Assembly (NCBI GenBank): GCA_002712005.1 | Contig: PASP01000019.1 | Coordinates: 1 to 54,572, forward strand | Length of the DNA stretch: 54,572 nt | Direction of reading: 5' to 3' | Origin: Halobacteriovoraceae bacterium | GTDB taxonomy: Bacteria > Bdellovibrionota > Bacteriovoracia > Bacteriovoracales > Bacteriovoracaceae | In this document: positions 1 through 54,572 of the stretch, piece after piece | Layout: each line of letters starts with the position of its first letter | Numbering within the stretch: the first letter of the stretch is position 1 | Program-made: the position numbers and the translations under genes | The notes under the pieces: model-generated | Databases searched by the model: none | What the model was told of the DNA's origin: nothing | What the model saw: the letters and a program-made list of their open reading frames with translations, nothing else

Positions 1-123
1 ATGCTCAGGGCAAATATCAACCGGCTCTTCAGACGAACATGGAATACGACGAAACGAATTGAACAACTTCAAAAGCACTTGGATATTTACTGTTATGCAT
101 TTAATTCAGGTTTGATTAGGTAA
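1..123 (+). CDS. Transposase, C-terminal 40 residues (partial)
   Basis: An open frame runs from the window edge to TAA. The basic segment RRTWNTTKRIEQLQKHLDIY resembles the C-termini of DDE transposases of the zinc-ribbon IS1-like type found in Bdellovibrio relatives. The ATG at position 1 is probably an internal methionine rather than the real start. The frame is followed by a hairpin with a T-run and a terminal inverted repeat, as expected at the end of an IS. It is probably the same transposase whose N-terminal 173 residues are seen at the right edge, but from another copy; the middle of the protein is visible in neither. Confidence 0.6.
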   Translation: MLRANINRLFRRTWNTTKRIEQLQKHLDIYCYAFNSGLIR

Positions 124-164
124 TTGTAAGAAAATAATAAAGAATAAAAGATCTATTTGAAATA

Positions 165-192
165 AAAGAGAGGTTCAAGGACCTCTTTTTTA
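165..192 (+). terminator. Rho-independent terminator after the transposase
   Basis: AGAGGT (169-174) pairs with ACCTCT (181-186) around a six-base loop. The stem extends by A-T pairs and runs into TTTTTTT. It lies inside the IS, 42 bases after the transposase stop. The A-rich left arm means it could also act on transcripts from the minus-strand glycosyltransferase gene. Confidence 0.7.
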
Positions 193-200
193 ATTTTAAT

Positions 201-230
201 ATTTTTTATCCCCACTGTTGTAGGGCAGTT
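201..230 (-). repeat. Terminal inverted repeat of the left IS copy
   Basis: On the minus strand this reads AACTGCCCTA, then an imperfect six-base stretch, then GTGGGGATAAA. It matches 53922-53951 at 26 of 30 positions, with differences at repeat positions 11, 12, 14 and 27. The first base (230) also completes the TGA stop codon of the adjacent glycosyltransferase gene. Confidence 0.75.
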
Positions 231-1444
231 CAAACGACTTGCTCTAAAGGATTGCGTTTCAAACGTTTTTCATCCTGATTTTCTCTATCGTTGTCATTAT
301 CGTTTCGACCGTCTTGATTCTTAAGCTCTTGAGTAAGAATGTGTTTATAGAAGTGATCTTGTTTTTCGATCATAGATTGATGAGTATAATTTTCTTCAAA
401 ATGAACTCGCGCGGCTCGCCCCATTTCTCTTTTCATTTCAGAAGAGGCGAAGAGGGTTAACATTTTTGCGTTGAGATCTTCATGATTACCTGGTTCGGAG
501 AGAAAGGTTGTTTTATTTTCAATTCCTACTGCGGGAACACCACTTTTTAAGCGTGTGGTAATAACAGGCTTTGCACAGGCCATGGCCTCAAGTTGAACGA
601 TTCCAAAGTTTTCATTTGGAGTCACCGAAGGAAGAACGAGAAATTCGCTTCCGTGAATGAGGGCAGAGAATTTTATTTTATCAAAGACTTTCCCCAATAA
701 GATGACTTTGGTTTCAAGATTGAGTTCTTTAATCATTTGAATGGTTTTAAGACGATCAGGACCATCACCTACGATCACTAATTTTTGATCCACCCCTTGC
801 ATGGCCTTAAGTAGAGTCGGTATCCCTTTGTACCCAACGAGTCTGCCTATAAAAATACAATAGCTCCCATACTCGCTTCTAAGGCGCATGGCCTCTTGTA
901 TGGTTTCATCACTTGAAATGAGGTGATGAGTATGAATTCCAAAAGGGACAATTTTACATTTATCTTTTCTATGAATAAGAAATTCAGAGTATTTAATATG
1001 ATTTTCTGTGGGAACATAAACTGAATTTAATCGAGAAAGAACACGATTAAAAAGAGGTTTATAGAATTTAAGTAAGAGGCGCTGACGGACAATATCGCTG
1101 TGATAGGTACAGACAACCGGTATAGATTTAGGAATAAAAAGAGAGGCCGTCTCAAAAAGCGGATTAGGGGTATGCAAATGAACAATATCAGCAGCTTTCG
1201 CTAAAGAACGAAGTTTTGAAAAGGCCCTGAGATTTATATTTTGACCAAAGAGGACCCAAAGTCTGGGTAATCGAATGACCTTAACCCCATTGATAACGGT
1301 TTCTTCGTAGGACCATTTATCATGACTACACAGAACCGTGATCTCGTGACCTTTTTGCACAAGCCCTTCACATAAGTCTTTTACGATAGATTCCATACCA
1401 CCAGCATAAGGATAATAGTACTTCGCCACATGCAAAATTCTCAT
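230..1444 (-). CDS. Glycosyltransferase family 4 (GT-B fold)
   Basis: A predicted cytosolic or membrane-associated glycosyltransferase, probably for surface polysaccharide or lipid glycosylation. The N-terminal domain begins MRILHVAKYYYPYAGGMES, the glycine-rich loop typical of GT4 enzymes. The C-terminal nucleotide-sugar domain shows FIGRLVGYKG, VIVGDGPD and the E-x7-E region in NENFGIVQLEAMACAKPVI. The start is supported by AAGGAG eight or so bases upstream. Acceptor and donor sugar are not predictable. The protein ends in a very charged tail (NDNDNDRENQDEKRLKR), and its stop codon is completed by the first base of the IS, so the C-terminus may have been altered by the insertion. No other polysaccharide gene is nearby. 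Confidence 0.9.
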   Translation of the reverse strand: MRILHVAKYYYPYAGGMESIVKDLCEGLVQKGHEITVLCSHDKWSYEETVINGVKVIRLPRLWVLFGQNINLRAFSKLRSLAKAADIVHLHTPNPLFETASLFIPKSIPVVCTYHSDIVRQRLLLKFYKPLFNRVLSRLNSVYVPTENHIKYSEFLIHRKDKCKIVPFGIHTHHLISSDETIQEAMRLRSEYGSYCIFIGRLVGYKGIPTLLKAMQGVDQKLVIVGDGPDRLKTIQMIKELNLETKVILLGKVFDKIKFSALIHGSEFLVLPSVTPNENFGIVQLEAMACAKPVITTRLKSGVPAVGIENKTTFLSEPGNHEDLNAKMLTLFASSEMKREMGRAARVHFEENYTHQSMIEKQDHFYKHILTQELKNQDGRNDNDNDRENQDEKRLKRNPLEQVV

Positions 1445-1639
1445 GAAAATAAACTCCTTTTCACCTTTTTATAAAAAGCTTCCACTATCTATTATATCGG
1501 CTTAAATATCAGTAATTTAATGAAGATTTAATCATATTTAAGTGTCCAAACAATGAACACTTTCGGCCGAGTTTGACGTTGCTTTCTTCTAGTATAACCA
1601 ATTATCAGAAACTTAGTTTTGCTTTCTAGGGGGGAAAAT

Positions 1640-1655
1640 TGGCACAAACCTTGTA
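1640..1655 (+). promoter_or_regulatory. Possible sigma-54 promoter (-24/-12)
   Basis: TGGCAC-N5-TTGTA, against consensus TGGCAC-N5-TTGCW. The GG and GT dinucleotides are exactly 12 bases apart, but the -12 element has T where C is usual. The expected transcript start (about 1666) falls almost on the start codon, so the mRNA would be leaderless. It is the weakest of the five such elements in the window. Confidence 0.4.
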
Positions 1656-1666
1656 ACTCTATAGGT

Positions 1667-2191
1667 ATGATGGGCAATAAATTAAGAAATTCAAAAAATA
1701 AAGCAATTAACACCTTCACTATAGCGATTATGCTTATGACAAGCTCCCCTAGCTGGGCATTGAATGCAGATTTTGCCTTAACAGCAAGTTATAGCCGAAA
1801 TAAAAAAATATGGGGAACTTACAAGCTTAACCAAGAAAAAATGTCTATTAAAAGAGGCAAGAAAAAGTGGTTTAAAGAACCCACTCAAAGAGTGGGAGAT
1901 ATAATTATTTCTGGTGGTCACATCATATTCGTTCGAGAAACACTCGAAGAGGGAAAGACTAAAATTGTCGTGGATAAAATTCCCTACAAAAAAGTAGGAT
2001 CCTATACTTATATCAATCGAGACCCATTAGACCATGAGGTAATGAATCGTCTTTATAAACCCGATATAAGGGCGATAACACCCCACAGAGATCTACTCGA
2101 TGGAGAAATTCACTACGACAAGCTAGAGTGCAAACGAAAGAGAAGAAATTTAAAATGCACTCTCAACGGAAATCTCATTCCTCAGAGTTAA
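1667..2191 (+). CDS. Small exported protein of unknown function
   Basis: I do not recognise a family. The N-terminus is a good signal peptide: basic residues (KLRNSKNK), a hydrophobic stretch (TFTIAIMLM), then SSPSWA before the likely cleavage at A-L. The mature part (about 140 residues) is rich in Lys, Arg, Tyr and Ile with short alternating hydrophobic segments, suggesting a small beta-rich periplasmic or surface protein. Two cysteines near the end (LECKRKRRNLKCT) could form a disulfide. A longer frame from a TTG at 1619 exists, but it would put 16 residues ahead of the signal peptide. ATG 1667 or 1670 is preferred although no strong ribosome binding site is visible. A sigma-54-like element lies just upstream. 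The gene converges with purM. Confidence 0.65.
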   Translation: MMGNKLRNSKNKAINTFTIAIMLMTSSPSWALNADFALTASYSRNKKIWGTYKLNQEKMSIKRGKKKWFKEPTQRVGDIIISGGHIIFVRETLEEGKTKIVVDKIPYKKVGSYTYINRDPLDHEVMNRLYKPDIRAITPHRDLLDGEIHYDKLECKRKRRNLKCTLNGNLIPQS

Positions 2192-2313
2192 GGGCCAAGA
2201 GTCAAGATTTAATCGCCAAGATAGACTCATCTCAACCCTAAAGTCACTACTCAATATCTCTCTAGAACGCTTATTCAGCTTTACGCAAAAAACAGTGGTA
2301 ACAATATATATCT

Positions 2314-3318
2314 TTAGAAAAGAGTACCATCAAAATAAATTTGTCCCTCACCGTATTTAACTTCTCCAATAGTTAGGGATTCAGGAATAAGCTTTTTAAT
2401 CTCGCTCTCTTTCGAAGTGATTAAAACCATTCCGACTCCACAATTAAATGTCTTCAACATTTCCTTCATAGAAAGATCCCCTTTCTCCTTTATAAAGTGA
2501 AATCCTTCATCAAAGAAAGTGTCCATCCACTTTTGTTCACTCAGATCAATATGAAAATCAACCCTTTGACTTAAGCGAGGAATATTGTAAAGACCCCCTC
2601 CGGTGATATGAGAGAGACCATTGACTAAGTTCGCTTCAAGAAGAGGCTTAATGGCCGACCAATAAATACGTGTGGGTTTTAGAAATTTAAGCTTCGTTTC
2701 CGTAGACTCATCATCGATCAACTTTCTGATCAAAGAAAAACCATTTGAGTGAAAACCATCTGATCTTAGGGCCATAATTTTATCACCGGCCTTGATACGT
2801 TCAGCTCCTAAGATTTGATCGGGAAAAACTTCTCCAACTCCAAAGCCGGCGAGATCATACTCCCCTTCTGGGTACATGCCTGGCATCTCTGCGGTTTCTC
2901 CTCCAATCAGAGCACATTCACTTTGGAGACAACCTTCGATAATGCCATCTAATATTTTTTCACTCGTATCAAGATCGAGTTTTCCACAAGCGAGATAATC
3001 CATAAAAAAGAGAGGCTTTGCTCCGGTACAAATAATATCATTGATACACATAGCAACGAGGTCAATACCAACAGTATCATGTTTATTGCATTCAAATGCC
3101 AACTTTAGCTTCGTCCCTACACCGTCAGTACCAGCAGCAAGATAACGATCCCCTGCTTGATAGAGGCAAGCAAAACCACCGACTCCACTATGGACTCGAT
3201 CTCCATAAGTTTTAGCGACTTTTGCTTTAATCTTCTCTACAAGAGCATCGCCTTTTTCAATATCAACGCCACTGTCTTTATAGCTATACGTTAAATTTCC
3301 CTCTTCTTTATTTGACAT
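2314..3318 (-). CDS. purM: Phosphoribosylformylglycinamidine cyclo-ligase (AIR synthetase)
   Basis: Cytosolic enzyme of purine synthesis: FGAM + ATP gives AIR. At 334 residues it is the usual length. Recognisable blocks are YKDSGVDIEKGDALVEKIK at the N-terminus, VGGFACLY, AAGTDGVGTKLK (ATP binding), IGGETAEMPGMY, and LRSDGFHSNGFSL with HITGGGLYNIPR further on. A GAGG ribosome site precedes the ATG. It is the last gene of the pur operon, 42 bases after purH. The downstream convergent interval (2192-2313) shows no clear terminator. Confidence 0.97.
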   Translation of the reverse strand: MSNKEEGNLTYSYKDSGVDIEKGDALVEKIKAKVAKTYGDRVHSGVGGFACLYQAGDRYLAAGTDGVGTKLKLAFECNKHDTVGIDLVAMCINDIICTGAKPLFFMDYLACGKLDLDTSEKILDGIIEGCLQSECALIGGETAEMPGMYPEGEYDLAGFGVGEVFPDQILGAERIKAGDKIMALRSDGFHSNGFSLIRKLIDDESTETKLKFLKPTRIYWSAIKPLLEANLVNGLSHITGGGLYNIPRLSQRVDFHIDLSEQKWMDTFFDEGFHFIKEKGDLSMKEMLKTFNCGVGMVLITSKESEIKKLIPESLTIGEVKYGEGQIYFDGTLF

Positions 3319-3360
3319 AGAAACCTCTTTCTTTTTTTATTTGAAAGTAAAAATTAAATC

Positions 3361-4932
3361 CTAGTGGCGAAAATGCCTCATACCTGTAAAGGCCATAGAA
3401 ATCCCATGTTCATCACACGCCTTAATCACTTCTTTATCTTTAATACTTCCGCCCGGCTGAATAATCTTACGGATTCCCAATTCATGGGCCAAGTCGATAT
3501 TATCTCGAAAGGGAAAGAAGGCATCAGAAATAAGATTTAAATTACTAAAACTCTTGTAACCATTCTCTTTTGCTTTTTCACAGGCTTGATGAACACTTAC
3601 CAATCGATTCGGATTTCCCATACCTGCCCCAGCAATGGAAATAAGATCATCAGATTCATCAATTAAAACAATGGCATTACTCTTTAGATGCTTACCTATT
3701 TTTATTCCAAACTGAGTAACGATGGAAAGAGGATCAATTTCTTTAGATTCTGTCACCAACTCAATTTTATCTTCAACGCCTTCATCTTCTTCTTGAATAA
3801 TATGACCTCCATGAATGGAGCGAATCATAAGATCTTTAAGAACTCCAGAATGTGGAGCTAGCTCTAAGAGACGTAAATTCTTCTTAGATTTAAACAAATT
3901 CAATGCCTCTTCACTAAAGTGAGGAGCTATAATAACTTCCACAAATTTTTCACATAGAAATTGAGCACATTTTTTATCAACTGTTTGCGAAAAAGTAATA
4001 ATACTTCCAAAACTACTAATAGGATCTCCTGCCCATGCCTTTTCAAGAGCAGAAAAAGAATTCTTTCCTACGGCAGCTCCACAAGGATTGCTATGTTTAA
4101 CAATCGTTACACAGTGATTATATTCATCACTTAAATGAAAGAGGTCACTATTACAACGCCAAGAAGAATCCGCATCAAGATAATTATTATAAGAGAGTGC
4201 CTTACCTTGAAGTAAGGGAGCATTGGCCAAGGTTCTTTCGCTTACATGAGTAGAAGGAGAAACATACCCTCTTTGATGAGGATTCTCTCCATAACGCGTC
4301 TCTTTGACTTCGGGTGAATCAAGATCCACATGAATCACTTTATCGATTCCCTCTTTTTGAAGATTTAAGGTGCGCGTGATCATCGAATCATAAGAGGCCG
4401 TGTGAGAAAAAGCGGCAAGGGCATATTTCAAAGAAAGCTCTTCATTCAATTGATTCTCTTCCACTGCTTTCATGAAATTTTCATATTGCCCAGGAGAAGT
4501 TAAGCAGACGACGTCTTTATAATTCTTAGCGGCAGCACGTACCATAGTAGGGCCACCAATATCGATATTCTCAATGAGTTCATCCCAAGGGGCATTCTTA
4601 GCCGCTACTTCGGCAAAGGGATATAAATTACAAACTACAAGATCAATGGGGAGAATATCTAAGTCTGCGGCTTGCTTGATATCTTCTGCATTATTTCTTC
4701 TAAAGAGAAGGGCCGAGCTAATCTGAAAACTTAAAGTTTTCATACGACCACCAAAAGCTTCTGGATTACCGGTTACCTCTTCAATAGGGGTAACTTTAAT
4801 ACCTTCTGACTCCAAATATTTACGAGTCCCACCGGAACTTATAATTTCGACTTCTCTTTTTTGGAGGAAATGTCCCAATTTTAAAATCTCTTCTTTGTTA
4901 CTCACACTAAGAAGTGCTCTTTTGATTTTCAT
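3361..4932 (-). CDS. purH: Bifunctional AICAR formyltransferase / IMP cyclohydrolase
   Basis: Catalyses the last two steps to IMP in the cytosol: AICAR to FAICAR, then ring closure. The N-terminal cyclohydrolase domain starts KRALLSVSNKEEI with ISSGGTRKYLE and VTGNPEAFGGRMKTL. The C-terminal transformylase domain contains the catalytic VKHSNPCGAA segment and the closing AFFPFRDNID and QPGGSIKD motifs. Length 523 is normal. Its start overlaps the purQ stop region by four bases (ATGA), suggesting translational coupling. Confidence 0.97.
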   Translation of the reverse strand: MKIKRALLSVSNKEEILKLGHFLQKREVEIISSGGTRKYLESEGIKVTPIEEVTGNPEAFGGRMKTLSFQISSALLFRRNNAEDIKQAADLDILPIDLVVCNLYPFAEVAAKNAPWDELIENIDIGGPTMVRAAAKNYKDVVCLTSPGQYENFMKAVEENQLNEELSLKYALAAFSHTASYDSMITRTLNLQKEGIDKVIHVDLDSPEVKETRYGENPHQRGYVSPSTHVSERTLANAPLLQGKALSYNNYLDADSSWRCNSDLFHLSDEYNHCVTIVKHSNPCGAAVGKNSFSALEKAWAGDPISSFGSIITFSQTVDKKCAQFLCEKFVEVIIAPHFSEEALNLFKSKKNLRLLELAPHSGVLKDLMIRSIHGGHIIQEEDEGVEDKIELVTESKEIDPLSIVTQFGIKIGKHLKSNAIVLIDESDDLISIAGAGMGNPNRLVSVHQACEKAKENGYKSFSNLNLISDAFFPFRDNIDLAHELGIRKIIQPGGSIKDKEVIKACDEHGISMAFTGMRHFRH

Positions 4933-5663
4933 GCTCTATCCTTATTTTTCATATAATCAACTGCATTTTTAAAAATATGAAGTCCCCAATGAGACTCTGA
5001 GATTTTGCCACCAGGGTGAAGCTCTCTTGAAAGAGCAGCTTCTGGGTGGGGCATCAAACCGAAAATGAGTCCACTCTCATCACAAATGGCCGCAATATTC
5101 TCATGGGATCCATTTGGATTATCAACATAGGAGAGAACTTTATAGAATGTTGAAGGCATAGATTGGGCAACAAAACGCCCTTCACCATGACGAATGGGCA
5201 ATTTTATCTTTTTCATATCCTTTGTCCAAATACATGGAGAATCTTCAACTTTTAATTCAACCCACTTATCTATAAATTGAGCATTTCTATTTTGGGCCAA
5301 ACCGACTTGTCCTGTTTGAAAGTGCGTAAAAGCACCCAGCTTAGTAAGAACTTGAAAACCATTACAAATTCCAAGAATCGGTTTTTTTTGAGAAATGAAT
5401 TCTTCGAAGTGCCTACCTAGGTATTTCTTTATTTTTAAAGCAAAAATCTTTCCACTTCCAAGATCATCACCAAAACTAAAGCCACCAGGAAGGACCATAA
5501 TATCAAAACTATGAATACTCTCAGGACGAACTTCTAGATCATTGATATGCTCAATAGTAGTCTTGGCTCCAACTTCTCTAAACGCCCAAGCCGTTTCCAC
5601 TTCACAATTGACACCATCACCAGTAAGAATGAGAACTGAAACATTATTCTTTACTTGAGTCAT
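4929..5663 (-). CDS. purQ: FGAM synthase glutaminase subunit
   Basis: Supplies ammonia from glutamine to PurL. It is a class I glutamine amidotransferase with nucleophile Cys100 in LGICNGFQVL and the His/Glu pair in GLMPHPEAA near the C-terminus. Further landmarks are VLPGGFSFGDDLGSGKI and IRHGEGRFV. I chose the ATG at 5663, not the in-frame ATG at 5681, because GGAGAAG lies six bases upstream and it makes the typical ATGA overlap with the purL stop. The resulting 244 residues is close to the B. subtilis-type subunit. Confidence 0.95.
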   Translation of the reverse strand: MTQVKNNVSVLILTGDGVNCEVETAWAFREVGAKTTIEHINDLEVRPESIHSFDIMVLPGGFSFGDDLGSGKIFALKIKKYLGRHFEEFISQKKPILGICNGFQVLTKLGAFTHFQTGQVGLAQNRNAQFIDKWVELKVEDSPCIWTKDMKKIKLPIRHGEGRFVAQSMPSTFYKVLSYVDNPNGSHENIAAICDESGLIFGLMPHPEAALSRELHPGGKISESHWGLHIFKNAVDYMKNKDRA

Positions 5664-8600
5664 AATACTTCTCCATTCCAAGTATTTTTCCAGAAACTTT
5701 TGGCCACTTTGAGATCAATTTTTTCATTTCCAAGAAAGCTTCCGGCAAGAATAGGTTCTTGCTGGGTATTTCCAATTTTCTTAAAAGAAAGCGAACTCTC
5801 TTCTAATATCTTTTCAAATTCTGAACTCTTCTCAGAAGCTATCGAAACAAGATATTGACCTGGTCCTTCACCGAAGAGTTCCATAGGGGAAAATACTTCT
5901 CTTTCACTTTGATCGATCAATCCTATATTTTGATCAAAGAGCATCTCAGATAGAGCGCACAGAAGACCTCCGTCTGAAATATCGTGGCATGAGAGAATCC
6001 ATTTTTCTTTTATCCATTGATAAATATTCTTATGAATCTTCAAACACTCAGAAAAGTCCCAATCTTGAAAGTTAGTCTGATCTTCTGAAATATTTTGAAA
6101 AAGACTTTCATATTCAGACCCCTTAAAAGTTAAATATTGAGGTCCAATCTTATAAATGATTTCCCCTTCTGAAGCGTGGGCGCGTACAAGTTCAGTTTTA
6201 TTTCCATGGCCCATTGCCGTAACCAATAAAGTCGGCTTGATAGAAATCACCATATCTTTACCGGAACGACTTTTACCTCGAAAGTCATTTTTCATACTAT
6301 CTTTTCCACTTACAAGGGGAGCTTTATAAAGAGTCGAAATCGAGTAAAGGCCTTTACAAGTTTCAACTAATTGACCTAATTTAAAATCACCATCTAAATT
6401 GCGATCACTCTTAACAGGGTCAGGCCAACAGAAATTATCTAACAGACATATTTTATCGGGATTGATTCCATTCGATACAAGGTTACGAAAAGCTTCATCT
6501 ACAGCAAGTTTAGGCATGATATTAGGATCCACTAAACTAAATCGAGGAGCGAGCCCACAAGAAACCCCCACTACAGAGTTCCTCTGACCGCCATGGATTT
6601 CTAAATCAATGATACCACTATCATCAGGTCCTATACCTTGAGCACCAGAAAAGGGTTTAATGAGAGTGGCCCCTTTAACTTCATGATCGTATTGTCTTAC
6701 CCAGTAGTCTTTACTTGCGATATTCTCTTGGCCCAAAAGTTGATAAGTACATTCAGCAATACTTGTGACCTTAGTTTTTAGGTTATCTTCTTCAAACCAA
6801 TTCTTATAAGTATAAGCATCACGACTCCAGGTGGCCTCCAACTCAAGTTGAGGTACACCCTCATGCAAGAATTCCATATCAAGTTCCGCCACTAACTTGT
6901 CTTCATAGTGAACAGCAAGAACTCCTGTCGAGGTAAACTCTCCAAGAATAGTTGAAGTAACTCCTCTCTTCTTTGAGAGTTCAAGAAATTCATCCGCTTT
7001 TGCTGGGTGAATAGCAAAGGTCATCCTCTCCTGACTCTCACTGATCATGATCTCCCATGGGGAAAGACCGGGATACTTTAAGGGATGGAGGGCCAAGTCT
7101 ATTTTTGCCCCGCCAGTCAATTCTGCCATCTCACCGATACTTGAAGAAATCCCACCGGCCCCATTATCCGTTACACAAGTGTAGAGTCCCTTATCTCTGG
7201 CCTCTAACATAAAATCCATGACACGTTTCTGGGTTATCGGATCCCCAATTTGAACGGCAGTTGCTGGAGAATCTTCACCTAATTCCATACTCGAAAAAGT
7301 GGCGCCGTGAATTCCATCAGCACCGACTCCCCCACCACTTACTACAATGAGATCACCCGCCTTTGCGCCTTTTAATGACCCCTCTCTACCATCAGGCAAA
7401 TGTGCAGGCAGTTGTCCTATGGTTCCACAAAATACTAATGGTTTTCCAGCATAGGAAGAATCAAAGACCATGGCCCCATTCACTGTGGGAATCCCACTTT
7501 TATTTCCTCCATCTTCAACTCCCTTGTGAACACCCTTTAACAATTCAAGAGGTTCCATAAGACCTGAAGGGAGAAGACCTGGATCGATTTTATTGGGTAG
7601 ATCCTTTGAAGCCAAGCAAAAGACATTCGTATTCGCGATAGGTTGAGCACCTACTCCGCAACCTAGAATATCTCGATTAACACCAAGAATACCGGTAATT
7701 GCCCCTCCATAGGGATCAAGAGCACTGGGACTATTATGAGTTTCAACTTTTATACAAAGATCAATCGATGAATCAAAACGCACTATACCGGCGTTGTCAC
7801 TAAATACACTTACGAGCCAGTCAACTCCAGAGTTTTCAATTTCCTTAGTCGATTTCTTGATATAACTCTTGTAGAGAGAATCGATTTCTTCAACCTTACC
7901 CGTTTCAAGATTCTTGTAATTAATTTTACTTGCAAAAATTTTATGCTTACAGTGTTCCGACCAAGTTTGAGCGAGAACTTCAAGTTCTACATCTGTTGGA
8001 TAAGCAAAGAGGCCTTTATCCTTTCTCGACTTTATCAGATCTGGGTTTTCGTAGAATGACTTAATGGCCTTCATTTCTTCTAGATTCAAAGCTAGACACA
8101 TCTTATTACTTAATTCCATAAGAGCGTCATCACTAAGATCAAGAGAAATCTCTTTAATATCATGATCGTGAGCTATATTAACCACTGGAGGATGAATCTC
8201 AATAAAGCGTCTCGAATGATTGAAATCCTCTCCTGTGTAATGAGATGCCTTTTCAATAAGAGGGTTATGAATCTTAGAGATAAATTGAGCAACCTCACTT
8301 TCATCGATAGGACATGGCACTTTCCCTTGCGTAAAGAGAATATAAAGATGCCCCGAAAAACAAGTCATATTAAAATCATATAAACGAAAGGCATCTTCTA
8401 GAGAACGTGCAGAATTATCAGTAACTCCAGGAAGGTGATGGATATCGAAGAGATGATGGATAGAAATATCCTTAGGAATTGAATCAATCTCATCCAAACT
8501 ATAATTTTCAAAGAAACCTTTTTGCAAACAAGGATCCCAAATAATTTCTTCCAATTGTTCCACTGTGGGGATATGACCCTTTTCACAAGAGGCCAATATA

Positions 8601-8752
8601 TAATAAGGTACTTTTAATAATTGAAGATCTTTGAGAGAATCTTGATCTTTTCCATGGTTTGAAAAATAGGCCATGAGATCATTATGGGCAACAGGATAAA
8701 GAGGAAGCACTTCACAACGTTTCATCCATTTAAATTGAGTATAACTATTCAT
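5660..8752 (-). CDS. purL: FGAM synthase, PurS-PurL fusion without glutaminase domain
   Basis: Converts FGAR + ATP + ammonia to FGAM with PurQ. About 1030 residues: longer than the small PurL (about 740), but lacking the fused C-terminal glutaminase of the 1300-residue E. coli enzyme. The first roughly 200 residues look like the PurS-like N-terminal region. The synthase part shows LAQTWSEHCKHKIF, VETHNSPSALDPYGGA, VTDNGAGGISSSIGEMAE and CHDISDGGLLCALSEML. I prefer the ATG at 8752, preceded by GGGGAA, over the one at 8764, which has no ribosome site. It overlaps purN by a few bases. The arrangement is a fused PurS-PurL with a separate PurQ. Confidence 0.95.
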   Translation of the reverse strand: MNSYTQFKWMKRCEVLPLYPVAHNDLMAYFSNHGKDQDSLKDLQLLKVPYYILASCEKGHIPTVEQLEEIIWDPCLQKGFFENYSLDEIDSIPKDISIHHLFDIHHLPGVTDNSARSLEDAFRLYDFNMTCFSGHLYILFTQGKVPCPIDESEVAQFISKIHNPLIEKASHYTGEDFNHSRRFIEIHPPVVNIAHDHDIKEISLDLSDDALMELSNKMCLALNLEEMKAIKSFYENPDLIKSRKDKGLFAYPTDVELEVLAQTWSEHCKHKIFASKINYKNLETGKVEEIDSLYKSYIKKSTKEIENSGVDWLVSVFSDNAGIVRFDSSIDLCIKVETHNSPSALDPYGGAITGILGVNRDILGCGVGAQPIANTNVFCLASKDLPNKIDPGLLPSGLMEPLELLKGVHKGVEDGGNKSGIPTVNGAMVFDSSYAGKPLVFCGTIGQLPAHLPDGREGSLKGAKAGDLIVVSGGGVGADGIHGATFSSMELGEDSPATAVQIGDPITQKRVMDFMLEARDKGLYTCVTDNGAGGISSSIGEMAELTGGAKIDLALHPLKYPGLSPWEIMISESQERMTFAIHPAKADEFLELSKKRGVTSTILGEFTSTGVLAVHYEDKLVAELDMEFLHEGVPQLELEATWSRDAYTYKNWFEEDNLKTKVTSIAECTYQLLGQENIASKDYWVRQYDHEVKGATLIKPFSGAQGIGPDDSGIIDLEIHGGQRNSVVGVSCGLAPRFSLVDPNIMPKLAVDEAFRNLVSNGINPDKICLLDNFCWPDPVKSDRNLDGDFKLGQLVETCKGLYSISTLYKAPLVSGKDSMKNDFRGKSRSGKDMVISIKPTLLVTAMGHGNKTELVRAHASEGEIIYKIGPQYLTFKGSEYESLFQNISEDQTNFQDWDFSECLKIHKNIYQWIKEKWILSCHDISDGGLLCALSEMLFDQNIGLIDQSEREVFSPMELFGEGPGQYLVSIASEKSSEFEKILEESSLSFKKIGNTQQEPILAGSFLGNEKIDLKVAKSFWKNTWNGEVL

Positions 8753-9464
8753 AAAGTTCCCCATAATTAATTAAAGTCATTTGATCAAGATCAACTCTCT
8801 TTACAAAAAGAGAATGATCCTCAATTACATATTCCAATGGTTCTTTAGTTAGGTATTGTAAGAGTTTTTGGTAGGAGAGATTTTCTTCTTTCTTACCTCT
8901 ATTCATCATATCTTCAAGAGTGTCTCCATCCTCTCTTTTCATGATCTTCTGATAGAGTATAGGACCCTCATCTACTCCGGTATTTACTAAATGAAGAGTG
9001 TGACCAAACTCACGATCCCCTTCATTATAAGCTTTTTCATAACCTCCTAGACCTGGATACTTAGGAAGAAGGCTTGGATGAATATTGATGACACGAAAGA
9101 GGCCCTGATGTTCATCTACTTTAAAATATTCAAGAAAATTTGGCCCAAGAATTTTCATAAACCCGGCAAGAAAGAGAGTAGAGACACTATAGCGTTTACA
9201 AATTTCGATTACTTTCTTTTCAAATTCTTCATCAATTCCCGTTTTCTTAGCGGGGACATAGAAAGTCGGAATACTTCTTTCTGGTCCGGTTTTAAGTAAG
9301 GGACTGTCTTCTCTATTGACGATGAGACAAGCTGGCGGGCGACCAATTTCAATTCCATGATCAATAAGGGCCAGAGCATTAGTTCCCGTCCCAGAGGCCA
9401 TAATGGCAAAGGAAGGACTTAAGTATAATTTTCCTTTATCAGGGTTTTCACTTTTACTGGTCAC
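8745..9464 (-). CDS. purN: Glycinamide ribonucleotide formyltransferase
   Basis: Transfers a formyl group from 10-formyl-tetrahydrofolate to GAR. Catalytic residues are visible: Asn127 and His129 in VINIHPSLLPKYPG, and Asp165 in HLVNTGVDEGPILYQK. The N-terminal AIMASGTGTNALAL binds the substrate phosphate. At 239 residues it is slightly longer than the usual 200-215, with about 15 extra residues in front. The start is GTG, eight bases after GGAGG, and overlaps the end of purD by 11 bases. Confidence 0.95.
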   Translation of the reverse strand: MTSKSENPDKGKLYLSPSFAIMASGTGTNALALIDHGIEIGRPPACLIVNREDSPLLKTGPERSIPTFYVPAKKTGIDEEFEKKVIEICKRYSVSTLFLAGFMKILGPNFLEYFKVDEHQGLFRVINIHPSLLPKYPGLGGYEKAYNEGDREFGHTLHLVNTGVDEGPILYQKIMKREDGDTLEDMMNRGKKEENLSYQKLLQYLTKEPLEYVIEDHSLFVKRVDLDQMTLINYGELYE

Positions 9465-10773
9465 TCTTCAATCCTCCACGTCGATTAAGGGCAATATCTG
9501 TGCGATAGTGAGAATCTTTAAAATGAATCATTTCGATACCTTTATAGGCCATTTTGCGAGCGGTTTCGAGTCCTTCAGACACTGCAGTTACACCCAATAC
9601 TCGTCCACCCGTATTGATATACTGACCGTCTTCATTTCTATTTACTCCGGCCAAGAAGAGTAAAGGTTGATCTTCATGAGTGAGAAGAGGAATTTCAATC
9701 TTATGATTTAAACTCATAGGTTGATCTTTTGTGATACTGGGATAACCCCCAGAGGTCATGACCACATGGACACTTGTCTCTTCAGACAGGGTCAAAGGCG
9801 TCTCAATTTTCGCTTGAGTACTTAATTGATGAAGAGCTACGGCCAATTCCCCTTTTATCAAGGGGAGAAGAGTTTGGGCCTCTGGATCTCCAAAGCGAAC
9901 ATTATATTCAATGACAAAGGGTTCATTCATTGAGTTAATCATCAATCCCATAAAGAGAATCCCCTTAAAAGGATGACCACGCTCTTTCATTCCCTTTAAA
10001 GTAGGAATTAAAACTTTCTGAATAATCTTTTCTTTAAGATCAGCATCTGGCCAAAGAGGGTCACGGTAACAACCCATTCCTCCTGTATTTGGCCCTTCAT
10101 CATAGTCAAAAACACGCTTATGATCACAGGCCATACCAAGAAAGAAGAATTCTTCCCCATTACACAGAGCAAACGCACTGACTTCCTCCCCAGGAAGAAT
10201 ATGTTCAAAGAGAATTCGATCACTATGAATAGAGACTTCTGGATTTTTCATAAAATCAAAAAGAGTCTTTTGCGCAACTTCACGATCAGTTGTCACAACA
10301 ACACCTTTACCACCGGCAAGGCCATCCGCTTTGATGACAATTCCTGAAGAGACAGGCCATGCCTCTAGGCCAGCAACAGCGTCTTCATAACGATCAAAGA
10401 CCTGAAAACCAGCAGTGGGAATTTCAAATTCACGCATAAATTCTTTGGAAAAAATTTTAGAACCTTCCAAAAGAGCTGCTGATTCACTTGGTCCAAAAAA
10501 TGGGATGGACTCATCTTCAAAGAACTTGGCCAGGCCTTGGGTCAAAGGGGCCTCTGGCCCACAAACCACAAGATCGATTTCTTTTTCAACTGCTTTTTGA
10601 GCTAGGGAGGAATAATCACCCAGAAGAGATGATTCCCATAGCTCAACCTTATCAAATCGCTTCATACCCTTATGTCCTGGGCAAATCATAATATGCGATA
10701 CTTTGTCTTCTTTTTGAAACTTCCATGCAAAGGCATCTTCTCTTCCCCCACTACCAATAATAAGAACTCTCAT
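9454..10773 (-). CDS. purD: Phosphoribosylamine-glycine ligase (GAR synthetase)
   Basis: ATP-grasp enzyme joining phosphoribosylamine and glycine. The N-terminus MRVLIIGSGGREDAFAWK is diagnostic. The ATP-grasp core has IKADGLAGGKGVVV, DYDEGPNTGGMGCY and IEYNVRFGDPEAQ. The C-terminal part ends with GVTAVSEGLETARKMAY. Length 439 is normal. Its start overlaps the purC stop by four bases (ATGA). Confidence 0.97.
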   Translation of the reverse strand: MRVLIIGSGGREDAFAWKFQKEDKVSHIMICPGHKGMKRFDKVELWESSLLGDYSSLAQKAVEKEIDLVVCGPEAPLTQGLAKFFEDESIPFFGPSESAALLEGSKIFSKEFMREFEIPTAGFQVFDRYEDAVAGLEAWPVSSGIVIKADGLAGGKGVVVTTDREVAQKTLFDFMKNPEVSIHSDRILFEHILPGEEVSAFALCNGEEFFFLGMACDHKRVFDYDEGPNTGGMGCYRDPLWPDADLKEKIIQKVLIPTLKGMKERGHPFKGILFMGLMINSMNEPFVIEYNVRFGDPEAQTLLPLIKGELAVALHQLSTQAKIETPLTLSEETSVHVVMTSGGYPSITKDQPMSLNHKIEIPLLTHEDQPLLFLAGVNRNEDGQYINTGGRVLGVTAVSEGLETARKMAYKGIEMIHFKDSHYRTDIALNRRGGLKSDQ

Positions 10774-11906
10774 CTTAAAACTCCCGAGTTAGCTAAGTAG
10801 GAATGAAATTCATCGAGACCTCCACATTCTTGAAACGGAGGATTTCCACCTAAAGATTTCGCAATTTCATTGGTCAGACCCGGATAGAGCAATGAAGCGG
10901 CTTTAGAGTATCTCTCATCTAAGGGCTTAGGAGCTTCATGAAGTTCTTCGATTACAATATTTTTCCAATCTTTAGTTCCCCTTTCTTTGGCCATGCTCTT
11001 TGCAACATTAACGGACTTAAGCCAAGAGGTACCGCGATAAGCACTTCGTAAAAACTCCTTACTCAGTTTTGCCCCTTTGGAGACAAGTCTAAGTTCATCA
11101 GGACCAATGGAATCGATTAAGATAATATCTCGGCCCTGAAGGGAAGAAATGATTTTTGAAAAAGCAAATTCAAACTTACCATCCCATAATTCGATATTCA
11201 TTTGATTAAAAAGGTCTTTTAAGCGAAGAGACAAAAGAGTACATAACCCGAAGAGTCTAGCAAATTCCATGTCACTTAGACCTGCCATTTTCTGAGCATC
11301 AGAATAGGAAATATATCGATCTGTAGATTCTAATTTCGTAGAAAACTCAATTAAAGGTCGATTGAATTTTTCACCCACTTCTGGGCGATGATTAAGTCCC
11401 AATATTCTTCTATAATCTTCATTATCAAGTCGATTGAGTAAGCTGGAGCCCTCAGGTAAACCGAAGCGGAAAACGACCTCTAATGGAATGAGTGTATCTT
11501 CTAACTGGTTTTGATAAGCACTGTAGTCATAACACCCATCTTGAAAAGGAGGCTTTGAAATATGGATTTTCTTAACTATAAAAGATCGAGAATCATTTTC
11601 AAGAGAACGGATAAAATGATGACCGACTCCACTTTTCTTTAATTTATCGAGAAGCTCTTCTTCTTGAGTGCTCAACGTAAGAGAATGACTTTTCCAAGAC
11701 TTCCAATTTGCAGGATCAGCAAGAAACTCAAAAAATAGAATCCCTAAGTAGGCCAGAGACTCTCCTTTTTTTGAAATTTGATCAGGCATCTCTCCCCAAT
11801 CAAAAACAGAATAGCGATCACTAAAACGAAAGATAAGTTGATCATTATTTTCTTCATTTTCAAATATATCTTTAACAGATCCTCTATGTATGGGTTGAGA
11901 ACTCAT
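10770..11906 (-). CDS. purC: SAICAR synthetase, long form
   Basis: Phosphoribosylaminoimidazole-succinocarboxamide synthase, joining CAIR and aspartate. The N-terminus has GSVKDIFE and FRFSDRYSVFDWGEMPDQI, which correspond to the GKVRDIY and DRxSAFD motifs of the longer PurC group. The phosphate-binding region SSLLNRL and a C-terminal segment with LIDSIGPDELRL follow. At 378 residues it is much longer than the usual bacterial 235-300, with extra sequence in the middle (around GVGHHFIRSLENDSR) and at the C-terminus. It lies 15 bases after purF. The operon position supports the call. Confidence 0.85.
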   Translation of the reverse strand: MSSQPIHRGSVKDIFENEENNDQLIFRFSDRYSVFDWGEMPDQISKKGESLAYLGILFFEFLADPANWKSWKSHSLTLSTQEEELLDKLKKSGVGHHFIRSLENDSRSFIVKKIHISKPPFQDGCYDYSAYQNQLEDTLIPLEVVFRFGLPEGSSLLNRLDNEDYRRILGLNHRPEVGEKFNRPLIEFSTKLESTDRYISYSDAQKMAGLSDMEFARLFGLCTLLSLRLKDLFNQMNIELWDGKFEFAFSKIISSLQGRDIILIDSIGPDELRLVSKGAKLSKEFLRSAYRGTSWLKSVNVAKSMAKERGTKDWKNIVIEELHEAPKPLDERYSKAASLLYPGLTNEIAKSLGGNPPFQECGGLDEFHSYLANSGVLR

Positions 11907-11921
11907 AGACTTAAACTTCCT

Positions 11922-13412
11922 TCATGAATGGGATTGATTCTTTAATTTATTTCTTTTAGCAGCAAATTCACGCCCTTCAGAAACATCTGTTGGGTAACGA
12001 TTATTAATACAGGCCATGCACAACTCAGAAGTAGTAAGCGCCCTTGTAACCTCTTCCTCTTCGAGATAGATCACTTTATTGGCCCCAACCCATTTAGCGA
12101 TTTCCTCTTCCGTTTTTCCATTAGCGATAAGATCAGACTCTGCTGGAAAGTCGATACCATAGAAACATCCGTAACGGAGCGGAGGACAAGTGATGGCCAA
12201 GGTAATCTCTTTGGCCCCAAAGCGTTTTAGGAGATCGATTATTTTCTTTGAGGTCGTTCCTCTAACGACAGAATCATCAACTAAGAGAATATTTCGGCCT
12301 TCTATTTCTGAACGTACAGGAGAGAGTTTAAGTTCGACTGCTTTTTCTCTCTTGTCTTGTGTATTCAATATAAAAGAGCGTTGAATATAGCGATTCTTAA
12401 TCAGACCTTCACGATAAGGAAGACCAAGAGTTTCGGCCAGTCCAATAGATGCCGTTCGACTCGTATCAGGAACAGGACAGACAAAATCGGGATTTATCTC
12501 TCCTCGATCCATGGCCTTTCTGGTTTTATCGGCCAATACTTTCCCTAGATTTAAGCGGGCTCCGTAGACTGATATATCTTCAATGGTAGATTCAGCTCCT
12601 GCAAAGTAAATCCATTCAAACATACAGTGGGATGCTTTTTCCACTTTCGCTACAACACTACTTTGTAATTGCCCATCTTCATCAATTAAGACCACCTCAC
12701 CCGGTAGAACATTTCGTAGAACTTCAAAACCTAAGAAGTTAAGGGCCAAGCTTTCTGAAGCCAAGCAATATTCCATACCGTTTTCACTATCTCTTTTTCC
12801 AATCATTAGAGGACGAATACCATTGGGATCCCGTAGGCCAAACATCCCTACGCCAGCAAGCATTCCCACTAGAGCATAAGCCCCCTTGGTCTTTTCCATA
12901 ATCGTACTGGCCGAAGATTGGATATGTTCAAAAGTAATAGGTTTATTCGAAGGGCCTCTCTGTTCTAAAATCTTTTGGCACCACAGATGAAGCATCAGTT
13001 CTAAGTCATTATTGGTCAGCATTTGAAGATCGTAAGTTCTTCCCAGATCTTGGGCCAAGGAGTGGTAGTTTACGATATTTCCATTATGGATCATTCCCAC
13101 ACCAAAGGGAAAACCTGTCACCATAGGCTGAAGATCCCCTACACCATCGGTTCCCACAGTTGCATAACGAGTGTGAGCGATGGCCATATTTCCGGTACAA
13201 CTTTCAAGCTGATCAGGTGTAATGGCCTGGGAGACAAGTCCTAGATCTTTGTGGCCATAGAACTTTCTTCTATCTTTGTCATAGGAGAGAACACCAGCAG
13301 CATCTTGACCGCGATGTTGAAGAGTAAGAAGCCCGCGATAGGCTTCATATGCTGCCCAAAAGGGCACCTTAGATTCATTATAGGGGCCAATTACCCCAAT
13401 AACGCCACACAT
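11922..13412 (-). CDS. purF: Amidophosphoribosyltransferase (iron-sulfur type)
   Basis: First committed step: glutamine + PRPP gives phosphoribosylamine. It starts MCGVIGVIG, so Cys2 becomes the Ntn nucleophile after Met removal, with no propeptide of the B. subtilis kind. LQHRGQDAAGVL and AHTRYATVG belong to the glutaminase domain. ILLVDDSVVRGTTSKKI is the PRPP loop. Cysteines in SHCMFEW, PPLRYGCFYGID and ELCMACINNRYP match the positions that hold a 4Fe-4S cluster in the Bacillus-type enzyme, suggesting oxygen-sensitive stability. AGGAG lies eight bases before the ATG. It is the first gene of the pur operon. Confidence 0.97.
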   Translation of the reverse strand: MCGVIGVIGPYNESKVPFWAAYEAYRGLLTLQHRGQDAAGVLSYDKDRRKFYGHKDLGLVSQAITPDQLESCTGNMAIAHTRYATVGTDGVGDLQPMVTGFPFGVGMIHNGNIVNYHSLAQDLGRTYDLQMLTNNDLELMLHLWCQKILEQRGPSNKPITFEHIQSSASTIMEKTKGAYALVGMLAGVGMFGLRDPNGIRPLMIGKRDSENGMEYCLASESLALNFLGFEVLRNVLPGEVVLIDEDGQLQSSVVAKVEKASHCMFEWIYFAGAESTIEDISVYGARLNLGKVLADKTRKAMDRGEINPDFVCPVPDTSRTASIGLAETLGLPYREGLIKNRYIQRSFILNTQDKREKAVELKLSPVRSEIEGRNILLVDDSVVRGTTSKKIIDLLKRFGAKEITLAITCPPLRYGCFYGIDFPAESDLIANGKTEEEIAKWVGANKVIYLEEEEVTRALTTSELCMACINNRYPTDVSEGREFAAKRNKLKNQSHS

Positions 13413-13655
13413 AATAATATCTCCTACCCTTTAAAAAGCGGCTCATCAACAGGGTATAGAAGGTGAATACGTGCTGTAATTCTGACGAACTCCCTACAAT
13501 TTGGCCATCATTTTTTTAAGATTAAACTAATTATTATTTCAAGATGTACCTAATACATAAGAGGATAAGTATAATAAACTACGTTACTCTACTTTTTTAA
13601 AGGTAAAGCTTTCAATTCTCTTAACATTGGACTCGACTGCTGCTATAAGGTCTGC
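13413..13655. promoter_or_regulatory. Divergent purF/apaG intergenic region with purF leader hairpin
   Basis: This 243-base interval must hold the purF and apaG promoters. On the minus strand a TATACT (possible -10) lies about 150 bases before purF without a convincing -35. In the purF leader, TACCCT and AGGGTA (13425-13456 on the plus strand) can form a six-pair stem with a 20-base loop whose 3' arm abuts the AGGAG ribosome site, which might influence purF translation. I see no purine riboswitch core and no PurR-type operator. Confidence 0.3.
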
Positions 13656-14081
13656 GTGTTAGAAAATTATCAGAACCCACAGATTTATACTTACTCAAAC
13701 TACGATGAATTCCATGACATCCAAATAGAAGTCATACCTAGCTTCATCGCTGAGAAGTCAGCTCCTCAAAATGATTACTACTTCTATGCCTACGAAGTCC
13801 GTATTCACAATCTTAGTGATGGTCCAGTTCAGTTGATCAATCGTCACTGGGTGATTCGCGACGGAAGTAAGAGAGAGCGTTATATCAACGGCGAAGGTGT
13901 AATCGGTCAGCGACCTGTCATCGAAGCTGGAGAAAGTTTTGAGTATCAAAGTTTTTGCCCACTCAGCACCCCTACTGGTAATATGAGAGGCAAGTATGAA
14001 TTCAAAACACCTTCTGGAAAAAAATTTTGGGCTACAATCCCACTCTTCTTCTTTAGAACTCCTGATAGTTTTATTCAGTAG
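13656..14081 (+). CDS. apaG: ApaG family protein
   Basis: Small beta-sandwich protein of the ApaG/DUF525 family, of uncertain biochemical role (linked to Co2+/Mg2+ tolerance in enterobacteria). Characteristic segments are YEVRIHNLSDGPVQLINRHW, followed by a GEGVIGQRPVIEAGESFEY stretch and SFCPLSTPTGNMRGKYEF. Length 141 is slightly above the usual 125. The start is GTG with AAGG seven bases upstream. The next gene begins inside its 3' end, so the two are probably co-transcribed. Confidence 0.93.
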   Translation: MLENYQNPQIYTYSNYDEFHDIQIEVIPSFIAEKSAPQNDYYFYAYEVRIHNLSDGPVQLINRHWVIRDGSKRERYINGEGVIGQRPVIEAGESFEYQSFCPLSTPTGNMRGKYEFKTPSGKKFWATIPLFFFRTPDSFIQ

Positions 14082-15030
14082 TTTATTTTTCCTACTCGCC
14101 CATAGCCCTATTTATGGAAAATCAAAGGATGATTTATCTCTTCCCTCTTTATCTTCGTTAAATAAGATCTCCATCGAAGAAGCTGATCATTCTCATTTCA
14201 TTAAAAGAAGAAAAGAAGATTCACGTTGGTTCGCTCCAGACCCTCTTAATGGCGAAACCCTTAAAGGAGTCGTCCTTCTCACCCATGGGCTTAATTTGCG
14301 CCCTAGTAAAATGGACCAACTGGCCCAATTCCTTAGAGAAAATCATTACATCGTATTACGACTGGCCCTTCCCGGACATCGAGAAAATATCCAAGAACAA
14401 CAAAGAATTAAAGATAGAGATTGGATCAACACTTACTTAGAGGCCATAGAAGTTTGCCTGAAACTTAAAAAGAAATTTCATCTTCCCCTGTATTCTTTAA
14501 ATTACTCGCTAGGCTCATTAGTGCATTTAAATTCTATTTTAGAAATAAATAAGATGAAGACTTCAAATAGAAGAAATCCCTTTAAAAAATCTATTCTCTT
14601 GGCACCAGCAGCTTGGAGTAAATGGTTTACCTCCTGGCCTTACTTACTTTTCTTTCTCCCCGATTCCTTTGGCATTAAGAGTTTTAGTCACGAAAACTAT
14701 CGTGTTGAGGAAACAACTTCTCTTGCCCAGTATCGTGCGCTTTTAAAACTTCAGAAAAAATGGAATGCGGAGCTTGGAGCAAATGTGAGTTATCTTCAAA
14801 GTGAACCTCTTCACATCATTATGCATCCCAAAGATGAGTTGATTTCCCTTAAAAAAATCGAAGAATTTAAGAGAGAACATCAAGAAATCAGTATGAAAAT
14901 CAAGCTTCTCCCAGAGCTCTCTCCCTCAATTTCGCCCTCTTATAACCACCTTATCATTGATAAGTGGGCAATTGGCTCCAAAGCTTGGAAGATCCTCACA
15001 GAGGCAATATTATCCGCTCTAGAGACTTAA
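13996..15030 (+). CDS. Membrane-anchored or exported alpha/beta hydrolase
   Basis: A hydrophobic segment near residues 20-41 (LELLIVLFSSLFFLLAH) acts as a signal peptide or anchor, placing the enzyme outside the cytoplasm. The fold is alpha/beta hydrolase: VLLTHGLNLRP supplies the oxyanion HG motif, LPGHREN follows, the nucleophile elbow reads NYSLGS, the acid is probably Asp in HPKDELIS, and the base is His in YNHLIID. The elbow has Asn where Gly normally stands in G-x-S-x-G. The substrate is unknown; a lysophospholipase-like or monoglyceride lipase-like role is possible. The start codon lies 86 bases inside apaG, preceded by AGAGG. No later ATG would retain the hydrophobic segment. Confidence 0.75.
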   Translation: MNSKHLLEKNFGLQSHSSSLELLIVLFSSLFFLLAHSPIYGKSKDDLSLPSLSSLNKISIEEADHSHFIKRRKEDSRWFAPDPLNGETLKGVVLLTHGLNLRPSKMDQLAQFLRENHYIVLRLALPGHRENIQEQQRIKDRDWINTYLEAIEVCLKLKKKFHLPLYSLNYSLGSLVHLNSILEINKMKTSNRRNPFKKSILLAPAAWSKWFTSWPYLLFFLPDSFGIKSFSHENYRVEETTSLAQYRALLKLQKKWNAELGANVSYLQSEPLHIIMHPKDELISLKKIEEFKREHQEISMKIKLLPELSPSISPSYNHLIIDKWAIGSKAWKILTEAILSALET

Positions 15031-15086
15031 AACCGAGTAATTTAAACCAGTTAAATATATCTTTTCCTTACTCTCCCCAAGCTTTA

Positions 15087-15116
15087 TTGACTCAAATCAA
15101 AGTATTTAGGTACAAT
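15087..15116 (+). promoter_or_regulatory. Sigma-70-type promoter for the HNH gene
   Basis: TTGACT, an 18-base spacer, then TACAAT. It lies 53 bases ahead of the start at 15170 in an otherwise empty interval. Confidence 0.6.
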
Positions 15117-15169
15117 TTTAATAGGCTTATGTTTGCTGTGAAGTAAACGAACATGGAGGTGTGGCCATT

Positions 15170-15682
15170 ATGAGAACCTTAGTTCTGGATTCTACCTACT
15201 TTCCCGTCCGTATTGTAAGCTGGCAACGGGCGATGATACTCTTTCTTTCTGGACGTGCCGAAATGGTTACGGAGTATTCTGATCGCAAAATTCAAGGGGT
15301 TTCCCAAAGCTTCACTCTCCCAAAAATATTAAGGCTCCATGCCCGCCACAAAAGTGATCGAAAAGTTCGCTTTAGTCGGCATAATGTTTTTTGGCGAGAT
15401 GCCTTTCAATGTCAGTATTGTAAAAAAAAGGAACTTCCCTCAAAACTCACTCTCGATCATGTTCTTCCCCAAAGTCGTGGAGGAAAGACCACTTGGGAAA
15501 ATATTGTTTCTTGCTGCTCTCCTTGTAATACCAAGAAGGCCAATCGCCTGCCCCACGAGGCAGGAATGAAACTCTTAAAACGTCCCAAGATTCCCAAATG
15601 GTCGCCTCAACTCTACTTAAGGCTTAAGAATGATGATCCAGAAGAATGGAATCAATGGTTTGGACTCAAGAAAATGGCCTAA
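15170..15682 (+). CDS. HNH endonuclease-family protein
   Basis: Carries a zinc-stabilised HNH motif: CQYC, then LTLDHVLPQSRGGKTTWENIV, then CCSPCNTKKANR. The N-terminal 70 residues begin MRTLVLDSTYFPVRIVSWQRA, typical of a widespread family of small stand-alone HNH proteins whose biological role is not established. The ATG at 15170 is chosen because GGAGGT lies nine bases upstream; the GTG at 15161 directly abuts that site. No restriction or mobile-element gene is adjacent, so nothing here ties it to defence. A promoter lies upstream. Confidence 0.85.
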   Translation: MRTLVLDSTYFPVRIVSWQRAMILFLSGRAEMVTEYSDRKIQGVSQSFTLPKILRLHARHKSDRKVRFSRHNVFWRDAFQCQYCKKKELPSKLTLDHVLPQSRGGKTTWENIVSCCSPCNTKKANRLPHEAGMKLLKRPKIPKWSPQLYLRLKNDDPEEWNQWFGLKKMA

Positions 15683-15699
15683 CTCAATGATGGCCATTT

Positions 15700-15717
15700 A
15701 ATCAGACTCTTCTGATT
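15700..15717 (+). terminator. Hairpin after the HNH gene
   Basis: AATCAGA and TCTGATT form a seven-pair stem with a CTCT loop, 18 bases after the HNH stop. What follows is GGATTTCCCCCTTTT rather than a clean T-run, so it is at best a weak terminator. Confidence 0.35.
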
Positions 15718-15779
15718 GGATTTCCCCCTTTTCTCAGTTTCAAGCTCGGGTATAATTAAAAGGACTCGGGAGTTATTAT

Positions 15780-17147
15780 ATGAAGGCACTTTTTGTTTGC
15801 GACGAAAAAGAAGAGTGGAATCTCTTGCGCAATCTCTTTCACGCACATTTAAAAAATTTAGAACTTATTTGTGTCATGAGAGGAAATGATGCCTTAGATA
15901 CTCTCTCCTATGAAGGTCCCTTTGGTGCAATCATTATAGAATGCTCTCTAAAAGATACAAATCCTAGTGATCTTGCAGAAATGATTTTTGATCAAACTGG
16001 ACCGAGACCTATCATTTTTGTGGGTACTCCCACTATGATAAAAGACAGAGTTAAAGAAGAGTTCTATAACGAATATGATATGGTTAGCATTTATAATAAA
16101 CCTTATCAGGCCAATCAATTCATAGGCGTTGTTGCTGAGGCCATATCTTGGGCCAAGAAAGAAGAATATGAAAATAGTATTGTTGAATTAGATCCAGAAA
16201 ATTTTGTCCCTCTGAAATTAAGAAACTTCTATCTCTATGACTCCGTTCCCTTTGATGTCTATGTAGAATTGACGAAGACAAAATTTATCAAGGCCATTAG
16301 CGCCGATAAGAAGTATACCCAATCTGCCATTCAAGACTTTCAGAAAAGAAATATTCGCTATCTCTATTTAGAAAAGAATGAGCACTTAAGTTTCCTAGAA
16401 AACTCTATTTTAAAAATCTCAAAATCACTTGATCTCAAAACTTTAGAAGACAAGAAGAGAATACAAACCTGTATAGCAGCAGTTTTAGTTATTCATCAAT
16501 ATATAAGAGATGTAGGGATTAGCGATACGATTCGTGGTCTTATCAAAAAGGTCATCGAACAATTTCCTCTTATCGTACAATCTTACAAAGACCTCGATAA
16601 AATCCTCTTTAACTTTCCAAGTGAACACAACGACCTGGCCGAACAGGCGGTACTCAAAGGAATCATCTGCGAATATATATCCCAGCACTTGGGATGGAAG
16701 TCGGATATGACCAGATCAAAATTTGGTCTTGCCGCTTTAATACACGATGCATTTTTAGAACGTGAAGAATGGTCTACCATTACCTATCGTGATCATCCTG
16801 ACTTAGACTATCTCTCAGCAGAGCAAGTTGATAACTTTATTGAACATCCCAAAAGAGCAGCTGAAATTGCACGACAATTTACTCATTATCCTGAAACTGA
16901 CTTTATTATTGAAGAACATCATGAACTTCCAGATGGAAATGGCTTTCCCCAGGGACTTTTGGCCAATAAAATTACAAAAATTTCCGCAACTTTCATATTG
17001 GCCAATAACTTTGTTATTCAGCTGATGCTAAGTGGGATAAGCCGCTCTTCGGTAATTAATATCACCAAAGGATTTAAACCTATATATAGTATTGGTAATT
17101 TCAAAGAGCCTTACCAAGTCATCTATAATGGGGTTAAACAAATCTAG
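15780..17147 (+). CDS. Pseudo-receiver / HD-GYP-like signalling protein
   Basis: The N-terminal 120 residues look like a receiver domain (MKALFVCDEKEEWN) in which the phosphoacceptor position holds Glu (AIIIECSLKD). The middle section has a FVPLKLRNFYLYDSVPFDVYV segment resembling domains that precede HD-GYP modules. The C-terminal part has HD (near residue 322, LIHDAFL), HPKRAAEIA and EEHHELPDGNGFPQG, a cyclic-di-GMP phosphodiesterase pattern with GFP in place of GYP. Metal-binding positions appear mostly kept, so activity is possible but unproven. TATAAT at 15751-15756 may be its -10 element. The gene converges with a paralogue and shares a CTAG at the two stops. Confidence 0.7.
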   Translation: MKALFVCDEKEEWNLLRNLFHAHLKNLELICVMRGNDALDTLSYEGPFGAIIIECSLKDTNPSDLAEMIFDQTGPRPIIFVGTPTMIKDRVKEEFYNEYDMVSIYNKPYQANQFIGVVAEAISWAKKEEYENSIVELDPENFVPLKLRNFYLYDSVPFDVYVELTKTKFIKAISADKKYTQSAIQDFQKRNIRYLYLEKNEHLSFLENSILKISKSLDLKTLEDKKRIQTCIAAVLVIHQYIRDVGISDTIRGLIKKVIEQFPLIVQSYKDLDKILFNFPSEHNDLAEQAVLKGIICEYISQHLGWKSDMTRSKFGLAALIHDAFLEREEWSTITYRDHPDLDYLSAEQVDNFIEHPKRAAEIARQFTHYPETDFIIEEHHELPDGNGFPQGLLANKITKISATFILANNFVIQLMLSGISRSSVINITKGFKPIYSIGNFKEPYQVIYNGVKQI

Positions 17148-18499
17148 ATACGTATAGTTTCAAGGCAATTGATGATTTTCTTATAAGTGTGCTTTGGAAA
17201 CTTCTCTCTTAGCCTTCCCATAATCTCTTCGAGATCTGGTTTACGACCAGCATTTTTAAATTGAATCAGCTCATCAGTAAAGGCCTCACTCACAATAAGA
17301 ACCTTGGCCAAGGGTGAGATATCATCTTTATATTCTAGAGCAAATCCCATTCCATTTGATGTCCCATGATGCTGAGAAATAATAGCATCAGCCCCCATTG
17401 GACAACGAGGAAAATTCTTAACCATTTCACTGGCCAAGCGAGCGTGATTGATAATGATTTCCTTTTCTTTTTCAGATATCCCCTCTTGAAAAACAAGATT
17501 TTCTTCGGAGTGAAGATGGGGATACTTGGCAAAAATAGGAGCTAGAAAAATATCATGAAAATAAAAAACAAAACTTAATTTTTCAGCATGCTCCTCAGAG
17601 CCCCAGCTGATCTCTTTTATAATATGTCTTGATATATAAGTTCCAACCACAGAATGGAAATAGAGGTGACCGGTCTTATTTTGTAACATCATCCCAAGAA
17701 GGTGCTTCAACTTGGGAACAGAGTTAAGAACTTCGGTTACCGACTCCATACACTTCTTTGAGAGATCAACAATCTCAGGAGTGACTTTAGGATTTTCTCC
17801 TAACATCCCCCCAATGACCTCGTATCCTTGCTCGACAACAGCAACTCGGTCTTGATCCGTTAAAGTTGTATCCTCTAATTTATCTAAGACGATTTCTGAA
17901 GCTTGATTGACAATTTTCAAACGCATGGATGAAGGTATAAAAAGATTCAATACCCCATCTGCAGCATAGGAATCTAATTTCACATTAGGTTTTAATTCTT
18001 CAGAAGCTTGTAGGGCCTGTGAGAATTCATGAGGTCCCTCATTTCCAACTTTGATATAGATATCACAAGGAGCTTTAGTGAAGTTTCTTAGCATACTCAA
18101 AGGAATGGGATAGAATTCAGGAACTTCCTTAGCCGCCATATCTTTTGCCGTAATTCCTAAAATCTTCGCGCAGGTCTTAATAAAAAGAGGAATATTCAGG
18201 TTTGCCGGTAAAGTATAAACTTTCTTAGTATGACTAAGTTTAGACATATCTCCAATGATAATCATAGGAAGGGCCAGGCCTGCCTCTTTCGCCAGCTTAA
18301 AGGCCATAACAGGAGCATCTTGTTCATCTAATTGGCCAAGAGAAATAAGAAGTGAAACTTCAGGATTGTCGGCGAGAGCTTGAGGGAGATCATCTATTTT
18401 ATGACAAGTAATAATGTCTACATCACAAAAAGCTTTTAAATTAAAGCTATAAAGATCATTGAGCAACTCATGATGAGATAAGAGGATGGCCTTTGTCAC
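17144..18499 (-). CDS. Pseudo-receiver / degenerate HD-GYP-like signalling protein
   Basis: Same layout as the convergent neighbour at 15780. The N-terminal receiver-like region lacks the acceptor aspartate (LLISLGQLDEQ). A PEFYPIPLSMLRNFTKAPCDIYI segment parallels the neighbour. The C-terminal HD-like domain has YFHDIFLAP, INHARLASEM and SQHHGTSNGMGF, but no proline or tyrosine in the GYP position. It may bind rather than cleave a cyclic dinucleotide. It follows the OmpR-type regulator by three bases and is probably its operon partner. Its stop overlaps the stop of the opposite gene. Confidence 0.65.
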   Translation of the reverse strand: MTKAILLSHHELLNDLYSFNLKAFCDVDIITCHKIDDLPQALADNPEVSLLISLGQLDEQDAPVMAFKLAKEAGLALPMIIIGDMSKLSHTKKVYTLPANLNIPLFIKTCAKILGITAKDMAAKEVPEFYPIPLSMLRNFTKAPCDIYIKVGNEGPHEFSQALQASEELKPNVKLDSYAADGVLNLFIPSSMRLKIVNQASEIVLDKLEDTTLTDQDRVAVVEQGYEVIGGMLGENPKVTPEIVDLSKKCMESVTEVLNSVPKLKHLLGMMLQNKTGHLYFHSVVGTYISRHIIKEISWGSEEHAEKLSFVFYFHDIFLAPIFAKYPHLHSEENLVFQEGISEKEKEIIINHARLASEMVKNFPRCPMGADAIISQHHGTSNGMGFALEYKDDISPLAKVLIVSEAFTDELIQFKNAGRKPDLEEIMGRLREKFPKHTYKKIINCLETIRI

Positions 18500-18502
18500 A
18501 GA

Positions 18503-19213
18503 CTACATTTCTTCCGCTAAGAGGTAACCTTTCTTGTGAAGACTCTTTACTGTCATCACACTTGGACCTAATTTCTTTCTCAGTTTAGAAACGTGCTGAT
18601 CAACGGTACGATCAATCACATTTTGTCCTTTCCCCCAAACAGATTCAAGGAGTTCTTGGCGACTCTTTACAACTCCCTCATCTTTAATGAGTTGATATAA
18701 GATTTTAAATTCAATAGGAGTAAGAGAAATTTCTTGCCAATTATCTTCGCCTTCTTTTTCGAGAATCGAAAGAGAAAGGGTCGTCAACTCAAGCTTAAGG
18801 TCATATTTTTCTAAAATATTACCATGACCAGGAGTCGTTCCCCTAAGTCGAGCATTAATTCTTGCTACTAACTCAAGAGGTTCAAAGGGTTTAGATACAT
18901 AATCATCAGCACCAGCATCGAAAGCATTTAACTTATCTTTTAAATCCTTTCTTTGGGTTAACATAATAATTTGAAGGTCATTGAAGTCGAGCTCATTCTT
19001 TAATTTGTGACAAAGATCACTTCCTCGCCCATCAGGCAAAGTTTCATCAAGAATAAGGAGATCAAAGGGATTCTTCTTAATCAGAGATTCTCCCTCATTG
19101 AGATATTCAGCATAACTGAGTTCAAATTCACGGGACAAAGTATGACGGATTAAATCATGAATATCGTAATCATCATCAATCAATAAAATTTTCTTCTTTT
19201 GGCCATTTGTCAT
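18503..19213 (-). CDS. OmpR/PhoB-family response regulator
   Basis: A receiver domain (residues about 8-125) with acidic pair Asp13/Asp14, phosphoacceptor Asp56 in LLILDETLPDG and Lys in YVSKPFEP. A winged-helix DNA-binding domain follows (ISLTPIEFKILYQLIKDEG to LRKKLG, ending KSLHKKGYLL). It is a sequence-specific transcription factor controlled by phosphorylation. The cognate kinase is not in the window; the Hpt protein encoded divergently 136 bases away is a candidate donor. Confidence 0.92.
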   Translation of the reverse strand: MTNGQKKKILLIDDDYDIHDLIRHTLSREFELSYAEYLNEGESLIKKNPFDLLILDETLPDGRGSDLCHKLKNELDFNDLQIIMLTQRKDLKDKLNAFDAGADDYVSKPFEPLELVARINARLRGTTPGHGNILEKYDLKLELTTLSLSILEKEGEDNWQEISLTPIEFKILYQLIKDEGVVKSRQELLESVWGKGQNVIDRTVDQHVSKLRKKLGPSVMTVKSLHKKGYLLAEEM

Positions 19214-19281
19214 CTTTTTATCTCATTTGTCTCGTCATACTCAGCACAAATTGATTTATAAGTATGAGTTTTCTTTAAAAA

Positions 19282-19309
19282 TTGAATTCTATGGTATTAT
19301 AAATATATT
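19282..19309 (+). promoter_or_regulatory. Probable sigma-70 promoter for the Hpt operon
   Basis: TTGAAT, a 16-base spacer and TATATT lie 41 bases ahead of the Hpt start, in a very AT-rich divergent interval. A second TATAAT at 19312-19317 could serve instead. Confidence 0.4.
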
Positions 19310-19349
19310 ACTATAATATTAATTTTACTCAAGAATTGAAGGAAAATAT

Positions 19350-19652
19350 ATGGCCGAAAAAAGAAAAGTTACGATTGACGCCGATCTTCAAGAGATCATT
19401 CCTAGCTTTTTGGATAACCGTAAAAAAGATATTGTTAAATTAGATGAGTTCCTTCCCGCTAAGCAATACTCTCAAATTGAATCAATCGCCCATAAACTCG
19501 CAGGCAACGCTGGTAGCTATGGCTTTGACGATCTAGGTCAAATAGGGGCCAACCTCGAAGCTGCATGTCAGTCATTAAATGAAGCAGAAATCGCCAATTT
19601 ATGCTTAGCTTATAAAGAATACTTAGAAAATTTAGAGATTGAATACAAATGA
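19350..19652 (+). CDS. Histidine phosphotransfer (Hpt) protein
   Basis: A 100-residue all-helical Hpt domain. The phosphorylatable residue is His48 in IAHKLAGNAGSYGFDDL, matching the HxLKGxxxxxG pattern. It would shuttle phosphate between a hybrid kinase and receivers. It overlaps the next gene by four bases (ATGA), so it is produced with a receiver/PilZ-like protein that could be its partner. Confidence 0.88.
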   Translation: MAEKRKVTIDADLQEIIPSFLDNRKKDIVKLDEFLPAKQYSQIESIAHKLAGNAGSYGFDDLGQIGANLEAACQSLNEAEIANLCLAYKEYLENLEIEYK

Positions 19653-20335
19653 ATTTAAGAAAGCATATCCTCATTCTTGATGATGACTTAGACTCAATTC
19701 ATTTCATCTCCAAGATTCTGGAAAATGCTGGTCACAGTGTTCACTACGCAACAAATGCCACAGATTTTAGTCAACTTTTAAATGAAATAGGACCCCATCT
19801 TATTCTTGTGGACTATAAACTTAATCTTGGCACGCTTACAGGTATCCATATCATTGATCGCCTAAAGAAAGATGAATTCCTGCGAAAAATCCCTATATTT
19901 CTTATCTCTGCATCGGAAAGCAAGAAGCTTATTGCTACGGCCACCGCTGTTGGAGCAAGTGATTTCGTCAAGAAGCCCATTCAAACAGCGATCTTTCTAC
20001 AAAAGATTAAGAAGGCCCTAAAAATTCACGAATTACCAGAGTTGACGTTAAAAGAGCCCCTTAAAGTAAAATGTCAATCTATGGCCGATATCATTCAAAT
20101 CTCTGAATCTTCTCTTAAGATCAAAGGTCCGATCAAGTATTCAGATGATACTGTCTTAAATATTGATTCGCCCTATCTCCAGAATTTAGGCTGCCATACG
20201 TGCAAATACAAAACCAATGATAGAAATAAAGTTCTCGACGCTGGTATCTATATTAATGAAGTCGAAATTAAAGGTATCAAAGAAGAAAGCGCGAAGAACA
20301 TAAGAATGATTAAAACAACCACCAAGCAAACTTAA
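19649..20335 (+). CDS. Receiver protein with C-terminal PilZ-like domain
   Basis: N-terminal receiver (residues 5-122): acidic Asp11-13, acceptor Asp55 in LILVDYKLN, Ser and Lys in LISASES and FVKKPIQ. The C-terminal 95 residues resemble those of the following protein (compare ISESSLKIKG with INEFGLTLRG) and look like a small beta-barrel such as PilZ, but the RxxxR and D/NxSxxG motifs for cyclic-di-GMP are not evident. Two cysteines (GCHTC) are present. It is co-transcribed with the Hpt gene. Confidence 0.78.
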   Translation: MNLRKHILILDDDLDSIHFISKILENAGHSVHYATNATDFSQLLNEIGPHLILVDYKLNLGTLTGIHIIDRLKKDEFLRKIPIFLISASESKKLIATATAVGASDFVKKPIQTAIFLQKIKKALKIHELPELTLKEPLKVKCQSMADIIQISESSLKIKGPIKYSDDTVLNIDSPYLQNLGCHTCKYKTNDRNKVLDAGIYINEVEIKGIKEESAKNIRMIKTTTKQT

Positions 20336-20369
20336 ATTTTTATAAATATAAAAAAGTAGAATATCACTT

Positions 20370-21074
20370 ATGAGTATGGACCCGACCGATTCCCCCATTC
20401 TAACCCTAGACGATGATCATGACTTCAACACTTTAGTTAAGCATATTTTTAAGCGTCATGGGATCAAAGTGACAACCACGGAGACAGTTGAAGAATTTAT
20501 CGCTCAACTTAAAGAAACAAAACCAAAGCTTTGTCTTATCGACATTAATCTTGATCGCGGTTTTGGAGCAGGCTTCTCCCTACTTCAGGCCCTTCGAAAT
20601 AAATACGGCTTATCTATTCCCATCATCATGCTCTCGAGAAGAAAAGAAGACAAAGATATTATTAAAGCACTTGAACTAGGGGCAAACGATTATATTTATA
20701 AACCGATAGATGATGCTTTCTTGCTCAGTAAAATAAATCATTTTCTTCACCATGATCAAATTCAACCTCTTCCCTACTATAAAGTAAGTGAAAAAGACTC
20801 TCCCTGTAAACTTACATGGGATAGCGAAATTATAGGAATCAATGAATTTGGCTTGACCTTAAGAGGATCACATTTTGCGGCTAAAGGCACACGCCTCAAT
20901 CTCGATACAAGGGCCCATGCCGAGATCTTTGGAGATTATGAGAAAATAAAACTCTTTGTCTCCAAAAGCTGGATTGATTCACAAACCCATCTCTATCATG
21001 CCTATTGTGAATATGATTATGAAAATGAAGATCTCTTGGCCCATATTAGAAGTTACTTACTCACCCACACTTAG
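20370..21074 (+). CDS. Receiver protein with C-terminal PilZ-like domain (paralogue)
   Basis: Receiver with Asp14-16, acceptor Asp58 in LCLIDINLDRG, Ser in IMLSRRK and Lys in YIYKPIDD. The C-terminal domain (about 100 residues) aligns by eye with the preceding protein (EIIGINEFGLTLRGSHF, KGTRLNLDT), so the two arose by duplication. It lies 34 bases downstream and is probably in the same operon. Its 3' end overlaps the convergent gene by 18 bases. Confidence 0.78.
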   Translation: MSMDPTDSPILTLDDDHDFNTLVKHIFKRHGIKVTTTETVEEFIAQLKETKPKLCLIDINLDRGFGAGFSLLQALRNKYGLSIPIIMLSRRKEDKDIIKALELGANDYIYKPIDDAFLLSKINHFLHHDQIQPLPYYKVSEKDSPCKLTWDSEIIGINEFGLTLRGSHFAAKGTRLNLDTRAHAEIFGDYEKIKLFVSKSWIDSQTHLYHAYCEYDYENEDLLAHIRSYLLTHT

Positions 21075-21473
21075 ATATTTATCAATATAATTCTCAATGG
21101 CCTCGAGCTTGAGCTCAATTTTGGGTGAACCAAAATCCAAGTGATCATCATAGAAGAACCAAAAACGATCTGCTTTTAAAACATGATCAAAGCTATAGTA
21201 GAGATCAGTCTCTTGCACTAAATTAGGTGTTTCTAGATTTTGATATTCTAAAACAAATACTCCATCAGGAATTTCTTCTGTCAGAATTTCACGAAAACGA
21301 GGCTGAAATGGTGAGATGGATTGATAGAAATAGAGAATCAGCTCCCTTTGATTATCCTCGTATTTTTTAAAGACGAAGAAATCACCCATATGGGCCCTGG
21401 TTTTAAATCCTCTTTTTTTAAAAGGGGACGAGTCTGCAAAGAAACTCAGGAATCTGCGAACTAAATCTAACAT
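21057..21473 (-). CDS. Hypothetical protein
   Basis: I do not recognise this 138-residue protein. It has no signal peptide or membrane segment and is rich in aromatic and acidic residues (FWFFYDDHLDF, ELILYFYQ). It is probably cytosolic. It overlaps the end of the convergent receiver gene by 18 bases and is transcribed away from the porin-like gene. No ribosome site is striking. Confidence 0.6.
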   Translation of the reverse strand: MLDLVRRFLSFFADSSPFKKRGFKTRAHMGDFFVFKKYEDNQRELILYFYQSISPFQPRFREILTEEIPDGVFVLEYQNLETPNLVQETDLYYSFDHVLKADRFWFFYDDHLDFGSPKIELKLEAIENYIDKYLSVGE

Positions 21474-21647
21474 AATTATCTAATTACCTATACTTACAAG
21501 CCCTTTAAGACCCATTAAAGTGAATAAAATACTGACGCCATCTGTAAGCTTTACAGGAAATCACTCAAAAGAGAAGGTTTTTGAGACAATTGACGCATAA
21601 CATAACTAAACCCACAGTAATCGAAATCGTAATTTAAGGAGAATCCT

Positions 21648-22676
21648 GTGAAAAAGATACTACCTGCCCTCCTCTTAGGCTTAAGTTTTAATACTTTCAG
21701 TCCCCTTCACGCACAAGACCTAGAACTTCTCGATGGAGACTTTGTCATTGGTTATGAAGGTGAGGTTAATACAAATTTAGGCTCAGGCACAGAAAGTGGG
21801 ACCCTTTCCAATTTAGACAATAGCTATATTAGTTTAAATGCAGAATGGAAGAATAAAATTCGCTTGGTCCTCACAGGAAAACTACAAGAAATCTTTAAAG
21901 AAAATAGTGTCGAGTTTAATGATGATTTTTCAATCGAAGAGTTTGTTAAAGAGGCCTATATAGAAATTAAAGAAGTGGGCGGATCACCAATTGCCGTCAT
22001 CGTTGGTAAGCAACCTATCCCCTTTGCTCAAAATGTACAGGCCATGCCTATATTTTCTAATAATCCATTAGCTGATCTTCAAAAGATTGATGAAGTTTAT
22101 GGACTTACAGTTGATCTAACTGAGGGTTTATTTGGGATTTTTGATCAAGTTGAGGTAAGTGCTTTTGAAACTGTAGAAGGTGACATGAGTATCGGTAGCA
22201 TCAATGGTGTTTCTGTAAGACTTAGTAAAATGCTCACCGACAATATTCTACTGACAATGGGTCATGCCGAGTTAGGAAATGATCATCTTACTTCAGGGAA
22301 TGAGAGAAGAACGACGGTAGGTCTCATTGGTGAATCTAATGATGGAATGCTCGTTGGATGGGTAGAAGGAATGTACTTTAGTAATAATCCAAAATATCCA
22401 GACTCTAGTTTTGCAATCACTGTGGGTGGAATGATGCGAGTACATCGTACAACCGATGTCATTGTAGAATTTAATTATGTAGAAAAAGAAGTTCTTCAAT
22501 ATGCTATCGGTACACGTACAGCACTTACAGAGAGTTTATCTCTTGGTGTAGAAGCACGATACAATGATCACTTAAACGGTAAAGACGATATTGTTTTAGG
22601 GATTAACTTAACTTATCAATTTGGATCTTCTCCAATCAAACCCAATGAAGAATACCTCTTTGATGATGAAGATTAA
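21648..22676 (+). CDS. Outer-membrane beta-barrel (porin-like) protein
   Basis: Signal peptide MKKILPALLLGLSFNTFSPLHA, then about 300 residues of alternating polar/hydrophobic strands (IRLVLTGKLQ, IAVIVGKQPIPF, NILLTMGHAEL, DIVLGINLTYQFG). This fits a beta-barrel porin or channel. The barrel-like part ends LTYQF, but about 17 further residues follow with an acidic end (YLFDDED), unusual for a barrel whose last strand should close on the terminal aromatic residue. The start is GTG after AAGGAG. The next exported protein follows after 48 bases and may share the transcript. Confidence 0.72.
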   Translation: MKKILPALLLGLSFNTFSPLHAQDLELLDGDFVIGYEGEVNTNLGSGTESGTLSNLDNSYISLNAEWKNKIRLVLTGKLQEIFKENSVEFNDDFSIEEFVKEAYIEIKEVGGSPIAVIVGKQPIPFAQNVQAMPIFSNNPLADLQKIDEVYGLTVDLTEGLFGIFDQVEVSAFETVEGDMSIGSINGVSVRLSKMLTDNILLTMGHAELGNDHLTSGNERRTTVGLIGESNDGMLVGWVEGMYFSNNPKYPDSSFAITVGGMMRVHRTTDVIVEFNYVEKEVLQYAIGTRTALTESLSLGVEARYNDHLNGKDDIVLGINLTYQFGSSPIKPNEEYLFDDED

Positions 22677-22724
22677 TAAGAAATAAATAGGATTTAAATA
22701 AAACCAATGCCCCAAGGTTTCATT

Positions 22725-24404
22725 ATGATTAAAAAAATATTAACTCCCATTATCGTGGCAACAACTATTGGACTTAGTACTCCCGTGTCTGCTCAATTTA
22801 TAATGGACAGTCATTCAAATAGCGTTCATTCAGAAATTGTCACCGATTATGAGAATCAACCCTTTATCTGGACAGCGATCACCCTAGGGGGCAAAGGGAT
22901 GACGACAAGTTATGATGCCAGAAAATTTATCGAAGCTGTCCATCTTTCTGATGAGTTAATGATCACTCTTTTCAAAAAAGCCGAGGGTAATTATGAAAAG
23001 TATAATGAACTCAAAGCTGACTGGTTGGCCAAAAGAACGAAAGAAGGCATTAGACAACTGGCCTATATTCAAATGATTCAAAAATATGCCACTCGCTCAT
23101 TTCAAAAAAATGAGTGGAAGGCCTTTCGTATTACAGAGAGTGATTATTATAAAAGAGTTCAAGAAAATGAAACAAAAACTCTACGCTCTTTACTCGACCT
23201 AGGAAAAGGAATTGTCTACGCCCGCAAACAATTCGGCTCCCAACTAAAAGAAATTGGATATCCTCATAGCGAATCGATGACCGATGAGGAATTATATTGG
23301 CAGTGGTATGAATTACAAAAATCCCGTATTAAAGAAAGCTTACGCTTACAAGAAGTTCAAAAGTACGAATACTTTGCAGCATTGGGATATAAGAAAGAAT
23401 TCTATGTTCGTCCAGTTGAAATTTTTGATTTTTCAAAAGAAGTAACTCAAATTATTGAAGATAATATTAATGAAAAAAGAATTCATGATGCAGATGTAGC
23501 GGCTCTTTTACAAAAGGATCCTAGAATTAGAGTTCTATTAAAAGATATTCAAGTTCTTGGACCGGATACTACAGAATTATCCATACTCAAAGAAAAAGCA
23601 CCTGAAGTTTATGATGATTTTATTCAATTAAAGAATAAAGAAGTGGTACCTTTTATTGAAAGTGACTTCATTGGTAAAATGAATCGCTATACAGATATCA
23701 CCATTCAAATGGCACAGAAGTATGAGAGTTCACAAAAGCTTACTGAACTCGCAAATCAGATGAAAGAAGAGTATCTTCTCACTAATGATCTCAATCGACT
23801 GATGATGGGTATGATCTATGATATTTCTTCTTTAATTGTAACCGAGAATAAGGACTTATCGAATATTTCTTTAGATAAAGCTTTATTCAATCAATACTTA
23901 GAAGCATTAGTCGATTATTCAACAGATTTTCTCTCTCAAGATGAGTTACTTCTTCAAGCAACTGAACATGGTGTACGTGTTGAAGACAATTTCTCCTATG
24001 CTCTCAATCAGAGTTTTCACGCTCAGAAAATGGAAAAATCTAATGAAATAAAAGAAGAAGTTCTTTTAAATGAATTAAGAAAATTGGCCCACTGGGTTCT
24101 TAAATTTCAAGTCAAAAAGGCCTCCCTTAGTATTGTACCAAAAGTCTTCGTTCAACTCTTTGATACGCACACATGGGAAGGACAAGAAAAGATAGAAAAA
24201 TTTCTTAAGGCCAAGAAGTACGAAGATGACCTCTTAGACTTCAAAGTCAATAAATTAAAGCCTTATTGGTTGGGTATTCTAAGAATAGATCCAACAGGGA
24301 ATCATAGATTAAGTGATGAGAGGGCGGTTGATTTCGTACTCGATCTCTCTGCTACTGAAGTAGAACGTGCTGAAAATGCAGCGTTTAAGATTGAATATAA
24401 CTAA
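22725..24404 (+). CDS. Large exported helical protein of unknown function
   Basis: Starts MIKKILTPIIVATTIGLSTPVSA, a clear signal peptide, with AAGG seven bases before this ATG; the ATG at 22707 would add six residues and is less likely. The mature protein (about 535 residues) is charged, predicted mostly helical and rich in Lys/Glu/Leu, with no membrane segment or cysteine pattern. No family recognised. Its position straight after a beta-barrel gene suggests a periplasmic partner of that protein. Confidence 0.65.
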   Translation: MIKKILTPIIVATTIGLSTPVSAQFIMDSHSNSVHSEIVTDYENQPFIWTAITLGGKGMTTSYDARKFIEAVHLSDELMITLFKKAEGNYEKYNELKADWLAKRTKEGIRQLAYIQMIQKYATRSFQKNEWKAFRITESDYYKRVQENETKTLRSLLDLGKGIVYARKQFGSQLKEIGYPHSESMTDEELYWQWYELQKSRIKESLRLQEVQKYEYFAALGYKKEFYVRPVEIFDFSKEVTQIIEDNINEKRIHDADVAALLQKDPRIRVLLKDIQVLGPDTTELSILKEKAPEVYDDFIQLKNKEVVPFIESDFIGKMNRYTDITIQMAQKYESSQKLTELANQMKEEYLLTNDLNRLMMGMIYDISSLIVTENKDLSNISLDKALFNQYLEALVDYSTDFLSQDELLLQATEHGVRVEDNFSYALNQSFHAQKMEKSNEIKEEVLLNELRKLAHWVLKFQVKKASLSIVPKVFVQLFDTHTWEGQEKIEKFLKAKKYEDDLLDFKVNKLKPYWLGILRIDPTGNHRLSDERAVDFVLDLSATEVERAENAAFKIEYN

Positions 24405-24438
24405 GACCGAGCCAATCACTAAAGTATGTAGTTTTTTC

Positions 24439-24455
24439 TATAGACTAGATCTATA
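24439..24455. promoter_or_regulatory. Palindrome upstream of the acyl-CoA dehydrogenase gene
   Basis: TATAGA-N5-TCTATA, 61 bases before the start. It could be an operator for a dimeric repressor, or a weak hairpin after the preceding gene. No factor can be named. Confidence 0.25.
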
Positions 24456-24516
24456 AAATTTAGCGGGCCTCTGATACCATATGACCACTTTATGACTGAG
24501 AATAAGGATGGTAATT

Positions 24517-26103
24517 ATGAGTTTTATTCAAGAAGGCCCAAGAATTGATTATGAGAACTTCGATAAAGATAAGCTTATAACCAATACCTTAAAATGGCTT
24601 GTCTCTGGTAAAGACACTCGACAAGATATAAAGAATGATCTTCTTCGCTTCTATACAGAAGTCCTCCCTTTGGCCCACAAATGGTCTGAGCAAGCCGAAG
24701 CCCATCCTCCTCGTCATATTCCCTACTCTCCTTGGGGAGAGAAAATTGATGAAATTGAAACCCATGAAGCATGGAAAAAATTAGATGCACTAAGTGCAAC
24801 AGAGGGATTAATCCATCTAGGCCATCATGAACAAAATGAGCATGGAAGGATTCATCAATTTCTCAAACTCTTTTTATTTCACCCTGACAGTGCTTTCTAC
24901 ACATGTCCGTTGGCCATGACTGACGGAGCAGCAAAATTAATTAAAGAGCTTTTAAAAATGAAGCATCTTGATACCGACAAGAGAACGCTACTTAATAAAG
25001 CCTATAAGCATATAACCTCAAATGACCCTGAACAATTTTGGACCTCTGGCCAATGGATGACCGAAAAAAGCGGAGGTAGCGACGTCGGACATACAGAAAC
25101 AAGGGCCATAAAAGAGGGAAATAGCTATAAACTCTATGGAACCAAATGGTTTACATCGGCTACAACTTCACAAATGACCTTTACCCTAGCAAGGATCCAA
25201 GATGAATTTGGCGAAACCATTCCTGGTAACAAAGGACTCTCCCTTTTCTATGTTAAGCTCAGAGACGATGACGGTCATCTTCAAGGAATTAGAGTTCGAC
25301 GACTCAAAGACAAACTGGGAACAAAAGCTCTTCCCACTGCAGAGTTGGACTTTGATGGAGCGAAGGCAGAACTTGTAGGTGAGCAAGGCCTAGGGATTAA
25401 GAATATCTCTCACTTATTTAACATTACAAGAATTTATAATGCTTGTACCACTATTGGATCTTTTAAAAGACTGCTCGACTTGGCAAAAGACTACTCCAAT
25501 AAGAGAGTCGCCTTTCAAAAAAGATTAATCGATCATCCCCTTCATAAGAGAACATTAAATGAAATAGAAATTGAATTTGAAAAGTGTTTCAAACTCACCT
25601 TCTATACGGTGGCCCTCCTTCAACAGAGTGAAAATAATGAAGCCGCTGACGAAGAAGATCACGACACTATGGCACTCTTAAGGTTACTCACACCTATAGC
25701 AAAACTTTATACTGCCAAGAAGAATATAAATGCCACCACGGAATTGGTAGAATCTTTTGGTGGTGCGGGTTATATCGAAGATACAGGGATTCCTCGTTTT
25801 CTTAGAGACTCTCAAGTTTTCTGTATTTGGGAAGGGACAACAAATATTCTATCTCTCGACTGTATAAGGGCCATTCAAAAAGAGAATGCTTATGAAGTCT
25901 TCTATAAGAAGGCCTGTGAAAAGCTCGAAGAGATGGACGAAGATAAGGCGTCTGAACTCAAACAAAGACTAGATAAATTATCTACCCAGCTCAAGAGTTG
26001 GTCAAAAGATCCAGACTTGATGCAATACCATGCTAGAGATCTCTCTTTCAGAATTGGAGACCTATGTGTGGATATCTTCTGTAGTGAATTGGAATTTTCC
26101 TAA
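24517..26103 (+). CDS. Acyl-CoA dehydrogenase, AidB-like
   Basis: FAD flavoenzyme of the acyl-CoA dehydrogenase superfamily. Visible blocks: QWMTEKSGGSDVGHTET (flavin/substrate region), GTKWFTSA, LKDKLGTKALPTAELDFDGA and VESFGGAGYIEDTGIPRFLRD, then CIWEGTTNIL, whose Glu sits at the usual catalytic-base position. About 528 residues with N- and C-terminal extensions, as in AidB or ACAD11-like members rather than the 380-residue beta-oxidation enzymes. The ATG at 24517 is chosen for spacing from AAGG. The substrate is unknown. It converges with the CpaF gene, the stops overlapping by four bases. Confidence 0.9.
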   Translation: MSFIQEGPRIDYENFDKDKLITNTLKWLVSGKDTRQDIKNDLLRFYTEVLPLAHKWSEQAEAHPPRHIPYSPWGEKIDEIETHEAWKKLDALSATEGLIHLGHHEQNEHGRIHQFLKLFLFHPDSAFYTCPLAMTDGAAKLIKELLKMKHLDTDKRTLLNKAYKHITSNDPEQFWTSGQWMTEKSGGSDVGHTETRAIKEGNSYKLYGTKWFTSATTSQMTFTLARIQDEFGETIPGNKGLSLFYVKLRDDDGHLQGIRVRRLKDKLGTKALPTAELDFDGAKAELVGEQGLGIKNISHLFNITRIYNACTTIGSFKRLLDLAKDYSNKRVAFQKRLIDHPLHKRTLNEIEIEFEKCFKLTFYTVALLQQSENNEAADEEDHDTMALLRLLTPIAKLYTAKKNINATTELVESFGGAGYIEDTGIPRFLRDSQVFCIWEGTTNILSLDCIRAIQKENAYEVFYKKACEKLEEMDEDKASELKQRLDKLSTQLKSWSKDPDLMQYHARDLSFRIGDLCVDIFCSELEFS

Positions 26104-27230
26104 GCAGCTTGCTTCTTAATTTCGTTATACCAATCTGGGGATAAGAAATTACTCTTTGGAAAAGGAAGTTTGTTAACAACGATATCTTCAAAGAACGAAG
26201 GTACATAGTTACAAGGAACCATCTCTCCTTGATACTTTCCAGTGTCTGGATCCTTTCCGGTTTGTACCCAGCGAAAAATATCTCGAGAAATATAATTTCC
26301 ATTAGCATCTAGTCCCATGATTTCGGAAATATGGCTCGTTCTCCTGCCTCCGTCGTGATAACGACTACATTGAACAATAACTTGCATAGCAGAAGCAACC
26401 ATCTTTCTTACAGCATCAGGCGGTATTTTAGTATCACCCATAAGACAAAGCGTTTCTAGACGAGTACAGGCATCAATAGGATTATTCGCGTGAACTGTCC
26501 CCATCGAACCGTCGTGACCTGTATTCATAACTTGAATAAGATCGAGGGCCTCTTCCCCCCTAACCTCACCAACAATAATTCGATCAGGTCGAAGTCTCAT
26601 GGCCGATATAACTAATTCACGTATCGTCACTTCCTCGACTCCACGAGTAGGATCAGCTTTACGAGTTTCAAAGTTTACCACATGTTCGGCCTTCACTTGA
26701 AGTTCTGCCGCATCTTCAATAATCAGTAATCTCTGAGTTTTAGGTATTCGAGAACCGAGAACATTCAACATTGTGGTTTTACCAGATCCGGTTCCCCCAC
26801 TAACGATAATATTCTTACCAAGATAAATACATATATCTAAGAAGCGAGCGGCCGTCTTAGATAGAGAACCAAAGTCTATCAGGTCATTAAGAGTTAACTT
26901 CTCTTTAGAAAATTTTCGAATAGCGACTGTGGTTCCATTCTTCGCCATCGGGGGTAGTACCACGTGAATACGAGATCCATCAGGTAAGCGAGCATCAAGA
27001 CGTGGATTATCAGCATCTATAACTCTTCCCACCGATTGAGCAATCGCTCTCATAGCAGAAATGAGAGCATCTTCATTGGGAAATTGATTTTCTGTTTTAT
27101 AGACGAGTCCCTTTTTTTCAACAAAGACTTCAAAGGGTCCATTAATCATGACTTCTGAAACTCCTGGGTCATCAAGAAGATCCTTGATGGGTCCAAGAAG
27201 ATTAGCAATAGCATCATTAAATACGGACAT
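26100..27230 (-). CDS. CpaF/TadA-type secretion ATPase
   Basis: Hexameric ATPase of the type II/IV secretion family. An N-terminal domain (VSEVMINGPFEVFVE, RLDARLPDGSRIHVVLPP) is followed by Walker A GGTGSGKTT (Lys151), a RLLIIEDAAELQ Asp-box, Walker B IIVGEVRGEEALD and the His-box MGTVHANNP. At 376 residues it lacks the long N-terminal extension of many CpaF proteins. No other tad/flp pilus gene lies within the window, so it is an orphan or works with distant components. It is followed on the same strand by nothing; upstream lies the cupredoxin-like gene 26 bases away. Confidence 0.9.
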   Translation of the reverse strand: MSVFNDAIANLLGPIKDLLDDPGVSEVMINGPFEVFVEKKGLVYKTENQFPNEDALISAMRAIAQSVGRVIDADNPRLDARLPDGSRIHVVLPPMAKNGTTVAIRKFSKEKLTLNDLIDFGSLSKTAARFLDICIYLGKNIIVSGGTGSGKTTMLNVLGSRIPKTQRLLIIEDAAELQVKAEHVVNFETRKADPTRGVEEVTIRELVISAMRLRPDRIIVGEVRGEEALDLIQVMNTGHDGSMGTVHANNPIDACTRLETLCLMGDTKIPPDAVRKMVASAMQVIVQCSRYHDGGRRTSHISEIMGLDANGNYISRDIFRWVQTGKDPDTGKYQGEMVPCNYVPSFFEDIVVNKLPFPKSNFLSPDWYNEIKKQAA

Positions 27231-27256
27231 AAGCGCCTACTTTCTAATTATTGGAA

Positions 27257-27679
27257 TCACTCTTCACGAGGCATCCAAACCTTTACTGTCTCTGAAGCGA
27301 GAGCACGCTTTCTTTCGCGTAAAACCTCCGGTCGCTCCATGACAGTTATGGAACCTCTATGCTTCGTCGTGGGACAGTAGTATTGATAAACACCTGGGCG
27401 ATTAAAAATAACAGAGCCCTCACTTACCTTACCCTTTTCGGCAGATAAGAAGATTTCTTTTCCTTTAATGATAAAACATTCTTTTTGGTCAGAAGTTGCC
27501 GTCACAAAGAATCGAATACGCTCCCCTTTAAACACACTAAAAGACTCGGGATAATAGCCCTCAGGTGTAACGATAATAGATTGATCTCTCTTAGGGGTAT
27601 TGAATTTCTTCTTTTTAAAGACTGGCCCATCATCTACCGCATGAACCGTTTGCCAAGTCACGAGTGCCCATAACGTCAT
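27257..27679 (-). CDS. Exported cupredoxin-like protein
   Basis: A beta-sandwich of cupredoxin type: YYPESFSVFKGERIRFFV, then QKECFIIKGKEIFLSAEKG, then RPGVYQYYCPTTKHRGSITV. The Cys and His in YYCPTTKHRG are candidate copper ligands. From the first ATG the leader (MTLWALVTWQTVHA) lacks basic residues and has no ribosome site. Reading ten codons further upstream gives N-A-K-T-T-F-I-I-S ahead of it, a proper signal peptide, beginning with ATT at 27709 and preceded by GAGGG. The real start may therefore be a rare AUU. It could be electron transfer or copper handling in the periplasm. CpaF follows after 26 bases. Confidence 0.7.
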   Translation of the reverse strand: MTLWALVTWQTVHAVDDGPVFKKKKFNTPKRDQSIIVTPEGYYPESFSVFKGERIRFFVTATSDQKECFIIKGKEIFLSAEKGKVSEGSVIFNRPGVYQYYCPTTKHRGSITVMERPEVLRERKRALASETVKVWMPREE

Positions 27680-27840
27680 TGAAATAATGAATGTTGTTTT
27701 TGCGTTAATAAGACCCTCACTTGTGAAAGATATTCTCTTGAGTGTCTTATCGACCTAAGAATGCAATTACTTTACCAAAACGCTACGGTATTTATTAAAA
27801 TACAACTATTTCAGTAGGTTACTGCCTTCGCAGACAGAGC

Positions 27841-28431
27841 TTATATAGACTTATCCGCTTTATTGGGAAGGACGGGACTAGTGAAACGATGGCCTTTCTC
27901 CCAAGGAAATAGAATGATCGTTTTCCCCTTTTCCGAAAAGGTTTCCATTTGATTAATGTCTGTATGTTTTGGAATTTCAAATTGATAGGAGTATTCCCTC
28001 TCGCTCCCTCCTGAGTGAGTGCGAGTGATATGAAGATTAATTTCATTATTTTTTATTTTAAGATCCATTTTATCTCGAGGCCCTAAAATAAAAGGAAGGA
28101 CATACATAAGGCCTCTCTTATCCCTTTCCCAGCGAGATGGAGCTTGCTGAGGTTGAAATTGGTTTCTAAAGCTTTGAATCATCTGATCAAAGGCATCCTC
28201 TCCTTGGATTAGTTTATCATCAGAGAGTTGTTTAAACATTTGATCTGCTTGTTTAAAGAATTGATCATTAAAGAATTGATCCATGGCCTGTTGATCCCTC
28301 TCCAACCTTTCTTTAAGCATATTGATTATATTTTGATGGGCCCTATTGGAATTTTGAGTGTCTTGTGAGTTTTGCCCCTCCTTAGCAAAAGGAGCACTCA
28401 CAAGAAATAAGAAAATAAGAAGACCTTTCAT
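27841..28431 (-). CDS. Exported protein with Hsp20/alpha-crystallin-like domain
   Basis: Signal peptide MKGLLIFLFLVSAPFAKEG. A Gln/Asn-rich, predicted coiled-coil stretch (residues 20-95) contains many Phe and Met (FFNDQFFKQADQMFKQL). The C-terminal part (KMDLKIKNNEINLHI, EYSYQFEIPKHTDINQME, GKTIILFPWEKG) follows the order of strands in small heat-shock proteins: a D-x-K-x-K-x-N-x-I strand, an F-x-I/L-P segment and a final strand with Pro. A periplasmic small-chaperone role is an inference from this pattern. The thioredoxin-fold protein is encoded 38 bases upstream on the same strand. Confidence 0.55.
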   Translation of the reverse strand: MKGLLIFLFLVSAPFAKEGQNSQDTQNSNRAHQNIINMLKERLERDQQAMDQFFNDQFFKQADQMFKQLSDDKLIQGEDAFDQMIQSFRNQFQPQQAPSRWERDKRGLMYVLPFILGPRDKMDLKIKNNEINLHITRTHSGGSEREYSYQFEIPKHTDINQMETFSEKGKTIILFPWEKGHRFTSPVLPNKADKSI

Positions 28432-28469
28432 ATGCCTATTATGCCTGATAAGGCCTTATTTACAAAAAA

Positions 28470-29060
28470 TTAATATTTTACAGAGCATCCATAGGGTCGA
28501 GTTTTGGCCGTTGTCACTTTCTTACCTGCTAAGACTTCGTCTAAGGCCTGAGAAACATAATTATCTGCTTTTGCTATATCTTCTTTATAGGCTGAAGGAA
28601 TGGAATCAATAGCACCTTGATAAACAATCTTACCGGCTGGATCTACGATAAAGAAATGGGGAGTGGTTTTGGCGCCATAGGCCTGACCAACATCACCGTT
28701 ATTGTCCATAAGGAGAGAAAGAGAGCTCATTTGTTCCTTCGAATAAAGCTCAGTGGCCTTCTCAAGATTAGCGATATGTCCTTGTTTTCCTTCTGCACTA
28801 CTATTTACAACGACCCAATTGACACGATCTTTATATTTCTTTTGAAGCTTAGGTATATTCTGTGAATCATAGTGCTTTCTCACGAAGGGGCAACCATCGT
28901 TATACCATTCAATGACCATATACTTAGATTCCTGGAGGATATTCTTACTCTTAATATTTTTAGGATGACCTTTCAATTCAAAGGCAGGGGCTTGGTCTCC
29001 ATTATCAAGAGCAAAACTTGAAAGGCTAAGCGACAATAAGAAGAAAATGGTTTTTTTCAT
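28470..29060 (-). CDS. Exported thioredoxin-fold (AhpC/TSA-like) protein
   Basis: Starts MKKTIFFLLSLSLSSFA, with GGAGAG four bases upstream; an ATG at 29099 would wrongly extend it. Thioredoxin-fold landmarks: PAFELKGH, MVIEWYNDGCPFVRKHY with the reactive Cys, KTTPHFFIVDPAGKIVYQGAID, and the terminal PYGCSVKY with a second conserved Cys. This matches a common family of periplasmic redoxin-domain proteins. It has no CxxC, so peroxidase or thiol-reductase action would use the two distant cysteines. Its targets are unknown. Confidence 0.85.
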   Translation of the reverse strand: MKKTIFFLLSLSLSSFALDNGDQAPAFELKGHPKNIKSKNILQESKYMVIEWYNDGCPFVRKHYDSQNIPKLQKKYKDRVNWVVVNSSAEGKQGHIANLEKATELYSKEQMSSLSLLMDNNGDVGQAYGAKTTPHFFIVDPAGKIVYQGAIDSIPSAYKEDIAKADNYVSQALDEVLAGKKVTTAKTRPYGCSVKY

Positions 29061-29157
29061 AAGACTCTCCGGTTTAATGAATAGATTCATTATAAGCAAG
29101 GATAGTCCTTAAGAAGAAAAAATTCACTTAGACAGTAGGCCATTAAAATACTTAACT

Positions 29158-29877
29158 TTATTCAGTAACCCCACAATTTCTTAATGCCGACTTCATCTCA
29201 GGAGTTTGAGCATAGAACATGGCGGTAATATGAAACTCTCTACGTCTTCTTATAACCGTAACCGTTAAATTGGGATCCAACTCCTCAAAGGAGCACAAAT
29301 AATCCACCACTTTAACCAGATTCTTACTACTAGCAATCATAAGAAGACTTTGATTATCACTATTAATAGAATTGATATCTGCCCCTCTTTCTCTATAGAG
29401 TCCCATCGTATGGATACGAGCATCTTGATTATCTATGGCCGTTTCAGAAAGAAGGATAAAACTCTCTTTAGTGACATAGTCACTAGATACAGTTCCTCCA
29501 TCAAAGATAGTCTTCCATTCATCGATATAGGCACTTTTTTGAATTAGTTCCCGCGCTGTCTCATTGAACTCATCACTTTCATCAGGTAAGGCACCATAGG
29601 AAATCAGAAGTTCTCCCATCAGTAAACGATCTAATTTAATCGCCTCATTAAGAAGTAACTTTCCTTGTTCATTGATGACATTAAGCTCTAGTGAAGTGAG
29701 TTCAAGAGTCCTTTTCGCTGTAAAATAATCATCTTGTAAAACAGCAGCAATAAGCGTTTCAATAGAGTCTAAGTCAATGACCTTAGCTTCTACTGGTGGC
29801 GGAGTTCTGACCTCCTGCTTATGAAGCTCACAAGAAAAGAAGAAGATTGCACTTAAAATGAGAATGATTAATTTCAT
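29158..29877 (-). CDS. Lipoprotein with ankyrin-like repeats
   Basis: Lipobox FFFSC with Cys16 and no Asp at +2, so sorting to the outer membrane is plausible. Ankyrin-like helical pairs are visible (LNVINEQGKLLLNEAI, LISYGALPDESD, ADINSINSDNQSLLMIAS, VVDYLCS). The ATG shares its A with the TAA stop of the TonB-dependent receptor (TAATG), so translation is coupled. It is the last gene of the TonB locus and might assist the receptor or its passenger at the outer membrane. Confidence 0.75.
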   Translation of the reverse strand: MKLIILILSAIFFFSCELHKQEVRTPPPVEAKVIDLDSIETLIAAVLQDDYFTAKRTLELTSLELNVINEQGKLLLNEAIKLDRLLMGELLISYGALPDESDEFNETARELIQKSAYIDEWKTIFDGGTVSSDYVTKESFILLSETAIDNQDARIHTMGLYRERGADINSINSDNQSLLMIASSKNLVKVVDYLCSFEELDPNLTVTVIRRRREFHITAMFYAQTPEMKSALRNCGVTE

Positions 29878-32800
29878 TAAAAAGTCCTCGTATAACTAAG
29901 GGAAGCTCTTCTTCCCTTGCGATAAATTTGCTTCGTTACCCCACCTTGAGTAAGTTCTGCCTCTGGATTGATTAAATTTTGAACTTTGAATTTAACTTTA
30001 TTCTTAAAGTCTGCTCCAAATTTTTGTTGAAAAACAAAGTCAAGCTGATGAAAAGGCTGTTGATAGATATCAGGTAGACCTTGGGTTCCTACCGTATCCA
30101 CTCTTTCACCAAAAACATTATAGAGAATGGTGGCATTGGTTCCCCAGTCTTTATTATCATAATCGAGATTCACATTGACCACATAAGGAGACTGTCCTTG
30201 AAGTGGTCGAGTTGAATTGGTCACTTGAGCAGAGAGCTCATCAAAGATCGTGACTTCGGAATCAATCTTTGCATAGTTTCCACCTAAGGCCAAATCTTCA
30301 AGAAAAGGCGAAATAAAGCCAAAATTCTTACGAAATTCAATTTCAAATCCCTGGGCCTTTGCATTTCCAATATTAGCTAACTGGTAACCGGTTTCTGAAT
30401 AAGTTAAATTACCTTCATCATCGAAAGCACCAGCGACTTCCTCTATAGGATTAGTAAAGTCTTTAGAGAATAATCCAAAGGAAATATTTTCTTGATTACC
30501 GAAGTACCATTCGATACGGGCATCGATATTCTTGATAATTGTTCCCTTTAAATTGGTATTACCGTTAATCTCTCTATCCCGTTCATCATCATAATAGGCC
30601 GATGGATTAAGGTCTTTGAATGCAGGCCTTGAAATGGTTTCAGAGTAACCTAAACGAACTTGCATCTTTTCTGTCAAAAAATAAGTTAAACCCGCACTAG
30701 GAAGGAAATCTTGCATGAGAAGAGAATTCTCCACTTTATCACGGTTCGATCCCTGATACGTGGTTATATTTTGAATACTATCTTCGTAACGAACTCCTAG
30801 ATTAACGCGCGCAAGATCGGAAATACTTGATTCTGTATCGATAAAGTAACTTCTGATTTGCTGATCAGCTTCGAAGCGATCAGCGGCTCCTGTTGTATCC
30901 ACTAGAGTACAGGCTCCCCCATCGATAACAGCATCGGTACAAATTTGTTCTGGAGTCAATTCAGCGATGCGATCATTTCCCGTGATACGAGCTGCTTCCG
31001 TAGTATTGATGTCATATTTAAAGCGCTTATAGTCTGATTCGCGTTTCTTCTCTGTGATATTTGCCCCTATCTTAGTCGTTAAAGAAAAAGGACTCGTCTC
31101 TACAATAGGAAGTTGAATTTTGGCCTCTCCTTCTTGCACGACGTCTTTAACTTCTCCAAAGTAGCGTTCGTTTGAGCGCGAATCAGTATCAAAGATAGGT
31201 GTCCCCGTATCCGTTACGTGTTGGTAGAATTTAGTATCTGGCTGATCCATCAAAGCTTGTGAATAGCTTCCGCGCCATGAGAAAATTCTCTTTTTATTTG
31301 ATCCCAGTTGGTGTTTCCCATTTAGAATTTGACTAAAAAGCTGACGTTCTTGCCACTGCAAACTGGTTTGCTCGAGATTATTATCCTGGGTATTAAGCTT
31401 TCTCTTTTCAATGCGATCGATTGTTTTTCTGAGCATCAAAGTATTGGATCTTATATCTGCATACTTTCCAAAGTCAGCCCCTAAATTGAGCATCCCCGAT
31501 AGATTGATTTCTCTTTGACTTCTTTCGGTTTGACGAGAGCCTGTGACTTGATTGAATTCATCAATATCATAATTATCGAAATTATCATTAGACCAACGGT
31601 CACGATAGAGTCCAGCAATATTGTAACCAAATTTCTTTCCTCTATACTTTAAAGTATCTCCCACTGACATACTTAAACCAGGTGGTAAGCCCGACCTTTG
31701 ATTTTTAACGGTATAATTCTTATTAAAGGCCTTTCCTAATTCCTTGGCCTCTTCACTACCAGAGGGTAGAGTTCTTCCCCCTGCAGTAGCATCAGCGATT
31801 GCACTAGGAAGAGCACGAGTACCATCATCGATACCAAGCCAGTCATTTTGTCCCCCTTCATAAGTTCTAACCGTACCTTGATCAGATTCATATGAAGTCG
31901 ATAAGGTCACCTTAGCATTGAAATCTTCGGGAATATCCTTCGTTCTTAAATCAACGGCTCCCCCACCAAAACTTCCAGGAAGCTCAGGAGTATAAGACTT
32001 TGTGATAACCATACTATCGAGAATTCCCGAGGGAAAGAGATCCAGTTGCACTACTCTTCGAGTTGGATCAGGTGAAGGTAGAGTGGTTCCATTAAGAAGC
32101 ACATTTGAATAACGCTCGCCAAGGCCACGAATATAAACGAACTTACCGTTAACCACCGTTAGCCCAGTAACCCTGGCCAATGAAGCGGCCGCATTGGAGT
32201 CACCGGATTTGCTCATCTGTTCAGCACCTAAGACATCTGCAACAGTTGAAGATTTTCTTCTTACTTCGATCAAAGAAGCAAGGGATCCTTTAACATGAGG
32301 AGCAACAACGACAAATTCTTCTAACTCTAAACCTGTAGGAAAGAGTTGAGTATTAAGACTTTGGGTCTTCCCTTTCATTACACTTTGTTGCGCCAAAGTT
32401 CTTGTGGCATAGAGTTTATGAATAATGGAAATAGAATAACGACCTTCAGGAACTTCGGCCTTCCAGCGACCAGAAGAGTCTGTGGTATAGGTATCACTGA
32501 TACCAGAGAGGTAAATCTTAGCTCCTTCAACAGGCCCATCCTCACTACGAACGATTCCTTGAAAGGTCCCTTTAGGAGCGTTTGGATCTACGGTTACGGG
32601 AATTTCAGGCTCAGAAACTTCAAACTCCTTATCCTTACCATTAGAAAATGTATTGATAAGAATTTGAGTTGTTTCCCCATCAGCAATAACAAAGGGAATA
32701 CTTTTGATCTTGAGGCCATCCCCTTTTTCAGAATCTTCTTGAGCAGAAGTTTCTTTCACCTCAATGAAGTGACGACCATTTTTTAAATCTTTAAAGATAA

Positions 32801-32972
32801 GGCCATCTGCGGATGATTTAAGTAATTCCACACCATCTAGTGAAATTTCGTAATTTTCTAAAGGCACTCCATTTTCAAAAACGAGGGCCTGAAAAGTTCC
32901 CAAAGCAAAAGAGTTCAGAGAATAAACAATAGATATCAAAAGGAAAACAATTGAACGGTTATTTAAAAACAT
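29877..32972 (-). CDS. TonB-dependent outer-membrane receptor
   Basis: Signal peptide MFLNNRSIVFLLISIVYSLNSFA, then two carboxypeptidase-regulatory/CNA-B-like domains (GTFQALVFENGVPLENYEIS and GTFQGIVRSEDGPVEGAKIY). The plug follows (SLARVTGLTVVNGKFVYIRG, RYSNVLLNGTTLPSPDPTRR, GSFGGGAVDLRT), and then a large beta-barrel ending SYTRTF with the terminal Phe typical of barrels. At 1031 residues it resembles receptors for large ligands such as glycans or peptides more than siderophore receptors, but the ligand cannot be told. It is encoded immediately after the TPR and TonB genes that would energise it. Confidence 0.93.
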   Translation of the reverse strand: MFLNNRSIVFLLISIVYSLNSFALGTFQALVFENGVPLENYEISLDGVELLKSSADGLIFKDLKNGRHFIEVKETSAQEDSEKGDGLKIKSIPFVIADGETTQILINTFSNGKDKEFEVSEPEIPVTVDPNAPKGTFQGIVRSEDGPVEGAKIYLSGISDTYTTDSSGRWKAEVPEGRYSISIIHKLYATRTLAQQSVMKGKTQSLNTQLFPTGLELEEFVVVAPHVKGSLASLIEVRRKSSTVADVLGAEQMSKSGDSNAAASLARVTGLTVVNGKFVYIRGLGERYSNVLLNGTTLPSPDPTRRVVQLDLFPSGILDSMVITKSYTPELPGSFGGGAVDLRTKDIPEDFNAKVTLSTSYESDQGTVRTYEGGQNDWLGIDDGTRALPSAIADATAGGRTLPSGSEEAKELGKAFNKNYTVKNQRSGLPPGLSMSVGDTLKYRGKKFGYNIAGLYRDRWSNDNFDNYDIDEFNQVTGSRQTERSQREINLSGMLNLGADFGKYADIRSNTLMLRKTIDRIEKRKLNTQDNNLEQTSLQWQERQLFSQILNGKHQLGSNKKRIFSWRGSYSQALMDQPDTKFYQHVTDTGTPIFDTDSRSNERYFGEVKDVVQEGEAKIQLPIVETSPFSLTTKIGANITEKKRESDYKRFKYDINTTEAARITGNDRIAELTPEQICTDAVIDGGACTLVDTTGAADRFEADQQIRSYFIDTESSISDLARVNLGVRYEDSIQNITTYQGSNRDKVENSLLMQDFLPSAGLTYFLTEKMQVRLGYSETISRPAFKDLNPSAYYDDERDREINGNTNLKGTIIKNIDARIEWYFGNQENISFGLFSKDFTNPIEEVAGAFDDEGNLTYSETGYQLANIGNAKAQGFEIEFRKNFGFISPFLEDLALGGNYAKIDSEVTIFDELSAQVTNSTRPLQGQSPYVVNVNLDYDNKDWGTNATILYNVFGERVDTVGTQGLPDIYQQPFHQLDFVFQQKFGADFKNKVKFKVQNLINPEAELTQGGVTKQIYRKGRRASLSYTRTF

Positions 32973-34123
32973 AGGGCTACCTCTGATTCACAGCGGTTCA
33001 TCGCCTCTCGCAAGGCCATAGCTTTTTTAAAGAGATCTGCCCTTTGAATACGGGAGAGATACTTCTGAGTCGTAGAATAATCACCAACCATAAAATTAGC
33101 ATAGGCCAAGGCATATTGGATATCTTGGTCTTCTTTAAGTGCCGTTCTTTGACCTTTCTCACCCAGGAGAACCATAGTGTTAAAGTCTTCACTCATAAGG
33201 GCCAAGGTAATGGATTGCTTAAGTTTTTTTACAGGATTTCTAATTCCCATCGCCAAGTTTTTGGCCATAACCTCATGACCGGCCTTGCGCCACAACTCAG
33301 AAGCTTCAACAAGATAGTCAGGGTGATAAGTAGATAATTCAGTAAATAATTTTGCAGATGCCGTTAAATTGCCAAGAGAAATATAAGAGCGAACTAGGTC
33401 CTTAGTGATTTCCTCATCACTGGGATCCTTTAAACGAGCCGCCTCTCCCAGAACAATGGCCTTATCCATAGATTGAATATTACGATACATTTGACCCATA
33501 CGGGCAAGATCAAGGGCCGAAATCTGGTAATCATTCATAATTTTCTTAGCGGTTTCAAAACTCACTTCAATTAAGTTCTGATCCATTAAATAGAACCATT
33601 TCTGCTTCATTAAAGAAAGTTCTTGAGGAAAACGTTTAATACCGGAATGAAGAATATCCCAACCAAGAATAGGTTCACGATTTTCAAAGTGAAGGCTTGC
33701 TTTAATCTGATAATAGCGAACTCGATCTTTAAGAATAGAATGCTTAGATTGGAGTAATTGAATACCTTTCTTATATTCCTTGATACCGAGGTAACTCTCC
33801 CCCATAGATTCCCACACTAAAGGAGCAAGCTCTAAGTTCTCAGAGATACCTTCCTCTATGGCCTTGTCAAAAGCTGCTAAAGCTTCAGCGTAACGTTTTT
33901 GCTTAAGCTCTAAAATACCTTTTAGAGCATAGAATCTTTCAGGAATAACTTCATGAGGATCCTTAATTTGAGAAAGTACTGAGTTAGCACGGGAGTAATT
34001 CTTGTTCTTAATAAGAAATGCCGCGAGATCAAGAGAATTTAATTCTTCTTGCGCATAAGAACTCGCCACGCTCGCCATAAGAAAGACATTAAATATAAGT
34101 AGTTTTAAAAGAGTATTTTTCAT
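32963..34123 (-). CDS. Periplasmic TPR-repeat protein of the TonB locus
   Basis: Signal peptide MKNTLLKLLIFNVFLMASVASSYA, then a chain of TPR-like helix pairs (FYALKGILELKQKRYAEALAAFDKAIE, LVWESMGESYLGIKEYKKGIQLL, LARMGQMYRNIQSMDKAIVLGEAA). It ends with two cysteines (CESEVALC). TPR proteins regularly follow tonB in TonB2-type clusters of Vibrio and Shewanella. It overlaps the receptor start by ten bases and lies two bases after tonB. Confidence 0.85.
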   Translation of the reverse strand: MKNTLLKLLIFNVFLMASVASSYAQEELNSLDLAAFLIKNKNYSRANSVLSQIKDPHEVIPERFYALKGILELKQKRYAEALAAFDKAIEEGISENLELAPLVWESMGESYLGIKEYKKGIQLLQSKHSILKDRVRYYQIKASLHFENREPILGWDILHSGIKRFPQELSLMKQKWFYLMDQNLIEVSFETAKKIMNDYQISALDLARMGQMYRNIQSMDKAIVLGEAARLKDPSDEEITKDLVRSYISLGNLTASAKLFTELSTYHPDYLVEASELWRKAGHEVMAKNLAMGIRNPVKKLKQSITLALMSEDFNTMVLLGEKGQRTALKEDQDIQYALAYANFMVGDYSTTQKYLSRIQRADLFKKAMALREAMNRCESEVALCF

Positions 34124-34125
34124 AA

Positions 34126-34758
34126 CTAATTCAGATTAAAGCTGATCTTTTGTTTGACCCAAACTTTAACTGCCCCCCCTTTATAACGTGCAGGATCGAA
34201 TTGCCATTCTCTTACAGAATCCATAGCAACTTCATCAAAAACCCCAGAGGGATTACTTGCGAGTAATTTTATTTTTTCAACAGCACCCGTTTTATCGACT
34301 AAGATATTAAGAATGACTTCACCACCAATTCCACGATCACGAGCATAGTCAGGGTAACGTAGAGGTGGTCGATAAGTGGCCTTAGGTACTTCATCCACAG
34401 TATCCTCAGTCATAATGACATCACCGTTATTACCTAATAGACCATCAGCTCCTTCTGCTAAGAATTCGAATTGTCCCAAACCAAAGCTAGAGCCTCCTAA
34501 GGCACCAGCAAGACTAGGTGGAGCGACTTTAGGTTTAGATTTTTTAATTTTCTTTCTTTGAGTAACTTTAGGCTTTGGTTTCTTTTTAGGTTTTTGTGTT
34601 AATTCAAAACTTGTCTTATGAAGATCTTTCTTTTTCTGCTTATGGCCTTCTAAACCATTCATTATAATTAGACCAAACATAACAACAAAAATTCCAACCA
34701 CTCCCCCTAAGGGAGGAATATATTTAAACGCCAGTTTTTTAAATTTTTCGTCTCTCAT
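34126..34758 (-). CDS. tonB: TonB energy-transducing protein
   Basis: A short cytosolic N-terminus, one membrane segment (residues about 15-33), a Lys/Pro-rich periplasmic spacer (KKKPKPKVTQRKKIKKSKPK) and the C-terminal TonB domain (PPLRYPDYARDRGIGGEVIL to VREWQFDPARYKGGAVKVWV). It carries proton-motive energy from ExbB/ExbD to the receptor plug. The spacer is short, as in TonB2. It is encoded 16 bases after exbD. Confidence 0.93.
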   Translation of the reverse strand: MRDEKFKKLAFKYIPPLGGVVGIFVVMFGLIIMNGLEGHKQKKKDLHKTSFELTQKPKKKPKPKVTQRKKIKKSKPKVAPPSLAGALGGSSFGLGQFEFLAEGADGLLGNNGDVIMTEDTVDEVPKATYRPPLRYPDYARDRGIGGEVILNILVDKTGAVEKIKLLASNPSGVFDEVAMDSVREWQFDPARYKGGAVKVWVKQKISFNLN

Positions 34759-34774
34759 TTTAATATCCCTCTAA

Positions 34775-35179
34775 TTAAGAGGCCTCACTCTCTGCGGCCA
34801 CACCAACGTCTTTTGCACCAGCTAAGCGGCAGGCATCAACAACTTCGAGTAGCCTTTGAGCAGGAACACCCTTATCAGTCACGACAAGTACACTTTCACT
34901 GGAGCCCGACTTCATAAGCTCACGTACTTTACTTTGCAGGACCCAAACTCGAGTAGGCTGTCCGTCGACATAGACTTTATTATTTTGATCAATGTAGACC
35001 CTGATACTCTTTGTACTTGCAGGACCAGCACTCGAAGCACCAGGTCTTTCAAGATCCAATTTCATATCTTTAACAAAGGTCGTGGAAACCATAAAAAAGA
35101 TAAGTAAAATAAAAACCATATCAATAAGGGGAGACATATCAATCTGAGTCTCTTCCTCAGTTCTTGTGATCCTACGCAT
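34775..35179 (-). CDS. exbD: ExbD biopolymer transport protein
   Basis: One membrane helix with the essential Asp20 (IDMSPLIDMVFILLIFFMV), then a small periplasmic domain (KLDLERPG, IRVYIDQNNKVYVDGQP, VLVVTDKGVPAQRLLEVVDACR). The ATG at 35179 has GGAGG five bases upstream; a start at 35203 would only add a non-conserved leader. It overlaps the exbB stop. Confidence 0.94.
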   Translation of the reverse strand: MRRITRTEEETQIDMSPLIDMVFILLIFFMVSTTFVKDMKLDLERPGASSAGPASTKSIRVYIDQNNKVYVDGQPTRVWVLQSKVRELMKSGSSESVLVVTDKGVPAQRLLEVVDACRLAGAKDVGVAAESEAS

Positions 35180-35726
35180 GGGATCCTCCTGAATGTGAAT
35201 CACCAGTCATCGCCAGAGGTGACCAATGATTTTCAATTTGTTCTTCCATTTCATTTAAGAGTGCAGATTGTCTTTTTTCTAAGAGACGACCTACGATAAG
35301 CCCAGGAATGGCCACGGCCAATCCCATCTGAGTTGTAATCAGGGCCTGTGAAATCCCTCCAGCAATACCACCAGATTGAGAAAAGAGGCTCATATCAGCA
35401 AGAGAATCAAAAGTTTCAATCATCCCCGATACCGTTCCAAGAAGACCCAAAAGCGGAGCAATCATAACAACGGTTCTCGTTAAAACTTTAAACTTATTGA
35501 GTGTATCTTCCTCTTCAGAAAAGAGTAGATAAGCATCATCTTTTGATTTTCCAAGGCCAATTAGTTCAGAGAGCTTTCTATCAAATTCAAATTTAGCTCC
35601 AAAACTCCCCTTACTCAGAAGCATTACTCTATAAGTCATTGCAAACCAAAGGGCAGCAGCTCCAAGTAAGAGTGGGGGCATAACAAAGCCACCTGCATAA
35701 TAGAGCTCAACCAAACGATTAAGCAT
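35172..35726 (-). CDS. exbB: ExbB biopolymer transport protein (short form)
   Basis: MotA/TolQ/ExbB proton-channel protein of about 184 residues with an N-terminal membrane helix (GFVMPPLLLGAAALWFAM) and the paired helices IAPLLGLLGTVSGMIETF and QALITTQMGLAVAIPGLIVG. The ATG at 35726 is chosen because AAGGA lies eight bases upstream and it overlaps the preceding stop. It partners ExbD and TonB in the inner membrane. Confidence 0.92.
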   Translation of the reverse strand: MLNRLVELYYAGGFVMPPLLLGAAALWFAMTYRVMLLSKGSFGAKFEFDRKLSELIGLGKSKDDAYLLFSEEEDTLNKFKVLTRTVVMIAPLLGLLGTVSGMIETFDSLADMSLFSQSGGIAGGISQALITTQMGLAVAIPGLIVGRLLEKRQSALLNEMEEQIENHWSPLAMTGDSHSGGSHA

Positions 35727-37059
35727 TGGCCACATCCTTATCAAAACGATTGGATAATCTTAAGGCCTCTCTTTCGAGAAGAACTTTGATCTTACCTGAC
35801 CAACCACCTAAAAGATTACCGAGTAAGAGTGAAGGGATGGCCACCACAAGACCTAACTTTGTTGTAATCAAGGCTTCTGAAATACCACTGGAAAGAAGTT
35901 TTGGGTCACCGGTACCAAATTCAGTAATAATATCAAATGTAGAGATCATCCCCGTAACTGTTCCCAATAGACCAAGAAGAGGGGCTACTGCGGCCATAAC
36001 AAGAATAATGGCACCAAACTTATCTAAGAAATTAAGCTCCCCTAGAATGGATTCATGGATGATATTCTCACGTGCTTCTCTCTCTTTGTGACGAGCTAAG
36101 AAGATATTTCCTAAGACACGATCAAATGGTGTTTTCTTTTTAAGAGACTTCCCCTTAACCATTTCTTCTAATTCTGTCAGATCGCCAGAATTGATTTGAG
36201 TGAGTAGACTCTTATCCATGCGAGAAGCACTAAATAAGAGCACTCCTCGAATGAGAACGAGAATCATCGCTAGAGCACCAAGACCTACAATCACATAAGC
36301 AATGGCCCCACCGGCATGGACGATATCCATAAAGGACTTATCTTTTTTTACTTCAATTCCTTTCACTGTGTTCTCATAGAGAAAAAGAGGAATCATTTCA
36401 AATTCATTACTATTCGTTAAACGATCAAGTCCTCCTACGAAGGATTGTTCACTCATCTTAAGTTTACCAAGTCCTGCAGGCATAAGAGCAGCAGACTGAC
36501 CTTGATAATGACCGAAAGTGGCGACACGACCGATCTGTAGAGTTTCTCCTTTTACTAATCTACCTTCAGGAGTAAAAAACTCTCTTTCACGCTTATAAAT
36601 AGTGTTGTCTAGATTGATTCTCTTTGCTGCTTTTTCAAATAAGAATTGAAGACGTGAAGTATTATTTCCTAACTTATCCCATTGAGTATCAGCTATCTCA
36701 AGACTAACTTTACCTTGTAATAGAGTTGTGTCGACAAGGGCGTTTGACCCCTCAATAGTTTCTAAATTTCTTTCAGCTTCCATTAGCTTTGCGGAAAGAA
36801 GCTCGTTAGACTTCGTTAGTCCAATAAGAAGATCCTGATCTTTCTTCAATTCAGATTTGGCTCCTTTTACTTTAGAAGCAAAAGTATTTTCAATCTCTGA
36901 CTTTTGCTTGAGTAGAGATCGCTTCTGTGCTTGAAGGAAGGCCAACTCTCTTTGATAGGTTTTCAGAAGATCAGATTCAGAGTTCTTAGTCTTCTTACTT
37001 TGGCCAAAGGTGGAATTAATCGCGATCATCATGATGATCAGTACGCTAATTTTTTTCAT
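35719..37059 (-). CDS. TtpC-like MotA/TolQ/ExbB protein with periplasmic coiled coil
   Basis: Signal peptide MKKISVLIIMMIAINSTFG, a coiled-coil region (residues 25-115), an extracytoplasmic domain (around FFTPEGRLVKGETLQIGRVA), then an ExbB-type channel domain (AVAPLLGLLGTVTGMISTFD, LITTKLGLVVAIPSLLLG). This is the layout of TtpC in the Vibrio TonB2 system, an extra component needed for that system. At 446 residues it matches the family. It sits between the DUF3450 gene and exbB, the standard order. Confidence 0.9.
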   Translation of the reverse strand: MKKISVLIIMMIAINSTFGQSKKTKNSESDLLKTYQRELAFLQAQKRSLLKQKSEIENTFASKVKGAKSELKKDQDLLIGLTKSNELLSAKLMEAERNLETIEGSNALVDTTLLQGKVSLEIADTQWDKLGNNTSRLQFLFEKAAKRINLDNTIYKREREFFTPEGRLVKGETLQIGRVATFGHYQGQSAALMPAGLGKLKMSEQSFVGGLDRLTNSNEFEMIPLFLYENTVKGIEVKKDKSFMDIVHAGGAIAYVIVGLGALAMILVLIRGVLLFSASRMDKSLLTQINSGDLTELEEMVKGKSLKKKTPFDRVLGNIFLARHKEREARENIIHESILGELNFLDKFGAIILVMAAVAPLLGLLGTVTGMISTFDIITEFGTGDPKLLSSGISEALITTKLGLVVAIPSLLLGNLLGGWSGKIKVLLEREALRLSNRFDKDVANA

Positions 37060-37108
37060 TATAGTCTCTCTTTATTAAATAAAAATAAAATTAGTTCTTC
37101 TTATCTGC

Positions 37109-37891
37109 TTATAGAATATTGGGGATTTCGTAGCTTCCTGTGCGAATCTGTTTTTTCAACCCATCAAATAAATGAAGGACCTTTTCGACTTCTTCTTTCT
37201 TAGTCAAAGAAACAAATTCAAAGGCACCATCATCTTTCTTTCTAGCGAAACCAACTTTGTTGTCAGTGGTTTTATAGAAAAGAGCTGCCATACCTATTTT
37301 GGCCACGCTAACAAGATGCTCAGAACCATCAAGTGTAATCATTTGACGATGAACACCATTTTCTTTCCCTAGTCGTAACTCATCTTCTACAAAAGCCCAA
37401 AGTCTTCCCATCGCCTTTTGTGTGTTCATGGTTCCGCTCTTGAGGGAATCTTCTATTTTAGTAATTTCAGCGATTCTCTTTTCTTTTTGAAAAGGAAGTG
37501 AATGGAGAACAGCTTCTTTTATACGAGTGATTTCTTTTTCAATAAGAGGTCTTAGAACTTCACCGTCTACACTATGAGTGGATATTTCTTTCTTTATCGT
37601 TTCGAGTCTACTGCGTGATTGTTTCATGGCCATTTCGGCCTGTTCAATCTGTGCGTTGATTTGACTTCTTCGTGCATTAAGAGATTTTAACTCTCCAGAG
37701 AGTTCCTCTTTTCTGGCATTATTTTCAGTGTTGAGTGTTTCTACATCAGTTCTTAGAGTTACAATTTTTTCAGCGAGGGTAGAAATGGCCTGATTAGAGT
37801 TCTGCGCTGGGGCAGCATTAAGATTTACTGAAAGGGCTAAGCTTATAAGGGTTAAAGGAATGGCCTTAACAGCAGGGATTGTAATTTTCAT
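37109..37891 (-). CDS. DUF3450-family periplasmic coiled-coil protein
   Basis: Signal peptide MKITIPAVKAIPLTLISLALSVNLNA, then a long heptad-rich coiled coil (residues 35-105, LAEKIVTLRTDVETLNTENN), then a globular end (RLGKENGVHRQMITLDGSEHLVSVAKIGMAALFYKT). Gene order and this pattern fit the DUF3450 proteins that precede TtpC in TonB2 loci. It probably contacts TtpC, which also has a coiled coil. It lies 49 bases before the ttpC-like gene. Confidence 0.85.
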   Translation of the reverse strand: MKITIPAVKAIPLTLISLALSVNLNAAPAQNSNQAISTLAEKIVTLRTDVETLNTENNARKEELSGELKSLNARRSQINAQIEQAEMAMKQSRSRLETIKKEISTHSVDGEVLRPLIEKEITRIKEAVLHSLPFQKEKRIAEITKIEDSLKSGTMNTQKAMGRLWAFVEDELRLGKENGVHRQMITLDGSEHLVSVAKIGMAALFYKTTDNKVGFARKKDDGAFEFVSLTKKEEVEKVLHLFDGLKKQIRTGSYEIPNIL

Positions 37892-38036
37892 ATGTCTCTC
37901 GTCTTTTGTTATTTTAAATAAATTTTTAAAAAATTATTAAGTTTAAAAATCGTTATAGTCCTATGGACTCTTTCTACATCAACATATCTCTAGGACCAGT
38001 AAAGTATGGTGATGGTCTCTCCTTCATTTTGTATAA

Positions 38037-38072
38037 GGGGTGTTCTCGAGAGAGACATCCGAGAAACACCCC
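38037..38072 (-). terminator. Strong hairpin after the beta-helix gene
   Basis: GGGGTGTTCTCG pairs with CGAGAAACACCCC: twelve pairs with one bulged A, and an eleven-base loop, starting nine bases after the beta-helix stop. On the minus strand it is followed by TTATACAAAA, not a clean U-run. It is therefore more likely a partial terminator or an mRNA 3'-end stabiliser inside the operon. Confidence 0.55.
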
Positions 38073-38080
38073 GTGGTAGA

Positions 38081-39364
38081 CTAATCTCTGGCCAGATTAG
38101 TCCAACCTTTATACCAAGTGTCGTTTGCATCTTTCACAGCACCAGCGTAGTCAACACTGTCAAAGAATGTTCCGTAGCGTGCATCACCAAAAGGAGTTAC
38201 ATCACCTAGATTTACTACAGGAGATCCAGCAGCAGGTGTATAACCGTTAAGCATTGGATCCATGATTTCGTTGAAATCAGCAGAAGTGAAATAGTCTGCT
38301 ACATTTGCACTCTCACCATCTTCTGTTTCAAAAGCTTTATCACAGTGAAGGAAGTTTCCAATAAATTGAATTCCACCTTGAGCAGTAGTCGCGTCGTCAT
38401 CAAAGTCTAAACAACCTTTCTTACCACCAGTAAAGATTGAGTTTTGAAAATCAACTCCAGAACCTTTTCTTAGAAGCAGAGCAGATCCACCTTTAGCACC
38501 GGCACCTTTTGTTCCTAAAATTGTGAAGTTAGAAAGAACTGGATTAGAACGTGGAATGGCGTACATGTCTTTAGAAAGATTATCCGCTTCAATCGCGTTA
38601 TTAGCAGCATCTTCGAATTGATCGATGATTACGAATTGAGCACGACCTCTCCAACCAGAAGTCCAATCCATAGAATCATCACGGTTACCTGTGAGCACTA
38701 CGTGCTTAACATCTACAGTTCCACCGAAGAATTCAACACCATCATCAGAGTTTTTATGAACTTGAATATAATCAACAGTTGTACCACTTCCTACACCTTG
38801 GAAAGCAATACCATTTAACTCATTGTCAGGAGTAATTTCAAAACCTGCAAATTCAACTCTTACATACTTAAGTACACCTGAGTTATCAGCAGGATTATTT
38901 CCCCCATATACCCCAGTTGAACCTTCACCAGTGGCCGTACCACCAGCAACGTTAATAGGAGCAAAACCATTAATAACTAATCCACCCCATTGACCACGTG
39001 ATGTATTTCCTTCGTTTCCAGTAGTGAAAACGATAGGAGCTTCTGCAGTACCTTCTGCGAAAATTTGAGATCCACGAGTGATAACGAGATAATCAGCACC
39101 AGACTTTCCTACAATCTTTGTACCTGGCTCAATTGTGATAGTTCCATTTTTTCCACCATCAACACCAATAAAAACTCCACCTTGAAGAACCCACATCTTG
39201 TCAGATGTTAGGAGAATCTGTCCTGTGTAAGGATTGGCATCAGTTAGAGCACAAACTTCTTTTCCGTTATTCATTCCATTAGCAACAGACCAAGTAGGAC
39301 AAGCTGCTTGAGTGGCCGTTGCACCTAGTGCAAGAACACTTAATACAAGTGACTTAAGTTTCAT
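38081..39364 (-). CDS. Exported right-handed beta-helix protein of the TonB locus
   Basis: Signal peptide MKLKSLVLSVLALGATATQA. The mature protein has parallel-beta-helix features: many short Val/Ile strands separated by Gly/Asn/Asp turns (GQWGGLVINGFAPINV, GVEFFGGTVDVKHVVLTGNRDDS, ALLLRKGSGVDFQNSIFTG), with cysteines at both ends (ACPTW, EVCAL, KKGCLDF). The composition is acidic. The start follows AAGGAG. It is the first gene upstream of the TonB2-type cluster and is separated from it by a strong hairpin. It may be the surface-exposed substrate binder, or a passenger handled by the receptor; no enzyme active site is evident. Confidence 0.8.
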   Translation of the reverse strand: MKLKSLVLSVLALGATATQAACPTWSVANGMNNGKEVCALTDANPYTGQILLTSDKMWVLQGGVFIGVDGGKNGTITIEPGTKIVGKSGADYLVITRGSQIFAEGTAEAPIVFTTGNEGNTSRGQWGGLVINGFAPINVAGGTATGEGSTGVYGGNNPADNSGVLKYVRVEFAGFEITPDNELNGIAFQGVGSGTTVDYIQVHKNSDDGVEFFGGTVDVKHVVLTGNRDDSMDWTSGWRGRAQFVIIDQFEDAANNAIEADNLSKDMYAIPRSNPVLSNFTILGTKGAGAKGGSALLLRKGSGVDFQNSIFTGGKKGCLDFDDDATTAQGGIQFIGNFLHCDKAFETEDGESANVADYFTSADFNEIMDPMLNGYTPAAGSPVVNLGDVTPFGDARYGTFFDSVDYAGAVKDANDTWYKGWTNLARD

Positions 39365-39424
39365 TTTCGACTCCTTAAAAGCGAATATGCGTGTAGTGTG
39401 AGTAATTGAGGTAATTTTTAAGGG

Positions 39425-39465
39425 AGTCTAAATAAGAAGTCTAAACAGGATACAATTGAAATTGT
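39425..39465 (-). promoter_or_regulatory. Direct repeats and palindrome upstream of the beta-helix gene
   Basis: AGTCTAAA occurs at 39425-39432 and again at 39438-39445, a period of 13 bases. ACAATT-GA-AATTGT, an inverted repeat, follows at 39452-39465. On the minus strand CTGACA and TTTAGA, 17 bases apart, could be -35 and -10 and overlap these repeats. This looks like an operator region for the beta-helix/TonB locus; no regulator can be named. Confidence 0.4.
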
Positions 39466-39496
39466 CAGGTTTTTATTAGGCGATGATTAGGATTTG

Positions 39497-39814
39497 CTAG
39501 GGCTCAATATCTATGCACTTAAAGACATCGTAGGCCGGCTCTTCATAGGGATGAGATTTCTTTAGAGCACGCACTGCATCTGTAATAAGTTCATCAGAGA
39601 CCACCAGTTCCACTTTCACTTCATCTACATAAGTTAACTCATTAAGGGCTCCAATAGCGGGCTGAGCCCCATCTAAGGCCCTAAATTGCCCTCTTCCCAA
39701 CGTTTCGAAACAACAATGCTCATAATCTCCAATTCTACCGGCACCCGTGGCAAAGACAGCGCTCTTTACCTCTTCCTTACAATTCAAGGGAACAAAGAAA
39801 GTTAATTTATACAT
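39497..39814 (-). CDS. NIF3/YqfO-like domain protein (CutA-like fold)
   Basis: A stand-alone copy of the domain inserted in NIF3/YqfO proteins. It begins MYKLTFFVPLNCKEEVKSAV, has GAGRIGDYEHCCFETLGRGQF, and ends ALKKSHPYEEPAYDVF. GGAGAAG lies five bases before the ATG at 39814, so longer starts are rejected. About 105 residues, cytosolic, probably trimeric; metal binding is suggested for the family but the function is unknown. Confidence 0.88.
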   Translation of the reverse strand: MYKLTFFVPLNCKEEVKSAVFATGAGRIGDYEHCCFETLGRGQFRALDGAQPAIGALNELTYVDEVKVELVVSDELITDAVRALKKSHPYEEPAYDVFKCIDIEP

Positions 39815-39975
39815 AGTAACTTCTCCAGATATCCGACAACTTAACGCGGTCATTATTTTGAATTCCAATACTTTCTTACATTTATTTCAATATATTTTAC
39901 TTTCTTACTCAGGTGGCTCAACATCTTAACAGAAATCTAACAAGGCCCAAACAAAATCATTCAAGGAGGAAGATT

Positions 39976-40851
39976 ATGAAGAGGGGAATCCTAACACTAG
40001 CTGCGGCAGCTACAATGACAATCAACCCATTATTTGCTTGTGGACAAGATGGACACGATGGTTTTTTACCTGAAAACGATATGTGGATTGGTACAAATGT
40101 AAAGTCAGCAGGTGGTATCACTGAATCTGTATTTAACGAAGTTCTTGATCGTGTAGAAGATATCTATGCTCCAATCATTTCTGCTCGCGGAAAGAAAATG
40201 GTGGTAGAGAGAAACTGGAGCGATGGTACAGTTAACGCTTACGCCAGACAAACGGGAAATAATTGGCAAATCTCTATGTTTGGTGGATTGGCCAGACATG
40301 AGGCCATTACAGCTGATGGTTTTGCACTCGTTGCTTGTCACGAAACAGGACATCACCTTGGTGGAGAACCTAAGAAGAAGTCATGGTGGTCAACAAGCTG
40401 GGCTTCAAATGAAGGACAGTCTGATTATTTTGGTGCTCTAAAATGTTTAAGAAAGTACGTTGAACTTGATGACAACGTATCTATGATGGCCAATGTAAAT
40501 GTTCCTGCTGAAGTAACAACTCAGTGTCAAACAAACTTTGCCAATGTTGAAGATGTGGCCATCTGTCAACGTGTTGCTATGGCCGGTTTAAGTACAGCGA
40601 CTCTTCTTGGAAATATCGGTAGAGAATCTAATATTCCTTCTTTTGATACTCCAGATTCAACAGTCGTTTCTTCAACTAACCACAATCACCCAAAAGCTCA
40701 ATGTAGACTAGATACTTACTATGCTGCTTCTCTATGTGATAAGCATCATGATGAAGATATCGTTGAAGGTGACTTCAATGCCGCTCAATGTGCTCGTGTA
40801 GATGGATATGATATTCAAGCGAGACCAAAGTGTTGGTATAAAGCTAAATAG
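39976..40851 (+). CDS. Exported zinc metalloprotease-like protein (HExxH)
   Basis: Signal peptide MKRGILTLAAAATMTINPLFA. The zinc motif HETGH spans residues 122-126 (ALVACHETGHHLGG), and a conserved-looking Glu146 in SNEGQSDYFGALKC is 19 residues further, a gluzincin-like spacing for a third ligand. Seven or more cysteines in the C-terminal half suggest disulfides. I do not recognise a named family. The start follows AAGGAGGA. It is monocistronic, closed by a strong terminator. It may be a secreted or periplasmic protease. Confidence 0.75.
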   Translation: MKRGILTLAAAATMTINPLFACGQDGHDGFLPENDMWIGTNVKSAGGITESVFNEVLDRVEDIYAPIISARGKKMVVERNWSDGTVNAYARQTGNNWQISMFGGLARHEAITADGFALVACHETGHHLGGEPKKKSWWSTSWASNEGQSDYFGALKCLRKYVELDDNVSMMANVNVPAEVTTQCQTNFANVEDVAICQRVAMAGLSTATLLGNIGRESNIPSFDTPDSTVVSSTNHNHPKAQCRLDTYYAASLCDKHHDEDIVEGDFNAAQCARVDGYDIQARPKCWYKAK

Positions 40852-40877
40852 TCCATATAAAAATTAAAAGCTTAGAG

Positions 40878-40908
40878 AAGGCCATTGGAAACAATGGCCT
40901 TTTTTTTT
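40878..40908 (+). terminator. Rho-independent terminator of the zincin gene
   Basis: AGGCCATTG pairs with CAATGGCCT around a GAAA tetraloop and is followed by nine or so T residues. It lies 27 bases after the stop and directly before the convergent ABC transporter gene. Confidence 0.92.
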
Positions 40909-40909
40909 A

Positions 40910-42679
40910 TTAATGGCTCCCCGTCTGTACCTGCCACAGACTAGAATAAACCCCTTTATTTTCTAAGAGCTCGTGATGTGTCCCCTGCTCGACAATTTGT
41001 CCTCGATTGAGAACGAGGATTTTATCAGCATTGACAACAGTGCTCAATCTATGGGCAATAATAATGGCCGTCTTAGTCTTAGTAAGCTCTTCAAGAGATT
41101 TCTGTATGGCCGCTTCAGTTTCATTATCAACAGCACTTGTCGCTTCATCAAAAATAAAGATAGGAGCATTCTTTAAAATAGCACGAGCAAGAGAAAGACG
41201 CTGCTTTTGCCCACCAGATAATTTCTGACCTCTTTCGCCAATTAGAGTTTGGTATCCATGGGGCAGCTCTTCAATAAAGTCATGGGCCCAGGCCTTCTTA
41301 GCCGCAGCGATCACATCATCCATAGACCCCTCTTCACTACCAAAGAGGATATTATCGGCAACAGTTCCATTGAAGAGGTATACATCTTGACCAACATAGG
41401 AAAAGCTCTTTCTAAGAAGTCCAAAGTCCCAATCTCTAATGGATTGCTCACCTAGAAGAATTTCTCCTTTTTGGAATTCATAAAAGCGCAGAAGGAGTTT
41501 AACTAGAGAGCTCTTCCCACTTCCTGTTGGACCAACTAAGCCTACCGTTTGACCAGAGGAGATAGAAAAGGAAATATTATCAAGAATAAGTCCATCTGAC
41601 TTCTCATATTGAAAAGATACATCGTTAAAAGACATATCCATTTGATCGATATTTATGTCCTTCTTAGAGTCACCACCTTTGATTTCAACAGGAGTATCCA
41701 TTAAATCAAAGATTCGCTGAGTTGATCCCATCGCCCTTTGAAAGAGATCAAAAGTTTCTCCAAGACCTGTTAAAGGCCAAAGAAGTCTTTGTGTCATGAA
41801 AACAAGTACAGAATAACTTCCCACTTCTAAGGCACCGGTAGTGGTGTAGTAACCACCTAAGACTAAGGTGAAGAGAAAGCCCATTAAAACGACCATTCGA
41901 ATTAAAGGGGAAAAGCTAGAGGAAAGTTTAATGGCCTTACTATTGGCCGCTGAATACGAAAGACTTTGAGCTTCGAGACGAGATTGTTGAGAAGCTTCGG
42001 CGGTATAACTTTTAATCGTCAGCATTCCAAGAATACTATTATTTAAAAGAGAACTTAAAAGACCGGCTTGATCACGAACATCTCGATATCGAGGTTGAAT
42101 CATTTTTTGATAGTAGAAAGAACCCAATAAAATGAGGGGGACGGGAAGAAAAGAGAAAATCGCAACCATGGGGGATTTATAAATGAAGATTGTCCCTACC
42201 GTAATCACCGTTGTGGTTACTTGAATTAAACTATTCGCCCCACCATCTAAGAAACGCTCCAACTGATTTACATCGTCATTGAGTACGCTAATCAGATTAC
42301 CACTACTTTTGTCTTCAAAGAACTTCAGATCGAGAGTTTGTAAATGCCTATGCCCATCAATCCTTAAAAGATGCTGCATGGACTGAGCGATATTTCTCCA
42401 CTTCACTTTGAATAGAAACTCAAATAGAGATTCAAAGGCCCAAACGAGGAAGGTCAAAAAGGCCAAAACATAGAGCTGATCCATCACTTCATGGAGACCA
42501 TATTGAGAGAGATAGGATTCTTCTTTTTTAACGACGATATCTACGGCCATACCAATGAGAATTGGAGGCGCCAGATCAAAGATTTTATTGAGAATTGAAT
42601 AGAGAGTGGCCCAAATAATTTCAGACTTTAAGTCTTGAGAATAGCTATAGAGCCTTTTGAGCTGATCAAAAGATGACAT
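40910..42679 (-). CDS. ABC exporter, MsbA/MDR type (fused membrane and ATPase domains)
   Basis: Six-helix transmembrane domain in the first 320 residues, then a nucleotide-binding domain with Walker A GPTGSGKSS (about residue 383), Q-loop YVGQDVYLFNGT, signature LSGGQKQR, Walker B IFIFDEATSAVD and the H-loop IIAHRLST. A half-transporter of 589 residues that should homodimerise in the inner membrane to export lipids, drugs or peptides. The substrate cannot be assigned; no adjacent gene helps. It is followed downstream on its strand only by the opposite terminator. Confidence 0.94.
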   Translation of the reverse strand: MSSFDQLKRLYSYSQDLKSEIIWATLYSILNKIFDLAPPILIGMAVDIVVKKEESYLSQYGLHEVMDQLYVLAFLTFLVWAFESLFEFLFKVKWRNIAQSMQHLLRIDGHRHLQTLDLKFFEDKSSGNLISVLNDDVNQLERFLDGGANSLIQVTTTVITVGTIFIYKSPMVAIFSFLPVPLILLGSFYYQKMIQPRYRDVRDQAGLLSSLLNNSILGMLTIKSYTAEASQQSRLEAQSLSYSAANSKAIKLSSSFSPLIRMVVLMGFLFTLVLGGYYTTTGALEVGSYSVLVFMTQRLLWPLTGLGETFDLFQRAMGSTQRIFDLMDTPVEIKGGDSKKDINIDQMDMSFNDVSFQYEKSDGLILDNISFSISSGQTVGLVGPTGSGKSSLVKLLLRFYEFQKGEILLGEQSIRDWDFGLLRKSFSYVGQDVYLFNGTVADNILFGSEEGSMDDVIAAAKKAWAHDFIEELPHGYQTLIGERGQKLSGGQKQRLSLARAILKNAPIFIFDEATSAVDNETEAAIQKSLEELTKTKTAIIIAHRLSTVVNADKILVLNRGQIVEQGTHHELLENKGVYSSLWQVQTGSH

Positions 42680-42731
42680 AGTAGTTTACTCCTAAAGATA
42701 AGGATGGCCACTATATCAGTGAGGATTCGGA

Positions 42732-43100
42732 TTATAAACGTCTCTCTTTTATTAAATCATTGATTTCTTCTAGAAATTCATCAAACTCCAATGGTTTTTC
42801 TTTAATAACCGTGAAGAGCTCTCGAGTTGAATTCTCGTGCATATCTTCTGTGTAACCACTGACAAGAATAATAGGAGTTTTAAAATTAGATTTACGCAGA
42901 GTATGGGCCAGTTCGACGCCACCCATTTCAGGCATACGTCCATCAGTAAGAACTAAGTCATAACTATTTGTAGACAGAAGCTCTAGGGCCTCCACGCCAT
43001 TAGAGGCCAAGTGCACAGTACTGCCTTCAAAATAGAGATTAAGCTCACTCAAGTATATATCTTGTAATGTCTTTTCATCTTCAACCACTAAGAAACGCAC
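42732..43100 (-). CDS. Single-domain response regulator (CheY-like)
   Basis: A lone receiver domain: acidic VVEDE, acceptor Asp53 in LVLTDGRMPEMGG, Ser/Thr in LVSGYTED and Lys in VIKEKPLEF. A GTG start at 43100 is preferred, with AGGGG eight bases upstream; an ATG at 43124 would add eight residues before the first strand. No kinase or output domain adjoins it. It could be part of the phosphorelay set at 15.8-21 kb or an independent adaptor. Confidence 0.88.
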   Translation of the reverse strand: MRFLVVEDEKTLQDIYLSELNLYFEGSTVHLASNGVEALELLSTNSYDLVLTDGRMPEMGGVELAHTLRKSNFKTPIILVSGYTEDMHENSTRELFTVIKEKPLEFDEFLEEINDLIKERRL

Positions 43101-43220
43101 TGAGTATTCCCCTTTAAAACACAAGATTTCTTGAACTTTCTAATTAAAAGTTAGTTTGTGTGCTTCTTTGTATAATACTCCTGAAAAGGCCCGAGAAACA
43201 TGAAAATTTCATCATCTTTC

Positions 43221-45758
43221 TTAATATCCTGTTAGTTTCAGGTACTTAGAATAAAAAGAGTGAGTCTCTACCCTTTTATGGTGAAATTTTAGCCTACCCT
43301 CATCTTCGGCATCAAAGAAGAAAATCAATCTTAATTGAGAAGAAGGCCCATCACTGTGATGAATATCATAGTTTTTTGACACGGCCTGACCAATTTGATC
43401 GGGACTGACAGATACATAGCTTAGATATTGAGTCACCGGGAAGGTAATATCATTGAAAATTTTCAATATTACTTTTGAGCAGCTCACAGAGAATTTATTG
43501 CGGACATTATGAACATAGTCATAGGGAAAATACATTCGCTCATTGGCCCTATAGAAAATTTCGCGTAATTTTGTCTCCCCTAATTGATTGGCCCTCAGCA
43601 CGGCCATTCCATCGGTTTGCATAAACTTATGTAACGGATGAACCGCAACTCCTGGGCGATCACTTTCATAGAACCAAGGTATCTCTTCAAAGCTTAACTT
43701 ATTCCCCCATACCGTTTGAAGATAATACTGCCTATCTTCGGACTTTTGATAAAGTTCAATCTCATGTCTGATTATCGCCATCTGCGGATCGTCCCAAAGA
43801 CCTAGTCTCTTTAAATCTTTAATCGTTCCCACATAAAGGGCCGCATGTATCCAGTAACCAGGAATCAGCACATCTGTATTGGCCTGCCTATCTTTTTCTA
43901 AGATAATATCTCCAGGCCTAATTCCTTCACTGGAAAAGAGAGTCTTATATACTTCGTCACGTTTCTCTGTCATATAATTCTCACGAAACATGGTTTGAAC
44001 GCGCAGATAAGGAACCCATTTTCTTTTTTTGAAAATTTGTCCCATTATATTAACAACTCCTTCTCCTAATTCAGTGCCCTTCTTTTCTAGATCATTGGCC
44101 ACGAGATCATCAAGAGCGTTCTTGATGGTGTCATGAGATAGAAAATTTTCATCTTGAGCATCATCGGCCAACTCAGACATTTCAATCATCGCCCAATTAA
44201 AAGGATGAACGTCATCACGATAACGAGCTAGGAAGTATAAAATATGAGTGAAGAATCTCTCTGGATAAGCTTTATAAAAATGCCCTTCATTATAGAAACG
44301 AGTAATATTGTAGTCGCCATGGGAAATAAGAATATCTGCAAATTGAGACCAAAGAGCAATTCTCACTCGTAAGAGATTATGAATAATATCTTGATAGCTC
44401 TTCTCTTTAAGCTTTTTCGCGAGATCTTGAGTTTGCTCAATAAAATCGTCAAGAGCATAGACCTCAAGAACCATTTGATTAAGGATTTCTTGATCTCTCT
44501 GATGGATATACTCCTTGTCTCTAGAGCTTAAATAGGATTGAAATTCGGGGAATTTGGTTTTCTTTAAATCATTCAAATAATTCTCTATAAATTGATACCT
44601 CTCTTTAAAATTTGAAAAGACTTGAGCACTTAATAGAGAACCAAGAAAGGAATGGGCACAAAATCTGTAGTGAGAATATTCCGCAAACGAGCAAAATTCA
44701 TCTTGTAGACGAAATCGTTTAAAAGGAATTTTATTATCTGGAGGAAGTAAATTTCTTAAATGAAGATTTTCCTTTAGCTTCCAAGCGTTCAATTTTGTTT
44801 TACGAGCTCTAAGTTCATGAAAACGATCATGAGAACCAGAACGCTGACGAAGTCGTATGCCAGAACGATTTCTTGAGGAAGGTCGGCCTAGTTCTGAATG
44901 CTTTAGAGTAGCATCTAAGCTCTCCCATACAACCTTGGCCATATGATAATCACGAGTATGGTAATTCATTGTAGAAGACTTCTTTAATCGTTTTGAAAGT
45001 TCCTTAAAGAAGGAGGGAAGAACTCTCTTCTTTTTAGAGTCTATATCGAGAGGATATTGAATAAACTCGCGAGAAAATTCACTTTGGAGCCGAAAGATCT
45101 CATCTTTTGATCTAACAGAAAGATTCGACTTTAGCCTGAGTTGATTAATTTGATTTATATTCTCTTCTAGCGCCTCTAACTGCTCTTGGGAAGTGAGGTT
45201 GAAGTCTAGAGTTATGAAAATACTTTCAGTAACTTCATTAGATTCGGTATTGAATTCTTTATTTAACTTTTCATTTACACGGTGTTTCATGCCTTCCTTT
45301 AAATCCACTCTAAGATAGACCTTAGAGAGAAAAGCAAGATCTTCTTGTTCAAACTCTTCAATAAGTTTTCCTCGTAATCGGGGAATTTCTTTCACAAGAG
45401 ATAGCTTATCAATATCGGCAAACTTAATATTATAGACTTTATCTAAGCTCACTAATTTTATTTCCTGCTCACGAAATAGAATACGATAAGGCTTTTGTTT
45501 GAAGTTATAGTGAACCAATTCACGATAGGGAAAGAGAACCGTTTTCCCAGGAACCTCTTTAGCGTAGCTATTACTTAAGAATAAGATATGAATAAAAAGA
45601 GAGCAAAGAACACCCCATAAAAGCACAAGTTCCCTAAAACTTTGGAACTCTCCTTTTATAGTCAGTTCTCTTACCTTAATAGATCTATATTCAAAATATT
45701 TTTTGGGGCTGCCCAAGAAATGACTCCTCATTATTATAAAGAAATTTATATTCTCCAT
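43221..45758 (-). CDS. Large exported protein with YiiX-type permuted papain domain
   Basis: A hydrophobic segment (LVLLWGVLCSLFIHILFLS, residues about 44-62) ending NSYA-KE looks like a late signal peptide. The first 550 residues match nothing I know and are highly charged. The C-terminal 250 residues resemble the YiiX/YebB permuted NlpC/P60 family: GDIILEKDRQ, the catalytic His in GYWIHAALYVG (about residue 638), then PYDYVHNVR and the Cys in FSVSCSKVIL (about 760), His preceding Cys as in the permuted order. It may cleave peptidoglycan or amide/ester bonds. The start is uncertain: ATG 45758, ATG 45731, or TTG 45716 with GAGGAG ahead. A sigma-54-like promoter lies upstream. Confidence 0.72.
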   Translation of the reverse strand: MENINFFIIMRSHFLGSPKKYFEYRSIKVRELTIKGEFQSFRELVLLWGVLCSLFIHILFLSNSYAKEVPGKTVLFPYRELVHYNFKQKPYRILFREQEIKLVSLDKVYNIKFADIDKLSLVKEIPRLRGKLIEEFEQEDLAFLSKVYLRVDLKEGMKHRVNEKLNKEFNTESNEVTESIFITLDFNLTSQEQLEALEENINQINQLRLKSNLSVRSKDEIFRLQSEFSREFIQYPLDIDSKKKRVLPSFFKELSKRLKKSSTMNYHTRDYHMAKVVWESLDATLKHSELGRPSSRNRSGIRLRQRSGSHDRFHELRARKTKLNAWKLKENLHLRNLLPPDNKIPFKRFRLQDEFCSFAEYSHYRFCAHSFLGSLLSAQVFSNFKERYQFIENYLNDLKKTKFPEFQSYLSSRDKEYIHQRDQEILNQMVLEVYALDDFIEQTQDLAKKLKEKSYQDIIHNLLRVRIALWSQFADILISHGDYNITRFYNEGHFYKAYPERFFTHILYFLARYRDDVHPFNWAMIEMSELADDAQDENFLSHDTIKNALDDLVANDLEKKGTELGEGVVNIMGQIFKKRKWVPYLRVQTMFRENYMTEKRDEVYKTLFSSEGIRPGDIILEKDRQANTDVLIPGYWIHAALYVGTIKDLKRLGLWDDPQMAIIRHEIELYQKSEDRQYYLQTVWGNKLSFEEIPWFYESDRPGVAVHPLHKFMQTDGMAVLRANQLGETKLREIFYRANERMYFPYDYVHNVRNKFSVSCSKVILKIFNDITFPVTQYLSYVSVSPDQIGQAVSKNYDIHHSDGPSSQLRLIFFFDAEDEGRLKFHHKRVETHSFYSKYLKLTGY

Positions 45759-45776
45759 CTTTTTATTGTATAAAGG

Positions 45777-45792
45777 TGCAAAGTAAGGGCCA
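45777..45792 (-). promoter_or_regulatory. Sigma-54 promoter for the YiiX-domain gene
   Basis: TGGCCC-N5-TTGCA on the minus strand with GG and GC exactly 12 bases apart. The expected transcript start is about 45766, just before the possible starts of the gene. Confidence 0.65.
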
Positions 45793-45899
45793 AGCTGGAA
45801 ATAACGAGAAAACCATAAGAATACAACAAGAAGGCCAAACAGGGTTTTAGGCTTTTATTCAATTTGTAATGTTAGGAAAATGAAAGAGATTAGAGAACG

Positions 45900-45925
45900 A
45901 GGTGTTGATTTTTTTTTCAACACCT
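45900..45925 (-). terminator. Hairpin after the 165-residue exported-protein gene
   Basis: AGGTGTTGA and TCAACACCT make a nine-pair stem with an eight-base T (plus strand) loop, 17 bases after the stop. On the minus strand the loop is A8 and no U-run follows, so it is a weak or factor-dependent terminator. Confidence 0.45.
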
Positions 45926-45942
45926 ATCTAAATAATAGACGA

Positions 45943-46440
45943 TTATGGAATAGAGCCAACTTCCACAGCTCCCTCTTGAAAGCCGATACCAATGGCCTCT
46001 TCATACTCTGTAAATTTAAAGAGCTTAGGGATAATCATTTGTCCCACACGAACTCGGTCCTCTAGTGGGCCGTCCTTATCTAATTGAGATAATTGCTTTT
46101 GGAAAGGAAATGGAATTTTATGGGCATCTATATAGATATCAACAATGCGATCATCAGCATTCTTAATTCCAATGAAGTCATTCTCCGCTTTAAGCGCCTT
46201 TAGACGATACTTAGAAGCCAGTTGAAAGAAGTAGAGTTTTCCTGTGCTAATCTCAACAATATTGAGTTTCTTTAATTGAAGATTATTATTACCAACCTTT
46301 AATAGAGAGTCATTGGCGAAAACTAGGGAAGAATTCATGAGAAAGCTTAGAGACAAGAAAACAAAGAATAAGGAAAAGACTTCTTTTCCATAATTAAATT
46401 TAAATCTCTTCAAACAATCTTTAGTATTCAACATATTCAA
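45943..46440 (-). CDS. Small exported protein of unknown function
   Basis: Basic N-terminus (KRFKFNYGK), hydrophobic core (LFFVFLSLSFLMNSSLVFA), then cleavage before NDSLL: a signal peptide of about 43 residues. The mature 120 residues are beta-rich with short charged turns; no family recognised and no cysteines after cleavage. AAGAAGAG precedes the ATG. A sigma-54-like promoter gives a 38-base leader. It is divergent from the 256-residue lipoprotein gene, which has its own sigma-54 element. Confidence 0.65.
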   Translation of the reverse strand: MNMLNTKDCLKRFKFNYGKEVFSLFFVFLSLSFLMNSSLVFANDSLLKVGNNNLQLKKLNIVEISTGKLYFFQLASKYRLKALKAENDFIGIKNADDRIVDIYIDAHKIPFPFQKQLSQLDKDGPLEDRVRVGQMIIPKLFKFTEYEEAIGIGFQEGAVEVGSIP

Positions 46441-46488
46441 CTCTTCTTAGTTAAGGTAAATCAAATCAGTAGGTAGTAGCATTTATTA

Positions 46489-46504
46489 AGCAAAAGCGAT
46501 GCCA
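46489..46504 (-). promoter_or_regulatory. Sigma-54 promoter for the 165-residue exported protein
   Basis: TGGCAT-N5-TTGCT on the minus strand, with exact 12-base spacing between GG and GC. The predicted start of transcription is about 46478, 38 bases before the ATG. Confidence 0.7.
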
Positions 46505-46691
46505 AAATGATGACTTCACCCTAAACATATCTTAATTAATTATAACCCTATTTATCTTTATTGAATCCCTAAAAGAGTTAGATCGTTAAAAAGAGGACAT
46601 AAATTATCCACCCTGTATAAGTTTTAAACACATCAAATTTCAGTCATTATAAACTTTCAATGACTTAACTCTCTTTTCACGGGTTTTATTT
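46505..46691. other. Central part of a divergent regulatory region
   Basis: No gene is seen in the 303 bases between the two divergent envelope genes. The stretch between the two sigma-54 elements is very AT-rich and is where an enhancer-binding activator would be expected to bind. I see no convincing palindrome in it. Confidence 0.35.
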
Positions 46692-46707
46692 TGGCATCAC
46701 TCATGCA
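46692..46707 (+). promoter_or_regulatory. Sigma-54 promoter for the 256-residue lipoprotein
   Basis: TGGCAT-N5-ATGCA with GG and GC exactly 12 bases apart. Transcription would begin near 46718, giving a 26-base leader with GAGGAG before the ATG. Confidence 0.65.
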
Positions 46708-46743
46708 TCTCTAATCACGAGAGAAATAAATGAGGAGAATAAA

Positions 46744-47514
46744 ATGAAAACAATTCGTGGCATGAAGATCTACATATTAATGATCGCTCTTCTAAGTGTT
46801 ACCACAAGTTGTGTTCAATCAACTTCAAGTAGTAAGTCAAAGAATAGCTCAACTGCTATTGCCGAAAATAATGCAGATAGTGCTGACGATTCTGAATACT
46901 ACTATGACGAAACACCTGGTGATGATGGAGATGCCTACTATGATGATGAGGATGAAGATGAGGATAATCTTCCAGGAATTCCCTATTCATCATGTGGAGT
47001 TATTTATAAACAACTTAATAATGAGAATACCTTCTTTCGTGATAGCGACGGAGACACTCTCATTGTTCAAAATTATAGCTATGAATCAGCCGCTATCCTT
47101 AATCAGGTCCAGTCTATAAGTGATACATATAGTGATGCTTATAATACTTGCTTAGAAGGTTATATCGAAAGTGGTGTTATATACTTAGAAGAAGCACAAC
47201 TTAACTCAGAAGCTGCAAATCCTTCGAGGGCCCATCAAGGAAATTACTCTTATGAATACTGTGGTTATATGGCCCATACCACCTACTCTTCAAATAACTT
47301 TACCCTGATACGTGTTGGGGGATATGATAGAAGAGTAAAAAATCAGACGGGAACCGGCTTTCCCTCTACGATTCCATCGGTTAATGAGATGATTAATTCA
47401 GAAAATGCGATAGAAGCTTGTGTCTATGCCAATAAAGCGCTTTACAAAGATACTTCTACAACATTTTATAGAACTATCGATACCTTAAGAATTGACCTCG
47501 GTGCCCTTAATTAA
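46744..47514 (+). CDS. Acidic lipoprotein of unknown function
   Basis: Lipobox SVTTSC with Cys23. A Ser-rich linker follows, then a very acidic, tyrosine-rich stretch (residues 45-75, with runs of Asp/Glu such as DDEDEDEDN). The remaining 180 residues form a globular domain with spaced cysteines (SSCGVIY, YNTCLEGY, YEYCGYM, EACVYAN) suggesting two disulfides. No family recognised. The acidic linker may bind Ca2+ or just hold the domain away from the membrane. A sigma-54 promoter lies upstream. It ends 15 bases from the convergent truA. Confidence 0.72.
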   Translation: MKTIRGMKIYILMIALLSVTTSCVQSTSSSKSKNSSTAIAENNADSADDSEYYYDETPGDDGDAYYDDEDEDEDNLPGIPYSSCGVIYKQLNNENTFFRDSDGDTLIVQNYSYESAAILNQVQSISDTYSDAYNTCLEGYIESGVIYLEEAQLNSEAANPSRAHQGNYSYEYCGYMAHTTYSSNNFTLIRVGGYDRRVKNQTGTGFPSTIPSVNEMINSENAIEACVYANKALYKDTSTTFYRTIDTLRIDLGALN

Positions 47515-47529
47515 TTGATACGAAAATAA

Positions 47530-48477
47530 TTAAGAACGTACTTCAATGGGGAAGCTGCAACTTTGATCTTGAGTTTCACTTTCCCCTGTATTCTTCCACA
47601 ATTCCATTTCAGGAAATAAATTTAAGAAATTCTTTTCATCCACTAGTCGCCTCGTTTCTTCACCAATTCTAAGTTCAGGATATTGAATATGATAGAGAAA
47701 GAGACCAGAGGCCGGTGCAATAAATCCTGGTCTATTAGTTGTATCGGGAAGAATCTCTGAATTACGCTCCAACGGAGGCTTCAACCATTCCGATAATTCT
47801 TGAAGACTGAGCTCCCCAGAACCCACCTTAACCATAGTACCAAAGAGAATACGAACCATCTGTTTCAGAAAGCCTTCCCCCTTGATGTGAAAGCAATAGA
47901 CTTCACTTGAAGCATTGAAACATTGGGGAAAAATCTCATGGGCTGCAGTAATTCGTGAATCTAGGATCTTTCTCTTGAAGCCACCAGAGGTATCTGATTT
48001 ATATTGAAAGGCTTCAAAATGATGAAGACCAATATAATGACGAGCACACTCTTTCATCAATTCTAGAGAAATAGCTCTTTCTGATTCAAGATGACCAACA
48101 AAGGGCATACCGCTTTGCTTTTTTAAACTAAAAAAATAGAGATACTCTTTAAACTGGGAGAGATGAGTAACTTTAAAACTCTTATTAATTCGCTCAAGTT
48201 GGTGAATATATATATCAGAAGGAAGAGCATCATTTAAAAGCTTCTGCATCTCAGGAGCATCGACTCTCCTAGGAATCAGCATTTTTACAACTTGCGAGAA
48301 AGCGTGAACACCACTGTCTGTACGGCTTGTGGCCTTGACATCAATGCGTCCAAATTCATAGATACTTCTTATTGTATTGAATAGAGTTTCTTGAACAGTT
48401 GGCAAATCCTTTTGTTTTTGCCAACCATGATAATTACGGCCGTTATAACTCACACGACCTAGATAGAATTTACCCAT
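47530..48477 (-). CDS. truA: tRNA pseudouridine synthase A
   Basis: Modifies U38-U40 of the tRNA anticodon arm. Catalytic Asp54 lies in SRTDSGVHAFSQV. Other family features are YNGRNYHGWQKQ at the N-terminus, FIGxxHHFEAF-type sequence (IGLHHFEAFQ), and FLKQMVRILFGTMVKVGSG. At 315 residues it is longer than the usual 245-270 because of a C-terminal extension after ASGLFLYHIQYPE. It may be co-transcribed with the small gene just upstream. Confidence 0.95.
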   Translation of the reverse strand: MGKFYLGRVSYNGRNYHGWQKQKDLPTVQETLFNTIRSIYEFGRIDVKATSRTDSGVHAFSQVVKMLIPRRVDAPEMQKLLNDALPSDIYIHQLERINKSFKVTHLSQFKEYLYFFSLKKQSGMPFVGHLESERAISLELMKECARHYIGLHHFEAFQYKSDTSGGFKRKILDSRITAAHEIFPQCFNASSEVYCFHIKGEGFLKQMVRILFGTMVKVGSGELSLQELSEWLKPPLERNSEILPDTTNRPGFIAPASGLFLYHIQYPELRIGEETRRLVDEKNFLNLFPEMELWKNTGESETQDQSCSFPIEVRS

Positions 48478-48482
48478 ATGAA

Positions 48483-48782
48483 TTACTGCATAGATATATC
48501 GAGTTGATATTCACTTGAAGTTAATTGGGACCCATTTATTTCACGCTGACTCATTCCCTCATCACTATCTAATAGGGACTTAATTTCAGCAGGAACACGA
48601 GTTGCTTTGTACTTCTTGCCAGAGACCATACGTACCCAGAAACCTTTGATGATATTGCCTTTATACATAATATTAATAGATTTTACGGAAGCAATTTGAT
48701 CAGTATTTAAAAGTATAGGGTAATCGATTCCCTCAAGACTTTGATCATTTTCACTATTTAAAACATTAAATTTGGCCAACAT
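48483..48782 (-). CDS. Small protein, possibly FlbD-like
   Basis: About 99 residues from the ATG at 48782, which has GAGG eight bases upstream. The centre (PILLNTDQIASVKSI, WVRMVSGKKYKATRVPAEI) follows the LN-x-D-x-I ... G-K-x-Y pattern of small FlbD-type proteins, but the match is loose and no flagellar gene is near. No signal peptide or membrane segment. It lies six bases upstream of truA, so the two are probably one transcript. Confidence 0.55.
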   Translation of the reverse strand: MLAKFNVLNSENDQSLEGIDYPILLNTDQIASVKSINIMYKGNIIKGFWVRMVSGKKYKATRVPAEIKSLLDSDEGMSQREINGSQLTSSEYQLDISMQ

Positions 48783-48848
48783 AGAATTATCCTCGGTTGT
48801 GCACAATTTATGTTCTTTCGGGAAAAAGATCAAAGGATGAGGGAAAAA

Positions 48849-50672
48849 TTACTCACCCTCATCTAAATATTGGTCAATTGAATCAAAGAATTCATCTGAA
48901 CTCGGGTAATAGATAGGAAGATCTCCACCTCGAACCCGTGGGGTTAGAGCACTCATATCTTCTTGATATTGCTTTATTCTCAAGACAAATTGATCACTCG
49001 TACGGTTTCTGATGAGCTCTAACTTCTGAGAAGCGATATTTTCATTTTCAAAAATTTCCCCCTCTTCAAAATAATCATAGAGAAGATCTCCTAATTGTTC
49101 ATCTTTAAACTCATCGGCCACGAGATCGATTAAAACCATGTGTGCAGCAAAGCGATAGCCATGCTCATCAAGGAGTTCCTTATTGGCCAAATGGCGATCG
49201 GCACTCTTATATTCCATTCTCATCTTAAGGCACATGGACTGTAATTGAACCTTCTTTTTGATATATTCAGGATCTTGATCCGGATCATAGGAGGGATCAA
49301 TTCTTTGATAAGCAGTATAGCGACTCAAATGAGACTCAACAAAATTATTCATAGTACTTGCCTCTTCAATAGACCAAGACCTCTCCGTTTTGTAACAATC
49401 ACTTAAAGCACTTGAAGGCATACCTAAGGTATAAACAACAAAGTCATTAAAACGATTTCCTATGGAACTAGTCACATATTGAACCCATGGATTGTCATTA
49501 TAAATAATAGTGACAGGAGTTGTGACGAGAGTAAAGAGGGCCATGGATCGCATCATCACACCATAGGGAGATACGGCCTTCGCCTGCTCTAGAACTTTTG
49601 CAGGAATGGTATACTTGGCCTGTTTTTCAACACGCTTTGATTTCCAAAATCTTAAAGTCGCCCAAAACTCGGCAACTCTTTCTTTACGACGAACAAACTT
49701 AACTGCATCTAAACGCGGCTGATTGGCCGGCGTACTCATAACTTCAGCTAAAATTTCTCTAAGGGCCTGTTGGTCCTCACTTAGCTTAGCTCTTGGTATG
49801 GAATTAAGACGTTCAGAAATCAGTTCAAGTCTTCTAAAATAAACGGCTTGATCAATCATCACATCATATATGCGGGACTTCTTGAATACTTCATCAATTA
49901 CATTTTGAGAAAATGTAAGGACAACTTCCTTTTCCTTCTCTTCAATAAATTGCTTTAAATCATCCACTGTCTCAAAATAGATTTCACTCTCAGCAATTTC
50001 ACCTTCTTTAGTTACGTAGGGAACCGAAACATCTTTGGGGAAATTATCTTTTTTAAAGCGTCGATCATTTTTAATACGATCTCTGAGTCGCTCTAGTGTA
50101 GATCTAACTTCAAATCCATGATCGATCACACGATCAAATCTTTGTTTATAATTCTGAACATGCTCAACCCAACTCAGAACGTCCTCAATCGCCTCTCTCT
50201 CGTGCGAACCGAAGTCTAAATCATCATCCGCTACTTTCAAGATCGTACTAAAAGTATCGACATCTCCTACCACCTTATTCTGAGTTTGAAATAGGGCCGG
50301 AACATGGTGAGACTTATTCAATCTTCTTAGCTTTCTATAGAAACGAGTATAAGGAAGTTTTTCAGACTGCCTCTCTTCGTTATGGGCACTCCAAAACATC
50401 TTCTTAATGCCTTCGAGATTTCCTTCCTTTATAAGTTGGGACATGGATTTAGAACGAGAACGCTTAACCAAAATATATTTCATGGTATTAGCACAACTTC
50501 CCACAGAGCTAGGCTCACGATGTACGTCTTCCACGACCAAGCTCTTCTTACTTCCTTGGGGAGAATAAGAACTTCCTACCTTATTAAATGAATTCGAAGT
50601 ACAAGAAATTCCCAATATAAACAAACAGAGAAAACTAAGAAAAACTAAGCGCGAATTTGATCGATTTATCAT
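48849..50672 (-). CDS. Large lipoprotein of unknown function
   Basis: Lipobox ILGISC with Cys24. About 580 mature residues, strongly charged and mostly helical, with repeated Arg/Lys/Glu heptad-like stretches (residues 180-330) and a short hydrophobic patch (MALFTLVTTPVTIIY, around residue 385). The last 100 residues are acidic (DYFEEGEIFENEN, SIDQYLDEGE). No catalytic motif seen. GAGGAGT precedes the ATG. It is divergent from the 990-residue lipoprotein, with 275 bases between, but has no sigma-54 element of its own that I can find. Confidence 0.7.
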   Translation of the reverse strand: MINRSNSRLVFLSFLCLFILGISCTSNSFNKVGSSYSPQGSKKSLVVEDVHREPSSVGSCANTMKYILVKRSRSKSMSQLIKEGNLEGIKKMFWSAHNEERQSEKLPYTRFYRKLRRLNKSHHVPALFQTQNKVVGDVDTFSTILKVADDDLDFGSHEREAIEDVLSWVEHVQNYKQRFDRVIDHGFEVRSTLERLRDRIKNDRRFKKDNFPKDVSVPYVTKEGEIAESEIYFETVDDLKQFIEEKEKEVVLTFSQNVIDEVFKKSRIYDVMIDQAVYFRRLELISERLNSIPRAKLSEDQQALREILAEVMSTPANQPRLDAVKFVRRKERVAEFWATLRFWKSKRVEKQAKYTIPAKVLEQAKAVSPYGVMMRSMALFTLVTTPVTIIYNDNPWVQYVTSSIGNRFNDFVVYTLGMPSSALSDCYKTERSWSIEEASTMNNFVESHLSRYTAYQRIDPSYDPDQDPEYIKKKVQLQSMCLKMRMEYKSADRHLANKELLDEHGYRFAAHMVLIDLVADEFKDEQLGDLLYDYFEEGEIFENENIASQKLELIRNRTSDQFVLRIKQYQEDMSALTPRVRGGDLPIYYPSSDEFFDSIDQYLDEGE

Positions 50673-50881
50673 GAATAAAACTCCTCTATACCTAGGGGTT
50701 ATCGGTATTTTTTCCCTATTTTTTGAGCTTAATACTCCAAATCTCTAAATAAATTCGTATTTTTAGATAGTTATTTACTGTCTAAACTTTAAACAGTGTA
50801 AAAACTTTTTCAAAATTAACCTAAGTCCAACCTAATAGCCCCCATAATAGGGCCTCTAGATGCCTTTGAGGAAAGCCACTT

Positions 50882-50897
50882 TGGCACACTCTTTGCT
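50882..50897 (+). promoter_or_regulatory. Sigma-54 promoter for the 990-residue lipoprotein
   Basis: TGGCAC-N5-TTGCT, a full match to the -24/-12 consensus with exact spacing. Transcription should start near 50908, leaving a 40-base leader with AAGGA before the ATG. It is the best such element in the window. Confidence 0.8.
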
Positions 50898-50947
50898 CTA
50901 TATATTAGTGAAAAGAAAAGAGAACTAACGGAAAAAGGACTTGTATA

Positions 50948-53920
50948 ATGGTACATTTCAATCATTCTACTCACATTTTTAAGCACTTAGGGATGATACT
51001 CATCCTCTTAGGCTTGTTTTCCTGTAAGAGTGATGTAGAGGATAAGACCCAAGAGGCCAATCAAAGTGTCATTAATGTAGACAGTTTGAAGGTAACAAGT
51101 CTCCAAAATATTAGGGCCGACAAATCCGAAACTTCAATTATAGTGAAAAAGTATTACGCTATTTCGGCCTGTCTTTCTGAAAATAACTTAGGTCAAAAGC
51201 TTGATAGAAGGCCTGTTGAAGTACAAGGTACTCCCCTACAATCCAATGTCACTGACCCATCAGGATGTATCTTTTGGGAACATACATTCAATATGGACTA
51301 TAGTGGTAAGGATCGATGTCAAATTCTTAAACAAGTGATCAAAATACCAGGGTCACGTATGACGAAAACCCTAAACTATGCCATCGATACCATTACCGAT
51401 CAAATTATCGATCTTGAGCGCGGTAAAGGTTGTACCGTCATGAATGAAAATGGCGATATTAAAACTTTGGCCCAATCAGGTGGTGAACTCATTTTAGAAA
51501 AGGTGAATCTCTACTGGGCCGGAGAAGAAGATGAGAAACGCTCAGATGTACGAACTCTCACTTATAGAACGAATATCCAATCATGTCTTAAGGCCCGTGT
51601 ATCTAATACGGCCTTAACGAATACCCTAATCAATATTCAAATTAGAGATCGCTCTAATCTTCATGATGCAATTAATATTGATAATGTTAGAACGAATGAA
51701 GCAGGTTGTTTCGATCGTCTCTTCTCAAGTCCTTATGAGCAATTCTCATATTCCCATTGGTTGGAGAAGGACATTGTCATTGAAGTGGTAGAAGGACCCC
51801 TACAGGGTGCACGTACCGGTACAATGGTTTATGTAAACCCTTATGAAATTACACGTACGTTTTTTGGAATCGATAGCCGTTGGGATCACCCAATGGAAAA
51901 TCCATTACCTAGAAATAAGAAAATCCATATTGATGGTGTTATGTATATTCAAATTGGTAATGATGTAGAAAACTTTGATGTTAATGATTATTTAAATCTT
52001 ACAGTAAGTAAGTCTTATCAAATTGTTCTTAATCCAAGAATTGATCGTGGACACCGTTTTACTAAGGACGCTGCTCGCTATGTAAAAATGCACGATGGGC
52101 GTTTTCGTCTTAAATTTATGATTCTCGCCCCTGATAAAGCGGATATCGAAATTGATGAAACTAATTTTGAAGACTTCACTTATATTACAGGTGCGGAGAG
52201 AATCGTTGAAGTAAAAGACGGAATTATCAACTCTCTTATTAGTATCCCAGTTAAGCTTCAAGATCTACCTAGATTGGCCACGAGAACAGTAAGTGTTTTC
52301 AAACTTGAGCCTATCACCGATACAGGTATCATTAGCTCAACCGTTACTGGATTCTTTAAAGCAAAAATTGCGTGGATTAAAACAAATGTAATCCAATCAG
52401 ACACTCTTCAAACTTCAGAAGAGCAACTCTCCTACCGCATGGACTCAAGAGAAGCTAAGAATGACGCTCAAAGTGTGAGTGATCAAATCTCTAGCAATAT
52501 TGAGTCTGTCCTCAGTGAGAATATGGCCGAGCCTAGTAAAGGTAGTGAAACCTTAGATTCTATCGAACTTGAGGGAGTTGTTACAGATGAAACAAAACTT
52601 AAGTACAAGAAATGTATTGAATATCTCTTTACCAAGGCCAAAGACGGTGTTGACCAAACAGGTACAGATAAATGTGATTTCAATAAAGGAAGTGTAGAAG
52701 TTAAAGAACTCAAAAGTAATCCTTTTGCACTAAGTGAAGATTCAAAAAGTATCTTCGTTAATAAGCAATTAGCTCATATGTACCCTAACCTCATCAGTGA
52801 GAGCACATTATCTAAAGAAGAAAGAGATGCTCAAAGTGTTGAAGTTGTAGAGGCCACAAATTCTGAACAAAATGTAGAAGAAGAGTCTTCATCTTCTAAG
52901 AAATTTAATCTACCAGAAGGTGTGATTAACGGAATCTATGATAAATTGAGAAATAACGATCTCACAAAAGAAGACAAACCGTATATGGCGGTTATGGCCC
53001 TTGTGTGTCGTGATGCTTTTCCAGAGCCAGAGCAAGGTGAAGGTATCCTCGCTCGCTGGTTAGGACGCTCAGAGAACCCTGACTACACTCGTTGTATTAG
53101 GAACCCTGAGAAGTTCTTTAATATCGATGAATTCATGCACTCTAAAAAAGTTACGGATATCCAACCTCGATACTCTACAGGTTTTAACTTGAGTATTGGT
53201 GCAAGGTTCTCAACTTCATATGGAACAAATAGAAGTACCTATATGTCTAAACGAGTTGGAGCTGATCTTGGAGTTAAACTTCCTCTTGGGGAATATTTCG
53301 GTGCAGGTATCAAGCTCTTTGACCTCTCTTATACTTGGAGTGAAGGTGAAAGTGAGAATGAAAACTGGTCTGATGATGTAAGCACAAGTCGTTCACTAGC
53401 GATCGAGAAATTTGTTATCGACGTAAATGGTGAGTTCGAAAAATGTATCCTTTTCACAGGAAAGGACTATATCAGTTCAGACTCTCTACGTGCCATCGGT
53501 ATGGCCGCAGGAATGGGTGGAGCTCCGGTACTCCTACCGAGCCAGTATAAGCAGTATAATACCAAATTAGATAAGCAATACTATCTCTGTGATCAACCGA
53601 AGCCAACTAAAGTAAGTGAGCCTTGGTATTACATCCAAGCAGATGTTCCAAGTGCGCCGATGCTATCGGATAACATGGGACCAACAGAGAAGAAGCTCAT
53701 CAAGGTCCTTCGTGGTGAAGAAACCTTCAATCAGTTCAAACAACTCTTTGAAGATGAAACGAAGGTCTATCTTCTTGAGTCACAAAATAACTCAGAGACA
53801 CCTGATGAGAAACTCTACGAGAACTGGGGTCACCTTCTAGAGATCGTACCCCCACCATCAGCTGCGAACAAGCTCTTGATCAATAACTATCAAGGGGCCT
53901 TTCCAGGAACTATTCAATAG
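50948..53920 (+). CDS. Very large lipoprotein with duplicated cysteine-paired domain
   Basis: Lipobox GLFSC with Cys26. Two similar N-terminal domains are visible: one with Cys75 and Cys107 (ISACLSENN ... TDPSGCIFW), one with Cys213 and Cys254 (IQSCLKARV ... TNEAGCFDR). Both have a beta-rich, Ig-like look. A Ser/Glu-rich low-complexity linker lies around residues 495-655 (TNSEQNVEEESSSSKK). The C-terminal third has Gly/Tyr/Ser-rich alternating strands (RYSTGFNLSIGARFSTSYG) and more cysteines. No family recognised. It is probably a surface or outer-membrane lipoprotein. A perfect sigma-54 element lies upstream. The stop is two bases from the left end of an IS. Confidence 0.75.
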   Translation: MVHFNHSTHIFKHLGMILILLGLFSCKSDVEDKTQEANQSVINVDSLKVTSLQNIRADKSETSIIVKKYYAISACLSENNLGQKLDRRPVEVQGTPLQSNVTDPSGCIFWEHTFNMDYSGKDRCQILKQVIKIPGSRMTKTLNYAIDTITDQIIDLERGKGCTVMNENGDIKTLAQSGGELILEKVNLYWAGEEDEKRSDVRTLTYRTNIQSCLKARVSNTALTNTLINIQIRDRSNLHDAINIDNVRTNEAGCFDRLFSSPYEQFSYSHWLEKDIVIEVVEGPLQGARTGTMVYVNPYEITRTFFGIDSRWDHPMENPLPRNKKIHIDGVMYIQIGNDVENFDVNDYLNLTVSKSYQIVLNPRIDRGHRFTKDAARYVKMHDGRFRLKFMILAPDKADIEIDETNFEDFTYITGAERIVEVKDGIINSLISIPVKLQDLPRLATRTVSVFKLEPITDTGIISSTVTGFFKAKIAWIKTNVIQSDTLQTSEEQLSYRMDSREAKNDAQSVSDQISSNIESVLSENMAEPSKGSETLDSIELEGVVTDETKLKYKKCIEYLFTKAKDGVDQTGTDKCDFNKGSVEVKELKSNPFALSEDSKSIFVNKQLAHMYPNLISESTLSKEERDAQSVEVVEATNSEQNVEEESSSSKKFNLPEGVINGIYDKLRNNDLTKEDKPYMAVMALVCRDAFPEPEQGEGILARWLGRSENPDYTRCIRNPEKFFNIDEFMHSKKVTDIQPRYSTGFNLSIGARFSTSYGTNRSTYMSKRVGADLGVKLPLGEYFGAGIKLFDLSYTWSEGESENENWSDDVSTSRSLAIEKFVIDVNGEFEKCILFTGKDYISSDSLRAIGMAAGMGGAPVLLPSQYKQYNTKLDKQYYLCDQPKPTKVSEPWYYIQADVPSAPMLSDNMGPTEKKLIKVLRGEETFNQFKQLFEDETKVYLLESQNNSETPDEKLYENWGHLLEIVPPPSAANKLLINNYQGAFPGTIQ

Positions 53921-53921
53921 T

Positions 53922-53951
53922 AACTGCCCTATTAGAGTGGGGATAAAGAAT
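53922..53951 (+). repeat. Terminal inverted repeat of the right IS copy
   Basis: Reads AACTGCCCTA, an imperfect six-base stretch, then GTGGGGATAAA. It is the inverted counterpart of 201-230. The inner half doubles as the left arm of the hairpin at 53940-53979. Confidence 0.75.
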
Positions 53952-53979
53952 TGATCATCATTGCTCAATTTTTTATCCC
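53940..53979 (+). terminator. Long hairpin at the IS left end
   Basis: GGGATAAAGAATTGA pairs with TCAATTTTTTATCCC: fifteen pairs including one G-U, with a ten-base loop. It would terminate or stall transcription entering from the lipoprotein gene, a common protective feature of IS ends. No strong T-run follows the stem. Confidence 0.6.
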
Positions 53980-54053
53980 TCTGTAGTTACCTCTCTTTAT
54001 TTTCCATGACTTAATCATTTTCTAAAAAAAAGATCTCTTGCATTACAAAGTGC

Positions 54054-54572
54054 ATGAGATCCAACTGCCGTAAAAAAACATGTCCTTCTTGCCAACAAAA
54101 GACTCTTGTCGTTAAGGATGGATTCTTTTTTAGACATTGTGATTCTCGAAAAATTCAGCGTTATCGCTGTAAGATTTGCTCTAAGAAGTTCTCAAGTGCC
54201 ACCTTTTCTCCTGCAAAGAACCAGAAGAAAAGACGCTTTAATCACACCCTTCTTCTTCAACTCGCATCAGGAATCAGCCAAAACCGTGCTGCCATCTTAC
54301 ATAAATGTCATCCCATCACAATCAAGAGAAAGTTTGAGTATTTGGCGAAGAGATCGCGGATAAAAAATAGAAAGCTACTTGAATCTTTGTATCAAGATCA
54401 AAAATGCACCGAAGTCCAATTTGATGATTTGATCACAATTGAACACACTAAATTAAAGCCTTTATCCGTTACAGTCATCGTAGATAAGAAAACAAGAAGA
54501 GTTCTAGGTACTAATATTGCAACCATTGGTGCCTTTGGACATCTTGCTAAAATCTCTTTAAATAAATACGGA
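54054..54572 (+). CDS. Transposase with N-terminal zinc ribbon (partial, 173 residues)
   Basis: The first 46 residues form a zinc ribbon (CPSC at 10-13, CKIC at 39-42), followed by a basic helix-turn-helix-like region (KKRRFNHTLLLQLASGISQ). The catalytic domain then begins (VQFDDLITIEHTKLKP, SVTVIVDKKTRRVLG) with the likely first Asp of a DDE triad. The frame is open at the window end. The start is the only in-frame ATG, and its ribosome site is weak, as usual for transposases. It fits the IS1/IS1595-like zinc-ribbon transposases. The C-terminal fragment at 1-123 probably belongs to the same family. Confidence 0.78.
   Translation, partial: MRSNCRKKTCPSCQQKTLVVKDGFFFRHCDSRKIQRYRCKICSKKFSSATFSPAKNQKKRRFNHTLLLQLASGISQNRAAILHKCHPITIKRKFEYLAKRSRIKNRKLLESLYQDQKCTEVQFDDLITIEHTKLKPLSVTVIVDKKTRRVLGTNIATIGAFGHLAKISLNKYG

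Follow-up and report, generated by a model that had tools for sequence, protein, structure and literature searches.

Four strong sigma-54 −24/−12 promoters stand ahead of genes for lipoproteins and exported proteins in a 54,572-nucleotide stretch of DNA from a Halobacteriovoraceae bacterium (the window, contig C20 of a 3.96-Mb assembly). Overall, they are probably best explained as RpoN promoters of an export-biased regulon of the Bacteriovoracaceae in which a common palindrome serves as the site of a shared activator. The conserved sigma-54 (RpoN) regulon would comprise mostly lipoproteins, secreted proteases or amidases, and envelope proteins of unknown function. The palindrome would most likely be bound by one AAA+ enhancer-binding protein that remodels sigma-54 polymerase once its receiver domain is activated, and the best candidate for this binder is a FleQ-like response regulator encoded next to flgB-flgC-fliE-fliF. 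Its switch would be phosphorylation, and the programme may serve prey contact or digestion. The evidence is computational and comprises the promoter motifs, their conservation, the export bias of the targets, the palindrome with its spacing, and the co-occurrence of palindrome and activator.

Sigma-54 promoters in the window and at orthologous loci

A sequence-only reading of the window had listed five −24/−12 elements, all in front of exported-protein genes, and had proposed an envelope programme under a shared activator encoded outside the window. We scored these with a weight matrix built from the published consensus (maximum 22.6). The coordinates and strands of the five 16-mers proved exact and four of them are strong; the fifth, at 1640, is weak and has GT in place of the GC, which is nearly invariant in −24/−12 elements. 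The elements and the genes behind them are as follows.

1640..1655, +: doubtful, weak sigma-54-like element TGGCACAAACCTTGTA, score 12.0, GT where GC is expected
1670..2191, +: exported protein with signal peptide (gene caller), behind the weak 1640 element
43221..45758, −: exported protein (845 aa) with a C-terminal peptidase C92 (permuted papain-like amidase) domain (PF05708, 4e-14); likely start TTG 45716, preceded by GAGGAG (sequence, gene caller)
45777..45792, −: sigma-54 promoter TGGCCCTTACTTTGCA, score 16.0
45943..46440, −: 165-aa exported protein, start TTG 46440 or ATG 46434
46489..46504, −: sigma-54 promoter TGGCATCGCTTTTGCT, score 18.5, among the strict genome-wide matches
46692..46707, +: sigma-54 promoter TGGCATCACTCATGCA, score 15.2
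46744..47514, +: 256-aa lipoprotein, lipobox VTTSC, with orthologs syntenic with the 990-aa gene
50882..50897, +: sigma-54 −24/−12 promoter TGGCACACTCTTTGCT, score 19.4, predicted start near 50907
50948..53920, +: 990-aa lipoprotein, lipobox LFSC, of a Bacteriovoracaceae family, with predicted N-terminal macroglobulin/Ig-like beta domains

All four strong sites fit the context TGGCAY-N5-TTGCW (15.2–19.4 of 22.6), and the 1640 element fails at the GC. The GG and GC are 10 bases apart; the 12 bases given for this gap in the earlier reading are the distance from −24 to −12. The 4.1 kb of intergenic DNA in the window holds 4 matches scoring at least 14, whereas 200 dinucleotide shuffles of it average 0.015. 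Three of the four strong sites are also separate strict TGGCN7TTGCW matches, and the density of such matches in the window exceeds the genome average (p = 0.003, one intragenic match counted too). The remaining window matches scoring at least 12.5 (49161, −, and 17354, −) both lie within coding sequence and are probably due to chance, so the claim that the housekeeping genes of the window are free of the element holds. The observation of four −24/−12 promoters is confirmed.

The genome encodes one rpoN (PF04552, 2e-66), so the objection that its absence would have raised falls away. Also present are several full-length receiver-AAA-HTH activators with GAFTGA, at least five in number, and two more AAA family members that lack this motif. 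Pattern searches of the whole genome returned 18 matches to TGGCAYN5TTGCW versus 2 for the reversed control, and 47 versus 17 for the looser TGGCN7TTGCW; matrix scans covered 849 kb of stretches. Most of 58 relatives show the same motif excess. For their size, four genomes of the same phylum and other families (G039, G047, G051, and G054; 1.7–2.4 Mb) have a far larger regulon, with 49–77 strict sigma-54 elements and hardly any control matches.

The elements are conserved at the orthologs of two window lipoprotein genes. For the 990-aa lipoprotein, an element precedes the ortholog in five other members of the genus and in G022; for the 256-aa lipoprotein it stands before the orthologs in G002, G003, G005, and G006, and a weaker one before that in G013. 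These orthologous elements differ in their spacer letters. Paralogs in G001, G003, G005, and G006 likewise have an element ahead of them, and none was found before more distant copies of the 990-aa family (G008, G013, and G016). For the 845-aa and 165-aa proteins, no ortholog exists at the same locus, and the latter has no homologue in the other genomes searched. Nine regulon proteins of the window's genome have homologues among the sigma-54 targets of G003 or G016.

Pfam searches with the 165-, 256-, and 990-aa proteins, and with a neighboring 607-aa lipoprotein, returned no significant family. The structural model of the 990-aa lipoprotein is of medium confidence (pLDDT 65), placing several macroglobulin/Ig-like beta domains at residues 42–473 and, at low confidence, long beta hairpins at the C-terminus. 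The pore-protein matches given by Foldseek sit on these low-confidence hairpins (TM about 0.05) and were set aside; VIA-align matches (Z < 8) fit common Ig/macroglobulin-like beta domains only. An alignment query of genome contigs recovered nine loci of this family where a single-sequence query had given none, and the named carriers are Bacteriovoracaceae, including Bacteriovorax sp. BSW11_IV and Halobacteriovorax marinus.

Export bias of the sigma-54 targets

We classified the 47 TGGCN7TTGCW matches of the genome and found that the high scorers are nearly all intergenic and start-proximal, followed mostly by genes with a signal peptide or lipobox. Among genes with an upstream gap of at least 100 bp, 16 of 21 sigma-54 genes are called as encoding exported proteins versus 131 of 376 others (p = 2.5e-4). 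The signal-peptide caller is a crude, home-made one with a background of 33–35% and DAHP synthase as a known false positive; by eye, with three misses and one false call corrected, the count becomes 18/21. Across seven genomes (the window's own, G003, G009, G014, G016, G025, and G027), the figures are 83/119 versus 252/698 (odds ratio 4.1, Cochran–Mantel–Haenszel p = 1.8e-10), with background genes in the other genomes drawn from match neighborhoods. A sigma-54 regulon with a strong skew toward exported proteins thus has support genome-wide, in related genera, and from the conserved orthologous promoters.

Domains recognized among the targets are the C92 amidase of the window gene at 43221, subtilase S8, thermolysin M4, and PLD-like domains; most of the remaining targets have no Pfam match. 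The stricter claim that only exported proteins are controlled did not survive. Non-exported targets include a bifunctional DAHP synthase-chorismate mutase, a TPR protein, and a DksA/TraR zinc-finger protein that is a sigma-54 target also in G003 and G016. A further element precedes prkA/yeaG followed by a DUF444 (yeaH-type) gene (L149:9089-12279, G000:C14), prkA/yeaG being apparently split by a frameshift in the assembly. The E. coli counterpart yeaGH is a known sigma-54 target operon, and its recovery serves as a positive control. Flagellar genes were rejected as targets, since none of the 47 genome-wide matches was recognized ahead of one.

Two strong promoters, likewise at odds with that stricter claim, have no gene behind them and may drive small RNAs. 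The element TGGCACACTCCTTGCT (L169:8661-8760; G000:C2:78660 onward) is followed about 90 nt downstream by a clear intrinsic terminator and may drive a sigma-54-dependent small RNA. At L147:10400 (−; G000:C13:30399), the next ~170 nt contain a long-range complementary pair, GGCCTTGGTTC / GAACCAAGGCC. Rfam searches of three gene-less or unclear promoter loci returned no match.

A common palindrome and a FleQ-like candidate activator

At about half of the sigma-54 promoters of the genome, a 17-bp palindrome, TGTYTAAAnTTTARACA, lies 37–180 bp upstream of the −24 element. Other activators must therefore serve the half without a good palindrome. The copies in the window are as follows.

1543..1559: weak copy TGTCCAAACAATGAACA, 80 bp ahead of the 1640 element
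45925..45941: weaker palindrome TATCTAAATAATAGACG (CGTCTATTATTTAGATA on the opposite strand), 132 bp upstream of the 45777 (−) element, score 14.4
46614..46630: palindrome TGTATAAGTTTTAAACA between divergent promoters, 61 bp from 46692 (+) and 109 bp from 46489 (−), score 16.3
50779..50795: palindrome TGTCTAAACTTTAAACA, a candidate activator site 86 bp ahead of the 50882 −24 element, score 22.6

No site in 849 kb of the window's genome outscores the 50779 copy, which shares the top score and is kept at orthologous promoters; the copy at 46614–46630 is positioned to serve both divergent promoters. The palindrome provides a sequence-based candidate for the upstream activator site, and its presence at all four good promoters of the window lends support to the shared activator that had been proposed for them.

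The motif was discovered by counting dyads upstream of G016 promoters, where GTCT-N7-AGAC occurs in 6 of 31 against 0.1 expected and extends to TGTCTA-N5-TAGACA. A matrix trained solely on G003, G016, and G027 was then run on the 849 kb of the window's genome, in stretches selected around motif matches. Eleven of its 13 best matches lie 39–152 bp upstream of a −24/−12 element in the correct orientation, in territory that makes up about 1% of the DNA scanned. The matrix has a match at 16 of 30 promoters, versus 0–2 for 28 of 30 permuted matrices; the other two permuted matrices gave 13 and 16 and may be near-identical permutations. The exact palindrome has six copies in the whole genome, three at sigma-54 promoters and a fourth at a weaker one, and palindrome and element are retained together at most orthologous and paralogous promoters. 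Gaps between the two cluster near 40, 50, 59, and 68 bp, a period of ~10 bp (resultant 0.46 at 10.3 bp, n = 50, with several periods tried and orthologs non-independent), as expected if the binder must face polymerase.

The candidate binder (G000:C16:172904-174481) has a receiver, an AAA+ domain with GAFTGA, and a Fis-type HTH (PF00158, PF02954). Its top PDB match is FleQ (8p53, 3e-93), ahead of ZraR (7e-87), and its gene lies just upstream of flgB-flgC-fliE-fliF-fliG-fliH-fliI, the flagellar names being read from sequence. A shortened activator-like protein with a FlrC-type HTH and no GAFTGA is encoded between it and flgB (L165:12565-13491). Like the master regulators FleQ of Pseudomonas and FlrA of Vibrio, the candidate is an AAA+ sigma-54 activator with a Fis-type HTH and has flagellar genes as neighbors, and its recognition helix is near-identical to that of FleQ (NRTTLIEKMKKKG versus RRTTLVEKMRKYG). 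The published FleQ consensus GTCaNTAAAtTGAC (PMC6120874) is a pseudopalindrome that shares the GTC/GAC ends of the palindrome described here, which differs in its 17-bp length and inner sequence. The predicted targets also differ, being exported proteins rather than flagella. Whereas the FleQ receiver has lost phosphorylation (PMC10723142), that of the candidate keeps the EDD, SD, MT, and TKP motifs with the Asp/Thr/Lys set, for which reason we class it as FleQ-like and not as FleQ. The retained phosphorylation residues make a partner kinase likely, and no sensor kinase was identified next to the gene. Of the c-di-GMP contacts of FleQ, R185 and R334 are kept in the alignment, and R144 and E330 are N and Y.

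Of 37 family genomes, 28 encode an ortholog of the FleQ-like protein, and the helix NRTTLIEK is invariant or nearly so among these orthologs. The exact palindrome numbers 187 versus 43 for the control in these 28 genomes, and 17 versus 11 in the 9 without the protein, so that its excess tracks the activator (Mann–Whitney p = 0.004, a statistic that ignores phylogeny). The case for the FleQ-like protein as binder comes from its recognition helix and the co-occurrence, and its odds are about even. Binding by any of the other full-length activators with GAFTGA is less likely; among them, relatives of the L021 type appear, from the match list, to be present in all groups. In three genomes without the FleQ-like protein, the palindrome occurs at 3 of 32 sigma-54 elements, which still favor exported genes. 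The export bias is therefore not due to this protein alone, and we rejected it as the cause of the whole link between sigma-54 and export.

Alternative explanations and relation to known regulons

The sigma-54 promoters could be real and the palindrome the site of another regulator, a sigma-70 activator or a repressor, layered on top. In G020 (loci L297–L316), 20 of 20 exact palindromes are intergenic, and nearly all lie 50–190 bp ahead of genes for exported proteins. Few of them, however, come with a −24/−12 element, and some of the promoters look sigma-70-like by eye; some palindromes of G016 and G027 also precede exported genes without an element. The binder thus need not act via sigma-54. 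Either it also works with sigma-70 or another protein binds the site. The palindrome also precedes the DAHP synthase-chorismate mutase gene in two genera (L179:8452-9787; L330 and L331 of G027) and AroA in G027. This placement suggests a possible connection with the synthesis of aromatic amino acids and, in G027, recalls TyrR-type control. Against a separate regulator stand the ~10-bp helical phasing of the gap to the −24 element, the tracking of the palindrome with the FleQ-like activator, and the precedent of FleQ itself, which uses sigma-54 at flagellar promoters and sigma-70 at surface-matrix promoters such as pel (PMC10723142). We consider a separate regulator unlikely. The gene for the 607-aa lipoprotein (48849–50672, −) diverges from that for the 990-aa protein. 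Its start is 107 bp away from the 50779 palindrome, no −24/−12 element precedes it on its own strand, and it may be co-regulated in the manner seen in G020.

We regard as quite unlikely an ordinary mixed regulon, in which several activators operate and the bias reflects no dedicated programme but the general role of sigma-54 at the cell exterior. In its favor, such a tendency across phyla was described by Francke et al. (2011; PMC3162934), the genome holds at least five GAFTGA activators, and the bias persists in genomes lacking the FleQ-like protein. However, the palindrome common to 16 of 30 promoters and the nine regulon proteins whose homologues in other genera or species also follow sigma-54 elements point to a coherent core. 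A chance origin of the four strong motifs in AT-rich intergenic DNA is ruled out by the shuffles, the reversed-pattern controls, the retention of elements at orthologous loci despite changing spacer letters, and the recovery of a known sigma-54 target, and has a negligible probability, with only the 1640 element falling within the chance range.

The preferred reading, an export-biased RpoN regulon with a shared activator, has partial precedents. The sigma-54/CtcC regulon of Chlamydia was shown by experiment to be rich in membrane and secreted components (PMC7482065), in an organism that also alternates between intracellular and extracellular stages; the lineage and gene content are unrelated to those considered here, where the regulon is predicted. 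The Rrp2-RpoN-RpoS pathway of Borrelia places surface lipoproteins under sigma-54 and a single NtrC-like activator, but indirectly, by way of RpoS (PMC3037356), whereas the elements described here lie directly ahead of lipoprotein genes. Francke et al. tied sigma-54 to the bacterial exterior (envelope, lipoprotein, secretion) mainly through biosynthesis and transport genes, in a main text without mention of Bdellovibrio (PMC3162934); in the regulon predicted here, it is the exported proteins that are targeted, with a common palindrome. The suggestion of an undescribed programme therefore holds only in part, since sigma-54 control of the exterior and the surface programmes of Chlamydia and Borrelia are already published. 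The literature searched contained no description of a sigma-54 regulon in predatory bacteria of the Bacteriovoracaceae. What appears to be new is the regulon in this family, together with its common palindrome and the activator proposed for it.

The regulation of surface and secreted proteins in predatory Bacteriovoracaceae is little known. As a tentative possibility, a FleQ-type activator encoded in the flagellar locus would use one conserved palindrome to govern the secretome as its master switch, with the same site driving sigma-54 promoters in G016 and the window's genus and non-sigma-54 promoters in G020, so that the regulon would have changed its sigma factor and kept its activator. The target list, the defined site, and the single candidate activator make the question of one switch directly testable in Bacteriovorax or Halobacteriovorax, and the contrast between genera offers a natural example of a possible swap of sigma factor in a regulon that retained its activator site.
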